In this document: piece by piece, positions 1 through 64,000 of the stretch
Numbering within the stretch: the first letter of the stretch is position 1
How the letters are laid out: every line of letters starts with the position of its first letter
Assembly (NCBI GenBank): GCA_030248065.1
Contig: JASAMV010003444.1
Span: 1 to 64,000, forward strand
Direction: 5' to 3'
DNA from: Rhynchonema sp. JSB1_4
Taxonomy: Eukaryota; Nematoda; Chromadorea; Monhysterida; Xyalidae
DNA length: 64,000 nucleotides
Position numbers and translations under genes: made by a program
Notes under the pieces: model-generated
Database searches by the model: none
What the model was told of the DNA's origin: nothing
The model's input: only the letters and a program-made list of their open reading frames with translations

Positions 1-25
1 GCAATAAAAAACTTGAACTTGAACT

Positions 26-214
26 TGCACCAAACACAGCTAATACAATAATTCGGACAACATGCGCAAGTCGGTCATTATCAGCGCGCGCGCTCAAAAA
101 CAACGTGCAGATTCGAGCACTCAAAAATGTTTTGTCTTTTTGGGGGTCGCGCACGCCCATAATGACCGACTTGCGCATGTTGTCCGAATTATTGCATTAG
201 CTGTATTTGGTGCA
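26..214. repeat. Short foldback element
   Basis: Two 56-base arms, 26-81 and 159-214, are nearly perfect inverted copies (arm beginning TGCACCAAACACAGC) around a 77-base loop. This is the shape of a small non-autonomous DNA transposon. No target-site duplication could be assigned. Confidence 0.7.
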
Positions 215-682
215 AAGAACTCAAAAGCACAGGTTATGTACACAGTAATTAGAGGATTTTTGTTTCCGATCAACACATTTGTTGGTCAATCGCAGATTAT
301 TACTTAAAATTATCGGCGAAGAAAACAGTGACCAAAAAACACCAGGTTTTTGGAACTAAATGACTTCTCCTTCAGGATACAAGCTGTTTTCAGCAAAGCT
401 GTATATCATACTGATGAAACAAACGTTGGTGCTTGATATTCTGAAATTATTAAACGTTGCCGCGAATTGTCCTTTCGACGGAAACCCGGCATAATTTTTG
501 CATTTTTTCACTGAGGGGCAAACTTCAACCCGGCCGTGAAACATCAGGAAGCAACCAATCGACTCCCCAAGTCAGGGTCGAGTAACACGATATTCCACCT
601 TTGTTCAGGTGCACTGCCCCCAAGATTAAACGAAGTCGATGGGTTGTTGACCAGCACCTTTAAGGGCATTTTTGGCACACGC

Positions 683-1245
683 GTCAAGAAGTGTACTTTA
701 CGGCCGGCTGTAACGCGCACTTCTTGACCACGTTGCCATGTATGCCAAAAACAAGCTGAGTGCATCTTTTATGCACAAAATAATTTAAGAATAAAAAGAA
801 TAAGGATACTAAATCACTGGTTTAGCTGGGGAGGGGGTGGGGGTCCCCCTGGTACAGTACGCACATAGGTTGGTTGACGCTCCGCCTGGTACAGTAGGTA
901 GGTCGCCGCCCGGCGGCTGGGACAGTAAGTTGCGATTTTTGGCTCAAAATGGTATAAAATCGGTACTTTTCACTCCAAATAGGCGAAAAATCGCACGCTA
1001 CGCGCGAAAAAGGCGTTTACAGAGCATTTTCGTCAATATTTAGACCTAAAACATTTTGTTCCCCCCTCCCCCTAGCTCGGCCGGTACAGTAGGTCGGTCG
1101 CCGCCCCACATTTTTATTTTAATAATAATATTTTATTATATATAATAACAATAATCTATTTCTGGTATTCTTGGCAACACGTAGTCAAGAAGTGTATAAT
1201 ACATTACGGCCGCGCGTAATAAACACTTCTTGACGCGTCAAGAAG
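683..1245. repeat. Repeated GTCAAGAAGTG palindromes
   Basis: The motif GTCAAGAAGTG is paired with its inverse CACTTCTTGAC at 683-728 and again at 1184-1234. Another GTCAAGAAG follows at 1237-1245. Both hairpins enclose a CGGCCG-containing loop, so they are copies of one small inverted-repeat unit. Confidence 0.6.
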
Positions 1246-1597
1246 TATCTAGCTACCATTCTGCCCCTTGCCACATTTTGTCCATCGTGGTGATGAGGTG
1301 TCCGACCTGGACTTGACGCTGACGTGTCTTCCCTCCGCTCTCTCGCGCGTCTTGCTTTTCTTTTTCTTTCATTTTGGGGCGTGCGCTACAAGATTGACTA
1401 GATCTAAAGATTGACTAATTTTACGGAAATCCACCCGTTTTGTGTGTGTGTGCTTAAAGGGGGCAACTCATTGCTAAAAGTGCCCTGTTTATGGTTTCAG
1501 CGTGTAGCTGAGACCCGCGCCGTCACAAAGCCACCAAGATTAAGCCGATCGGTTCGGAATCGGCCGAGATCGAAGTACCGTAAAAACCTAAATACAG

Positions 1598-1992
1598 CCC
1601 CCCCGGAATAGAGCCCCCCCCGTAATACAGCCCCCCCAAAAAGGGGTCAGTGAATTAATAGAGCCCCCCCGGAATAGAGCCCCCCCTAAGTAACATCCCC
1701 TATACAGTAGTGTATTAAGGCCTGATAGTGGTGCACAGGTACATTTATGCACGTTTATTGTTCGTTCAGAGCACATAATATGCCTCTAATTGACGAATAG
1801 ACACGAATAAATGCGATTACAAGCGAAAAAACATCCTTTCAATCCCATTTTTAGGGGTTTTTGGGGGTATTTCTGGGAACAATTTTTCAGGTTCGGGTCA
1901 GTGAATTAATAGAGGCCCCCCCGGAATAGAGCCCCCCCCCCGTAATAGAGCCCCCCCAAAATGGGGTCAGTGAATTAATAGAGCCCCCCTTC
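1598..1992. repeat. Tandem-like AATAGAGCCCCCC units
   Basis: Units of AATAGAG or AATACAG followed by 6-9 C residues recur at 1598-1690 and again at 1905-1992. The motif GGGGTCAGTGAATTAATAG is shared between the two clusters. The inverse wording (CTATTAATGGGGGG) recurs at 3500-3600, which ties these fragments to the element at 3189-3619. Confidence 0.55.
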
Positions 1993-2417
1993 TATTTAGG
2001 TTTTTACGGTATACTTGCGGGCTGGAAAAAAAACCGTTTTTTTTTTCGGAAAAAAAACCGAAAAAAACCGTTTTTTTTCCGAGGCCCGGAAAAATACGTT
2101 TTTATTTTTCCGGAAATTTTTCCAAGTGGCAACTTTTGGAAAAAAAACGTTTTTTTTTGCCAAAATTTCCGAGATATTTTCCAAGGTTGCAAAAGGATGT
2201 TGTCAAAACCAGTGTAAATCGGTACAAAACAGTTCAAAATGAGCACTTTTTAATCTCCAAGTGCATTTTTAGCCGGTTTCAGGCCATTTCCCGACCAAAT
2301 TTTCTCCAAAATAGGCGTTTTTGGACCATGGGAATCCTTAAGTACTGGAAAAATATTTGGAAAAAAAAGCGGTTTTTTTTCCAAAAATATATTTTGCGGA
2401 AAAATACGCAAGTATAG

Positions 2418-2745
2418 ATCGAAGCGATTGAATCGGGTCGACCAGGAACAAAAATAATTTTGGACCAGCTGCATTTTTATTGCAAATCAGGGGAACCTCG
2501 TACTCTGGCCAGAAAAACAGTCCTTTGTGTACTTGAGGTCAGCAAGCTGACAGCCACGTCACGCAGTGATCAAGTGCACCAAGAAATCTTTCCTTTGTTT
2601 TCATATGAAAACGACTATTTTTCTTAATGTTTCATGGCCGGCCAGAGTACGAGGTTCCCCTGATTTGCAATAAAAATGCAGCTGGTCCAAAATTATTTTT
2701 GTTCCTGGTTGGACGTTGGACCAATTCAATCGCTTCAATCTCGGT
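2418..2745. repeat. Long-arm hairpin element
   Basis: Sequence 2442-2510 is repeated as its exact-looking inverse at 2640-2708, and weaker pairing extends outward to 2418 and 2745. The loop is about 130 bases. The near-identity of 69-base arms implies a recent foldback insertion or strong pairing constraint. No open frame is present. Confidence 0.75.
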
Positions 2746-3188
2746 CGATTTTCATCCGATTAATTTAATCTTGATGCCATTCTGATCGCACATATCCTAG
2801 CTACAAGCTGAAATCATAAAAAGAGCACTTTTTAGCAATGAGTCCGCCTCTTGAAGCATAGGCCTCCGGCCCGGCCACACAGTGCGGGCCGGAAAGTCCG
2901 GCCTGGCCTGGCCCGGCCCGATTGACATGACAATGACACCTTTGCACTCTGCTTAAAACAAAAGTCGATAGTCCCGCCCCCCCCCCCCCCCGGCCCGATC
3001 AAGACCTCTGCTTCTGCTCTGTTGCTGGTATTTTATACGGTTTTCTTGTTTTGAACCTTACTGCAGTAGTAATGTGTGCTGAATTCAGCGTCGTCCATCC
3101 TAGTATTGTTATATAATTTTGTTTCGTCTGGGTCTGATCCCGTTTTACGAAACTATAGTACAAACTAAAGGGTGGCCTTCAGGCAGTG

Positions 3189-3619
3189 TACCGTATTGTC
3201 GGAAATAGAACCCGGGGGGTCTATTTTTTCACTGGGGTCATTTTGGGGGGTGCAATTTATGGGGGGTCAATTATTGGGGGGGTTATATTTTTCATTTGGC
3301 CCCCCGACGAAAAAAATCACTTTTAATAATGCCCCTAAAAATGGCCTGTTTAGGGTATTTTCTGCCTTTAACTGCGTTAATTATGCTTAAATATTCTATT
3401 CTGCTGAATTCTATTCCGTAGTCTGCTGAAAACGCAAGCTTAAACAACGTTTGACACAACAACACAGCCTTACCATACCACCATCTGTGGTACGGTGAAG
3501 ATTGGGGGTGGGGTTCTATTAATGGGGGGTCAATCAATTAATGGGGGGTTCTATTTTTGATTTCGAGCCATTTGGGTGGGGTTCAATTAATGGGGGGTTC
3601 TATTTCCGACAATACGGTA
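3189..3619. repeat. Mariner-type MITE with TACCGTATTGTCGG ends
   Basis: The left end TACCGTATTGTCGGAAAT at 3189 is mirrored by CCGACAATACGGTA ending at 3619. Terminal TA dinucleotides would fit a Tc1/mariner-type target site. The interior is G-rich with repeated GGGGGG blocks. A diverged second copy lies in intron 1 of the gene at 16638. Confidence 0.6.
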
Positions 3620-4090
3620 GTTCCTGGGGGAGGGGCAGTGGTGTCGTTGGGGGGGGGGTTGGGGGGTTACCCCCCTGGTATGGGGTATGGGAAATCGGCC
3701 GGGGGTATGGGGTATGGGAAATTGTTCACTTTTGGAACAAGCACCCCTAAGAAATGACTTTTTGACCCCGAGAAGTACCAAAATTGCCCATTTTTCGTCC
3801 AAAAATGTCAAAAATCGCTTACTACCGCAAGAAAACTCTGTTTTAAGCACTTTTTTGACCAATTTTGGCACTTTTAGAAGATTTTTGGGGTAATTTTTTT
3901 CAAAACCCCCACCCTCGGGTATGGGAAATTTTTGAGTTTTTGGAAACCCCCCCTGGTATGGGAAATTGTTGATTTTTGGGGGTGTATGGGAAATTTCCCG
4001 AAAATTGGGCTGGGTATGGGAAAATTTCGATTTCTCAACGACACCACTGGGAGGGGGTCCCCCCTCGGGTACGCTATCTCCCCCTCAGGC
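3620..4090. repeat. GGTATGGGAAAT repeat block
   Basis: GGTATGGGAAAT-like words recur at about 3680, 3710, 3915, 3955 and 4012. The block is bounded by CAGTGGTGTCGTTG (about 3634) and its inverse CAACGACACCACTG (4037-4050), so it is itself an inverted-repeat element. The same ending (CTCAACGACACCACTG) recurs at 17331-17346. Confidence 0.55.
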
Positions 4091-4626
4091 AGTGCTGTGG
4101 CTGGGGGGGGGGGTGGGGGGTCCCCCCAATGGTACCCTGCCGCCCCGGCCTGGTACGCTACCCCCCTACCCGCCCCGCTCTGGTACCCTACCACCCCCTA
4201 CCCGCCCCGCCCTGGTACCTTGCCCGCCCCGATTTTTACCCCCAAAATGCCCATTTTCGGTCAAAAATGCCCAAATTTCGACCGAAATCCCTAAAAAGTG
4301 CAAAAAATCTCGCGCTGCGCGCGATATATCAGAGGTCGCAATCGGGCCGGGCCGCGATTTTGGGCTTTTGGCTCGGGCCGGGCCGGGCCGGGCACCCCGG
4401 CCCGAAGCTTCTGAAGTGACTTATTTTACTGAAAAAAGTAGGGATTTTTTTGTCAAAAATACTAAAATTTCTGACGGATTCGGCAAGTAAGTGATCAGTA
4501 TTGTCCAGTGGTGTAGCTACCCAGGCGGGGCGGCAACCTGAACCTACTGTACCACTAAAAATGTGGGGCGACAACCTACCTACCAGTGCGGTGGTGTGGC
4601 TACCCAGGCGTGCAATCAACCTACTG

Positions 4627-4909
4627 TATAGTAAATTTCCAATATCGTTGCCTCATGCATTTTTACAGACGTAGGGAAACTTCCGTTCGAAGTCGAGGCA
4701 GGCAACAAGCTCAACACACAGTCAACAAGCCACGCAGCTGGCTCGTGTGCGTTGCGAATGTTTCAGTCGCACAAACTGTGTGTGTGTGTGTCAGCTGCGT
4801 GGCTTGTTGACTGACTGTGTGTTGAGCTTGTTGCCTGCTTCGACTTCAAACGGAATTTTTCCTGCGTCTGTAAAAATGTATGAGGCAACGAAATTAGAAA
4901 ATTACTATA
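4627..4909. repeat. Foldback element family C (TATAGTAAATTTCC)
   Basis: The left arm 4627-4741 begins TATAGTAAATTTCC. The right arm about 4792-4909 is its inverse and ends in TTACTATA. A (GT)n run lies in the loop. The same ends and architecture occur at 23738-23980 and 46195-46423, so this is a dispersed family. Confidence 0.7.
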
Positions 4910-5793
4910 CCACCAGAAAGGCCTGCAATCAACCTACCTACTGTACCGGCCGAGCTAAGGGGGGGGGAACAAAATTTTTGATGTCTAAATTTTGATGAAA
5001 ATGTGCTCTAAAATCCTAATTTCGCGCGCATCGCGCAATTTTTCGCCTATTTGGAGTGAAAAATATCGATTTTATACCAACAAAGGGGTACCTACCCTAC
5101 TGTACCAAGGGGGACCCCAACCAAAAAAATTGGCTCAAAAATTCGCAAAAATTATGACAAAAATTGGGTTAAAGGCCGGGCCGGGCCGGCCAAACCCGGC
5201 CCGATTGCGACCTCTGCGATATATGTACATTTTAGTCATAAAAACAGGCACGCGAAAAAACTTGTGTTGTACCCTACCCGCCCCGAAAAATCTTCCCCCC
5301 TCCCCCCAAACCGGATTCCCCCCCCCCCCAAATCCCAGGTACACTACGACTACCCCCCTACCCGGCGGGTAGTACCCGCCCCGATTTTTTCCACCTATGT
5401 ACCCGCCCCGCAAAAGTAGCCACAGCACTGCCCTCAGGTGGTACACTATCCCCCTATCTCCCCCTCCGGGTACACTATCTCCCCCAATGTTTGCCTAAAA
5501 TAGGCATTTTTAGGCCTAAAATGGGCATTTTTAGGCCTAAAATGTGTGATTTTTGGGTCAATGTTCTCAAAAGTCGCCAAAATACCCTTTTTATGAAGAA
5601 TTTTTTCCAAGAAGGGGTAAAAAATAGGTCAAATTTTCGACCTCAAAAACTGACTTTTTCCTGAATTTGGGTCTTCCCCCATCCCCCCTCGGGGGTACAC
5701 TATCTCTCCCTCCGAAAAAAACGGAGGGTCCGCTATCCCCCCTCCGTGACCAGGAACTACACTGCCTTCAGGAGGACTGGACGATCGACGAAC

Positions 5794-8700
5794 ATGGCTG
5801 GCGCTCAGTTTGAATACGATGAACGCGGCACCACCTTCTATTATGTGCTAATATCCTTCTATTTATTTATATTATTGCCGGTGACTTACTTTTTGTGGCC
5901 TCGAAAGCCCAAAGCAGGTGAGCCCATGCCCCAGTTCTGCCCTACACCAAATACAGGAAGCAGCCAGGATGCTGACGATAGATAACTTGGGGTCTGGAAT
6001 GTACTGTACTGACGATTAATAGATGACCACAGTGAAAAATCTGGTGGGGTGGAGGTCGACAAACATTTGATGTCCTAAGTCGTAAAAATATTCTGTTTTT
6101 TGGTCGGTTTGGGGTAATAGTGGTAATTCGGGGTTGTTGACGATAGATAGATGAATTTGGGGGAGGAAAATTTTTTTCACCATGTTCACGATTGATGGAT
6201 GGCGGTTGGGGGATCCTCCACGATGCTACCCTGCGCAACAACACGGTAATACTGAAAGACTAACCCAAAATGGACGGGCTCGCCAGCTTCCCTACGAAAA
6301 CGTGTGTTTTGTTTAGAATCAACGCGCGACGCTCGGAGATGTCACTGCGATGGGTGCGATGCTAAAGAGCACAAAAAGCGCTCCAAACAGCCGTGGTCGA
6401 ATGTGAAGCGATACGTAAAGTGAGCGAAACTGTTTCTGGTGGTCGGGCAATTGAGCAAAGCCAGTCATACTCGTAGTACACAAACCGCCTCTCCAGGGGC
6501 ACTAATTTCCCCAATTTTTGCCTAAAAAGGTTTTTTATGCCTAAAATGTGCATGTTTTAGGTCAGTGTTGTCAAAAGTCCCCAAGTACAATTTTCATGGA
6601 AAATTTTTCGAAAAATGGGCAAAAATAGGTCAAATTTTTCTACTTCAAAAAAAACTTTTTCCTGAATTTTGGTCTCCCCATTCCCGCCCTACTCAGGAAG
6701 AGGGAGGTACGAACCGCCTCTCCAAGAAATGGGTAGGTAGGTGCGTTAACCGCCTCACCAGACCAGTAACTATTGTATGTACGTGCACTGCTTAGGCCTG
6801 GTCGTTTTCGGGGTGTGCTGTTTTGGACTCCTCTCCTTTTTCTGTCTCACACCGGCTGTGCTCAATTGCCTGTCCGCCAACTATTTTTGGTGCCTGTTTT
6901 GTATTTGCATCTGGCAGAACCACAAACGTTTTTTTGAGAGTCTGTCAGTCGGCTCAGGCTCGGTGGGCAATTTACGCAATTTTGATGGCTCCTTTTCAGA
7001 TTGTTCGTCATTTTCGTCGGCTGGGCACTGTTCGCTCTTTTGTTATACAAAATTTCAAAGATCGAAGTCGAACACGTCGAATATGATCCGTACAAAATTC
7101 TCGGCCTCGATCGGGTTATATTTCTTTTCAGAATGTTTTTTTGGTTTTTAGTTGAACTCACCCCCGGCCCCGTCACCACTCTGAGTTGAACTCCCGATTA
7201 ATGACGGGGGGAGGTGGTTTGGTCTTACCCCCTCGCCTCCACACTTAGCAACCACGAACTCGAGGCGGGTCAGGATGGTTGAGTACCGAAGTCTCTGACG
7301 CCGACCTCCAAATCAAGCCCCACAAACAGTTGTGTGGCTTCCAATAGCAAAAATTGTTGTTTTTCGATCTTGTCTGCCCCAAAAATAGAGCAAATACCGC
7401 ATGACAGATACTTAGAAGTTATTTTCGGCGAACATTTTGAAAAAGCGCGAATTTCGGCGTTTGCCTGCTGTGGCGTTTTAACCTTGCTGAGTGACCAAAA
7501 GCATACCTATCCAGCGCCCAACCCGCCATCCCCCTTAACTCCCCCGACTAGTTTAAGAACTGCAGTTGACCTTTTATTTTTCAAACTTGCACACCCTGTT
7601 TTGTATTTATTTTCATGGCCGTAAACTTCACATCCGGTCTTGTAATTATGCTTCTTTCACTTAATCTTCTTATTTATGTATTATTGAGTTGGTGCCGACG
7701 CAATAAACTAACTAACTAACCTTTTATTTTTCCAGGGCGCCTCAGTTGCAGAAATCAAAAAAGCATATCACCGACTCGGTCGTGAGCACCATCCAGACAA
7801 GGGTGGCGACCCACAGAAATTTGTCGAAATTTCCAAAGCCATGGCTGCGTAGGTTTATGTCTTTTACTTTTCGTGTTGAGGAAAATCGCCCATCAACAAA
7901 ACCCAAAGCTGATCCAGGGAGAGAAAACTCGCAAAAACAAAAAGAAACACCCAAAAACAAAAACCAAAAAAACACAACAAAAAACAACCCCCCCCCCCCA
8001 CACACAAAACACCCCAAAAAAAAAGGCAAAACAAAAAAAATAAAAAAAAAACAAAAAAAAAACCCAAACCAAAAAAAAAACCCCAACAGATTCAGCTACA
8101 TAAACCACACATGAAGGCCGTTGAGAATATGAAGCTCGCAGAAATACTTGTCGGGTAGGCAAAAAAAAAGAAAGAAACAACAAGCCGCGAGCGAAAAAAA
8201 GCAAAACAAACACACCACACAAAACAGCAAAAGAGGAGCGAGGAATACGCACACGATCGCACGCAGGTCAGGGCATACCGGGCCAGGGTGATGGATTTCG
8301 TTCCGCGAAAAAGAGAGACGGCTGATTATCAGTCGTAGGGCATGCGGACGGGCCCGGCGATGCCAATTACAAATTCTAGAAACTCTACAAAACAAAACAA
8401 CCAATCAGCCACAACAGGAAGCAGCCAAAAGAGAGCAAGGAAAACGGCATCTGTCTGATCGCACGGCGTCAGGGCAACCGGGGCTCTAGTGACTCATCGA
8501 GTCTCCCAAAAAATAGATTCTTCGTTCCTCATCCCGTCCGATCACCGACCGAACCAGACCGAGGCACACCGCCCCAACCCCCACGCCCGCGCCAAACCCG
8601 CAGCCAGCCCCCAACCAAACAACCACCAACCCCAGACAGACCCGCCCAAAGACGCCCGCCCCCGGCCGATCCCCCCAGATGTCGGCATGTGCCTTTGTGA

Positions 8701-11700
8701 GAGTACATTTTTCGGGACCTGTCGCCCAATAAAAAACAAATTCAACAAAACAAAAAAAAAAAAAAAAAAAAAAAATCCGACATTTGCACAATGTATCGAC
8801 ATAGTTCGGAGAAAAATTTTCCTCAAAGAAATGTTCCACCGCCGACTAGCAGAATGCATTGTTCTGGTGTCCGCTTTGTTCAAGACTATTCAGTAAATTG
8901 AGCAAACATTTTCATCAACGAGGCAAAGGAACTACGTTTTCCCTGTTTTTGGTCAGAAAATACGATGCCGTTTATTTTTTAAACTGTCTGGTGGCGGGTT
9001 TTTGAAAATGTAATATAACGTTCAACTACCATTTTATATTTTAGGGCTATTGGTGGTACAATTCGATCAAATACAGCGCCGACCAGGTTTTAATGGACAC
9101 AACGCAGCTGTTTCTGTCGCTGTTCTATCGAACTCCAAACATGATCTTACGACGTTGGTCGACTTTTTTTATCGTGTGTTTGCCATTCACATTGGCAAGA
9201 AAGAATATAAAAAAATGGAAAAAAGTAAAAAATCGCGTATTTTCGTGCAGGAGCGATCACGGTGATGTCCGGCGCATTCGAGTTCTGGCGCATTTACAAC
9301 AAAGAAGTGGTTGAACGGCCGTCGGACGACAAAGAAGTCCCGCAGGTTATTGATAAATTGACGTGTGGCCAGATTCAGATTTCGATTCAGAAATTCGGGT
9401 ATTTTTTTAGCAGCACAGCAGTAAAAAATTTTTTGCAATGACACTGTTTTTGGTGGACCCACCCGTCTGAAGAGTGGATATTTTTAACACCATTTTTGTC
9501 CCCAATCTGCTGTTGGACTCATGATTACAATTCTGCTGTGTATGGTGGATAGTGAGTGACAGAAATGGCCTAGAAGATAGCGCGAATAGCGAAAGCCAAA
9601 TTTCATTGAAAATGGGTGCGACTTTTAGGCCTTTGAAGTGTATCAGGGTGAAAATCCTGTGCTTTAGGGGTCCTTTTTCCTTTGCCTTCCGAAACTGTGG
9701 CCCCCATTCTGGGGCCAAGTGGACCAAAGGAGGGCCATGGCCCCTGTGCCCCCTGGATCCGCCGTTGGATGGTACCAAGTACTTTGCCAGCGTAAACGCT
9801 GTCCCTAGAGCACGTGCACTGCTAAAGAACATTCATGCTGGTCGAAAGTTTGTTGCACGAAGAAAGTCCTGATGCGCGTTATAAAAAATGGTCACCCAAA
9901 CCGTGAGCGACTGCGAATCTGAATGCCGATGTTCATAAATGCGTTTTTATCTTCAGCTAATCAAAGATCTACCCAAATTCACGGACAATGTCAAGGATCG
10001 GCCGTTGTGTTTCCCGTACGCGGTCAAAGCGCGTGCGATCATGCACGCACATTTGTATCGCATTCCGATGCCGCCCGATACTCTCGAAAATGGTGCGCTT
10101 TCGATTGGTGGTGCAAAATAAGAATTTATATAATTTGAGCGCTTAATTTTTTGTGTTTCAGATCGGGCGCTCATTTTGCACAAAGCTCCCTTGTTGGTAC
10201 AAGAAATGATTCAAGTCTATTCTCAACTCGTCATGTTCGCTAATGCGGGTCGAAGTGAGTTGCAGCTTTTCTGTTTGGTTTGTAGTGGATAGATAAATAG
10301 ATAAGCCAATATCAGATTTGGTGATCAGATCGTCTGTTCTGTCGTCTCAAGCATGCATTGAGAATAGTTTACATTTTTCCTGATGATGCCATTAACTTTG
10401 ATCTCTTTAACGAGTTGTTTGTCACATATCTGAGAACAAGTTTTGATGCTGGTCGAAATTGATAGCACCGAAATCTCAAAATGCCCTTAATACAAAAGAC
10501 CAAGGCAAAACCGGTCCGATCACCAAGTTAAGTACCTTTCGGTCGTGTCTTGCTCGTGCTTGCCAAAAACAGTTCAATAAACCGGCCGCCCACTTTGCAG
10601 TCAATCGTATGCCCTTAATCGACACGCTGGAGAACGTGATGCGTCTGATGCCCATGTTTGTGCAAGCGACGTGGGAATCACGCAGTTCGCTGTTGCAGCT
10701 GCCACATTTCACTGAGGATATGTTGAGGCATTGCATCACAAAGAAGGTTCGGTTCGCTGGGAAAGAATGTTTTGAAAAATACCTATTTTATTCACTCTTA
10801 TTATTTGGGCGTGCGTGGTAACTCGAAACTGGTAAAACTCACTGCTGTTACATTATTGGCCTTATCATGCTTTTTCACCTGTGTAACGAATCTATAGCAC
10901 ATAATGCTTTGGCGCACCGTAATATGGGCCTGCGTTATCGATATTTGTGTATGACAGGCACGCAGTTGAGTGGCTGTGTTTCAAGGCTGCATGAAACACA
11001 TGCAAAATCTGCTATAAATGACGATTGCAGCGTCGCGTACGCACCTGCCAAGATCTCGCCGCGATGCCCGACCAGGAGCGACGACTATTGTTGCGAAACC
11101 TGTCCGATTCGCAATATGACGATCTGCGAACGGTGCTGACGATGATGCCCAAGATTGAATGCGATTATTCGTTGGAGGGTGGGTTACATGAATTGGCTGA
11201 GCGATTGAATAACGAATGGTGAATTGAGTGATCAGGCACGTGGCTGCCCATGTGTGTTACGTTTCTGCGCACCGGATCTGGTGATCTGGCGCACCGGAGC
11301 ATTGTCAATATGAATGCACCAGTGGCCCTGAAAAATTTGAGGACAGGAATCCCTTTCTTCTGATAAAATACCAATGAAGCTATCGGTTTTGCTTGTGCTC
11401 ATGCACACGGCACTAATCAGACGTGCGCCGGGCATCAAATCTTCTGGTAAAGCTGCTGGAGCGACCATTTAGGGCGTTGGGTACTTTTTTCCGACAAAAA
11501 CGGGGTTGAGCATCTGTTTAATACACATAAATATAGAGGTACACAATATGTTCTTCCGGCAGACCGTTATGTTCCAGAGTACGTAAAGCACGTAATTTTG
11601 TGCATGTCTGTCACTAATATTCAACTTTTGCGTGGGTTTTCAGTGCCGGGCGAAGACGATAAGCACACAATAACGGCCGGGTCATTGGTGACCGTGAGAT

Positions 11701-14700
11701 GTCGACTGCGACGACTGCCGCTGCTTGATCCGTCTGAGGCTGGGGCGTCGGGACTCAAATTGAATGGCTCGTGCTCGATGCCTGATGATGACATTGAGGT
11801 TGGATTGTTTAATTATTGTAATTATTTTGTTAAACTGTCTTTGTCGTGCACGTAAATATAGTGCGCTTGTATAAACATACGGCAATGTCTGCGTCGGGCA
11901 GCTGAGGAACTGGGTACTTGTCGATTTTTGTTTGTGACATGTGCGCTGCATTGTGGCCGAGGTTTTTCTCGGCTTCAGATGCTTGGATGCTTTACGTCAA
12001 GTACTATGCCACCACACGTGGAAAATAATGCGATAAATTTCCTAAATCATTGTAACTGAGCTAAATTCCACTTTGAGTCATTTGGGTGTTTGTGCGACAT
12101 GCTCAAGCCTTGATAATTCAGGATGAGAACAACGCCGATGTCGATGAGAATGACAGTGCGAGTGTGGCGACGACTAACGTTGATGACGACCCTGCTAAAC
12201 AGGTTTTACTAAATCTTAAATAAGTTGCGCAACGCTGGATTTTTTCCTACATCTAGGCCGGCCTAAGAATGCGTCTATTTTTTAGAAATGAAAGTTCGAT
12301 CAGCGTGACAGCTGTTCCCAGACATTCAGATGAACAATTTTTACGCTGGTCATGGTCGATTTTTTGAATTCCGAATAAATTGATTCAAATAAAAAAATAA
12401 GATGGTTCCCGAGGCCCGGACAACACCAGGCCATCATGGCAGAAAAGAGCATAGGGACCGATATTTTGTGGTTTTTATCCACCGAACCGTAACCGACATT
12501 TGAAGCTCAAATAGCAAAACAGGAGCTTGACGCCGACAACGATAACGACAAACCCAAGCAACCCGCGCGCAAACCGTGGGAGAAACCGCAGAAAAAGAAG
12601 AAAAAAGCGGGAAATAAAAAAGCTGGGTCCGGCGGCCAGAAGAAGAAACCACAACAAGTGGCGAAGAAGCCGGATGCACCTGACGCAAGCACTGTGATAA
12701 CAAATGAACAACAGGTAAATGCTGGATTGAACTCGTGCTTAGGTTTTTTAGACAGTTTCGTGTGGTACTTTGACCTACTAATTGGGAGGTTCGGCGCAAA
12801 TTGCACGCACCGCGATCTTTCCCGCTTCGCATCTTTGCCCCCGAAATACCGTACATTTTGGTCCATTTGCACATAGCTTTGATGTCGTGGTTCACATCGC
12901 ACCCGAAAAAAATTTGAAATAAAAATTACCGTTGTGTTTCACTCGTTTACGACTTGTTTGCGCTTTGATTCTTTGTCGTGTTACGCCACGGAAGAACCGA
13001 CAATCCCAGAAAAATCGGATAGTGATCGAAATCTGCCATCTTTATGGTGACCCCGGAACTCGGTTCCAGATGTTGTCGTCGGTCGCTGTAAAGAATATTC
13101 GCTGGAAGTTAACAATTGATCGGGGACGAAAATGTCGTTTTCCACTTTATAAAGGGTCACCAGAAAGAGGGCGCACTTTATTTGCAGCCGGCTACATCAA
13201 GTAAGTCGAGCGGCGGCGGTGGCAAATGCAGAAAACCGCGCGAAAAGTCGGACGATGAGGACAGTGATGTTTCATACGATTCGGAGGAGGACCTGAGGGT
13301 GAGCGTGCTGACTGTTGGACAAAAGATACTGTACACGAAGTAATCAGCAACTCAAACAACAATTTTTGCGCGGGTATTCGAAATTAATAGCTGTCCAACA
13401 GCATCGCCAACTTTCGAGCTAAATTGCCATAAAATGCAGTCGTTAAACCAATGTCGTTGTAGGTCGGGGGACCTCGAGCTAGCTACCGATTAAATTTTAG
13501 AATTTGAAGGTTGTGGAAAAATTTGCCAAAAATACACATGAACACTTTTTCCATTTTTAGAGAGCTACCCCAACTACATCCAACAGTATTCATAGTGCTT
13601 GTCATTAAATTTCATTTGTCACTTCCATTTTGTGCTGTTCGTTTTTGAATTTTTGAGAAATTCATTTTCGAAAATGTCATTTTAGAACGCGGTGGACGAA
13701 GCGAACCAGCCGGAGACGGATGACGAGGAGACATTAGCGTTCGACGATGATCTGATGAAGAAGGAACGGGTTCTGGAAGCAAAGTCGAAAGTCACCCATC
13801 CCGTCCATTCGCCGTACTTCCCGGAGGTTGAGTGATTTGCGGCGATTATTTTTATTTACAGTCGATCTATCGAAGAAGTGGCGTCGGATGTTCCCCGAAT
13901 GGAGTACGTGCCCATTTTGGGATTATGGACAATGCAGACAAATTTGAATCTTTGAATCAGATTTTATTATTGCGTTGAAGCATGAAATTTTGACCAGCGT
14001 AGACGTTTGCCTGCCGCTGACAACTATTATATCACTGTCACAAAAATAATGCAATCACGGTACGGTTCACACAAAAATCTGTCCACATTATCTGCAACTC
14101 CGACTAGTATCACTCCAGCTTTTTTTCTCGGCTAATTCGGGACCAATATTTCCAGTGCAGGGTTTCACTGTTCTCAGAATGTCACTATAAATAGTGCACA
14201 CTTAACACTGGGATAGAAATTTGTTTCTTTGCTTGAAAAAACCTGGTGTATTTTATGACAGGAGAAATACGAATGGTGGTGGGTATATTTGTGCGAGCGA
14301 AAGCGTCGACTGCTCGTTGCTCCGCCCCAACTCGTTACAACATTGATTGATGAAGAAGAGGTAATGATTTTGTTTCAACTTTTTTCCATTTGTTATAATT
14401 CCATTTTCATATTTTGTTTTAGGTCGAGCTGCGTTTCCCAGCGCCGCCACAGAAAGGTTCCTACTCGTATCAAATGTGCATCAGATCGGACTCTTATATG
14501 GACGCTGATCTAACAAGAGACATCAAAGTTGGTTTCTACTTTTATTGTTGATGAAAATTTAATGTTTTGTATTTCAATTTGTTTTTTATTTTAGTGAGTT
14601 GTGGCTGAGTTGCCAATTTTCAGTGTAAAGGCCTAACTATACTTCGTTCTCTCAGAGAACAAAGAACAAATTCTCGCGCGCTGATTGACTGTTGAACATA

Positions 14701-15072
14701 CGTGGACCAATCAGCGAGCGAGAATTTGTTCTTTGTTCTCTGACAGAACGAAGTATAGTTAGGCCTGAAAGGGAACACGGTGGCTGACTTCTATGCAGGC
14801 AGCTTCTCGGCCCCTGTAGTGAGCTCATTTCTATACATGCGTGTAGCTGTGTAGCCATTGCTACAACAAATAATATACGTATAGTAAATCTACGTCACAA
14901 AATGAACATTCACATTTGGCAGTTCGACGTGCACGAGGCGCGTCAAGTGACGTCCCATCCGCAATGGGAGTTCAACACAGACGACGAAATGGATGAAAAG
15001 AAATCGGACGTCGAACATTCGGACGCGGACTCGGCCGATTACACGGAGGAGGAGGGCGATGACGATGAATAG
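5794..15072 (+). CDS. SEC63: SEC63 homolog, ER translocon J-domain protein
   Basis: SEC63 partners the SEC61 channel and recruits BiP through a lumenal J domain. Readable exons: 5794-5917, 6317-6419, 7000-7114, 7736-7848, 9045-9153, 9251-9345, 9957-10092, 10162-10254, 10601-10746, 11031-11178, 11644-11798, 12122-12202, 12523-12714, 13188-13298, 13686-13826, 14262-14360, 14423-14527, 14923-15072. Phases join exactly except across 7849-9044. The start MAGAQFEYDERG matches the family N-terminus. TM1 is about residues 15-35, TM2 about 77-92, and the J-domain HPD is at 133-135 (HHPDKGG). The Sec63/Brl region follows (exons 9-12), then a K/Q-rich and acidic linker, and the conserved KYEWWWVYL and SDSYMDAD segments. 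The C-terminus is acidic, as in SEC63 generally. About 57 residues (end of the J domain and TM3) are missing. With them the protein would be near 795 residues against 760 in human. Confidence 0.93.
7115..7735 (+). other. SEC63 intron 3 with a retroposon-like tail
   Basis: The intron ends just after CAATAAACTAACTAACTAAC (7701-7720). An AATAAA followed by ACTA repeats is typical of the 3' end of some non-LTR retroposons and SINEs. The upstream 500 bases are C-rich and contain no recognisable reverse-transcriptase segment, so at most a truncated 3' fragment is present. Confidence 0.35.
7849..9044 (+). other. Anomalous A/C-rich region where a SEC63 exon should be
   Basis: The flanking SEC63 exons end in phase 2 and restart in phase 0, so coding sequence for about 57 residues is required here. 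None can be read. The interval holds long A runs broken by C runs (7925-8095), a 30-base A run (about 8745-8775), and degenerate near-repeats: 8222-8285 resembles 8415-8480. A short stretch near 8340-8365 (GCGGACGGGCCCGGCGATG) resembles codons for the conserved NPDGPGA segment. Corrupted long-read consensus or a collapsed assembly is the simplest explanation. Confidence 0.6.
10311..10535. repeat. Intronic MITE family A (CTTGGTGATCGG ends)
   Basis: The left end GATTTGGTGATCAGATCG (about 10314) is mirrored by GGTCCGATCACCAAG (about 10515-10530). An internal TTTTGATGCTGGTCGAAA (10440-10457) is a copy of the GACCAGCGTAAAAG motif dispersed through the window. The element fills most of the SEC63 intron 10255-10600. 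Confidence 0.6.
11850..12020. repeat. Intronic repeat family B copy in SEC63
   Basis: It contains TATAGTGCGCTTGTATAAAC, then GTCGGGCAGCTGAGG, TTGTCGATTTTTGTTTGTG, and ends in CAAGTACTATGCCACCACAC. The same ordered words occur at 18720-18870, 47811-47975 and 48780-48905. It occupies half of the intron 11799-12121. Confidence 0.5.
14629..14766. repeat. Compact hairpin element in SEC63 intron
   Basis: The arm AGGCCTAACTATACTTCG (14629) is inverted as CGAAGTATAGTTAGGCCT (ending 14766). The two arms pair over about 55 bases around a short loop. It lies inside the intron 14528-14922. A fragment of the same arm (GACAGAACGAAGT) appears at 22913 in a DDX27 intron. Confidence 0.7.
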
Positions 15073-16637
15073 ATTGCTTGGTGCTGCTGCCGGAGAATGC
15101 CAAATAAGTCTGTCCCCCCTGAATAGGAAGGTTGAAGGTTGATTAAAGTGTATAGTAACACTACGCCAACCCGAGCCCGATTTCGGAGGTGCCTGATTAG
15201 TGAAACATTCATGCGTGGCTGCTGATTTGGGAAACGTTACACGTTATGGAATACAACGTGGTGCATGAGGATTTCTCTTTCTTTTCGTTTTGCTAGTGCA
15301 TCAACTCCGAAATCGGGCTCATGTTGGCGTAGTTTGCCTATACTTCCGAATCGGAAGTACACTTTCGAATCATCCGAATAACCTGTCATCTACATATATT
15401 GACATTTATCCAGTAACGTTTCATGTGCTTACATATAGTGCGGACCTAGTGGGTAACTATGTATATTTTTTTAAATCTCAAATTCTTGGTGAATTTCAAA
15501 TAATCACCCGTGGGACTTACTTATTAGGCATTCACCGGTGCCACAGTTCGATCCCCGCGATGGCTTGGGCTTGCGCGTGATTAGAGGCTGTGTTTTGGGC
15601 CAGGCTCACGAAGGATTGCAGCACTTAACCTGACCCGAGCCCGGTCCATGCGTAGATCTAAGCCCAAGCCTACCAATGATGTTTTGTGCTGAAAGTGTTT
15701 GCAAGCGAAGGATCATAAATGACTTGCAACCACGTTCATCCATTTTATATTCCTATTTATGAAACCGTTTAAATTCCATATTTCTTCTTCGACTTCGACA
15801 CGCTATTTATCGGCCTTCTGCTGCTCATGTATCTGGTTTTGTGTTGGTTTTTCTTGGGTTGATTGTTCGATAAGGTTATTTCCCTGCGCACTTTTCTCAT
15901 TTTCGTCCAGAAATACTGAATTTGAATCCATAAAGTGCCCAGGACGAGAACCGACAGCTGCTTTCCTCAATCTGTAGGTCTCTATTCATACCGGGAAATG
16001 TGGTCGTTTTCACTCTTTTTTGTTGGAAAATTATAATGACAGATATACGTTTTTTTTGCGTCTCCATCTAATTTGGTTCTTTGTTTGCATTGCATTGCGT
16101 TGTTGTGATCATTGCGTGATTCTTTTGTGGTTCGTATGTTTGGAAAACATGGATTTGTGGTAAGCATGGAAAAGCATGCTCTCACATCGCTGTGGAACAT
16201 CAGTCACACCACACTTCGCACTGTGTGTTTAAGCATGGAAGCCTACAGTGGAGCTGCTATGTTTACCACAATCCGGCGTGTCGTTCAAGTTTTGATCGAC
16301 ATGAAAATTGGAGAAAACATTCGGGTGTCAGTCACCACAAACTTAGATCTTGGCGATTGAAATCCGAAATGCGACGGTGATATTTCAATGTGTATCGTTG
16401 CGTACCTTCATGTGCGATGAATAAATTAAAGTTTGATCGCTTCCCGGGTTCCCGGGGTTGATTGATGGTACTTGACGGTTGATTATCTCCAACCTGGTTT
16501 GTGAACCAAGGATATTGATTAATATGTATGTATCTCACATTCACTTTGCCTGGACGCACATTTTCGGTTTTTGGAATTAAAGATTTGAACGATTTTGCTT
16601 CTTGCAGGGCTAAATTGAAATAATTTAGCTTGACGTC
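15073..16637. other. Intergenic spacer SEC63 to the 16638 gene
   Basis: No coding segment was found. It carries a family D foldback element (15160-15333). A tRNA B-box-like word, GTTCGATCCCCGC (15548-15560), is present but has no convincing A box or cloverleaf around it. The promoter and 5' UTR of the next gene must lie at the right end. I saw no clear TATA box. Confidence 0.6.
15160..15333. repeat. Foldback element family D
   Basis: The left end ACTACGCCAACCCGAGCCCG is mirrored at the right end (GGGCTCATGTTGGCGTAGT). An inverted, diverged copy is at 55534-55717, sharing the ends and the internal words GGGAAACGTTACACG and CTTTCTTTTCGTTTTG. Confidence 0.7.
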
Positions 16638-19600
16638 ATGGCCGATGAAGCATCATCCTCAAATGGACTACCGCTCACAAAAGCAGAGGTTAGAAAGTTG
16701 TATTCGAACTTTGTAATTTTTATGACGATAACTCTTGATGTGTTTATGTATGTCACTTCGGTTATCGTCGCAGCTGGGTCGGCTGACTGTTGCATTGGTC
16801 GGCCGGTGTGCATTACCACAGCCACGTTGCTTTTTGCTCCCGAAACCCTAACCGTATTGTCGGAAATAGAACTCCCGTTAACTGAATCCCAGCCAGACGG
16901 CTCGAAATCAAAAATGGGGCCCCAGTAATACATAGAACCCCAACCTTCACCGCATCGCGGGTTGGTAACATTGCAAAGTTGCGTTATTGTTTCATACTGG
17001 TGTGCATGGCAGAATACCGTTTTTTATGCATGATTAACGCTGTTCTCTGAAAATTCATAAAAACAAGCGATTTTACGGGTATTATTATTACCAAGAATGA
17101 TTTTTTGTCGGGGGCCAAATGAATAATAGAATTGACCACCGTAAACGAACCCCACCCAAATGACCCCAGTGAGAAAACAGAACCTCGGTTCTATTTCGAC
17201 AATGCTACCCCACGAACTGGAACTAGTTTCCTGGTAACCCCCTGGCGTGGGAAATTTGGAAATTTTCGTTTTTGGGGGCATGTGTGGGAAATTTGCCTAA
17301 GTTTGGGCTGGGTATGGGAAATTTTTTATTTCTCAACGACACCACTGTTTCCTCCCTGGACCAACTGCATCACCTTGTGACAGCAGTTTTCGTCGTTGCA
17401 GAATAGAAAAATATGCGATTTTGAATCGAAAGCTGCGTGCATCAGTTTGAAGACTTGGTAGGTAAGCGGTTGGTGTGTGGTGTGTTACCCGCCTACAGAC
17501 ACCACAACGTGCTAAAATTTTTGAGTTTTTCAAAGCTCTAGAAAAACTATTCCAGCCGTCAGCACTGCCACGCGAGCAACTGCGTCGATTGTACAAAGTG
17601 ATTTTGGACAAAGAACGCCAACGACAGCAGAACAAGTACAAAGCGTTGCTGGATGCTTATCACGATCTGGCTAGGAAACATGAAGCAACGGAACGTCAGA
17701 ATCAACAGCTGCAAACATGGATCTCGAAATTCAAACAACATGTCAGTGAATTGTTCTTCGTTTTTTTGATTATTTTCTTCGCTCAATTACCGGGAATTTT
17801 CTGTCACTTTTCTAAAAAGACAATAATTTTAATCCAATTATTTTGTCCAGTTCGTCAACGGTGCTGCGACGTTCATTCCCGTCAGAAATGGCATTCACAT
17901 TCAGCAGCAACACGCACCCACGTTGCGATCTCCCGTTAGTAGTGTCGTTGGTCAATTGTTTCATGTTTCGATATACAGCAGGTGTAGAATGAATGAGTAA
18001 GTACCAGAGATCCGAAACGGCTAATCGGAAGCGGGTACGACAGGCCCACAGAAAATTTTTGCATTCTTCTCAGTTTTTTTAAAATTTTTTGGTATTCGAC
18101 TTTTGAAAACTGGCTGGGTCGACTTTACCCCTCCCGTTTGTGATCCCAGTTGAGTATGCGGCACCTGCTCTTTAAAATAAAGCACCACGGTGTTAGAAGC
18201 CCTTATGCCCAGTTCACACCTGTAGCCAAAGGCTTGTTAGTTTGCCTCAGTAACACAAACATTTGCGCTCAATTTCGGTATGCAAACGTTTCAACAAGGT
18301 AGATGTGTTTTCTGTGCCTTGCAAAACACTCCGTTTCCGTTCTGTTTTTCATTGTATAGCAGGTTGGTAAGTGTCGTAAGTGAACCATGGTCTCCCAAAA
18401 CATCCGACGTTTCCTAAATCCCATTCGAAACGTGTGCAACAAAGCAACTAACTAACAGTGTTCCCACCTTATTTGAGATTCGTCGATCTTCGCCGAGTCG
18501 TTTGACAAACGGCAGCGGTCGCCCGGCGTCCGAGGTGCTCGCAGCCAGATTTCCTCATTTGTCACGACCGCCGACATTAAGCCCAGGACATATACCGACT
18601 GCTGGTCTGTGAAAAACAATACTTTTACTGGTATTGGTTTTGGGAAATTTGCTATCACGAGAAAATTAATTACTGTTTCTTCTTCCGTGGGGTAAGAATG
18701 GCGCGTGTTCGGTGATGTGATGTCTGCGCCGGGCAGCTGCATTTTTTTTGTTTGTCGCACAAGCACCCAGCTGGGTGCCTGACGTTTTCATGCGTCCCAT
18801 CTCTGCTCAGATAGTGAGCCTGGCAAATTCTGTACGTACTGTCTGAAAGGGCTATGCTCCAACACTTAGAAATAAATAAATGAGTTCGTAATGATGAATA
18901 AACATGTAGTTGTTATACCTAGTCCTTCAGTATGTGGAGGGACTCCATGTAAAACAGTCATAAACCATGTCATATGCCCATTTCAGGTCCATCCAACGTG
19001 CACAAACGACCCGGCCTGCCGCCATCCGGCCCCATAGCGAGTCCAATAACGCTGGCAAAGCGCACAAAAGCCGATGCCCCGGTGGCCTATGTGCGACCAC
19101 AGGGTCAGGCCGAGATGGTGACCCTGAGTGATGATGAAGACGGGGGACAAGAGAACAGACGGAATGTGACCAATCAGCAAGCGGCTGCAGCCAATCAGCG
19201 CACAATTACCACAGCTGTGGCAAGTCAGCGAAATCCCGCAGCCAATCAACGCATTGTCACACTACAACAGGGAGGTTTGTTGTTGAATTCTTCGCTTTTT
19301 TATGCTTTTTTGGCTTTTTTAAGGCAGCTCAACTGTCAACATGCTTTGTTGTGACACGGCTGGCTTTCGGTAACTTGGTTGGTTGGTTGGACAAGGTTGG
19401 TCATGTGGGTGTAGAAGTGCACCTAAAACGAAAAAACGTGATATGGAGCTTGATTTTTGAAAATTACACATATACCAAAAAATAATGAATACATGGAGCG
19501 TTCACTACGGCACTGTTCACTATAAACATGTCAGACTGCATTCTCCTTTTGGTTTAATTTGTCAGTGCCCCGACCAGCACCAGTGACCAATCATCATAAC

Positions 19601-20410
19601 GGAGAGGCGCCATCAAGTGCAGCTTCTGCGGTTGAACTCAGTGCAAATAATCAATTGCCTCCTTTGGATGTGCAACAGCATCAAACTACTGACGGTTTGT
19701 TCAGCTTGTTCTGGTTCGTTTCATGATTTCGTTCTGTACTAACCCTAACCCGTATCTGACTTGGTGATCGGATCGTATCTGCTTTGGTCGCGTGTCATTT
19801 TAACAAGGGTAGAAAGAGCTTCAGAGATGAGTGTAAAACTTTCCCCGAAACAACTGACAAAAAGGTATTTGCGCTGGTCGAAAGTTGTGTCGTCAACAAG
19901 TATGGAACACAAGGAGAGTGTTTAGTTGAGCAGAGCAAGGCAACACCGAACTAAATGGATCACCAGGCGTTTTCAGTGATTTAATTTTGGTGTCATGGCA
20001 ACCAGAATCGTGCAACAAAGGTGCCCAGACAGCCGGTTTCAGTTGAAATGCGAACACCTGGTATCATTTTACTTCAATTAATTTCACTCGTTCCACAAAT
20101 TCCAGTGCCGCCGAAAATGCGTCTGCAATGGCACGTACCGTCGCCATACAACGCGTATCAGATTGTCGGTTTCGATCTGATGTACCGTAAGACAATGAAT
20201 GACAATTGGCGCAAAGCCAAACATTTTGCGCCGGGTGAGCGCAGCTGCGACATAACGCCGCAAGCCGCACATTTGACTGGCAAATACTATCTGGGCTTGA
20301 AACCCATGTTCGCCTCGCCCACGGTCACGCAGGCACCGATTGCAGAGACGATGGTGCAATGGGATTATCGACAGAATCGGACGACCAATGAAACGATAGA
20401 TCTGGATTGA
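16638..20410 (+). CDS. Coiled-coil and FNIII-like protein, possibly ATF7IP/windei-like
   Basis: Exons are 16638-16688, 17499-17741, 17851-17950 (3' end uncertain, 17934 possible), 18987-19274, 19566-19694 and 20106-20410. The phases close to 371 residues. It starts at MADEASSSNG in a good initiation context (GTCATGG). Residues about 18-98 form a strongly charged helix (DKERQRQQNKYKALLDAYH), probably a coiled coil. The middle is Q/N/P-rich and contains MVTLSDDED, a good match to a SUMO-interacting motif followed by acidic residues. The last about 100 residues read as a fibronectin-III-like domain (start VPPKMRLQWHVPSPYNAY, later GKYYLGLKPMF). Coiled coil, SUMO-interacting motif and C-terminal FNIII is the layout of ATF7IP, the SETDB1 cofactor. 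This protein is much shorter than vertebrate ATF7IP and overall similarity is weak, so the name is inference only. Confidence 0.6.
16849..17208. repeat. Second copy of the ACCGTATTGTCGG element
   Basis: ACCGTATTGTCGGAAATAGA at 16851 and the degraded inverse GGTTCTATTTCGACAATGC near 17187-17205 match the element at 3189-3619. It lies in intron 1 of the 16638 gene and is more diverged than the intergenic copy. Confidence 0.55.
17225..17346. repeat. Fragment of the GGTATGGGAAAT element
   Basis: GGTATGGGAAATTTTTTATT followed by CTCAACGACACCACTG matches 4012-4050. Together with the preceding element it shows that two repeats adjacent in the intergenic block (3189-4090) are also adjacent in this intron, in the same order. 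Confidence 0.5.
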
Positions 20411-21628
20411 TTGTTCGTTTGTTGCTGCTGCGCTGGGGCTACCAACCGACAATGCGCTGAAGGTGGCCGTCGGGTTGGTTTTCTTCAGAACGGTGCATGA
20501 AATTATGTACAAGTACAGCCTACCCTTTTTATAGTGACACTCTACTGTGGAACCGTCTGTATATGTATAATTGATACTTTTCAACGCTACTTTGGTCCCT
20601 TGTCGGTCGCTAGCCTCATACTTAACACACTGTACAGTGGACATTCTGTATAGTGACAGAAAATGACCGGTCCCGATCGTGTCACTGTAAAGAGGATAGA
20701 CGGTAGTGTGTCCCCAAGCGCAACAGTAGTAAACTACGGATTGACGCATTGATGAACCTGTTGTAGTGTACCGACGTTTCTGATAAAGACGACACGCTTG
20801 TGGTTTTACACAACAGGAAATTGCCCCAATTTTTTGGAAGTAAAATTGTTGTTTTCCGAAGGGTACGTTTGACATAATCGTACGTCTCGTACCTACCGTA
20901 AAAAAGAACAATGGGCAATGTCAATGTTGTGCCAGTTCGGTCGGACCTCAACGCACGTTGATGTTTCCTATTGTTTTTTCTCTTTTATGCAACTGAATAA
21001 TTTTACATAAATTCGATCGGATATTATTGTAATAATGCAGTATGATGCTTTCCCCGAGCCGGTCTCGTTTTGTGCTGTTTGTGTTTCTGCGTTCGAGAGG
21101 CTTTTTGTTGGTTTTGTAGTTCGTTTTTGTGACATCGATAACAAAATTATTAGCGTTACTTAGCCGTGGATCCCGTTCGTTTTTTTCTTTTCTTTCGTCG
21201 CTGTTGTTTACCGCTTTTTAAGGTATTTTTGAATCATCAACGCTTTTACGTGCAGACTCATGGAGTGTTTGACTGCGTTGTTCTTTTGGTCCAGTGTTCA
21301 TTCCTTATTGTCTAATGAGCAATCGTTCAGATAATTGTTCCGTAAAAATCTTTTTGAATCTTTTCGTCGCATTGTCTTGCATTTATCGGTGTAACTGCGT
21401 GTTTTTGTTGTTTCTTCTTGTTTTTTTTCTCAAGAAAGATGCACAATAAAGCTGACTTGCTTAGCGGGAATGTTTACGATGATATAATGTAGTTGTTGGG
21501 ATATGGTCTCAGCCACACCTCGATTCGGCAGCAGGAGAGGTCTATTTGCAAGCTTGATGGGGAAAATTATTTGGCAAAAAGTCAATTTGAGAAAAACTGA
21601 AAAAGAAATTTACGAAGTTATCCACCAG
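20411..21628. other. Intergenic spacer before DDX27
   Basis: No coding segment was found. It includes a Tigger/pogo-like remnant (20520-20720) and a T-rich stretch (21050-21440) that probably contains the DDX27 promoter and 5' UTR. An alternative in-frame upstream ATG for DDX27 is at 21503. Confidence 0.55.
20520..20720. repeat. Tigger/pogo-like MITE remnant
   Basis: CTACTGTGGAACCGTCTGTA and TACTTTGGTCCCTTGTCGG resemble the ends of Tigger-type Tc1/mariner elements (CAGTGGAACCTC and TTTGGTCCC). Related wording is at 39672-39848. Both copies are degraded. Confidence 0.5.
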
Positions 21629-24600
21629 ATGCCAATACACGACGATTTCATTCGAACCTTGGAGGACGATGGGGAACCTTTGGTGGAATCGGCTGGTAGT
21701 GGAGATGAAGAAGATGTTGATGTGAGCACTTTTACTAGCTTTGGTTTATCTTTGGTTTGTGGGCATTGTGGTTTGAATGTGGTGTTTAGTGTACATTTAC
21801 GTACCTGAGAATACGTATGCCAATATGCGCAGCGCACCGAGCTGGATGGCTGACGTTCCTGTGCCCAACTTATCCCAGATGATGAGCCAAATCGTATACT
21901 TATCGCACGCAATATGCTACAACACGACATCGACTATGATAAACTCGTTTTTTCATGATTATAATAATTCAATGCATTCAGGTGACGGTGCCACGCAAAC
22001 GGCTGACGGCCAAACAACGCAGATTGGCAGCGCGTCGTTGCGCTGATTTCGCGCCCGGATTCGACTTCTCACTGCCGTCAGGTATGGCGTGTCACATCAC
22101 CTGGTGTTTGTTTGCCGGTGGTTGAACGTAATAAGATTGACTAATTTTACGGAAATCCACCCGTTTTGTGCGTGCTTAAGCATAGTCCCATACTTAAGGT
22201 TTAGGCTTCTATTTCAGACTTCGGCTTAGGCACCAGCCTGAATCAAATAAAACATACGGCCACGGCGAAAAATGGCTGTATCTTTCGTGGACGCGTGCTC
22301 GGTCGGGTGGATTTCCTTATAATTAGTCGCTCGTAACGTAATCAACAGATTGCTGCACCAGGCGCCCGTTGATAACGTTAAGCCCACTTTTTTCTTAAAC
22401 TGGGGCCGTAATTTTATTAGGTTTTGTCAAAAGTGGAGAGCAAACAATGTTCGCACGCTTGCGAAAATTTGTGCGTCAGCTAATCACATAATATACCCAT
22501 AGCCCAAACTAAAATTGGAAGGCACATTCGAAGACGAAGATTTCGCTAAACTTGACAAGTTCAAAACAAATTTGCAGCCTCAAGTCGATCGAACGCGATT
22601 GCCGACGCTGAATTAGCGGCGTTGACGAAACTGGCCAAAGGACAATCAACCACCTTGGACGACAAAATTGCCCGCGCGCGGCGCAGACGGCAGAAAAAAG
22701 GGGACAATGATGCTGATACGAAACCGGATACTGTGGTGAGATGGAATGTGTGAGCCGGTATCACACCTTGATTGAATTTTTTCTGTATTTGGGTTGTTCC
22801 GAGTTCCGATGGTATCACTAATTTTGATATATGTAAAGGTTGTTCTCCGAGAGTCCGCTAACTTTCACGCCTGTCGGATCGGAACTGGGGACGTTAGTAA
22901 ATCTCTATTCTTGACAGAACGAAGTCCGTGTCCAAAGCAGCTCTCAAACGATCGCCAAAGTTTGATGCCCACCGCTGTTTTTGATGAGATAATGCTGCCC
23001 AAGCTCTTCATTCCATCTCTGATTACAGGCGCTTGAAACATCAGCCGGACAGCAAAGCGATGGTGAGAGCGATGATAACGATGTGACTGATCAGATGGAA
23101 TCGAGTACCGCTGGTTGGTTAAAAATGACACCGTTTTTAGATTGTTAATGTCATAATCATTTGTTTGGTAAATTTGCACGCTGTACATATGTTCGTTTGG
23201 TTTAATTAATGTGCAATTATTCCTTACGCCCGTATATGCGCCATAATCTCTCACTGGACAACGTTTCTGCGATATGAAGCCCTGGTTATGTACTATAATA
23301 CTGATGGCAGATTGGGGTCGGAACCAGCTTCATAAATTTTCAGCATATTATATTGTGAGTTTCTCTGCATGGAGAGCGACAATGGAAGGAATGCACAATT
23401 TGCATTGCAGACACGGTGCGTCGGCGGCAGATCGGCAAAACAGCCAAAGATGCTGAGCCAAACGATGACTCGTTTTTCGACACCGACATCGAGTCGTATG
23501 ATCAGGCGGTGAACTTCCAAGAGATGCATCTGTCCCGTCCTTTACTAAAAGCGATCGCCGCGTGTGGCTTCGTTCACCCGACGCCCATTCAGGCTGCGTG
23601 CATCCCCGTCGCACTCAAGGGCAAGGATGTTTGCGCGTGCGCTGCCACCGGCACTGGTACGTTGCATGGCCCGCCTCTGCTCGCTTGTTTATTCACGACT
23701 GTATGAAACACGGCAGTGTTCATGTCGTTTACTATGGTATAGTAAATTTCCAAATTCGCTGCCGCACAGTAAAGTACGCCCCATAGTTAATGTCAGGTTC
23801 TAAACCCGAAAGTCAACTTGTGAAACATTCGGACAGCCAACACACACGCAGCTTGCCAGCCAGCCAGGCAGCTGCGCGCAATGTTTCAGAACCGCGCATG
23901 GTTAGCGTTCGGGTTTATAACTTGACATTAACTATGGGGCGTATTTTACTGTGCGGCAGCGAATTTGGAAATTTACTATACAGTATGCAGAACATGTTTC
24001 GACGTTTGCTGATTGTCCCAGTGTGGGCCAGCGTAAAAGGTTGAAACACATTCGAAAGCTCAAATGACCAATCACCATGTTTGATACTCGGCCTTTGTGA
24101 TTTTTGCGAATAATTTCGTCCGAGACTGATTTCAGGCAAGACAGCTGCGTTCATGGTGCCCATTTTGGAACGTCTTCTCTACCGACCGAAACAGGCACCC
24201 GTATCTAGAGTCCTGGTTGGACTTTTTGTGAATATTTTGCTCGTTTTGGTTGTGCTTTTTCATTCAATTTTGACATTCTAGGTTCTGTTGCCAACACGTG
24301 AACTGGCGATTCAAGTATTTCAAGTGTCCAAACAACTGGCACAGTGCACCAACGTCGATATTGTGTTGGCCGCCGGTCAGTCTTGGGGCTGTTTTGGTTG
24401 CAAAATCTAAAGTAAAAAGCTGAAGTGAATTGCTTTGGTGGTGTTGCAGTTCATGGGAACTGTGCTTGTTGTGTCTGTCCTGTATATGCGCGTGAACGTG
24501 CTTTTTGCTACAGTCCGACCAGCTATGTATAGTTCATCCAGTTGCTCATGAGATGACTTTTCTGAAGTTGGATGGCTGAAATTTTGCTGCCAGAGAAAAA

Positions 24601-27600
24601 GACAAGTGCAAAACGTATGTGTTACAAAATGGCTTCGAAACAGTAAGGAGAACATGTATGTGTTTTGCACGTGTCTTTTTCTCTGGGAATTGATCTGCGG
24701 AGGAGCAGCAATGTTTGAGCTGTCCAACTTCAAAAAAGTCTTCTCGTGAGCAATTGGATGAACTATACCGTACATAGTTGTAGTGTAACAAGGGTTAGAC
24801 CAATTGCAAGTGAATGACACAAATATACAATGCTGTTAAAGTGAAAATTTGCAATTTTCTTTTTTCGCGCAAGCCTACGTATTTGTTGATCCGAGTATCA
24901 TACTGTGCAAAACGCACCATTAAAGCCATGCACAAATACCAAACATTTGCGTGTTTGTCATTCGGTTTCTAAGGACTGGATCTTCAACGCTTGGTGTGCG
25001 TAACATGACGTTAAGAAATTGGCCATAATTCGTTTTGCGGCATTTGAATTTTCTATTCCATTTGTCAATACAATCATTGGACAACATTTACAGTAAAAAA
25101 CAAAAAGCAACAAAAATCAGGCAACATCAAAAAGTCATTGCAGTCACGACGGGCAAAATATCCTGAATTCGCTGATCGACATGTTTGCATGCAAATGTGA
25201 CACACACGAACGCAGCAGCAGTCAGAAGAACGGCAAAGTAGATGGCGTAGGTGTAATGCCAGTGCATGGCCAGATAGGCAGTCAGTAGTGGCATGGCGCA
25301 ATGCGTGATCCATTGTGTTGTGCTTGCCAGACCTACGGAGATGCGCTTTGAAACGAAAATGTGACCAATGACTGGGTTGCCTTGAGGGCTGCATTGAAGC
25401 AAAAATACCAATGTTATTGGTCAGACGGTAAGGTGATTTTTGAGGACACACCTTTGCGCAAGACCAGTGACACGTTGCTGTTTTGGCCCGTAACGCCTAA
25501 CAGCTTAGGACGCTTAGCTTTGTGTTCGCCCGAAAATGTGACCAAAACGTGAAAAGATTTGAAAATGTGTGTCGACTGACCGGTTGCCTTGCCGAGTTGC
25601 ACCGCTTCGACCGAACTGGTGATCTGCGTACTGGTCTCAGCGAAGGCAAGTGCGTACGCGGCTGATTGCAGCGCACTCACGATCAGCATTTGGTGGAACG
25701 AGCTGGAATTGGCCAGCTGATGATGTTTCATTGGGCGGTGTTGGGGTGTAATAAGTTTCAATCCCACGTTTACCTGAGCCGGAAAGCTGCCGTATCGAGC
25801 ACGCACGCATCTGGGCAACTGACGTTTCTACACACAACTTATCCGCCAAGATCGTGAGCTAGGTCATGGTCATATACCTGCTGTATAGCACGTACTATGC
25901 TACAACACATGGACGTGACATCGACTACATTGTAATAAATAAACTTCAACTGAACACCCACCCACTGACCGACTGTACAGAATTGAGACGTAGCTGAGCG
26001 CCAGAACGGCAAACGCCGACTGCATGGTGCGTCGCGGTGTGAGTGCTTGCCGACAATGACGTAGGATGCCGAATTGAACGAACATCATCGATGAACCGGT
26101 GATCAACAGCAACAGTGCTAGATCGGATGGAGAACTGCAAAAGTGCACGTTGTTGTCTCCCAAGTTTTAATGGACAGCATTTTGCGCACACGGACACCAA
26201 TTGGTCTCTTGTCGCACGTGATCACCGAGGTCAATACATAGCAATTGTGATCTTCTTGAGAACTTTAATTGAGAGCAGCACTGTAATCTCCGGCCAGAGA
26301 CCTGACACTGACGCCAGGGAAGTGCACGCTCTGATTTCCATCTTCGGTCTTTGATGGTCACCGAGACTCACCTGAAATAGCGCCGCATGATGAACTGCCG
26401 ACCGACCAGTTCGTAGCAAATGAACGGTGCCACCACCAGTACGCGTAACAGTATGGCCTCTCTGAGTGCAGCATTGCGATGCAGCAGCGGTACACCGCCG
26501 TCGAACGGCTGCAGTCGTGCACTGGCTATGGAGGGCACGTCGTGCGTGTCCGGCAGGATCCACAGAATCAGGGGCGTCAGGGTGACTGAAAAGTGACAAC
26601 GTGATCTGGTCATGTGTTGTAGCCCATGATGTTACACGTCTTAGATTTAGCATGCGACCTGATTCGAGACGCTGCATACTGCGTGTTCAAACACACAAAG
26701 TCGATGATGCTGCTGCCCGACGCCAATATCATCATATGTATATGACGCACGTGTTGTGCTCCCCAGAAGAAAACTGTGTTAGAAATTTGCCAAGTGAAAT
26801 GGAATTAAAGGGCTCGGGACACAACCGAAGGAAGGGCAGCAGAGCGCAGTGTTATACATTGTTGGAAAGCACTGTTATAGCATATGTCACGCACAAATGT
26901 TAAGCTCCTCAGAGATTCGCTATCTCTTTGTGGAGCGACTTTTCATTCCAGAAAAAAGTGAATTTTTTCACAACTTGAAACGACCGGTGCAGAAATCCCA
27001 AACGAGTTGAAAGTCAAGTAATACGTGGACAGGATTACAACAGCTTCTGGATAACTTATCATGAGAACTTCAGTCGCTCAAAGCACTGCTTCACTCGGTG
27101 AGGGTGCGAAATGTTCCAAAAATTGGCCACATTTTTCGAAAACACAAGTTTGTCTCTAAATTTTGAGGCCGCGCTTTCTGTTGCAGTAATGAAAATGTAA
27201 TAGAAAAATAGAGCATTTTTGAAAGTACCAGAAAATAAGGTTTTTAAATTTTAAACCACTTAGATAGCGGCGTGACAGGCCGAAAAAGACCTAAAAATTG
27301 CCACTAAACTGCATTGTTGCATTCATTGACGGAAATGTGATGTAAATAAGCCACGTATTGCATTGCATTGGAAACGAGAAAGTCAGATAAACGCACACTC
27401 CAACAATCTAGACGAGTTTCAAGACTTCGAACCCCATGGTCCGGCTGCTGCAGCCATGCCAGCCTGAATAAGATATTTGGCTACAAGTCGTTGCTGTTAA
27501 GAACTATTGCATATTTAATAGCATCAAACGATGTAGCTCTGAATTAGCTATCGAACGATGTATGACATGCCCATACTATCTCTTGTTATGGACAAGAAAG

Positions 27601-30600
27601 GGTCAAAATTCCGAAATTGCACACGGTGACGTGACGGTTCATTCCAGAATCGTCAAAAAAGCAATTTTTTAACCTCTGCCCTTAAGCGTAAGAATTTATT
27701 GGGGCTTGTTATATATCATTCGAAAGCTACTCCCGAGATACATTGTTTGGTGCTATCACATTTACGATAGCTGTTAACAATAAGCATTTATAGCTGAATA
27801 TCATATTCAGGTTGGTATGGCTGCCCCGAGAGATCTGTAGACCTTGGGGTCTTCGGACCTTGATAGGTTGTTTAAACAGACGTTTCTCTCATTTTTTTGT
27901 TTCGAATCCGATACAATCTGTGGCCTTTATGTGTCACAATTCTGGCGATGAATGTAACCACCTAATTTAGCGGCAATTTAATGAATTTTTAGGCCTGTCA
28001 CGGAGCCAGCCATGAGTCAAAAAATTTAAAAACCTTATTTTCTGGTACTTTCGACGTTGCTCTATTTCCCCATTGCATTTTTATTTCCGCAGCGCTAAGC
28101 GTGGCCTCAAAATTTAGGGACAAACTTGTGTTCTCGAAAAATAAGGCCGATTTTTTGGAACGTTTCGCATCCTCACCGTGTGAAGTAATGCTTTGAGCGA
28201 CTGAAGTTGTGATGGTAAGCTATTCGGAAGCTGTTGTAATCCTATCCATGTGTTACTTGACCTTCAACTCATTTGGGGTTTCTGCACCGGTCGTTCCAAT
28301 TTGTGCAAAAATTCACTTTTTTTCTGTAACGAAAAGTCGCTCTACCAAGAGATAGCGAATCTCCAAGGGGCTTAAAATTTGTGCGTGACATAGGCTGTCG
28401 GAATGCTATCCAACGGTGTGTAACAATATGTCCTGCTACCCTTCCTTCGGTTATGTCCCGAGCCCTTTAAAGGCGTTGCCATGTTGTGCCGTTTTGGCAA
28501 CTCACCAGCCAAGAAGCAGGCGCACGCCATCGCCGCTACCCGAAGTCCGAAGAAAGCGAACATTTTCGACGCCAACAACGGTCCAATGACGAGTGCCGCT
28601 GCATGCGGCACGCTCATGCCCACCATCATGGTGGACGTGCGCTCGCGTTCGGTGGTGACCGTGGCCAGGTACATTTCGGCACCGGCCTCGAAGTGGTAGC
28701 CGATTCGGAACAGTTGCGACAGCAGAAACGCCACGAATGAACCGGATTGACTGAGCGCGGCGTAGTAGGCCGCTGTCAGAACCACCGACAGGAGGAACAC
28801 AGATTTGGAGCCGGAAATGTCGATGAACTGCAATTGTGGAAAATGTGCTTGTCAACTGGCGACCATTCGGATACTAGAATCAAAGATGATGCGGTACCTG
28901 CCCAAGCAAGAACGCGCCGAGAGCGTTGCAGAAACTGCCGACAGCCTGCACATAGCCGATTTGTGTGACGTCCATCGGTGGTCGGGTGTCCCAGTGGAGG
29001 AAGGACATCAACGTGATCATCCATTGACTCGACGTCTGCCACAAGCCATAAGCAAGACACACCAGCAGCAGTGTGTTCTGTTTGCGCTGCATTTTGGCTT
29101 TGGATGTTGGATTCACCAAAACGCGGACTATTTCAGTTTCGCAAACTTGGTTTAAATTGATCCAAAAATTTTGCGAAGAAACTGATCAACACGATACTCT
29201 GAGCGACAATGTTAATCGCGAACCGTGCGCCACCTGTGTGAAAGAAAGGTCGCAGGTCACAATGACACTTCGTCGATAAAACTGTGTGCATGTTCTGTCG
29301 TTTGGATAAAGATATGCGGCAAGTGCCAACCAGTGACAGTGAATGTTTGAAGTACACAGGTTTGTTCTTTGTTGTAACATTGTCACTATGGTATAGTGTG
29401 CGAGAAACATTTACTTTGGGATATCAGGGCAAGATCTGCGCGGAGCCGCATTAAACCGAAATGTTTATCATATAAAAATCCAAGTGTGATAACAACAAAC
29501 TTTCGATGTGATGAAAAACCGAATGAGAAAAAGTTGAAACGATCCTTCGTAAATTTTAACCAGTGGGAAGTTCAACAAAACCCCAGAGCACGCCAAGCGA
29601 AATTTTGCACGCTGGAATACAAGCGAGTCTACGCACAAATACTATAGGATCTTAGGGTGGAATCTTCGAAACGGTGTAAAGGTCAGTTCGGCGTAGGTCG
29701 GTGAAACGAGCTCGGTGTAAACGTGAAACATTGCCTGTTATTAACGTGGAATGTTTCAAGTTCACCGGTCTATCACACTGACTCACCGCTTTCCACCGAC
29801 CTTTACACCCAACTGACCTTTACACCGTTCGAAAGATCCCCAGAAACATCGAAGAAATATCATTGTTCATCATCAGCGGTGAACGAAAGTGAAAGATCAG
29901 GAGGTTTTCTCGACACTTGGCAGCAGATCAATGTTTGAGTATTTCATGAATGCGCCGAAGAAGTGCACGACGAGAATGCCGGCAACTGATACGGCGGCAC
30001 TGACGTAGCAGAGTACTCCGAATTCGAACGCGGTGATGAAATATCCGGCAAGCAATGGGGTGAAGGCCGCCGAGAACAGTGTGACGCCTTGGCCGAGTCC
30101 GGCTGCTTTGCCGATGTCGCCCGCCTCGACCGAACCGATGATCTGCGCCGACGTCACGGCAAAACCGATCGATGTGCCGACTACCTGTAATCGGGTAACT
30201 TTGTGATGCTTCCGTGTCGCATTTTGAAAAGTGTGTTGTGTTGTCACTGCCAAGATTGACGTAAGAAACATGCAAATGTGAAGCATCCCGACACCCACCT
30301 GTAGTGGCAAGAGCGCCATCAGTTTCCAGTACGTATCGACGAGCGACAGCAGCAGATAAGTGACGGCGAGCAGCACCTGTGCGCCGATGAGCATGTGCTG
30401 ACCGGTCATGTGTCGTTGCATTGGTCGCATCAGCACCAAATTGGTGAACAACGCCGCCAGTCCGATAACGATGGCAATCCAGGACATGTCGCTGGGGTTG
30501 TCGACGATGAAGGACGCGAAATAGAAACGCGACATTTGGTCGTACGCCTGGAATGGCGCTTCGATCATCAGTCGGAACAGCAGACACCAAAGGAGACGTC

Positions 30601-33600
30601 GGTTGTGCAGGAATTGTGAGTAAACGGTCAGGGTGGGCAATTTGGTCGCGTACTGCATCGACATGTTGCTCCGAGGCTCAGGCACAACGAACAGGATCAC
30701 TGGCAGCAACGTCAGGATCATGAGGATGCCGGAGATGGCGTACGATGAACGCAGGTCGTAGTTGGTTAGGGAGAACGACTGGCCGGCCAGCCAGGGCCCG
30801 AACACGAGTGCGATGCCTGGAAATGGGCAAACATTCAGAATGTGTCCGTATACCTGTAAGTGACATGAAGCCCAAAATCAAACTTGGTGATCGGACAGTG
30901 GTTCCCAGGCTACAAATGAACGACTTGCTCTGGCCGAAATTAGTGGCGTCAGTAAATCTCGAAATATCGTCAGTGCAAAAAGTTACGTGACAAGCCAAGA
31001 CCAGACCGAGCCGGAACGATCACCACGTTTGATTTCCATTAAAATGACTAAACACACCGTGGGGTATGCCCATCCAGATAAGCGATCGCATACGTCCTTT
31101 GCTATCGGTCTCACTGTGCAGCGACCCGACGAACGCTTCGGCGATCTGCGGGAAGTTGCAGAAGATGCGCATGATCTGCACGATGCAGAATATGGCGACA
31201 CTGGTGATCTGACTGGCCAGAATCATGTACGCGCCGGCCACAACGCACACGAGCACAGCCGTGAACTTGGTGCCGGCACTGTCCAGCAGATGGCCGATGA
31301 TGAAGGTACCGCCGAGCACGAAAAAGTTGCCGATCGTATTGATTAACCCGATGTACCACATGTCCGGCTGTGGTTTGAGCTCCCACATCATGAACGGCTG
31401 GATCAGACGGCCCCATTGGTCGTAGGTCTGCCAGAGGAAGTAGGCGAGACCGATGCGCAGCAATGCGCTCGCCGTCTCACGCTTTGAGGTCATCATTTTG
31501 GTGAAGAATTGCGGTGATGGCGCCGAAAGCGCTCTGCTGAAATGAACTGCTCGATTGATGTGGCTCGACCAGTTTCATGTGAACAAAGAACACTTCTAAG
31601 CACAATTCTAGAATTCAGAGAATAATATAACACAGAAAGATGATGAGCGGATCTCTCGTAATTTCTGCGACAAAATTGTTACAAAGTTTCAAAAAGTGAA
31701 AGAACTCTGAAACTCGCGCGAAAGTCCAATTCGAAGCGAACAATGACAGACGAAGCGTTGTGAAATCGAGATTCGGTATATATGTTCCAGAAATACCAAG
31801 ACAAAACGTTCATTACCATTACGAACAAATTTGATGCACATGACTGGCTGGAATATGCATACAGGTGAAATTATACGCATAGTATATGTGTTTAATACAT
31901 TCGTTTCTCAAAAAAACGCAATACATACGCAAAAATCATGTGGGTGCCTTCCAACATGAGGTTTTGTGCCCGAGCGCCGCAGTGGTAATGCGCCGCCACG
32001 CTGAATATTTGCGATTGTGGTATCATATTGGTTACCACCTATTTTTTGCGTCTGATACCAGATAAAATACATTGCGCATAACGCAACGAGGTGTGGAAAC
32101 TGTATTATGCAACACAACGAAATGTTATCGGGGAAAACTAATCGGAAATAAAATAACGAAAAAATATTGCACGTGTGCGCACGGCCGGCTGGCTGGTTAT
32201 TTGCGTGCCAGTACGTTGTCGATTATTTTCTAAACACAACAACAAAGTAAACGCAAGAAGATCCCAAACGCACTGGACGCGCTCGCACAGCGCAGCGAGT
32301 GAAGTTGAGTCTGAGAGTGTGTGCATAATAACATAGAGACGATATGTATTGATTGGTACCACCACAAGTGCAACTCTGCAATCCTGCTGCACTCACGCAA
32401 TATCACGAACGAACACATGTACACCTGACTCTGGTGCATATATGCAGCGGTGTGGTCGATGCATGTACACATCATCGCGTCACATGTACCGAATGTATAC
32501 ATGTACCCACGCACGTATGGACGGATAACTGGGCCGTATGTACACATGTAGTTGCGTTAAACGAAGGTTGAGACCGGAGAACAACAACAACCGAAATCTG
32601 AATGTCCATAAGTGCATACATAACCCATTGCATGTGTGTGTGCAAAACAGACTGTATGTATCTGCCTGGTCGGCTGTTCTGACCGAACTGTTGTGTTTGT
32701 TGAGAAAGTGTTGCGCCAGGTTTTATGTACTACGGCGGACCACAATGACTGTACTTCACCACGTTCGATCAGTGGCGTAAGAAGTACATGTAATGGATAT
32801 GGCAAGGCGCTCGCTCGGCACTGATACACTACACAAAATGTGATATGTGGTGGACACTTGCCGCAATGCCTTTGCTGAATAACTCTCTCCTACTTGTCCC
32901 ACCGGCAAGGTCAATCAAGGTCAGAAAAAGTGACTGCGTAAGCGAACATTGATGTGTAGAACTTGGTGTTCAGACAGATACAGTATGTCATATGAACATA
33001 ACAAATAATACGGACTTTGATATGGTGTTTGTTAGCTGTCAGTCACCATTGCGCACTGCTGCATAGTAAGTATTGCGAATCACTTCGAGTGCAAACAGTG
33101 GCACAACAATTTGCAACCGCTGCAGCCTAAAACATAGCAGTGTCCGAAAACAAGCGCACATGCTTGTTCTAATTCAGCATTTCTGGGTCATATACCCAGA
33201 ATCTGACTTTCTGGAGCATTTTTTGAACGGCAGGAAATAAAGTACAATTACGAGCTGGTCTTGGAATACAGGGGCCAGCAAGACCTTGTTTCATATGGCT
33301 ATGTACGATAAAAACCCGTACGTGTTCATATGCACTGTGAACGATCGACTTAATATTAGACACGTCATGCTAAAGTTGTACAGACGATTCCTACTCAGTT
33401 ATTCTGCTCAAAAAGGGAGCTACATGTACAATTCCTATGTTCTCTGACAAAGATTTGTGCTGGGGTTGTAAGTTCCAAATGTAACTGACACTTGTTCGTT
33501 GTGTCATTGTACATCGAGCATGGAAGGACTGATTCGGCTGAGAATTGGGTACTGGATTTTTCGAGCAAGGGGGATCTGAATACTGGAATATTTTTTAGAC

Positions 33601-36600
33601 CGGGCACATTGGGCTCAAAAAATAGGGCCAGATCAACTCAAGATACGGAATTCTTCCTTCTCCTGACAAAATTTGTGTTTGTGTGTTTGTTTTTTGTTGG
33701 ACCACATAATGATCAGATCAAAGAAATAAGTCCATATTCGAGTTTCCCGTTTTCAAAACCATGCCTTTCGGTCCAAATCCAAGTATTTTTTGTATCTTGG
33801 ACCCAAATTTGAGCGGACCCTGTTTTGGACCCAAGGTGCCCGACCAAAGAAATATTTCACAATTCGGATTCCCCATGCTGAAAACATACTGGTGTACCTA
33901 ATTTTCATGCTTTTCCATATACCACGAAAAATGTTGCTACTCTTGGAAGTTGGAACACACAGTGGTTGATAGTTCAGGCGAAGATATCGGAAGGAACCGT
34001 TCTTCATTTGCGGTTGCGACATTCGTGAAACCACTGATTAACAGTTTTTGTTGCGCAAAAAAATACTTATTTCGGTAAGTGAAGGAGACACCTGGCCAAG
34101 TTCCCACACAGAACGTATATGTATATGTACATATATGCTGTTTGTTGAAACCGGGTGAAAGCACATTAAAGTTTTCGCGTAAAACACAGGAAATACAGAA
34201 CAAATAAACAACAAGAGCATCGCTCGGTGCATCTGCATGACAGTGACACGTCTGTTGATTCTGACCGGCATAGGCACTGGTCGAACGTTCTCGAAATAAG
34301 TTGAAAGTGTAGCAAGATTGGAAGAAGAATAGCATCAGGGCAAAAGCTCGAAAACAGATACATATCACGTCTATTTATAGTCATATCTCATTGTTCGATT
34401 TTGTTCGGCCCAAACAGTCAGCGTGTGCTCTCTTCAGTTCAGCGAATCTGACTTTGGCCTCTTCGTACAGCACCAAATCAGCCCACTGAATTTTCTGAAT
34501 CTTCCGCCGTTGCCCAGCACTGACCTCTTTCATATTGAAGTCACTCGATTTGTCAGTTTTCGAGGGTTTGACTAGTCCAACTTTCATTGTGTTGGCAAGT
34601 TGTTCGTGCTGACCAACGTCAAAGTACTCACGCGACCAACCGGTGAGACCAGGGTTGGGCAAAAAAAAACGACGGCGTTTTTTCTTAAAAAAAACGACGT
34701 TTTTTTTAAAAAAAAACGCCTGGGTCGTTTTTCGTTTTTTTTAAATCCTGAATTTCCTTGATTTTCCCTGATTTTTCAAGGAAAGTACCCTGATTTTCAA
34801 GGAAAATCAACTTTTTGTCCCATTTTTTTCAAAAAATGTTCGACCAATTTTTACTTTGTCGAGATACGTCGATATACGGAGTTTGACTTTCAGTGATGAC
34901 CCCGGCCAAAGTTGGTCCCATGATGCGGGTCTGATATGGGATCTTAACAACTCGCTAGAAATGGGTTGAAACCCGTTTATTTTGCCTCAGAACACATAGA
35001 ATTACTTCATTTAACCACGTTTTCTCCCCAACATGAGCGTTTTCCAATTTTTTTGGGGGCATATTTTGGTCATCTGGGCGTTTTAAAAAAAACGTTTTTT
35101 TAAAAAAAAAACGTTTTTTTAAAAAAAAAACGATTTTTTGAAAAAAAACGTTTTTTGCCCAACCCTGGGTGAGACACGCGAGGAGATCGTAGGATTCATC
35201 TAGTTGGTCGTACAAGCCGACAAAATTGAGCTCACGCAGATACACGAGTGTGTCGTTCAGTTGGTCGTGCGTGAATTCGTGCGTCAAACCGAGCATTTTG
35301 CTCTGCACATTCGCGATTTCGGGCTTGGACGGTTTGATGAGCAGGCGGTCAAAGTCGACCGTGTTGCCGATTTTGATGCTCATGGTTGACGGGTCCCTTT
35401 TCACACTCGCAACTGACAGTGCAGCCTTGGATGTTCATGAAGCATACATGATGTTCTCTTGTTCGCTGATGTGCTCTGTTGATTAAGATTGCAGTGTGAT
35501 TGGCGTGTCCGATTACTGGAGAATGCGAAACCAAGTCACATCTTCCCCAACCCACCCAAGAATAAGTCCCACTGGGGAGCTAATTCGGCAGTTTTTTTCT
35601 GAATCAGTAACGACCTGTGGGCATGTTTCATGTGCTTATATGCACACTTTTGGGAAATCTCAAATCCGAAGTAAGTTCCAATTCCAAATAAGCGCCCAGG
35701 GGCATTTGGCGTTCTCTGGCACGTTTGGTTGGTATCCAACTCTACTAGTCCCTAAATTAGGATTCCCATTTGTCATGTCACCATTGAATGCTTCATCTCA
35801 ACATCTATGGCTGCACTGTAGTGTTCAACGGGGTCTCGAACGATGGTGAATCTGAATGCTGTTGGGTCATGGTCGAAATGTTTATCAAGATATTCGCGAT
35901 TCTCAGCGAAGATGCGTGGAAACGGTTCGATTATCGCTGAAATGATCATAAATAATTTTGAGCGCACGAGCGACTATTTTTGAGACAATGATCTATGCAT
36001 ATATACCTGGCAGTGAGCCATTCAAGAACGGCTGGCTCACTTCGGGTCGACAACACGTTTGAACGCGTGTCACGGTGAACGTGTCGCTGCTGAACGTTGA
36101 TAGCGGATGTCGGTCGCGACACACACTGTAGAACTTGTAAACCTGTTGTGATTCAATCAATTTGTCGGAGAAATGGGTGATTCGACATGAATTGCCTTGT
36201 GGTAATCATCAGCCTCGGTCTAGAGTCGAGGGGCTTGGACGAGTACATTTGACCAGCGTAAAAGTTGTTCTGGGAGCACCAGCAAACAACGTTCGCACTG
36301 ATATTGGTCGCACAATGACCATATAAGAATTCATCAAATCAATCCTGATTTTCACGTTCAGTCACTCTTAACCACTGTGCTATTTGTGATTCTTACAAAA
36401 CATTTTCACCTGAAAATAATCCAGCAGATCAACCACGCTGGCGCAGGTCTGAAACATTCTCTTTACTACATGCTTTGTATGCGACCGCGCAACGCAACGT
36501 CATTGCCCAGTCACTTTCCCTCTTTACGATTCAGGAAAAAATGACCAATTCTTATAAAGTCATGGTGCAACCAATACAATGTTTGACACATGGACAAGCC

Positions 36601-39600
36601 GAGACAGACCACAGATTGAGGTTGATGTTTCAATGGGTGACTGAACAGGGTCGCTCACCATAACGAAAGGTGTGCACTTGTTGCCTCCGGGGCAGCCACA
36701 GTAACCACAGTCGCAATATGCCAGACACCGCAGCTGCAATTGATTGCAGACAAAACGGAGCGCATTGCCGGTCTCACGATTGGCAGTGTTGTAGATGGAC
36801 AGGTAGACAAATCTGCGCACCGGTTTGCTGAGATGTGAATCATTGGAACTCATCTTCGACGTTGTGCCCATTTCACCAAATGTTTTATCGTGCTCATGGC
36901 TTTGTTGTCGAATTGATGGATCGATTGACAAGTGATTGATGACCAGAAATGCAGTGACGCACAGCACAATTATCGTGATATGTAGCGCACGCAGATGAGT
37001 GTTCGACGAAGTTGCGGCGTTCTTCGTGAACCCCGATTTGACCGCCATGCTCGACTATCAATATCAAATGGGTGGTTTGCTTGGGATAGTTACTTATGAA
37101 AACGGGAACGCACGTAAAAACCGAAAGCCGTTGTGCACAAAAAAACTACCCTCGGCACGAACGGCTACGTATGATACTCTCTGCTCTGGTAGACTGCATT
37201 CGTTTACAATGTCGTATAGTGTATTTTACAACAACTGCGCTGTTTCATGGTACCACGTCATGCGTGTTTTCAGTTTGGTGTAAGTAAGCCGCTTACCAAT
37301 TTCGCAGCATGCGCGCACGTGATGTGGTGTGATATTCACGCATCAACAATGTGTTTTGTCCTCGGGGGGATGAGTTATAAAAAGTGGTCCATATGACCCC
37401 AGGGGCATACAGCGCGGTATTATGACCAGATCAAACTGGGATCCTCATTCAGGCGGTCTCGACCTGAAAGCGCAAGAGGCAGCGCTGCGCCGAGGGCCTG
37501 ACATTGTGATCGCCACACCCGGGCGATTGATTGATCATTTGCACAACACACCGTCGTTCACGTTGAATAACATCGAGATATTGGTGTTGGATGAAGCGGA
37601 CAGGTATATCATGTCCAGGACGTAACCAAGGTACGGTCACTGACTGGCTGTCCTTGACTCAAGTAACCGGGGCAGTGACCAACCTGAAATTCTGCTATGA
37701 GAACGGAAAAGAGTGTACCTGTCAGGTCATATTTTGGTATCTCCCTTCTATTTGACGAAAAAATGGCTCACCATACCTACCCCTATCGATCGATAAATGA
37801 ATTGTTGCGTTACAGAATGCTGGACGAATACTTTGCCGAACAAATGAACGAACTGATCCGTTTGTGCGCGCGCAATCGCCAGACCATGCTGTTTTCGGCG
37901 ACCATGTCTGATAAAGTGGGTGTGCTTTTAGGTTATCAAACGTGGTGCTCGCGTTGGTTGGTCACGTGATTATTTTTGCATTCGGAGTAGTTCGAAATGA
38001 TTGGTGGCACTGATTTGACCAGCGTAAATATTCGCCGGTCATAAGTTTCACGCTTGTTGCGCTTAGCGTGATCAGTTCATAATGATAGAAAGATACAGGC
38101 ATATTAGAAAGCCACGTGATCAAGTTCTCTCCATCACCAGGTTTGACACCGGTCACATATCACAAACACGGCAGTGAGTTTACCCAACGTCAAAACAAGC
38201 TATTCTTCCGTTTCTTTCACAGGTAAACGACTTGGCCGCAGTGTCGCTCATCAAACCAGTCAAGTTGTTCGTCAACCAGAATACGGATGTTGCGTTTAAT
38301 CTTCGTCAAGAGTTTGTGAGAATACGCGCCAATCGAGAGGGCGATAGAGAGGCGATTGTGTGCGGTTGGATTCTAGTGTGTAAATATAGCGCGCGCATAA
38401 AAATGTTGTTTATAACAGCCTCGTCGTGCGTTGCAGCATGGCACGTGTCATGCATGATGTATTTCATTTTGTGTTACCGTACGTTTATGCGCGCGCTATG
38501 TTTGTACATCATATCGAACTGATCAAAGAAATGCACGATGCTACCGGCGTTGGTTTGCCGGTGATTCCCGATTTTCGTTCACCACCATCTGACATCAAAC
38601 ATCCTTTGGTTTGCAGCACTGCTCACTCGCACATTCCCGGATCACGTGATGCTGTTCGTACAAACCAAACGTCAATGTCATCGAATGCATTTGGTGTTGG
38701 GCTTGTTGGGTGTGCGCGTCGCTGAGATGCACGGCAATCTGTCGCAGACGCAGGTGCCGTCCATTTTTTGTTTGTGTGGCATGCTTGGTTTTCTTTGGTT
38801 GGAGAGTTATAAAACATCAGCACCGGCCTTTCCCTTTTTAATGTGCAGACTTTGGAGAAAGCGTAGTGTAGTCGATAAATTTTCGATTATCAGTAATTCG
38901 ACCTGAATGCAGATAGAGCACCAGGACTAATGAACAACTTTTTGCGCTGGTCAAATGTTTGATTTTAAAAAATTTCTGAAAATCGAGACAAACCGCAAGA
39001 CTTGACCCTAACCGAGGTTGATGTCTGTTACATACCACACATTTTTTGTATACTAGGAGCTTATTTTGTCTTCAGCGTATCGAGGCGTTGGCTCGATTCA
39101 AGAAAGCCGAAGTCGACGTGCTCGTATCCACCGATTTGGCCGCTCGAGGACTCGATATTGAGGGCGTGAAAACGGTGGGCTCGGTTAATTTTGTACCAGA
39201 AAACATCGAACAACCGTCGACGGCTGATCTCAAACTTTGTTGTCGGTCATGTAACTTTTTTGTGGCGACGTGATTTCATGTTTCGCTAATGCCTGCCTCA
39301 ATTTTGACCAGCGTTGAACTTGGACCGAGACAACAAAAATCAGCCAGTTCTGCACCGATCAAAACTGGTGTCGTCAGTAAACTTGACAATAATCTTGATA
39401 GTCTTGTGACCCACGTAAGACATCGCCGAACCGACCACCAAGTTTAATAATTCCCAATTTGTTAGGTGCTGAATCTGACCATGCCCAATTCCGTGAAACA
39501 TTACGTGCATCGTGTCGGTCGGACGGCGCGAGCGGGCAGAGCCGGACGGTCCGTGTCGTTGGTCGGTGAACAGGAACGAAAGATATTGAAAGACATCGTC

Positions 39601-41272
39601 AAAGCAGCGCGCAACACCGTCAAACAACGTGTTATTGATCAAAGTTCGTGTGGAGACTATCCTGTTTAGAGTAAACTCTCTACAGTGGAATCCTCTATAT
39701 AGTGGATATTTTTTAAGTTTGCTTTGGTCCCCAAGCTGTCGTTATCCCCGTGGTTACAACTGCATGGTGGATTCTTATGGTGATAAAAATCATGAGGTCG
39801 CGGCGATCATGTCACTGCAAGGAGGGTAGACCGCTGTGATTTACAGTTGTAAACATGTTGCGCTGTAAACAGAGATGACATCGATATAAGAAATGTAACC
39901 GCCGGTCAAGGGCTTTCAATGAAACTCGTGTGGGACAGGTGACATATTAACCACCATTCAAATTCGAATTCAAACTCGCGCGTATTCAGCTGTGATCGAA
40001 GCGTATCGCCAACGAATCGCCGCCCTCGAGCCGGACATTGCCGATATCGAAAAAGAAGAGAATAGCGAACGTGAACTGCGCGCAGTGGAGGCGCAGGTGG
40101 CCGGGGGTGATTTATTTCAAATAAAACTGGCTGCTATGACATCAAAATCACGAATATTTAGGGGACAGAAAGGCGCATTGCCAAGCTGTAACAGGAGCCA
40201 CAATACATAAACTGCCCAAAATTCTAAATATATGCACATATACTGTGTGCTGTATTTCATTTTTGGGTGACTCAATGCCTAAATTTAATAATAAAAGTAC
40301 TACAGGTTTCAAAGGCTGAGAAAACGTTGGACAATCCGACCGTTGTCAATGCCGATAAACGCACTTGGTTTCAGTCGCATCGAGAGAGAAAACTGGAGAA
40401 AGGTAGATCTCGACAAATGTTCTGGGAGAAAAGAACCGTCGCCTAATTTGTAAGGGGCATTACAACGCCTGTTGTTGGCTGTAGGGGTCGCGGAATTGCC
40501 ACTTGCCAGATAGTCTGCACGCCTGCGTGCGCTTTACAACTCAGGCAACGCATTTGAAAGATTCATCCGAAATTATTATCATAACGGGAAGTGCGCAGTC
40601 GACAAAAGATCATGTAGTTTTTTGGTAACAGCTGTATTTTTTCAGAATCGTTACGACTCGGAACACATGAGAATCTGCCGCGAAGCAAAAGAGCGCGACG
40701 AAAGAAATTACTGGAATTGGCCAAGAACAAGCTGACCACGGTGGGAAATTCACACAGACATAAAATTCCAGCAAGCCATTGTCAAACTTTGTTTTTGCAG
40801 CCCGAAGCGCGTGCGGATTTTGAGTTGCAAAAAGTGGCCGCGTTCCAAGCGAGAGCTGCGAAACGAGAACGCAAGCCCACGAAGATTCGGGCCATTATCG
40901 ATGAACCAAACAAGAAGAGAAGAGCTCCTGGTAAAAAGAAGCACATAAAAGAGGGCGAGTTCTTGATGGACATTCAGTTATTTTACTACTAAAAGCGCTT
41001 TTCGATTGAATAAAAACTAACTTCAGGAGGCGCCAGGAATCAGAGAACAAAGAAGAAATCGTCAGCTTTCACAAAGGAACTAACAAGCGTTGGCGGAAAA
41101 GCTGTCAAGCAATTCCGGCACGGGCAAGTTGCACGACGGCTCCTCGAAGAAATTTTAGATCACAAATTATTTTGTATCGTTTTTATATTTGAATTTCAGC
41201 CCGTCGACAGCTGATTTCAAAGCAGCAAGACTAAAACATAAAGGAGTTGCAAAACGCGGCAAGAAAAGGTAA
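21629..41272 (+). CDS. DDX27: DDX27 (Drs1-type) nucleolar DEAD-box RNA helicase
   Basis: ATP-dependent RNA helicase of large-subunit pre-rRNA processing. Exons: 21629-21721, 21982-22081, 22578-22735, 23029-23113, 23411-23656, 24136-24215, 24282-24375, 37453-37603, 37816-37915, 38223-38364, 38617-38753, 39076-39174, 39466-39643, 39990-40096, 40306-40402, 40646-40740, 40801-40930, 41027-41123, 41200-41272. They close in frame to 753 residues (human 796). Motifs visible in order: Q motif (PTPIQ), I (ATGTGKT, split by an intron), Ia (PTRELAIQ), Ib (TPGRL), II (DEAD), III (SATM), V (DLAARGLDI), VI ([11 protein letters not shown]). The C-terminus is basic, as in Drs1. The start at 21629 was chosen because residues after it ([11 protein letters not shown]) resemble the family N-terminus. 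The intron 24376-37452 is 13.1 kb and contains three minus-strand genes. The last intron has a GC donor (GG|GCAAGT). Confidence 0.97.
21770..21945. repeat. Repeat family B copy in DDX27 intron 1
   Basis: It ends in CGCACGCAATATGCTACAAC and ACGACATCGAC, about 40 bases before the acceptor at 21981. It shares the CTACAACAC-type ending with copies at 25880, 47960, 50785 and 59125. Confidence 0.45.
23738..23980. repeat. Foldback element family C copy
   Basis: It begins TATAGTAAATTTCCAAATTC and ends in the inverse GGAAATTTACTATA. The arms also share CGCTGCCGCACAGTAAA and AACTTGACATTAACTATGGG with the copy at 46195-46423. It lies in a DDX27 intron (23657-24135). Confidence 0.75.
24523..24777. repeat. 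Foldback element in DDX27 large intron
   Basis: The arm CTATGTATAGTTCATCCAG (24523) is inverted at the right end (CTATACCGTACATAG, ending 24777). Inner arms CAGAGAAAAAGACAAGTGC and GCACGTGTCTTTTTCTCTG also pair. A single copy was seen. Confidence 0.65.
25127..29119 (-). CDS. 12-TM MFS transporter, SLC22A18-like (paralog A)
   Basis: Minus-strand exons: 28898-29119, 28506-28827, 26372-26585, 25970-26134, 25581-25702, 25127-25332. All junctions are in phase and give 416 residues. The sequence alternates hydrophobic helices with short loops through its whole length, as in major facilitator superfamily proteins. Visible landmarks are the first helix ([12 protein letters not shown]), a loop-2/3 glycine-rich segment ([15 protein letters not shown]) in the place of the MFS A-motif, and a C-terminal half starting after a long hydrophilic loop ([12 protein letters not shown]). 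SLC22A18 is the closest family I can suggest; the substrate is unknown. It lies wholly inside a DDX27 intron, downstream of and parallel to paralog B. Its intron 26586-28505 contains the 1.66-kb TTAA element. The residue order [15 protein letters not shown] aligns with [15 protein letters not shown] in paralog B. Confidence 0.82.
25870..25925. repeat. Repeat family B terminal segment in transporter A intron
   Basis: TATAGCACGTACTATGCTAC followed by AACACATGGACGTGACATCG is the clearest copy of the family B end. It sits in the minus-strand intron 25703-25969, close to its donor side. The orientation relative to transcription is therefore opposite to most other copies. Confidence 0.5.
26809..28466. 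mobile_element. 1.66-kb snapback transposon with TTAA duplications (copy 1)
   Basis: Flanked by TTAA at 26805-26808 and 28467-28470. The ends are AGGGCTCGGGACA and its exact inverse TGTCCCGAGCCCT. Pairing does not stop at the ends. Inner segments such as CTGCAGCCATGCCAGCCTG (about 27449) and CAGGTTGGTATGGCTGCC (about 27809) are also inverted copies, so almost the whole element is one imperfect palindrome with arms of about 0.8 kb. There is no transposase frame. A TTAA target is used by piggyBac and Kolobok-type elements; I cannot decide between them. It lies in an intron of transporter A, itself inside a DDX27 intron. Confidence 0.88.
29655..29841. repeat. Foldback element family E
   Basis: The left end GGGTGGAATCTTCGAAACGG is inverted at the right end (CCGTTCGAAAGATCCCC). 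Internal words GGTGTAAAGGTCAGTT and AACTGACCTTTACACC pair. A second copy is at 63290-63526. It lies between the two transporter genes. Confidence 0.65.
29897..31496 (-). CDS. 12-TM MFS transporter, SLC22A18-like (paralog B)
   Basis: Minus-strand exons 31058-31496, 30299-30816 and 29897-30184 close in frame to 414 residues, almost the length of paralog A (416). It begins [19 protein letters not shown]. The second Met is also possible. Helices follow throughout, with the loop-2/3 glycine-rich segment [15 protein letters not shown]. The tail ends in charged residues after a last helix ([14 protein letters not shown]). It lies about 800 bases upstream of paralog A in the same orientation, so the two are a tandem duplication. 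The second intron (30185-30298) is 114 bases, a multiple of three, and stop-free. Aligning with paralog A requires it to be removed. Function beyond membrane transport is not inferable. Confidence 0.83.
30879..31034. repeat. MITE family A copy filling a transporter B intron
   Basis: The left end ATCAAACTTGGTGATCGGAC (30879) and the right end CCGGAACGATCACCACGTTTG (about 31010-31030) are inverted. It makes up about 155 of the 241 bases of the intron 30817-31057. Confidence 0.6.
31497..34380. other. Gene-free part of the DDX27 large intron
   Basis: No conserved coding segment was found on either strand between the transporter B start and the sulfotransferase stop. The promoter of transporter B should lie just right of 31496. 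A tRNA-SINE-like A-box word (CGCAGTGGTAATGCGCC, about 31978-31994) is present without a matching B box. Several ACATGTA/TACATGT words cluster at 32410-32550. Confidence 0.55.
34381..37048 (-). CDS. Gal3ST-like sulfotransferase, last exon interrupted by a transposon
   Basis: Minus-strand exons are 36659-37048, 36410-36448 (39 bases), 36007-36142, 35782-35936 and 35425-34381. The last exon is split by an insertion at 34642-35167. Without the insertion all phases close to 412 residues, close to the roughly 420 of galactose-3-O-sulfotransferases. Residues about 23-40 ([17 protein letters not shown]) are a type-II membrane anchor. [16 protein letters not shown] is a clear PAPS 3'-phosphate binding motif. 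[14 protein letters not shown] matches the conserved LDESLxLL region of the Gal3ST family. The expected 5'-phosphosulfate loop (normally HKTxSST-like) reads NTANRETGN, a notable deviation. A cluster of Cys ([14 protein letters not shown]) follows it. The enzyme would act in the Golgi on a galactose-bearing glycan or lipid, if functional. Read straight through, the frame enters the insertion and stops at 34955, losing the C-terminus. Confidence 0.72.
34650..35167. mobile_element. hAT-like non-autonomous element, 518 bp
   Basis: The ends CAGGGTTGGGCAAAAAA and TTTTTTGCCCAACCCTG are inverted copies. The flanks are a perfect 8-bp duplication, GGTGAGAC at 34642-34649 and 35168-35175. CAGGG termini with 8-bp duplications define hAT-superfamily insertions. 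The interior is alternating runs of A and T with CG steps (AAAAAAACG) and has no transposase frame. The insertion point lies in the coding exon of the sulfotransferase. Confidence 0.92.
38345..38520. repeat. Family B-like inverted repeat in DDX27 intron
   Basis: GTGTAAATATAGCGCGCGCAT (about 38379-38399) and ATGCGCGCGCTATGTTTGTAC (about 38487-38507) are inverted around about 90 bases. The TAGCGCGYGC core is the one found at other family B ends. The element lies in the intron 38365-38616. Confidence 0.55.
39672..39848. repeat. Tigger/pogo-like MITE remnant
   Basis: CTCTACAGTGGAATCCTCTA followed by TATAGTGGATATT and TTTGGTCCCCAAGCTGTCG is the classic wording of a Tigger-type end. The right end (TCACTGCAAGGAGGGTAGAC) pairs partly with the left. 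It lies in the DDX27 intron 39644-39989. Confidence 0.6.
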
Positions 41273-43178
41273 ACAATAATGATCATGGTCCAGCTGCCGT
41301 TATAATATTTACCTGTCAAACGAAACTTGCAACTGTTACGTTTTTCTCATTTGATTCTTTATTGTTAATTGTTGCGCATTTCGTACTACAATCGCTGTTG
41401 ACTGGAATGAAAACTAACATGGATGGTTCAAAACAAGTATCATGCAGAACTGATAAAAAGCAACGATGCCTGGTTATTCTTTCATATTTGCTGTGAGGAA
41501 AGAAATCGTGGGACGAGACAAAACGACCAGAATCATGCAGGTGGTGTGAAACTGTGAAGAAGCAAAGCCCACATACTTTATTCTGTCGATTTCCGCGTTT
41601 CCGAAGAAAAGTTTATTTTACATTGTGCTTGCTTGCACGTTACTGCCTCCTCCGGTTTCGCTCAGCTCAAATTCAAATTTTTTTCACTCACGCACCTCAC
41701 GGATCCGGCACCTGATAAACGGTGTGTCCGCCGTGCTCATGAGGACTGTTAAAGATTCTACCAGATTCAAAAATCGCCGGTTACACGGGTTTTCGCAAAA
41801 ACAAAAGAAGAGATTGGGCGAAGAGCATACTTCCAGCTGGCTGACCTCAATTTGTTGCGTGCTTGCGCGAACAGCAACGTCGTTCAACACACAAATGTTT
41901 TGGGAGTCAAAAGGGAATTTACGCACCGAGGTGGAGAGCATGTTTTTAAAAAAATACATGCGTTTCTCTTTCTTTCATTTCCGAAATACGTGGAACCATA
42001 ACATTATTGGATCCGTTCAAGTCAACTTCAAAATACATAGGTCGTCTCATGAGTTCGTGGTTGGACTATACGCAACACAATGATAATCATGAATGAACAA
42101 ACGACAAAACGTACCAGAGAAATTTTAAACCAACCAAAAACAGCAACGACAGGCGAAAAATCAGTGATCAGTCAGTTGTTCAGTTTCAGTTTACGATCGG
42201 TTTGTATCGGGAGATCGAATTCACAGAAACGGAATCCAACTCTGGATTTCGCTTTCGTTCAACTTTTGGCTCAGGCTTAGGCCCCAGCCAGGAAGACCTG
42301 TGCACATTTCTCATGTCCACGCCTGATTCAAAGCCTGAAACGAGACCTGAACACAATTAAAGGCAGTCTACGGGAGGTTGTCACTCAGCCCCCGAATACC
42401 GTAACCCACCGTAATTTTGATCTGCAAGGATCGTGTCGAGACCATTTTGGTTTTTATCTATGTTTCGCGTGTTAGCGCCAACACCAACCAACATTTCCAA
42501 GTTTTGGTGATTGACGCGCATGATGACAATTTCCAGCTTGCTGCCGCTAATACACGTGTCGATAAGCAGCGATCAGCATGGGTCTCCAACCGTCAGTTTA
42601 CGGTATTCGGGCAGAACACCCCCCAAACCCTAGGATACGGCAGTTTCGCGTTGGATTCCGTTTTTGTGAATTCTATCTCCCCGCGTCAGTTTACGTTTTT
42701 TGTTGTTCACATTCGATCATAGTCTAACCCGAGCACCACTCTTTGCCGTTCCTCTTCCCAATTCAGGCAGCCGTTCTTGCTGCTTATGACATGTTGGATG
42801 TTTCGGATTACGGTAATTTTGGTGGCATTCATGTTGCGGTGATCACGTCGTTTTGTGTGCACCAAGATTTTTATGTGAATAAACGGATAATCACCACTAA
42901 TTTTGGGATAAGACTCGTTGCGAATTTGCCGTAACTTCAATTTCGATTGACATCTACCCTCGGAAATCGAGATCCCCTCAATTGGGATCCTAAAACATCG
43001 CGAAGCCCCGGAGGTCTCGCTTGCGAACCAGGGACAACGAGAACAAACGGGAAGGACATCAAGTGGATATCATCCACAAACTGAACTTTCTCACTTAAAA
43101 ATTGTCAAGAACGCTAACTTTCGCCGTCAAAAACTGAGAAAATCAAAACATTCGATCTTAATCCGCACGGAATTGCCC
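41273..43178. other. Intergenic spacer DDX27 to the zinc-finger gene
   Basis: No conserved coding segment was found. A 152-codon open frame at 41625-42083 has no recognisable family and I do not count it as a gene. Inverted words CCCGAATACCGTAA (42393-42406) and TTACGGTATTCGGG (42598-42611) mark another small foldback element. The zinc-finger gene promoter must lie near 42950-43170. Confidence 0.5.
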
Positions 43179-46100
43179 ATGGCCGATCCATCACATTTGG
43201 ACATGATTGAGCCCAGGCTCGAGGCTCATGCGCCGTTTGAGCAACAACTCAACGGAGGGGTGCCTGGATTCGTCAATGAAGTGGTTATCACCGATATAAA
43301 TGTCGATATGGAGGTTGGGGACACGGAATTCAATGGAAACGGTGATCGTGCGCACCAAAAACACGAAATCATTCATGTTCCTTTGGACGGCGACCCGATT
43401 GTCAAACCATATGCGGTGAGCTCAGATTTGGCTTGTTCGCACGTGCCCATATTATCGTTACCACATCGCTTTGTTTGCTTTTGGTCTTATTTTTATGTCG
43501 ACAAGTATGAATGGCCCATGAAAATAAAAAGTTTTGCACGATAATCAATGAACCCACGTGTGTGACCCGGTGGGAGCCGATGGCAAGCTATCAATTGAAT
43601 TAGCATGAGTCTGCTGGAAGAGGATGGGTCATGCATGATCTAAAATGGTCCAAACAGGCTCATTTCAGCCGTGTCCACAATCGAAACCGATCGTAGTGAA
43701 GGCAACTCGCCCGATTGGCAGCAACGACGCGGGTCAACTCACGGTGATGACGTCAGTTGATGGTGGCACAACACGCGGCGTGATCAAGACCAAGCCACAC
43801 GTGGTCGCGCATTATCGCACTCCGCCGTCGCTGGCCAGACAATCGGAACAGGTGAACAAGTTTATCAGGTTTTAGGTTTCTGGTCGAATTTCGTGAGAAC
43901 CAATCATTCGACTCATGAAAAACCGCAAAAAACGACAGAGGTGCCATGTGCAGGGTCACATGAAGCCAATGGGCTTTCATCGAGGTGGTGCTCATGTGAA
44001 ACGCATTGTGCATTGTGCTTTCATTCTTTGGATGGGTATTCACAATGCGTATGGATATGGAATATAGTCTCACTTTCGATTTCAATAATGCGATCAAACT
44101 TTTTCAGTCGAACGCCATTGCGCCGACGTCGGCTCCTCCCGCTGTCAAACGTGGTCGAGGCTTGAAACCGGCGGAAACGCCCAGTTTTGCGTGCAACGTT
44201 TGCAATGAAGATTTTCCGGTTGGTTTTATTGGTTTTTTTTCGCACGGAGGGTCTTCACTATTTACGCGCACGAAAGTCAGAGGGATATTATTTCAGACAG
44301 CAGATAAATTGGAAGCGCATGGCTTGGGCCACGACACCAGCAAAATCTGGCCGTTCAAGTGTCGATATTGCAACTTTGGCACTACACAAGCGCACGAGCT
44401 GACGAAACACAAACGTGTGCATCAGGTTCGCAGTTAGTTTTGAAGTTGTGTGTGAAAGGTGAAACCCATTATTTCTACAATTCGAACAACAGTCACTAAT
44501 TCACCACACAGGCTCATCTGACCACCTCGCCCCGCGTGCAACGCCTGCTCACAGAGCCGAACGGCGGGAGTCCGGTGAAAAGACCGAAATTGATCGTCAA
44601 GCCGAAAACAAAGTCAACGGACACCAAAGCGACGGTCAAATCACGACTGAAAAGCGTGCCGGTTTGTCGTCGCGTTTTAATTGTCTTAAATTTTGTAAAA
44701 TTTTTCGAAAAATGGCATCATCAAGTATTTTTCAGATCACTCCAAAGCGTGAGCCGGAATCGCCGTCGCCTCCTTCGACCCACAAACACGGCGCGCACTC
44801 GGCCGACGACTTTCCGCTGCAAGAACACGATGCGGCAAAGAAATGCTTGATCACGCTGCCGGTAAATTTTCCATTGGTTTTTTTTCTTTTTGTGTTCTTT
44901 TCATTTTCGATCTGTTCTTGTATTTTCATAATTGGAAATTGAGTTAGTTTTTCACTTCAATCCCGACCAGGATTCGCGCACCGTGTACCAATGCAAACGC
45001 TGCCCGGCCCGTATCAGAGCGCTGCACTTGTTTCTCGCCCATTCTCGGTGGGTTATTTATTTTTATGTTCAGTTTTATTCCAAATCCTGGCTTCGTGTCG
45101 TGAGTCGAATCAACCCGGTTGTTTTCATCATGATTACTTTGGACGTTGTTTTGCAGTTTGCACAAGTTGTCCGGTCGATTCAAGTGCAGGTCGTGCGATT
45201 TCGAATCAAATTCGCGCAAAACCATTCATGGTCATGAAAAGGTTGGTGTGCACAGAACAAAACAATGAATAATCCTGATTACTTTTGTGACTGCGTTTGT
45301 CAAGCATCAAACCACATTTAATTTCCATCATCTCGTGCACGTTGTGCTTTTTGCGCAGGTACACGCGGATTCAAGCGCTAACGCCGAAAATAATTCCATG
45401 TCCGGATCGGGTTCGGGTCGTTCAACTCCAACCACAACGGCGACCCGGCCGAGACCAGCAGCAGTTGGTGGCGATGACTGGCAGTGTCCCGATTGCCCGT
45501 TCGTCGGTCCGAATGAGCACACGCTGATGTTGCACCGAGAGGGTCATCGACGCGCGTTTGGACGCCAGTGTCAGTATTGCACGTTTCGGTGAGTAACGGC
45601 GTTCATCGTGTGAAATAGGAAAAATGCCACTATTATCACTGGTATCAAGCTTGGTGATCGGCAGATAAGATCTGTTCAGTCACGTGACTGTTTTAATGAA
45701 CGATGTTTTGATGCGAAGTTTTATGATGCCAGAAATTTGCCTCCCCCAGTCTACTGATAAACGACTCTTTCGTTGATAAAGTTACATTAGTCCGCACCAT
45801 TTTTTGACACCAGCCAATGTTTTGTTTCGTTTCCAGCTCGGTGTCGCAAACGTTCATCGAGCACCACGAAGCACTGCATCAAACCAAACCGGTCATCATC
45901 AAATCCACCCGTCCCGTCACCAAACCACAAGCGCCATCACCATCAGGTCAGGTCAACTTCCGTGCCCTTTACCGGCACTACCGACGGCAACATGCCAAAA
46001 GACGACGGCGCCTCATCAAACGTGCTCGTCGATCGCTCCGGGTTGCTGGTCGGCCAGGTTGTAGCTTGATTTTTGATTTCTGTTTATTTACTTATTATAT

Positions 46101-49100
46101 ACACCGATCATATGTGGGTTTTGACACCTGATCACAGCACATGCAGTGAGTAACTACGATGTGAGACGTCAGCCGCACTCAACTGTCTGCGTTATATAGT
46201 AAATTTATACATTCGCTGCCGTGCAATAGAATACGCCCCCGCATTTAATGTCAAGTATTAAACCCGAGCGCTAACCACGCGCAATTCTGAAACATTGCGC
46301 CCGATTGCCTGGCTGGCTGCACGTGTGCCGGTTCCACGAATGTTTCACAAGTGGATTTTCGGGTCCAGAACTTGACATTAACTATGGGGTGCATGTCACT
46401 GTGCGGCTGCAAATTTATTGTATTACGCAAAGTTTTACAACACAGCCATCTGACTTGGACATTACACAACGGCATGTTTATGCGCAAAATGATGGAAATA
46501 TTCCAGTTTCTCATCACACGCACGCTCCTCGCGGGCCCCGGCGCCTGCATTGTACCCAATGTGCTTGTCGTTTCGTCCACTTGGGACTGTTGCGTTCGCA
46601 TCGTACTCAAATGCACAAACTCACCGGCTACACTCGTTCGCATGCGTTCACGCATAAGAGTCAGATCGTGGTTGGTGGTATCCTGAGGTGGCCGGTATTG
46701 CCTTGGTCACGTGACCCCTTGTAGTCTGGGTAAGTCGAGGTGCAAGTGCTGGCACAAATTTCGGCAAGCGTTAAAGTGATTCTCACTTGTCATTGTTGTG
46801 ACAAGCCACGTTAACGCTGGCATAAAGTGGTGGCGTCAGTGAATGTCGCATATGATGGCAATAGTCGCGTGACCAATGCAGGGTTGGCCCCATCAGATGA
46901 CCAAGTTTGATACCTACCCCTGTTGTTGTTTACCGAAATCAATTCCATCAAAAAATTACCCGTTTTACTTTCAGTCCCAGTCTAAATCCTCCGCGAGTTC
47001 ACCAGCCGGTTTCGAATGTGTTGCGCCCAACCTGTACCGATGTCCGCATTGCCCCTATTTGTCAAACAGCACCAACACGCGGGCGCATTCACGCGGACAT
47101 TTGCATGCGAAACGTATCAGATGTGGTCAATGCACGTATTCCACTGACCTGCAGTCAACCATGGTCATACACTTGAAATGGTCAGGGTCGGGCTTTTAAT
47201 TCTGAGTCCTGCGTATAACAAATTTGCGGGCAATCACTCCGCCTGCGGCGACTGCAGTTGGATCAGTTGCGCAAGGCGACCTTATTTTGCGACGGAATTT
47301 GATCGCCAGTTTGACCAGCGTAAAAGTGGTTCATGAAGGAACGACTTTTATGCTGGTCTGAACTGGTGTTCGAAAGCGCCATCGTCAAATGTGGGGCAAA
47401 CAAAAACTGTCGTTGCTTTGGTCAAACCGTAACAGCAGTAAATGCGTTCAAACTAGGTGCATGGCCCTTTATATCGCATTTGACCTGAAATAATCATATG
47501 CGCTTGCTAACTCAGGCATGAGCCGAAGGCCACCGAAATCGCAATGGAGCGTGCGGCCACGCAAGCAGCGGAGGAGGAAAGCTTGAAACGCAAAGAACCT
47601 GTGAAGGTCGAGGTGCAGAGTGCGAAGAGAATGACAAAAGGTACGTCCACCTTCTCGCCCTTTCCTGTCCTGGTTTTGTATTTATTTCCCACCCCAAACC
47701 TCCCCCCCCTTTTCCCTCCCAAAACCCCCCCCCCCCCCCCCCCCCCCGCCCCCCCCCACAAAACCACCACCAAAGTGGCTGTTTTTTATGCTCACTTGCT
47801 AATGTTTTTAAGCGTAACACGTGCCTATACATAGGGAATGTCTTGACCGGGCAGCTGCGTTTTCGATGTTTGTGTGTTATACGCGTGCAGCTGGGTACTG
47901 GGCGTTTTGATGCGCAGCTTCAGATAATGAGCTTTATGCTACACTTATAGCACGTGCTTTGCTACAACACATTACATCAGTGGACCCTAAAGTTACATCG
48001 CGCAGGGCTGCCAAAGTCCATGTTTGGTTCGCACTCGCGGATGCAATGTCCCTATTGTCCGTATCGCTGTCGGCGTCGGCGCGCTATGGAAAGACATGAG
48101 CTGTACCATAGTGGTTGGTTTGGAATCATTTCATCTGATTAATGTTACGAAAAAAACAAAATTTGTTGGCCGCAGTCCAATTTGATAATTGGTCTGTATA
48201 TGTTATGTTACATGACTTTTCGTTTTGACAATATTTCGCGAATAACATGGATACAACTGAATTCATCCAAGCAAATAAAGTTCGTTACTAGTTGCCTCGG
48301 AACAGTTTCACTCTGGTCAAGGTAGTGCCGTTGTCAAAATAAAATATCGAGATCGGAGTGACAATTATCCAACGAAGATCAAAATGGGACCGAACCAATA
48401 ACCGATTTTGATGCGTGCCCATTGTAATTCAATAAAGTATGAACTTTGTTGATCTCCCTAACTTTGCAGAAACGAACTCGGTCGAACTGGGTCGTCTCGA
48501 ATGTCCCTATTGCACGTACACGGCCAATCAACGCATGGCTTTGGAACATCACCTTGTGTGGCACACGCTGGCGCCAACGGAGATTCAGCTACGTCGAAAA
48601 CAGCTGCGATCAACGACATGCCCGAAAGGAAGGAATCAACCTCCGAGGAGAAGGAGGAACAAGAAGAAGGTGGACATTGAGGATGAAGATGATGGTCAGC
48701 GGAATGTTATTTTTCGTGGTTTTGTAGCGCTCTTCTGATATTGCTACATTTTCACTGAATAAACAATGCGTATCGATAATATCTGAGCTGGGCATCTGAA
48801 TTGTCGATTTTTGTGTGTTTGTGGATGGAGCTGGCTGGTTCACGCTTCAGTACAAAGGTTCTCGACCCAGATATTTAGCCAAATCTTACGCTTATAGCAC
48901 GACGCGGAGCGGGGACGAAAATATGAATTCTTTGCCGAAGCGAAATTTTTCTCATCAAAATCGTGAAATATCAACCCTGACACCACCTTTCAGAATCAGG
49001 CAACAAGAACAGCAGCAGCAACAGCCGTCGAGTTGAGAAAATCATCGGCGGTGATCTGGTGGACACGACATCGCGACTGTTGATCGGGCATGTGTTCCAT

Positions 49101-52100
49101 TTTCGCGGTGACCCGCAACGACGCAAGTATTATCGATGCAAGGACTGTCCCATGGAAACTGGTATGTTTGTGAGGGCGTGGGAACTTTTAGAATGTCCAT
49201 ATATAATTGTTTTTAACTGCAGCAGCTGTACCTTTTGCGAAAATGCAAGGCTTCAAGGTCCCGGCATCGTGAGATTTTCCTTGTGCACATACTGCTTTGC
49301 GTGTATTTCAGCTATTTTCTGAAAAATTGCATTCGGCCGGGCAGAACTTGTTTCCAGATCTGTATATGAACGATGTCTGTTACAATTACTGAATAAGAAA
49401 ATCGTCACATCAATAATCACCTGCTTGGGGCCTACCTGACCGGACCTGACGGGTACAAACGCCGAACCTGCCCGAGGTCTACCTGCGTGTGCCACCGTGC
49501 ACACCAAATTCGGCGAACAATCTCCAACGTCCGGACGTCCACGTCCGTCGTACAGACTGGAGATGCCGACCGCGCAAGTCACCGGGCCGGAACCGGGAAC
49601 GACAAGCCCCCCCCCCTCCCCCCGCCGACCCCCCCACCCTACTCGACCTTGGCCACTACAACAACCGGACCTGACCTAACCTGCAACCTTGATGCAAGCA
49701 AGAACTGCATCCTGAGCTGGGGTTAGACATCTTGGAGGGTGCCCAATACTTGATACCTGCCCATTTTTGGTTCCCGACCAGTGACACCCGACATCGCTCT
49801 AAACCCCATCCTGTGACTCTAGCCAAAGAGCCGAATGACAATTGTTTATGCCTGCCATCATCTCCAAATCTGTAATTGTTCTCGTGCACCATACACAGGT
49901 AAACGCGACGCCCTGGTGCGGCACAGCAAGCAGCACGCGATGGACGGGCCGCACAAATGCGACCATTGCACGTTCAGTGTAACGATTCGCACGTTATTGC
50001 ACATTCATCAGGGCGTACATCGCCGGGACTACGTGGGTGTCATGCCTGTGTTGGAACAGGACATTGCGCGCAATGCTAATGCACCGAGGGTTCGCGTGTT
50101 TGGGGTATTTTGGTGAATTTTGTTCTTACTTTCGTTCAACAAATGAAGTTTTGTTTAGATCAAACGCAAACGCGACGACCCCAGCTCATCGGACGAGGAT
50201 GAGGAATCATCGGTTAGTGCATGGTCGCATGGCTATTGGGTCTTGATGTTGATGGTTCGTTTTATGCGTTATCGCACAGGAGCAATAGTAGCGGCAGCTT
50301 AGACGCTGGGCTGGGCTGAGCTCAGGCCTGACGGGCGAAGCACACGGGACGCAATTGGTGTAAACTAGAATTGGGTGTAACAACCAACTCTTGCTCACAC
50401 CGTTCCGAAAATTCCATGCCAAATCTTTGCCAAACCCTACCTCATTACTCTATCTTTGTTTGCAGTCCGTGGGGCTGCAAGACAGTCGACGCAACGAGGT
50501 GCGTCCCAAGATGATCTCACCAGTCAAGCAAGAATACGATTCATCTGATAATGAACCGATGCCGAATCTGGCTGCTGGTGCAACTGACCAGTGAGTTGTT
50601 TTTTTATTAATTGTTAGTCGTCCGAAGACTGTTCCATTATTTCTGGAGTTTTAGTGTAAAATGGTGACATTGTGCCCTCCGTATACATGCTCGCACAGCT
50701 GGTTGGCCGACTTTTCTTTACACAGCTGCGATGGCCACACATTGTGAGCCAAACTACGGTACTTGTAGCACGCGCTATGCTCCAACACACACATGACATG
50801 GCTTTATTACATTACACTTCAGATCGGCTTCATTCGTGCCGGAGAAGTTCCGCGGTCGTCCGCTGAAATGCGGCCGATGTTCGTTCGCCGCCCGCGACAT
50901 CAACGAATACCAGCGACATCGACGCAATGTCCATGGCAAACACCACAAACGCGGCAAACCGTTCAAAATGCCTGAATATGTGTGAGTGATGATAATATGG
51001 GGCTGATTGATTGATTGATTGCGTAATGCGAGTCTGTTTGCTGTTCATCTTTGTTATTTCTTTGGTAGTTTGTTGTTGCTGTCAGTTTTTGCTGTGGTTC
51101 TGCTACATTTGGCCCTATTGTTACGCTTGAGCGACCCGTGATTTTTGAATGTCGTTGTCTTGGCCTAGTCGCAGGCCTAAGTCGAAAGACTAAGCTGGAC
51201 CTGGAGTCCTTGATGGGGATATGGGTATAGCTCAAGCGCAACAGTATGTGCACTCATTTTCCTGCATGTTTCGGAGTCTGAATTGCACTTTTTGTCCCAC
51301 TTTTGTGATCAGTGACTACGTAAGAAGTGATGCGGTGGTCGACAGCACACATACTTCAGGTGTCAAATAAAAAAGAAAGTTGGAAATTCGGAAAGTGGCC
51401 TCTCAATTCCATCCCAATTGCAGTTGTCACGTGTGTGCGCGTGCGTTTCGATCGCATCGTCTATTGACAGCACACAAAGTCGTCCAGCACGCGCACATAC
51501 AACAACCGAACGTGGTCGTGAAACATCGACGGCATGGACAGGACGTGGTGAACGGCCAGACCAAGATGGGATCACACGAAACAGCTGATGTTAAAGTGAC
51601 CACAGTTGATTATTCGTCTCCCACCACCAGTGGCACCCAGCCCGAACCACAATTGCATCTGCAATGTCTGTTCTGTGCATATGAGGCAGAAACACGTGAG
51701 CTGCTGCGTTCCCATACCAAGATGCATTTTGGTGCCCGACCATTCCCGTGCCCGATGTGCTCGTTTAGGTGCGTTTCGTTTGGTTTGTTATATTGATGTT
51801 TATTTATTTACATTTAACAAGATGTGATGTTTCAATGCCGAAATAAATACTTGTTTGTTACACCAGCTGTTCCACCGAGCACACGCTGCGTTCACATCTA
51901 TCGGTGCACGGTCTTGGCGCGAACAGTAACGCTGCTGAAACATCAGCTAATCGAGATGCAACTGCGATCGGTTAGCTGTGGCCCGCACGTTTTGGAAAAC
52001 TGCCAATAAATGTCTTATTTTTTTCATTGATGTTCCCTGCCTGATTTTCAGGGCGAGGGCGTCAACGTGTGCGATCGCGTCGGTTCATTGAAGGCTCGGA

Positions 52101-54907
52101 GACGGAGGCCACGATGAAACGACTGAAATGTCGCAAATGTCTCCATATATGTGCCACTGGTGAGTGCGTTTTTCTTATGATTACCTGAACATTGGCCAGC
52201 ATGTGCACGTTGCTGACACCGGAGTTGAGATTTAATTGACCAGTGTAAAAAACCTGCAATCAGCAACTTTTACTCTGGTCCCAGAATTTATCAGAAAGTT
52301 GCATAAAAAATCACGTGGTCCGCCTCCTGGCCTAAACCGATCCAACATTGGTAGTGCCATTGGCTCTCTTATCGACTATCAAAACCTGTCCAGCGTATTT
52401 TGACCAGTTTATTATTTGCAGTCGATTCCTACCTATCACACACGTACGAGCACATGCGCGAAGAACATCGTGAACAACGTCGCACGGTGAAAAGCACAAT
52501 GTGGTCGAACAGTAAACGGTCGGTGACCGGTAGTTTGGTTATCGGCAGGAAACTGGAACGTGTAGCCAGCAGCAATGTGTTGGAGGTTGGTTGGCTGTCG
52601 ACTTTGTATGTGTTGTGTTGTAGCATAGTTTTTTAGACACTTCAGGTGCCATTTGCACCTAAAATTTCAGAATTGTACCTAAAAATTAGAGGTTATGTGC
52701 AACTTGCACCTGGATTTTTCGCATTTTGTTCATGAAACAAAATTCTAGGTGCAAGTTGCACCTAAAATTTGACATATAAGGTGCAAGTTGCACCCCGTGA
52801 ATTTTGAAAAAAAACCTATGTGTTCTAGCACAGCGCGTGGTATAAATGCAGGACGTAGCTCACTGTCTGGTCCGGGAGGCTGCGTCGAGAAAAATATCTT
52901 TCAGCCATGTTCGCACGTTCGTTGATTTTGCACACAAAATTCTGCAGCCACTCGGCTCAGATATTACCGTATACTCTGTTGTGGCACGCGCTATGCTTAT
53001 ACGCCTGCAGATCTCCCAGTTTTGTTCGCGGCAGCGCGGTTTCTTCATCGATTTGGTTTCAATCTGCAGAATTTGAATGAAGACGCTGAGACGGGCGAGC
53101 AAATGGACGAAACGATATTGCTGGAGAAGGTTGAGCACATAAAGACACGGTCACGTGAGGATGAAGGTGCGTGGGCGTGCTGTGAAACATCTTGTTAATT
53201 ACGGCTGGAAGGTTTCAGCTTTTTTTCGTCCAACATCAAACTTGCTGGTCGGACTGATTGACGTTGGTCATGTGACTTTTTTTGGGACAGTCCCCCTTTT
53301 TCTATCAAAGATGAAGTCAATAATCCTCACATCAATTCAAAACTCACTTGACAAAACCAGGTTCTGTCTGATCCTATGGTATCACCATTGATTCCATTCG
53401 CGATTGTTTTGCCAGAACTGTCGTTTTGACAGTTTTCGTTTCGCAACAACATATTTTCCGCTCTATTCATACGCCAGGCACGCACGCGTACTTCTGTTCG
53501 GTCTGTTCGTTCGAGTGCCAGGATCTCAACGTGTACACGCAACACGCGCGTATGCACAAGTCGTTATGTTGGACGCGGGTCGACAGACCGTTCGATATGC
53601 AATGCGGCGTGTGTGACTATACGTCCGTGATGTTTGGCCATTTGTTTGGCTGTTTTTTCTTTTGTGATAAAGTAAGGATCGTATATTGTATGTCGAACTT
53701 GGTAATCGATTCCGGTTCCTGTCATTGGTCGCGTGTGACTTCAGGTCACTTCGATATTTGCTGATGCCACCAGTTTTTCGACCATCATGCCAGTTGTCTA
53801 TTTCTAACCGAAAAATTCCGTGAGTGGAATAACTGTTCTCATGAATAAATTTCATGTGTGACGTTGCGACGTTGACGTCGCGGGACCGATCCGATCCGAT
53901 CACCAACTTTGTATGGTGATATCAGACAACTTTGGAAACATCTTCCGTCTCTTTAAAAAAAATAAATTCGTCGTTTCTTGGTTGCAGCACGTCATGCGAG
54001 AACACGCTACGATTTCACGAACAAAACCATCATACACACGTGCCATTCACGCTATTTTCGAGCAACGACAGTGTTGTGCAAGTCCATGCGCCCATAGAGC
54101 CCGCGCAGTTTGTGGTTAGTGTCAGTTGGCTGGCCAGCTGATATTTTACAGCGAAGAAAGAAGTTCATGATCCATTAATGCAGGGTATTGCAAAAGTTGG
54201 CTTCAACCCATCCTTATATGTACAACTGTATGTATGTATGTATCGTACTGCTGGCTATTTCCAGTGAACATTTTACGCCAAAAATCTTGTGCGGTTTCCT
54301 AAATGTTCCATCGTTGGCATGAAACCAGAAAGGGTGATGAGCAAAAATAGTAGTTAAACCCTGTGTGAGACCCAAAAATGTAATTGTGTAAAACAATGGT
54401 CAATAATCCTGCGACCCCTTTATGACAACAGCTTGTATTGCGCTGTGCGTGTTTTTGGCTGATTGTTTCCTGGTCAACTGAAGTCGTCACGTTTTGGGGG
54501 TCGTTTCAAGCAACCCTGAACGATCGCGACAAAAATAATAGGTGGAATTACGCCTGGAGTTGATGACAGTAGCATAAAGCTGTATTTTCTTCGATGGCCC
54601 GTTTTGACCTGTTTTCACCAACGTTTCGCCAGGTGACGTGAACACAGAAACAGCATCCGCTGGCTGGTCTTGTGTGCCCACGTAAATCATAAAGATATTT
54701 CAGAGCACCAAAGCACACCCCACGGCCGCCTCCGCAAATGTAGCATTCAAATGCAGTCAGTGTGAGTTCACAAGCGCTGATGCACATGACCATCGTATAC
54801 ACTGGTCATGCACGCATGGGTCGATATCGATTGATGAAACATCTGCGGACACTAACACACCGCCCTCGTCTTACTTGTTGTGGCTGGATTTGAAACCGAA
54901 ATTGTAA
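43179..54907 (+). CDS. Multi-C2H2 zinc-finger protein, about 21 fingers
   Basis: 28 exons: 43179-43415, 43669-43851, 44108-44218, 44297-44425, 44512-44661, 44736-44861, 44971-45047, 45157-45241, 45359-45588, 45837-46057, 46507-46667, 46975-47180, 47516-47640, 48006-48113, 48470-48694, 48994-49161, 49899-50089, 50159-50212, 50466-50590, 50823-50981, 51424-51768, 51867-51970, 52052-52159, 52422-52585, 53070-53166, 53478-53622, 53988-54114, 54704-54907. Phases close to about 1,454 residues. The start MADPSHLDMIEP has a good context (CCCATGG). Fingers run from FACNVCNEDFP (exons 3-4) to FKCSQCEFTSADAHDH (exon 28). Most have the CPxCxY style and are scattered singly or in pairs, without TGEKP linkers, between Ser/Pro, basic and acidic linkers (KRKRDDPSSSDEDEE). 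The last finger lacks a clean final His. Probably a nuclear DNA- or RNA-binding regulator; I do not recognise an ortholog. The exon 10 and exon 11 ends are the least certain. Confidence 0.85.
46195..46423. repeat. Foldback element family C copy
   Basis: It begins TATAGTAAATTTATACATTC and shares CGCTGCCGTGCAATAGAAT, AACTTGACATTAACTATGGG and the hairpin layout with 23738-23980. It lies in the zinc-finger gene intron 46058-46506. Confidence 0.72.
47310..47360. repeat. Minimal GACCAGCGTAAAAG hairpin
   Basis: TTTGACCAGCGTAAAAGTGG is followed within 20 bases by its inverse ACGACTTTTATGCTGGTCTG. A similar pair is at 52234-52280. This shows the dispersed motif can stand as its own hairpin outside the longer family A elements. 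Confidence 0.6.
47725..47757. repeat. Long C homopolymer
   Basis: A run of about 33 bases, all C except one G, in the intron 47641-48005. Its length may be inexact because such runs are hard to sequence. Confidence 0.8.
47811..47975. repeat. Repeat family B, complete-looking copy
   Basis: The left end GTAACACGTGCCTATACATA is mirrored by TATAGCACGTGCTTTGCTAC at the right end. The interior holds GACCGGGCAGCTGCGTTTTC, GATGTTTGTGTG and TCAGATAATGAGC in the order seen in other copies. The right end lies 30 bases before the acceptor of the next exon (48006). Confidence 0.6.
50675..50800. repeat. Repeat family B copy
   Basis: It contains CACAGCTGGTTGGCCGAC, CATTGTGAGCC and the end GTAGCACGCGCTATGCTCC followed by AACACACACATGACATGG. 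It sits about 25 bases from the acceptor of the exon at 50823. Confidence 0.5.
52635..52800. repeat. Cluster of GGTGCAAGTTGCACC palindromes
   Basis: Perfect or near-perfect palindromes AGGTGCAAGTTGCACCT (about 52749) and AGGTGCAAGTTGCACCC (about 52781), plus GTGCAACTTGCACCT (52697), GGTGCCATTTGCACCT and related GTACCT words, recur within 165 bases. The cluster lies in the zinc-finger gene intron 52586-53069. Confidence 0.65.
52822..53005. repeat. Repeat family B copy
   Basis: The ends are TAGCACAGCGCGTGGTATAA and GTGGCACGCGCTATGCTTAT. The interior shares TATTTAGCC/ATATTACC-type and AGCTCACTGTCTGG words with other copies only loosely, so this assignment rests mainly on the two ends. Confidence 0.4.
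53694..53912. repeat. MITE family A copy
   Basis: The left end GAACTTGGTAATCGATTCCGG (53698) and the right end GATCCGATCACCAACTTTG (about 53892-53910) are inverted. TTGGTCGCGTGTGACTTCAG follows the left end as GGTCGCGTG or GGTCACGTG does in other copies. It fills much of the intron 53623-53987. Confidence 0.6.
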
Positions 54908-55124
54908 TGCTCGCTCCTCCATTGTTGTGTTGTTTGTGTTGAATTTGTGTTTGCTTCCGTTTCGCATCATAAGAATTTATACTTCGAGTACTAGTATTGT
55001 TGTCTGGTTCTATCTCAATTATTTGGGCTAACTGTTCAGTCGTCAACGCACCCGGAACGATGCAGCCCTGAATGAGCGCCAGCGCAAGGAAATACAGTAT
55101 ATATTTGGGTTGGGTACATGACAT
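54852..55124 (-). CDS. Candidate small secreted protein, 90 residues
   Basis: From the Met at 55124 the protein starts MSCTQPKYILYFLALALIQG, a good signal-peptide shape (polar n-region, hydrophobic core, then GCIVPGA). It continues with ALTTEQLAQIIEIEPDNN and a polar Asn/Thr/Gln-rich tail that contains few charged clusters. An upstream in-frame ATG at 55184 would add 20 polar residues. Its 3' end overlaps the last exon of the zinc-finger gene by 56 bases on the opposite strand. No family is recognised. It is a single open frame, so it could be chance or one exon of a longer gene. Confidence 0.3.
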   Translation of the reverse strand: MSCTQPKYILYFLALALIQGCIVPGALTTEQLAQIIEIEPDNNTSTRSINSYDAKRKQTQIQHKQHNNGGASITISVSNPATTSKTRAVC

Positions 55125-56273
55125 TGGGCTGATTTGTCGAGCAGCACGTTGACGATTTGTGTTGACAACATGAATGTGAGCCATTATTTTCTCGTTGTTT
55201 TGTCTTGACCACCATCAGTACCCACGTACTGTATACATACATATATCCAGTCCTATGCCGGTGTCTATTTTGTTCGTTTTTGTTTAATATTCAATTCGTA
55301 TTTTTCTATGATCATGCACGTTTCGCATTGTTTCTCTCTTTCGTTTGCTTATTTCATATCGTGTCTTTGCCATTGTTTTGTTTGTTACAAATACGCCGTT
55401 GATAATCTGGGTACCTGTACACATGAAAATAAAATGCTTTGTCGGGTCAACAAAAGTGCGAGATATTGGCGCGAAGTCCATTAAAAATCTATTTAAAAAT
55501 CCCTGCGCATCACCAAAACATGATCATCTAAATGCAAACTACACCAACACGAGCCCGATTTCGAAGGTGGTGTGTGTTCAAAACGAATAGAAAGAGAAAA
55601 TCATCACCCTCCACTTTGTATTCTTCAACGTGTAACATTTCCCAAATCAGCAGCCACGTCAGAATATTTCACGATACTGCTAGCTGCGAAATCGAGCTCA
55701 TGTTGGTGTAGTTTGCCCATGGCACACATTGCATGAACATACCAAACCAAAAACAAAGGCCATGCAGGTAAGATTATATAATACCTACGTACCTAACTGA
55801 CGTGCGCATCGCTATAACACTACCAGATTTGTGCCTGAATAAAGTTACAGCCGGTATGCTCAAACAAGTTCACTTCGAGTTCCAAAATCCTCACGCAGAT
55901 GCATAAGAACCGAAACGTGAGAGTACCGATTAGTGCACTGGATTTGGGTATCACCCCGACAACAAAGCGAGTGACGTTGCTAACAAACAAGCCTTGGTCA
56001 TGGTCTATGACATATCAATAAAGCTTCGCGTGCCTGCTTGCATACTGTTTGGATTGTCATTGGATGTTGGAAAAGTGCAAGGCCAGAGGGTCTTTCTCCT
56101 GGCTTATTGGATTGGTTTGATACATAGCTCCAGATTCAGCACTTTGTTGTCCACCAAAACAATTACATTACTCACACCACACCACCTTATAATACTTTAA
56201 TTCTGTGCTGAGATAATATTGTTACGATCATTTATTGTGTCGAAACCTAACACAAGTCGCGATCTCGAACGAT
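54908..56273. other. Intergenic spacer before WDR86
   Basis: Apart from the possible minus-strand small gene at the left end, no coding segment is seen. The spacer includes the family D foldback copy at 55534-55717. The WDR86 promoter and 5' UTR must lie at its right end. Confidence 0.5.
55534..55717. repeat. Foldback element family D, inverted copy
   Basis: The ends GCAAACTACACCAACACGAG and TCATGTTGGTGTAGTTTGCC are inverted repeats. The interior is the reverse orientation of 15160-15333 (AACGTGTAACATTTCCCAAA here against TTTGGGAAACGTTACACGTT there). Confidence 0.7.
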
Positions 56274-59200
56274 ATGGGCAACGGTGCGTCACGTAACAAC
56301 GGGGAAAAGCGGACGTCGCCGTTTTTGGTCGATTTTCAGGTCAGCCGGATATGGAATAACCAAAATAATGCGGTTCTGGTCATAACACTGTTTGACTGAA
56401 GAACTTTAGAACGCGTTTACAACAATTACGTGTACAGCAAGACGTTCCAAATTTCGGCCATGTGCATTCATCTGGTCGACCCACATCGTCAACACACGCA
56501 ACGCAATTTCATGCATGTGTAGATTCGCTCGCGCTGATATTTCCGGCCGCTATGGCCTGTGTCTGCTTTGGTCGACCACCAGCGTTGACGACAGAACAAT
56601 TAGCCGCCAATATTGCAGACGGATCACGCGGGCAGCGTCAACTGCATGGCCGTCAACCCGGATTGTACGATTCTGGCCACCGGCTCCGATGACTGCACCA
56701 TTCGTCTCTGGCACATCGGTCCCAATGTCGGTGCAAACGCGCTGTCGTTCCTGTCAGGTGGGATATGTGCCAGTCTGGGGAAGAATTTTTTTGCAATGTT
56801 GTTCCCTCTGCATATAAGCATAGCGCGTGCGTTAGCATATGATTATATATGTGAGCCGGGTAAATAACACCGTGAGTTTGTGTCGCTGACGAATATGTTG
56901 CAGCTTATCCGTTTAGTCAACTTGGTCCTATACTTAGGGCGCGTGCTATACCATAATGCGGGAACAAACAAAAATGCTTCTTGTCCTTGCTAATTCAGGT
57001 CACACAAAGTACATCACATGCCTCGCAGTGAGCGAGAATCATGTGATTAGTGGCAGTGCCGATCATACGATCAAGAAATACAACATGAGCACCGGTCGGT
57101 CTCTGATTTTTTTCAAGTTTGGTGTTGTAATTAATCAAACAATGCCTAATGTATAAACATAGGGCTAATGGTTTTGTCGTCAAATCATCTCGTCAAAGAA
57201 AGTCGTCGAGCACATGAGCCCCAAATGAACGGGAAAACTAATACATGTGTTCGACAAATTTATTTGGCGAGATGATTTGACCACATTACTTACTATAAGC
57301 CTAAACATAGCGCGTGCGTGCACATTTTGACAGTACCTGAGAAAAGCACGCAGGTGATTAAAGGGCTCGGGACACAACCGTAGGAAGGGCAACAAGGCAT
57401 AGTGCCATATACCGTTGGAAAGCACTCTGACAGCATATGTCACACACAGATTTTAAGCTCTTTGGAGATTCGCTATCTCTTGGTGGAGGGACTTTTCGTT
57501 CCAGAAAAAAGTGAATTTTTCCACAACTTGGAACGACCGGTACAGAAACCCCAAATAAGCTGAAGGTCAAGTAACACGTGGACAGGATCACAACAGCTTC
57601 TGGATAACTTATCATCACAACCTCAGTCACTCAAAGCATTGCTTCACTCGGTGAGGGTGCAAAACGTTACAAAAATCGGCCATATTTTTCGAGGACACAA
57701 GTTTGTCCCTAAATTTTGAGGCCGTGCCTTGTGTTGCAGAAATGAAAATGTAACAGAAAAATAGAGCGTTGTCGAAAGTACCCGAAAATAAGGTTTTTAA
57801 ATTAGGAAACACTTAGGTAGCGGCGTGACAGGCCGAAAAAGACCCAAAAATTGCCCCTAAACTGCATAGTTGCATTCATTGACGGAAATGTGAAGTAAAT
57901 AAGCCACGTATTGCATTGCATTGGAAACGGGAAAGTCAGATAAACGCACAGACCAACAATCTAGACAAGTTTCAAAACTTCAAGCTCTATGGACCTGCTG
58001 TTGCAGCCATGCCAACCTGAATACAATATTCGGCTATAAGTCGCTACTGTTAAGGACTATTGTAAATTTGATAGCACAAGACGATGTAGCTTTGAAGTAG
58101 CTATCGAACGATATATAACATGACCATACTATCTCTTATTATGAAAAAGAAACGGTCAAAATACCGAAATCGCGTACGGTGAGGTGACGGTTCATTCCGG
58201 AATCGTCAAAAAAGCTTTTTTTTGATCTGTGCTCTAAAGCGTTAGAATTTTTTGGTGCTTGTCATATATCGTTCGAAAGCTACTCCCGAGATACATTGTT
58301 TGGTGCTATCACATTTGCAATAGCTGTTAGCAATAAGCACTTATCGATGAATATCATACTCAGATTAGTATGGCTGCCCCGAGAAATTTATGGACCTTGG
58401 GGTCTTCGGACCTTGATAGGTTGTCAAACCATACGTTTTTCTCGATTTTTTGTTTTGAATACGATACAATCTGTGCCCTTAATGTGTCACAATTCTGGCG
58501 ATGAATGCAACCATCTAGTTTAGTGGCAATTTAATGAATTTTTAGGCTTGTCACGGAGCTAGCCATGAGTTTCAATATTTAAAAACCTTATTTTCTGGTA
58601 CTTTCGACAATGCTCTATTTTTCTAAAGCATTTTCATTTCTGCAACGCAAAGCGCGGCCTCAAAATTTAGGGACAAACTTGTGTTCTCGAAAAATGTGGC
58701 GGATTTTTGGAACGTTTCGCACCCTCACCGAATGAAGCAATGCTTTGAGCGACTAAAATTGTGATGATAAGTTTTCCAGAAGCCGTTGTGATCCTATTCA
58801 CGTGTTACTTGACCTCCAGCTCATTTAGGGTGTCTGCACCGGTCGTTCCAAGTTGTGGAAAAATTGACTTTTTTCTGGAACGAAAAGTCCCTCCACCAGG
58901 AGATAGCGGATACCCAAGGAGCTTAAAATTTGTGCGTTACATAGGCTGTCAGAGTGCTTTCCAATGGTGTATAACAATATCCCCTGCTACCATTCCTGCG
59001 GTTATGTCCCGAGCCCTTTAATCGATTTCGGGTGGCTGAGGTTTTTATGCGCGGCTTCTCGGCCTCGATAGTGAGCTAACATGTAAACCTACTTGTATGT
59101 TTATAGCCTGTGCTATGCTACAACACATGAAATGGATATGATAAATAACATCATGGTACAGGTCAATGCGAATTCACATACGAAGGCCATTCGGGAATGA

Positions 59201-62200
59201 TTAATCGATTGATTTGCACTGGTGATCTGATACTGAGCAGTTCGTATGATTGCACTGCCAGATGCTGGTGAGCAACAGACGATGATTTTCTCTTCGATTG
59301 CATTTAGTGCAGGACTTGGTGATTGGATCGGCTGCGATAGTCACGTGACTTCTTTGCATCAGAGCATTCGAAGATTTGTACATTGATACCACCGATTTTG
59401 ACCAAACACATACTCTATTTGTTCCCAGCGATCAACTTTTACGCTGGTCAAAATAAGACAGTGCCATTTTTTCTTAATAGGCACCTAACCAGCAGCGGAT
59501 CGTAATCAACGAGTTTGATACCGGTTCGAAGCATCACCACAAGACTTTCATTTTCTTTTCGATTGTATTCAGTGCGTCTTGTGATTGATTGACCTTAATC
59601 GAACACAAACACGACCATGGCCATGCGACAGGTGGTCCAAAAAAACAATACAATAAAGTGGAACATCACCTTCTCGTCACAACAGGTTGATGGATGTGGG
59701 TCCAACCGAACTGAGCAACCCGGCCCAGGCCTGTCTTCGTCTATTCCGTGGTCACATCAGAGGGGTGTACCCGATCGCGTTCGTGCCAGCTGAAAATGAG
59801 GATTTGCTCGGCATTGCCGAGGAGGTGGAGGTATGGGACACTTGATGTTTGTTACAATTTTCCTTTTCTTACAGTTGCTGCTATTGTGGATGTTAACATT
59901 TTGGGTCCAGAAGCTGCTATCCGCCTCCCAATTGCATAAGTGTAACAAGTGAGTATGTTCCACACACTATGCCACCGAAAATAACGCTGTCCCGATCGCA
60001 GAGAACGATGAAAAAGGGTTGACTGTGGACTTGTCGCTGTCAGGTCCAGAAGCTGCTTCACAAAAACCATCGTCAACCATTCATGAAACGCAAAAATTGC
60101 AACTGCCTACCTCATTAACGGTGTTACACTACGCGCTATATTTATACAGACGAAGCAGTATCAAAAATCTAGAATTTTTCATAACAATTTCCAGATCGCT
60201 GAAGATCTTCTGATCACTGGAAGTACAGATACGACGGCCAGGTGTTGGTCAATGGAGACCGGCAAATGTGTGCAGGTTCGTTCGATCATGTTTTCTCACT
60301 TTTTTTGGGTCCGAGACAGTTTGCAGATGATGTTTCAAACGGAGAACGCAAACGCAAACGGAGTATACAGTGTATATTCTTTATGGTGAGCCTCCGACAG
60401 ATAACCTCAATTTTTGGATGATGTTTTGGTCTCCAATCTCTTGCGAACGTCCTTGTAGTGAACACCCATCCCTCGACAATTAAAAAAGCAGGTCCAGTTG
60501 CATTATTATAACGATATTACGAGATTTACTAAAGGAATGAGTGTGAACCAACAACTAAGGCAAGGCATAGGACCGAACGGGACTGATCACCAAGTTTGAT
60601 ACATAGAATACAACCATATCATTCTCACCAAAGCGTTTCCCTGAATTATCAAGGAAAATCCCCTTCGCATCTAGGTGATGTCGGGTCACGTCGGCCCCGT
60701 GCAGGCGTTGGCGTTGACCGAGAATGGTCGTACGCTGTTCACTGGTTCGGCCGACAACACAATCCGAATGTGGAAAACGTGCACCGGCGAGTGTCTGAAG
60801 GTGATGAAAGGGCACAAGGATGGAATCACGAACATGCTGGTTGGTGTATGGGGAGGAGTTGGTCTTCAATTGAGCTTCGCAGAGTAACTCACATGTTCTA
60901 AAAGAACAGTTCCAACGTAAGTCGCTTATTTGGGTGATTGAGGCGAAATGAGTATGGAGAATGGATTTCGTTAGCATCGGACCCAGGGGTAATTCGTTTC
61001 GAGGAATCCAAATCCAGGCTCCCCATGACAGGAAATTTTGGATGGATCTTTTAGCGCATATAACTCTATAGCGTTGTAACTTGAATAATGACGACCGAGG
61101 TCCTGAATCAACCCTTGCTGAACAAAACAAAATCTTTTTGCATTCTTTTTACAAGTCCTGAATCGTGATGGCATCAGCGCAGGGTCACAATGTGGGTACA
61201 ATTGTTCAGTAGGCCTCCACTGTCACGCGCCGGAAATAATAGGACCGAGGAGGGCCTAACAGTTTTATCGTCGTTCTGGAGTTGAACCTAACAGTTTATT
61301 TACATACACAGATCACCATGAACTTATTATTTGTCCCAATCGCACAGGTCCATCAAAAGTACATGTACTCGGGCAGTTCCGATCGTACGGCACGCTCGTG
61401 GATTGCAGAGTTCGGTGACCACTCGCGTACATTCAAAGGACACAAACATTCGGTCACGTGTATGACGCAGTACGATGGCGTCTGTGAGTGCCGAGTTTGT
61501 GCTTCTTCGATTTGGGTATAAGCTCTTTACACTGGTCAAACTTGTAGGCATTGACAACTTTTCACACATCCGCGGATCAAGGTGGAGTTTGTTAATATTT
61601 GCCAAGACTCTTTTTTTAGGCAACACTAAGTTTGGCACTTGTCTTTGACCTGCGTAAACGTTGTTCTCCACGTAGGTATGTATATATGTAATGCAAAACT
61701 GGTCAAAACTATCAGGCAACCGCATCACAAAAAATCAAAACGTGACTACGTAATTTCATCTTCATTCGCGAACGCAGCAAAGCTGATATGACGTGTCCAA
61801 ATACAGAACTACTGTATGATAGTCGCAACGCCACCAGGATGTCGACCTTCACACTGGTCAAACCCTATTTTTTCGTCCACATTGTAGTGTATACGGGCTG
61901 CGGCGACGGAATCGTGCGTGGCTTCGAGGCGAAGACGGGCATTCTGTTGCGTGTATTCCGCGGACACACGGCCACCATCAATTGTGTCAAGGTGAGATTG
62001 GCAAAATGCCAGATTTTTATCTGATTGAATAGCAGTGGCTTTTGACGATGAATTTGAACTGAGGTAAAGCGGTAGAGGTTGTCATTTTTTGCTTGATTCC
62101 ACCTTAGCGATGCACTCCGTTGTTTAACCAACTTAAAAACTGTTCTCATGCACGACTTCCACGCTGGTCAAAAAAGTACTCGAACTTGTGAACGAAGTAA

Positions 62201-62652
62201 GAAACTAGGTTTGAGAATCTTCATCCCAGTCCGCCGAATGTTGATGAATGTAAGGTATGTGCATGAGGCATGTGATGATGTAATGTAAGGTATGCGTATA
62301 TGAATGATCAGCATATGTATGTGCAAGCTTTTACGCTGGTCACTTTGCAGTGTTGCAACGAACGGCTGTACAGCGGCGCGTATGATGGGGTGGTGAGGGT
62401 GTGGACATTGGATGAAATCAAAGAAAGTGATGATCCGTATCGATTCCCACGGTCTGTTTGTTTTAATGATCCGAATCGAATTATATTATAGTTTTCATGG
62501 ATAATTTTGAAAAAAATATTATATTCTCTTTCACATTCAGGCAAGACAACAAGAACGACACCAACCTTGTGCACCCGGAGGACCAGATGGCAGCGCGCGA
62601 CGAGAATGCGTTCTATGGGGATAAGGATGACATTAATGTCGGTGATATTTAG
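56274..62652 (+). CDS. WDR86: WDR86 homolog, WD40 propeller protein
   Basis: Exons: 56274-56339, 56619-56757, 56999-57094, 59162-59267, 59686-59830, 60195-60275, 60675-60839, 61348-61483, 61888-61991, 62351-62451, 62541-62652. Phases close to 416 residues (human about 376). WD units end in RLWHIG, KKYNMSTG, ARCW, ARCWSMETG, RMWKTCTG, ARSWIAEFG, RGFEAKTG and VRVWTLDE, enough for a seven- or eight-bladed propeller. The match to WDR86 is specific over RVFRGHTATINCVK and the following strand. The start MGNGASRNNG is a strong N-myristoylation pattern (Gly2, Ser6), also plausible in vertebrate WDR86, suggesting membrane association. The acidic tail after residue 380 (DNKNDTNLVHPEDQ) is extra. Intron 3 (57095-59161) holds the second 1.66-kb TTAA element. 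The cellular role of WDR86 is not well established. Confidence 0.92.
56500..56618 (+). other. Intronic fragment encoding ALTTEQLA-like peptide
   Basis: Inside WDR86 intron 1 one frame reads SLALIFPAAMACVCFG then RPPALTTEQLAANI, echoing the hydrophobic segment plus ALTTEQLAQII of the minus-strand candidate at 54852-55124. The DNA agrees over about 23 bases with two mismatches. The frame differs from that of the downstream WD exon. It may be a duplicated fragment or an alternative first exon. Confidence 0.3.
57181..57282. repeat. Hairpin in WDR86 intron 3
   Basis: TCAAATCATCTCGTCAAAGA near the left end is inverted as CGAGATGATTTGA at the right end, within 102 bases. It sits between family B-like words (ATAGCGCGTGCGTGCAC at 57308) and the large TTAA element. 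Confidence 0.55.
57362..59017. mobile_element. 1.66-kb snapback transposon with TTAA duplications (copy 2)
   Basis: Flanked by TTAA at 57358-57361 and 59018-59021. It has the same AGGGCTCGGGACA ends, length and order of internal words as copy 1 (26809-28466), with many scattered substitutions. The whole element is again one imperfect palindrome. It lies in WDR86 intron 3 and contains no transposase frame. The two copies being equal in length and both complete argues that the palindrome is the element itself, not a tail-to-tail pair. Confidence 0.88.
59310..59522. repeat. MITE family A copy in WDR86 intron
   Basis: The left end ACTTGGTGATTGGATCGG and the right end CGTAATCAACGAGTTTGATACC are inverted. 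TAGTCACGTGACTTC and CAACTTTTACGCTGGTCAAA lie in the interior in the family order. It occupies about half of the intron 59268-59685. Confidence 0.62.
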
Positions 62653-64000
62653 GGCACTTGCTTGGTTGATGTAGTTCGGTTTTTGTTTGAAAATTTTACC
62701 GCATCTGACCATCCGTGCAGAACTCAAACAACAGTTGGTGGCGTTAGACTTTCCACTAAATGTGAAACTGATTGACCAGCCCGGTCTCGAAATCTTTACT
62801 GAACATGTACCTTGTTTGACCATCGTAAAAGTTGTTCCCGCTAATAAACGGACCTGGGCATCAGCTAATCACGAAATGTGAGACCGGACCGTTCACGAAG
62901 TTTCATGGCGGCTTATTAAAATGAGCAGTGAATAATTACAACAACACCATTTTTTGTGACAACACATACTGCTATTGCCTTTTTCGCACCTGATTGTGGC
63001 TTATTGATGTATTGTATATCAGTCACAAAATAATTTTATAATCTTGCGTCGGAAGATTTTACTGCGGTTGATTGAACCACAATATTTGTATCCAGTTCAA
63101 GTTCTATGTTCTTGCTTATCCTTATCACACTTTCATGTTTTTTTAATTTTTGTTCATTTTTTGCTCGCAAGGCATGCATATTTTAAGTCGCACGGAGTTC
63201 TAAATTTGGATGTAATTGTTTTTATTTCAAGGTTCATGTCGGTTGTCGGACAAGCTCAGCATTAGATCTAAACTCAGTTTTACAGGTATGGGTGATATTT
63301 TCGAAACGGTGTACAGGTCAGTTGGGTCTGGGTGTAAAGGTCGGTGGAAAGCTCGGTCGACAGCTCAGTGTGATAGACATCGGTGTAAACTTGAAATATT
63401 CCACGCCACGTTAATAACAGGCAATGTTTCACGTTTACACCGAGCAACGCCGACCGAGCTTTCGACCGAACTTTACGCCGACCTTTACGCCCAACTGACC
63501 TTTACACCGTTTCGAAAATTCCACCCTATATATAGGCAGTGTGTTGTCAAAAGTATACTTGCTCATCATGTACAATACAAAAGTTTGGCTTATATTCACG
63601 TGGTCAACACCAGTCCTCAAGTGAATGTAGTCTGATGCAAGTACGTATATACCTACATACCTATGTACTATGTATATGGGCCTACGTTCGCGCTCGCTTT
63701 TAGTGCTGCTTTGACCTGCCGCCAAGCGCTTTGACGATACTTGCGTTGATGACTACACAATTAGCCTATAATCTGTTCCAAACTAAATTCGATTTGCTTA
63801 ATTTTTCAGTGAGAAAAACGAACAGACAGACAAGACAAACAGTAAGGAACTGCGAGCTATGTGATTGTACGTCGACCAGGAAGGAAGGAAACAAGGATAT
63901 GACCTCACATCTTGACATTTTTCTGTTACTATCGTACACCCACGCAGACGCGGTATGAAGCAAGTGCCAGAATGTCGCAGGTGACCCAATCACAAAGTAA
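62653..64000. other. Downstream spacer after WDR86
   Basis: No further WD unit or other conserved coding segment is seen. It contains the family E foldback copy and a GACCATCGTAAAAG motif variant (62818-62831). A later 3' UTR or downstream exon cannot be excluded because the window ends here. Confidence 0.5.
63290..63526. repeat. Foldback element family E, second copy
   Basis: It shares GATATTTTCGAAACGGTGTA-type ends, GGTCGGTGGAAAGC, TTAATAACAGGCAATGTTTC and the closing AACTGACCTTTACACCG with 29655-29841. This copy is about 50 bases longer. Confidence 0.65.

Follow-up and report, generated by a model that had tools for sequence, protein, structure and literature searches.

A recently inserted 518-bp hAT-like MITE splits the last exon of a sulfotransferase-like gene of Rhynchonema sp. 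JSB1_4

In the window, by which we mean the whole 64,000-nucleotide stretch of DNA analysed, taken from the start of contig C2094 in a draft genome of 203.9 Mb and 5,747 contigs, a 518-bp element splits the last exon of a sulfotransferase-like gene on the minus strand. In kind, the event is an ordinary recent MITE insertion. We are confident that it is best read as a recent cut-and-paste insertion of a non-autonomous, Ac/Hermes-like hAT MITE in the last exon, with a likely loss of function. The features discussed here are collected in Table 1.

Table 1. Positions of the inserted element and of its host gene in the window
Feature	Coordinates	Strand	Basis or remark
MITE, non-autonomous, hAT-type	34650..35167	.	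518 bp; ends, target-site duplication, copies
Target-site duplication GGTGAGAC, copy 1	34642..34649	.	also coding
Target-site duplication GGTGAGAC, copy 2	35168..35175	.	
Terminal inverted repeat CAGGGTTGGGCAAAAAA	34650..34666	+	
Terminal inverted repeat CAGGGTTGGGCAAAAAA	35151..35167	-	
Premature stop codon within element	34955..34957	-	frame reading
AATAAA within element on the gene's sense strand, candidate premature polyadenylation signal	34976..34981	-	
Last exon, part downstream of insertion	34384..34641	-	paralog matches
Last exon, part upstream of insertion	35176..35431	-	start approximate, placed where the longest paralog match begins
Upstream exon	35790..35936	-	35790 approximate, donor end unsettled
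Upstream exon ending ...NGSLP	36007..36142	-	
First exon; encodes a hydrophobic N-terminal stretch and a degenerate 5'-PSB-like region	36659..37048	-	

The element has a G+C content of 35%, against 45% window-wide. Its two ends are 17 identical bases in inverted orientation (CAGGGTTGGGCAAAAAA), and an identical 8-bp target-site duplication (TSD), GGTGAGAC, flanks it on both sides. On re-reading the sequence, the coordinates, base count, frame and stop of the first-pass annotation all proved correct. The 13-base end CAGGGTTGGGCAA has exact matches in the window at the two element ends only; allowing up to two mismatches brings the total in the window to six, where 1.86 would be expected, and no mention of it was found in the literature available. 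The longest stop-to-stop frame inside the element spans 70 codons, and scans of the window for Rfam families and for tRNAs (the latter with a tool using the bacterial code) gave no match.

Across the whole genome, there are 4,812 exact instances of the 17-base end (2,429 + 2,383) and none of its reversed control. A rough extrapolation from the first 100 ends listed, which come from the first contigs only, gives about 3,650 elements in which one or both ends are exact; 48 of these 100 ends form 24 opposite (+/-) pairs of 454-532 bp. In a similarity search with 2,715 candidates, of which the best 40 were scored, these 40 comprise the window copy and 39 others that are nearly full-length and 96-98% identical; the search gave 124 rows, and the other 84 are short pieces. 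A perfect 8-bp TSD borders 27 of the 29 distinct copies read at both ends, window copy included, the remaining two showing one TSD mismatch and a small insertion in one TSD copy, respectively. Two additional copies, at L028 and L067, also have a perfect TSD. Over 515 columns of ten aligned copies, the window copy carries one private substitution and the others 1 to 16. This single substitution and the perfect TSD indicate that the window insertion is young, in agreement with its initial description as a recent event. The family is short, non-coding, homogeneous and high in copy number, as expected of a MITE. Another copy, C4461:17116-17633 (L022), sits at GGTGAAAC, one base off the window target site; its contig is absent from both flank-search results given below, and the likeness lies in the target site alone. 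At nine further insertion sites, long ORFs are common in the flanks, so that a long-ORF test does not discriminate.

The insertion point splits Cys-Leu-Thr|Gly-Trp. Deletion in silico of 526 bases, comprising the element and one TSD copy, leaves a single open minus-strand frame that reads CLT-GW, as had been proposed, and the paralogs are uninterrupted there. With the insertion in place, the frame enters A/T-rich sequence and ends at the premature stop after 159 codons counting from 35434, which also confirms the earlier reading. Because the GGTTGG of the terminal inverted repeat (TIR) coincidentally repeats the GGTTGG 3' of the target site, the interrupted frame keeps Gly-Trp before it runs into the A/T tracts. 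Seven of the 14 invariant positions in a nine-paralog exon alignment fall 3' of the insertion point, and its placement within the conserved C-terminal region of a coding exon is supported. The frameshift and premature stop suggest that the insertion truncates one member of the gene family, and a null allele, one of the outcomes first put forward, is probable.

Of 29 matches in this genome, 13 paralogous regions were picked for comparison with five minus-strand ORF pieces (34384-37048). Paralog matches were obtained for four of the five pieces, and those four exons are open frames; the putative second exon has no paralog match at E<=0.1 among the 13 regions. The insertion point is covered by 13 paralog matches from 12 regions, every one of them uninterrupted, with TGW at this point in nine and LGW or LKW in four. 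The empty site is inferred only from these paralogs, since no homologues were found elsewhere: outside this genome there were none at E<=1 for the joined gene (1,727 candidates) and none at E<=0.01 for the family alignment (1,870 candidates). Two of the paralogous regions, L062 (C2939) and L063 (C5306), are 94-99% alike over two blocks totalling about 4.4 kb, and may be recent duplicates or separated haplotypes. Beside another paralog lies a full-length MITE copy (L067:3786-4304, 96% identical, TSD GTCATGAG), outside the recognised exons. In the window itself, most of the gene's likely first intron is filled by a second high-copy repeat of ~278 bp (36300-36577, ends TATTGGTYGCACAATGAC...), of which 39 other copies at 93-96% identity were found among 40 scored of 2,730 candidates.

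The paralogs also bear on the doubtful alternative that the gene was already a pseudogene, so that the element hit dead sequence. The last exon of the window gene is 33-51% identical to nine aligned paralog rows. Upstream of the insertion point, mean identity between window and paralogs is 53%, compared with 47-48% among the paralogs; downstream, it is 35%, compared with 36-38%. Eight of the nine resulting down/up identity ratios of the window exon against the paralogs (0.52-0.83) are lower than the median obtained for 36 pairs of paralogs (~0.79; range 0.43-1.05), a pattern that would suit a prior pseudogene, as would the unmatched putative second exon and the one unsettled donor. However, the higher upstream identity alone lowers the ratio, and the downstream identity is close to that between paralogs. 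Furthermore, the four paralog-matched exons are open, and the gene has both a donor (GTGAGC) and acceptors (CAG). The joined exon is stop-free, and its part behind the element displays no clear decay. Other parts of the gene may nonetheless carry an older lesion.

The name sulfotransferase, as first assigned to the host gene, received weak profile support, and the order of motifs is consistent with it. A profile of ten family members aligned with heparan sulfate 6-O-sulfotransferase 3 (5t03) at a whole-sequence E of 0.0049 (best single stretch, i-E 0.11), and five of the ten aligned members match PF03567 (Sulfotransfer_2) at E<=1, with a best value of 8.6e-5. Against this stands the joined window protein, which matches PF03567 at E=0.33 and 11.5 bits, below the curated cut-off of 22; taken singly, the exons of the window gene have no sulfotransferase match in Pfam. 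The lysine of the 5'-PSB loop is catalytic. In a survey of this loop that included L062-L070, L073 and L074 among the paralogs, the window gene reads YNTANR (36659-37048), many paralogs read YHTASR, and HKT occurs in two of the 12 paralogs in which the segment is seen (L070 and L074). From these residues, a pseudo-enzyme or altered-substrate expansion is a possible description of this family, whose loop mostly lacks the lysine.

The superfamily of the element can be approached through its ends and target sites. TIRs of hAT elements often begin with CAGGG or TAGGG. Read from both sides, the 27 perfect TSDs favour G-T-T-G / C-A-A-C. Position 2 is T in 23 of 54 ends, a count reached by none of 5,000 within-TSD shuffles in a test that was made after inspecting the TSDs and with the two imperfect ones dropped. 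This T2/A7 pattern is a bias rather than a rule: the window TSD itself departs from it at position 2, which is G, and keeps the A at position 7. The available portion of PMC3517528 describes hAT elements as having 8-bp TSDs and short TIRs of 5-27 bp, and that of PMC10368747 gives nTnnnnAn as the target preference of Hermes; the present family has 8-bp TSDs, 17-bp TIRs and the nTnnnnAn preference. At symmetrised position 4 we counted G 23, C 15, T 9 and A 7 of 54, which does not match the Buster consensus nnnTAnnn, as given in the same portion of PMC3517528, and a Buster type was rejected. The TSD bias thus fits an Ac/Hermes-type hAT, not Buster, and together with the 8-bp TSDs and CAGGG ends it supports the initial label of a hAT-like element.

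The potential mover was sought through the hAT dimerisation domain. PF05699 gave 150 scored matches of 330 candidates in this genome, all above cut-off, and matched in none of 14 control genomes. None of 20 transposase loci among the 330 candidates, inspected with ~1.5 kb of flank on each side, carries the TIR pair of the family; one of the 20 has a single end with two mismatches. Among the first 100 ends listed, four +/- neighbours are 1,196, 3,556, 3,334 and 10,830 bp apart. The two stretches bounded by opposite TIR ends at 3.3-3.6 kb, C93:22195-25528 and C77:9400-12955, could be autonomous copies.

P elements and Merlin also generate 8-bp TSDs, and a MITE from one of these or a similar superfamily is an unlikely source of the family. 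The 29 TSDs have 56% G+C and match GGCCAGAC, the P-element target site, slightly better than shuffled ones, at 3.03 compared with 2.67 (110 of 2,000 shuffles as high). In addition, TSD position 3 is as biased as position 2, a feature absent from the Hermes pattern. On the other hand, hAT is the superfamily that suits both the CAGGG ends and the T2/A7 bias, and hAT transposase domains are frequent in this genome. The P-element reading was set aside, the TSD match being weak and PF21787 uninformative: a search with this domain found no match, and as its control also matched nowhere, the result carries little weight.

A transposon in the process of becoming an intron, as suggested by the first-pass annotation, found no positive support. 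An exact intron would have to start in, or just after, the first TSD copy and end at the matching place in the second, and none of the nine possible introns that excise exactly 526 bases has GT-AG, GC-AG or AT-AC ends. Exact excision was therefore rejected on its splice dinucleotides. We consider it very unlikely that the element is instead wholly or partly spliced out of the mRNA as a new introner-like intron. The sequence does contain 62 in-frame, stop-free GT-AG pairs, although many such pairs are expected by chance in 518 bases. On a generic splice-site matrix, the best pair, with its donor at 35005 and its acceptor at 34684, has a summed score of 2.7, and the gene's own intron 36006-35937 one of 2.0 (2.2 and -0.2); because the best pair is no worse than this intron, the splice scores allow inexact splicing. 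The best pair would nevertheless keep 204 extra bases (68 codons; 196 bases from the element) in a conserved exon. Introners with TSDs and/or TIRs are known, some of which add codons to the message, and one of Aureococcus with an 8-bp TSD keeps 12 extra bases in the transcript, according to the available portion of PMC9860276. In the parts of the literature available on Ds elements that make introns, only human and mouse elements turned up. Two paralogs, L068 and L069, have a likely intron further along the same exon, with GTGAG donors and TTCAG acceptors, and the MITE does not match these introns. The broader proposition, that the insertion is tolerated through inexact splicing in the element and that MITEs of this family are beginning, imperfectly, to supply the genome with new introns or exon tails, appears equally improbable.

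Searches of the assembly with the two flanks returned no contig with an empty site: the 3' flank (34100-34641) matched only itself, and the 5' flank (35176-36295) itself and three short places at 75-81%. For a control stretch of the window (29900-31580), there was likewise a single full match; a further 45 matches were short and mostly fell on a repeat within the stretch. From these matches the assembly looks collapsed at the insertion locus, though L062 and L063, which are 94-99% alike, may be haplotypes. An assembly chimera, for which the draft state with 5,747 contigs might speak, is hardly credible, as it would not be expected to leave identical 8-bp repeats directly at the two ends of the element.

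Under the preferred reading of a recent cut-and-paste hAT insertion, a transposase supplied in trans from elsewhere in the genome would be the likely mover. It would have cut the GGTGAGAC target with an 8-bp stagger, and gap repair would have duplicated this site. Since 526, the number of bases gained, is not divisible by three, the frame would shift, and a ribosome would read ~70 codons of the element and halt at 34957-34955. The last ~86 residues, holding seven of the 14 invariant positions, would be lost, and premature polyadenylation at the sense-strand AATAAA (34981-34976) might add to this effect. The predicted outcome is a loss-of-function copy in a multigene family.

The insertion brings to light a hAT-type MITE family that has been active recently and is present in many copies (about 3,600 by a rough estimate), and it clearly shows the disruption of a coding exon at an early stage, with uninterrupted paralogs for comparison. 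The site could also serve as a marker for presence/absence polymorphism and as a place to examine the birth of MITE-derived introns. The general picture is unchanged by this finding. In the available portions of the literature on hAT MITEs in coding exons, a sulfotransferase case was not found.

Several known systems resemble parts of this locus. Aligned via the family profile, the host gene shares an RDPV stretch and a C-terminal D..LYE.AK.LF segment with heparan sulfate 6-O-sulfotransferase 3; the relation is remote, and the window gene and ten of 12 paralogs have no 5'-PSB loop lysine. With introners, as described in the available part of PMC9860276, the element has in common that it is a short, high-copy, TIR- and TSD-bearing element within coding sequence, but it has no splice sites at its TSD or ends for exact repair of the message. 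The likeness to the Hermes/Ac type, as far as the accessible text of PMC10368747 goes, consists of the 8-bp nTnnnnAn target and the 17-bp TIRs; in contrast to that type, the window element has no transposase gene. Mar, a Buster-type hAT MITE of Drosophila willistoni, has ends CAG(G/A)GGTAGGC similar to CAGGGTTGGGC here, and the two elements have 8-bp TSDs, A+T-richness and recent mobilisation in common (PMC3517528, in the portion available). They differ in target site, nnnTAnnn for Mar against GTTG/CAAC with T2/A7 in the present family, which numbers thousands of copies.
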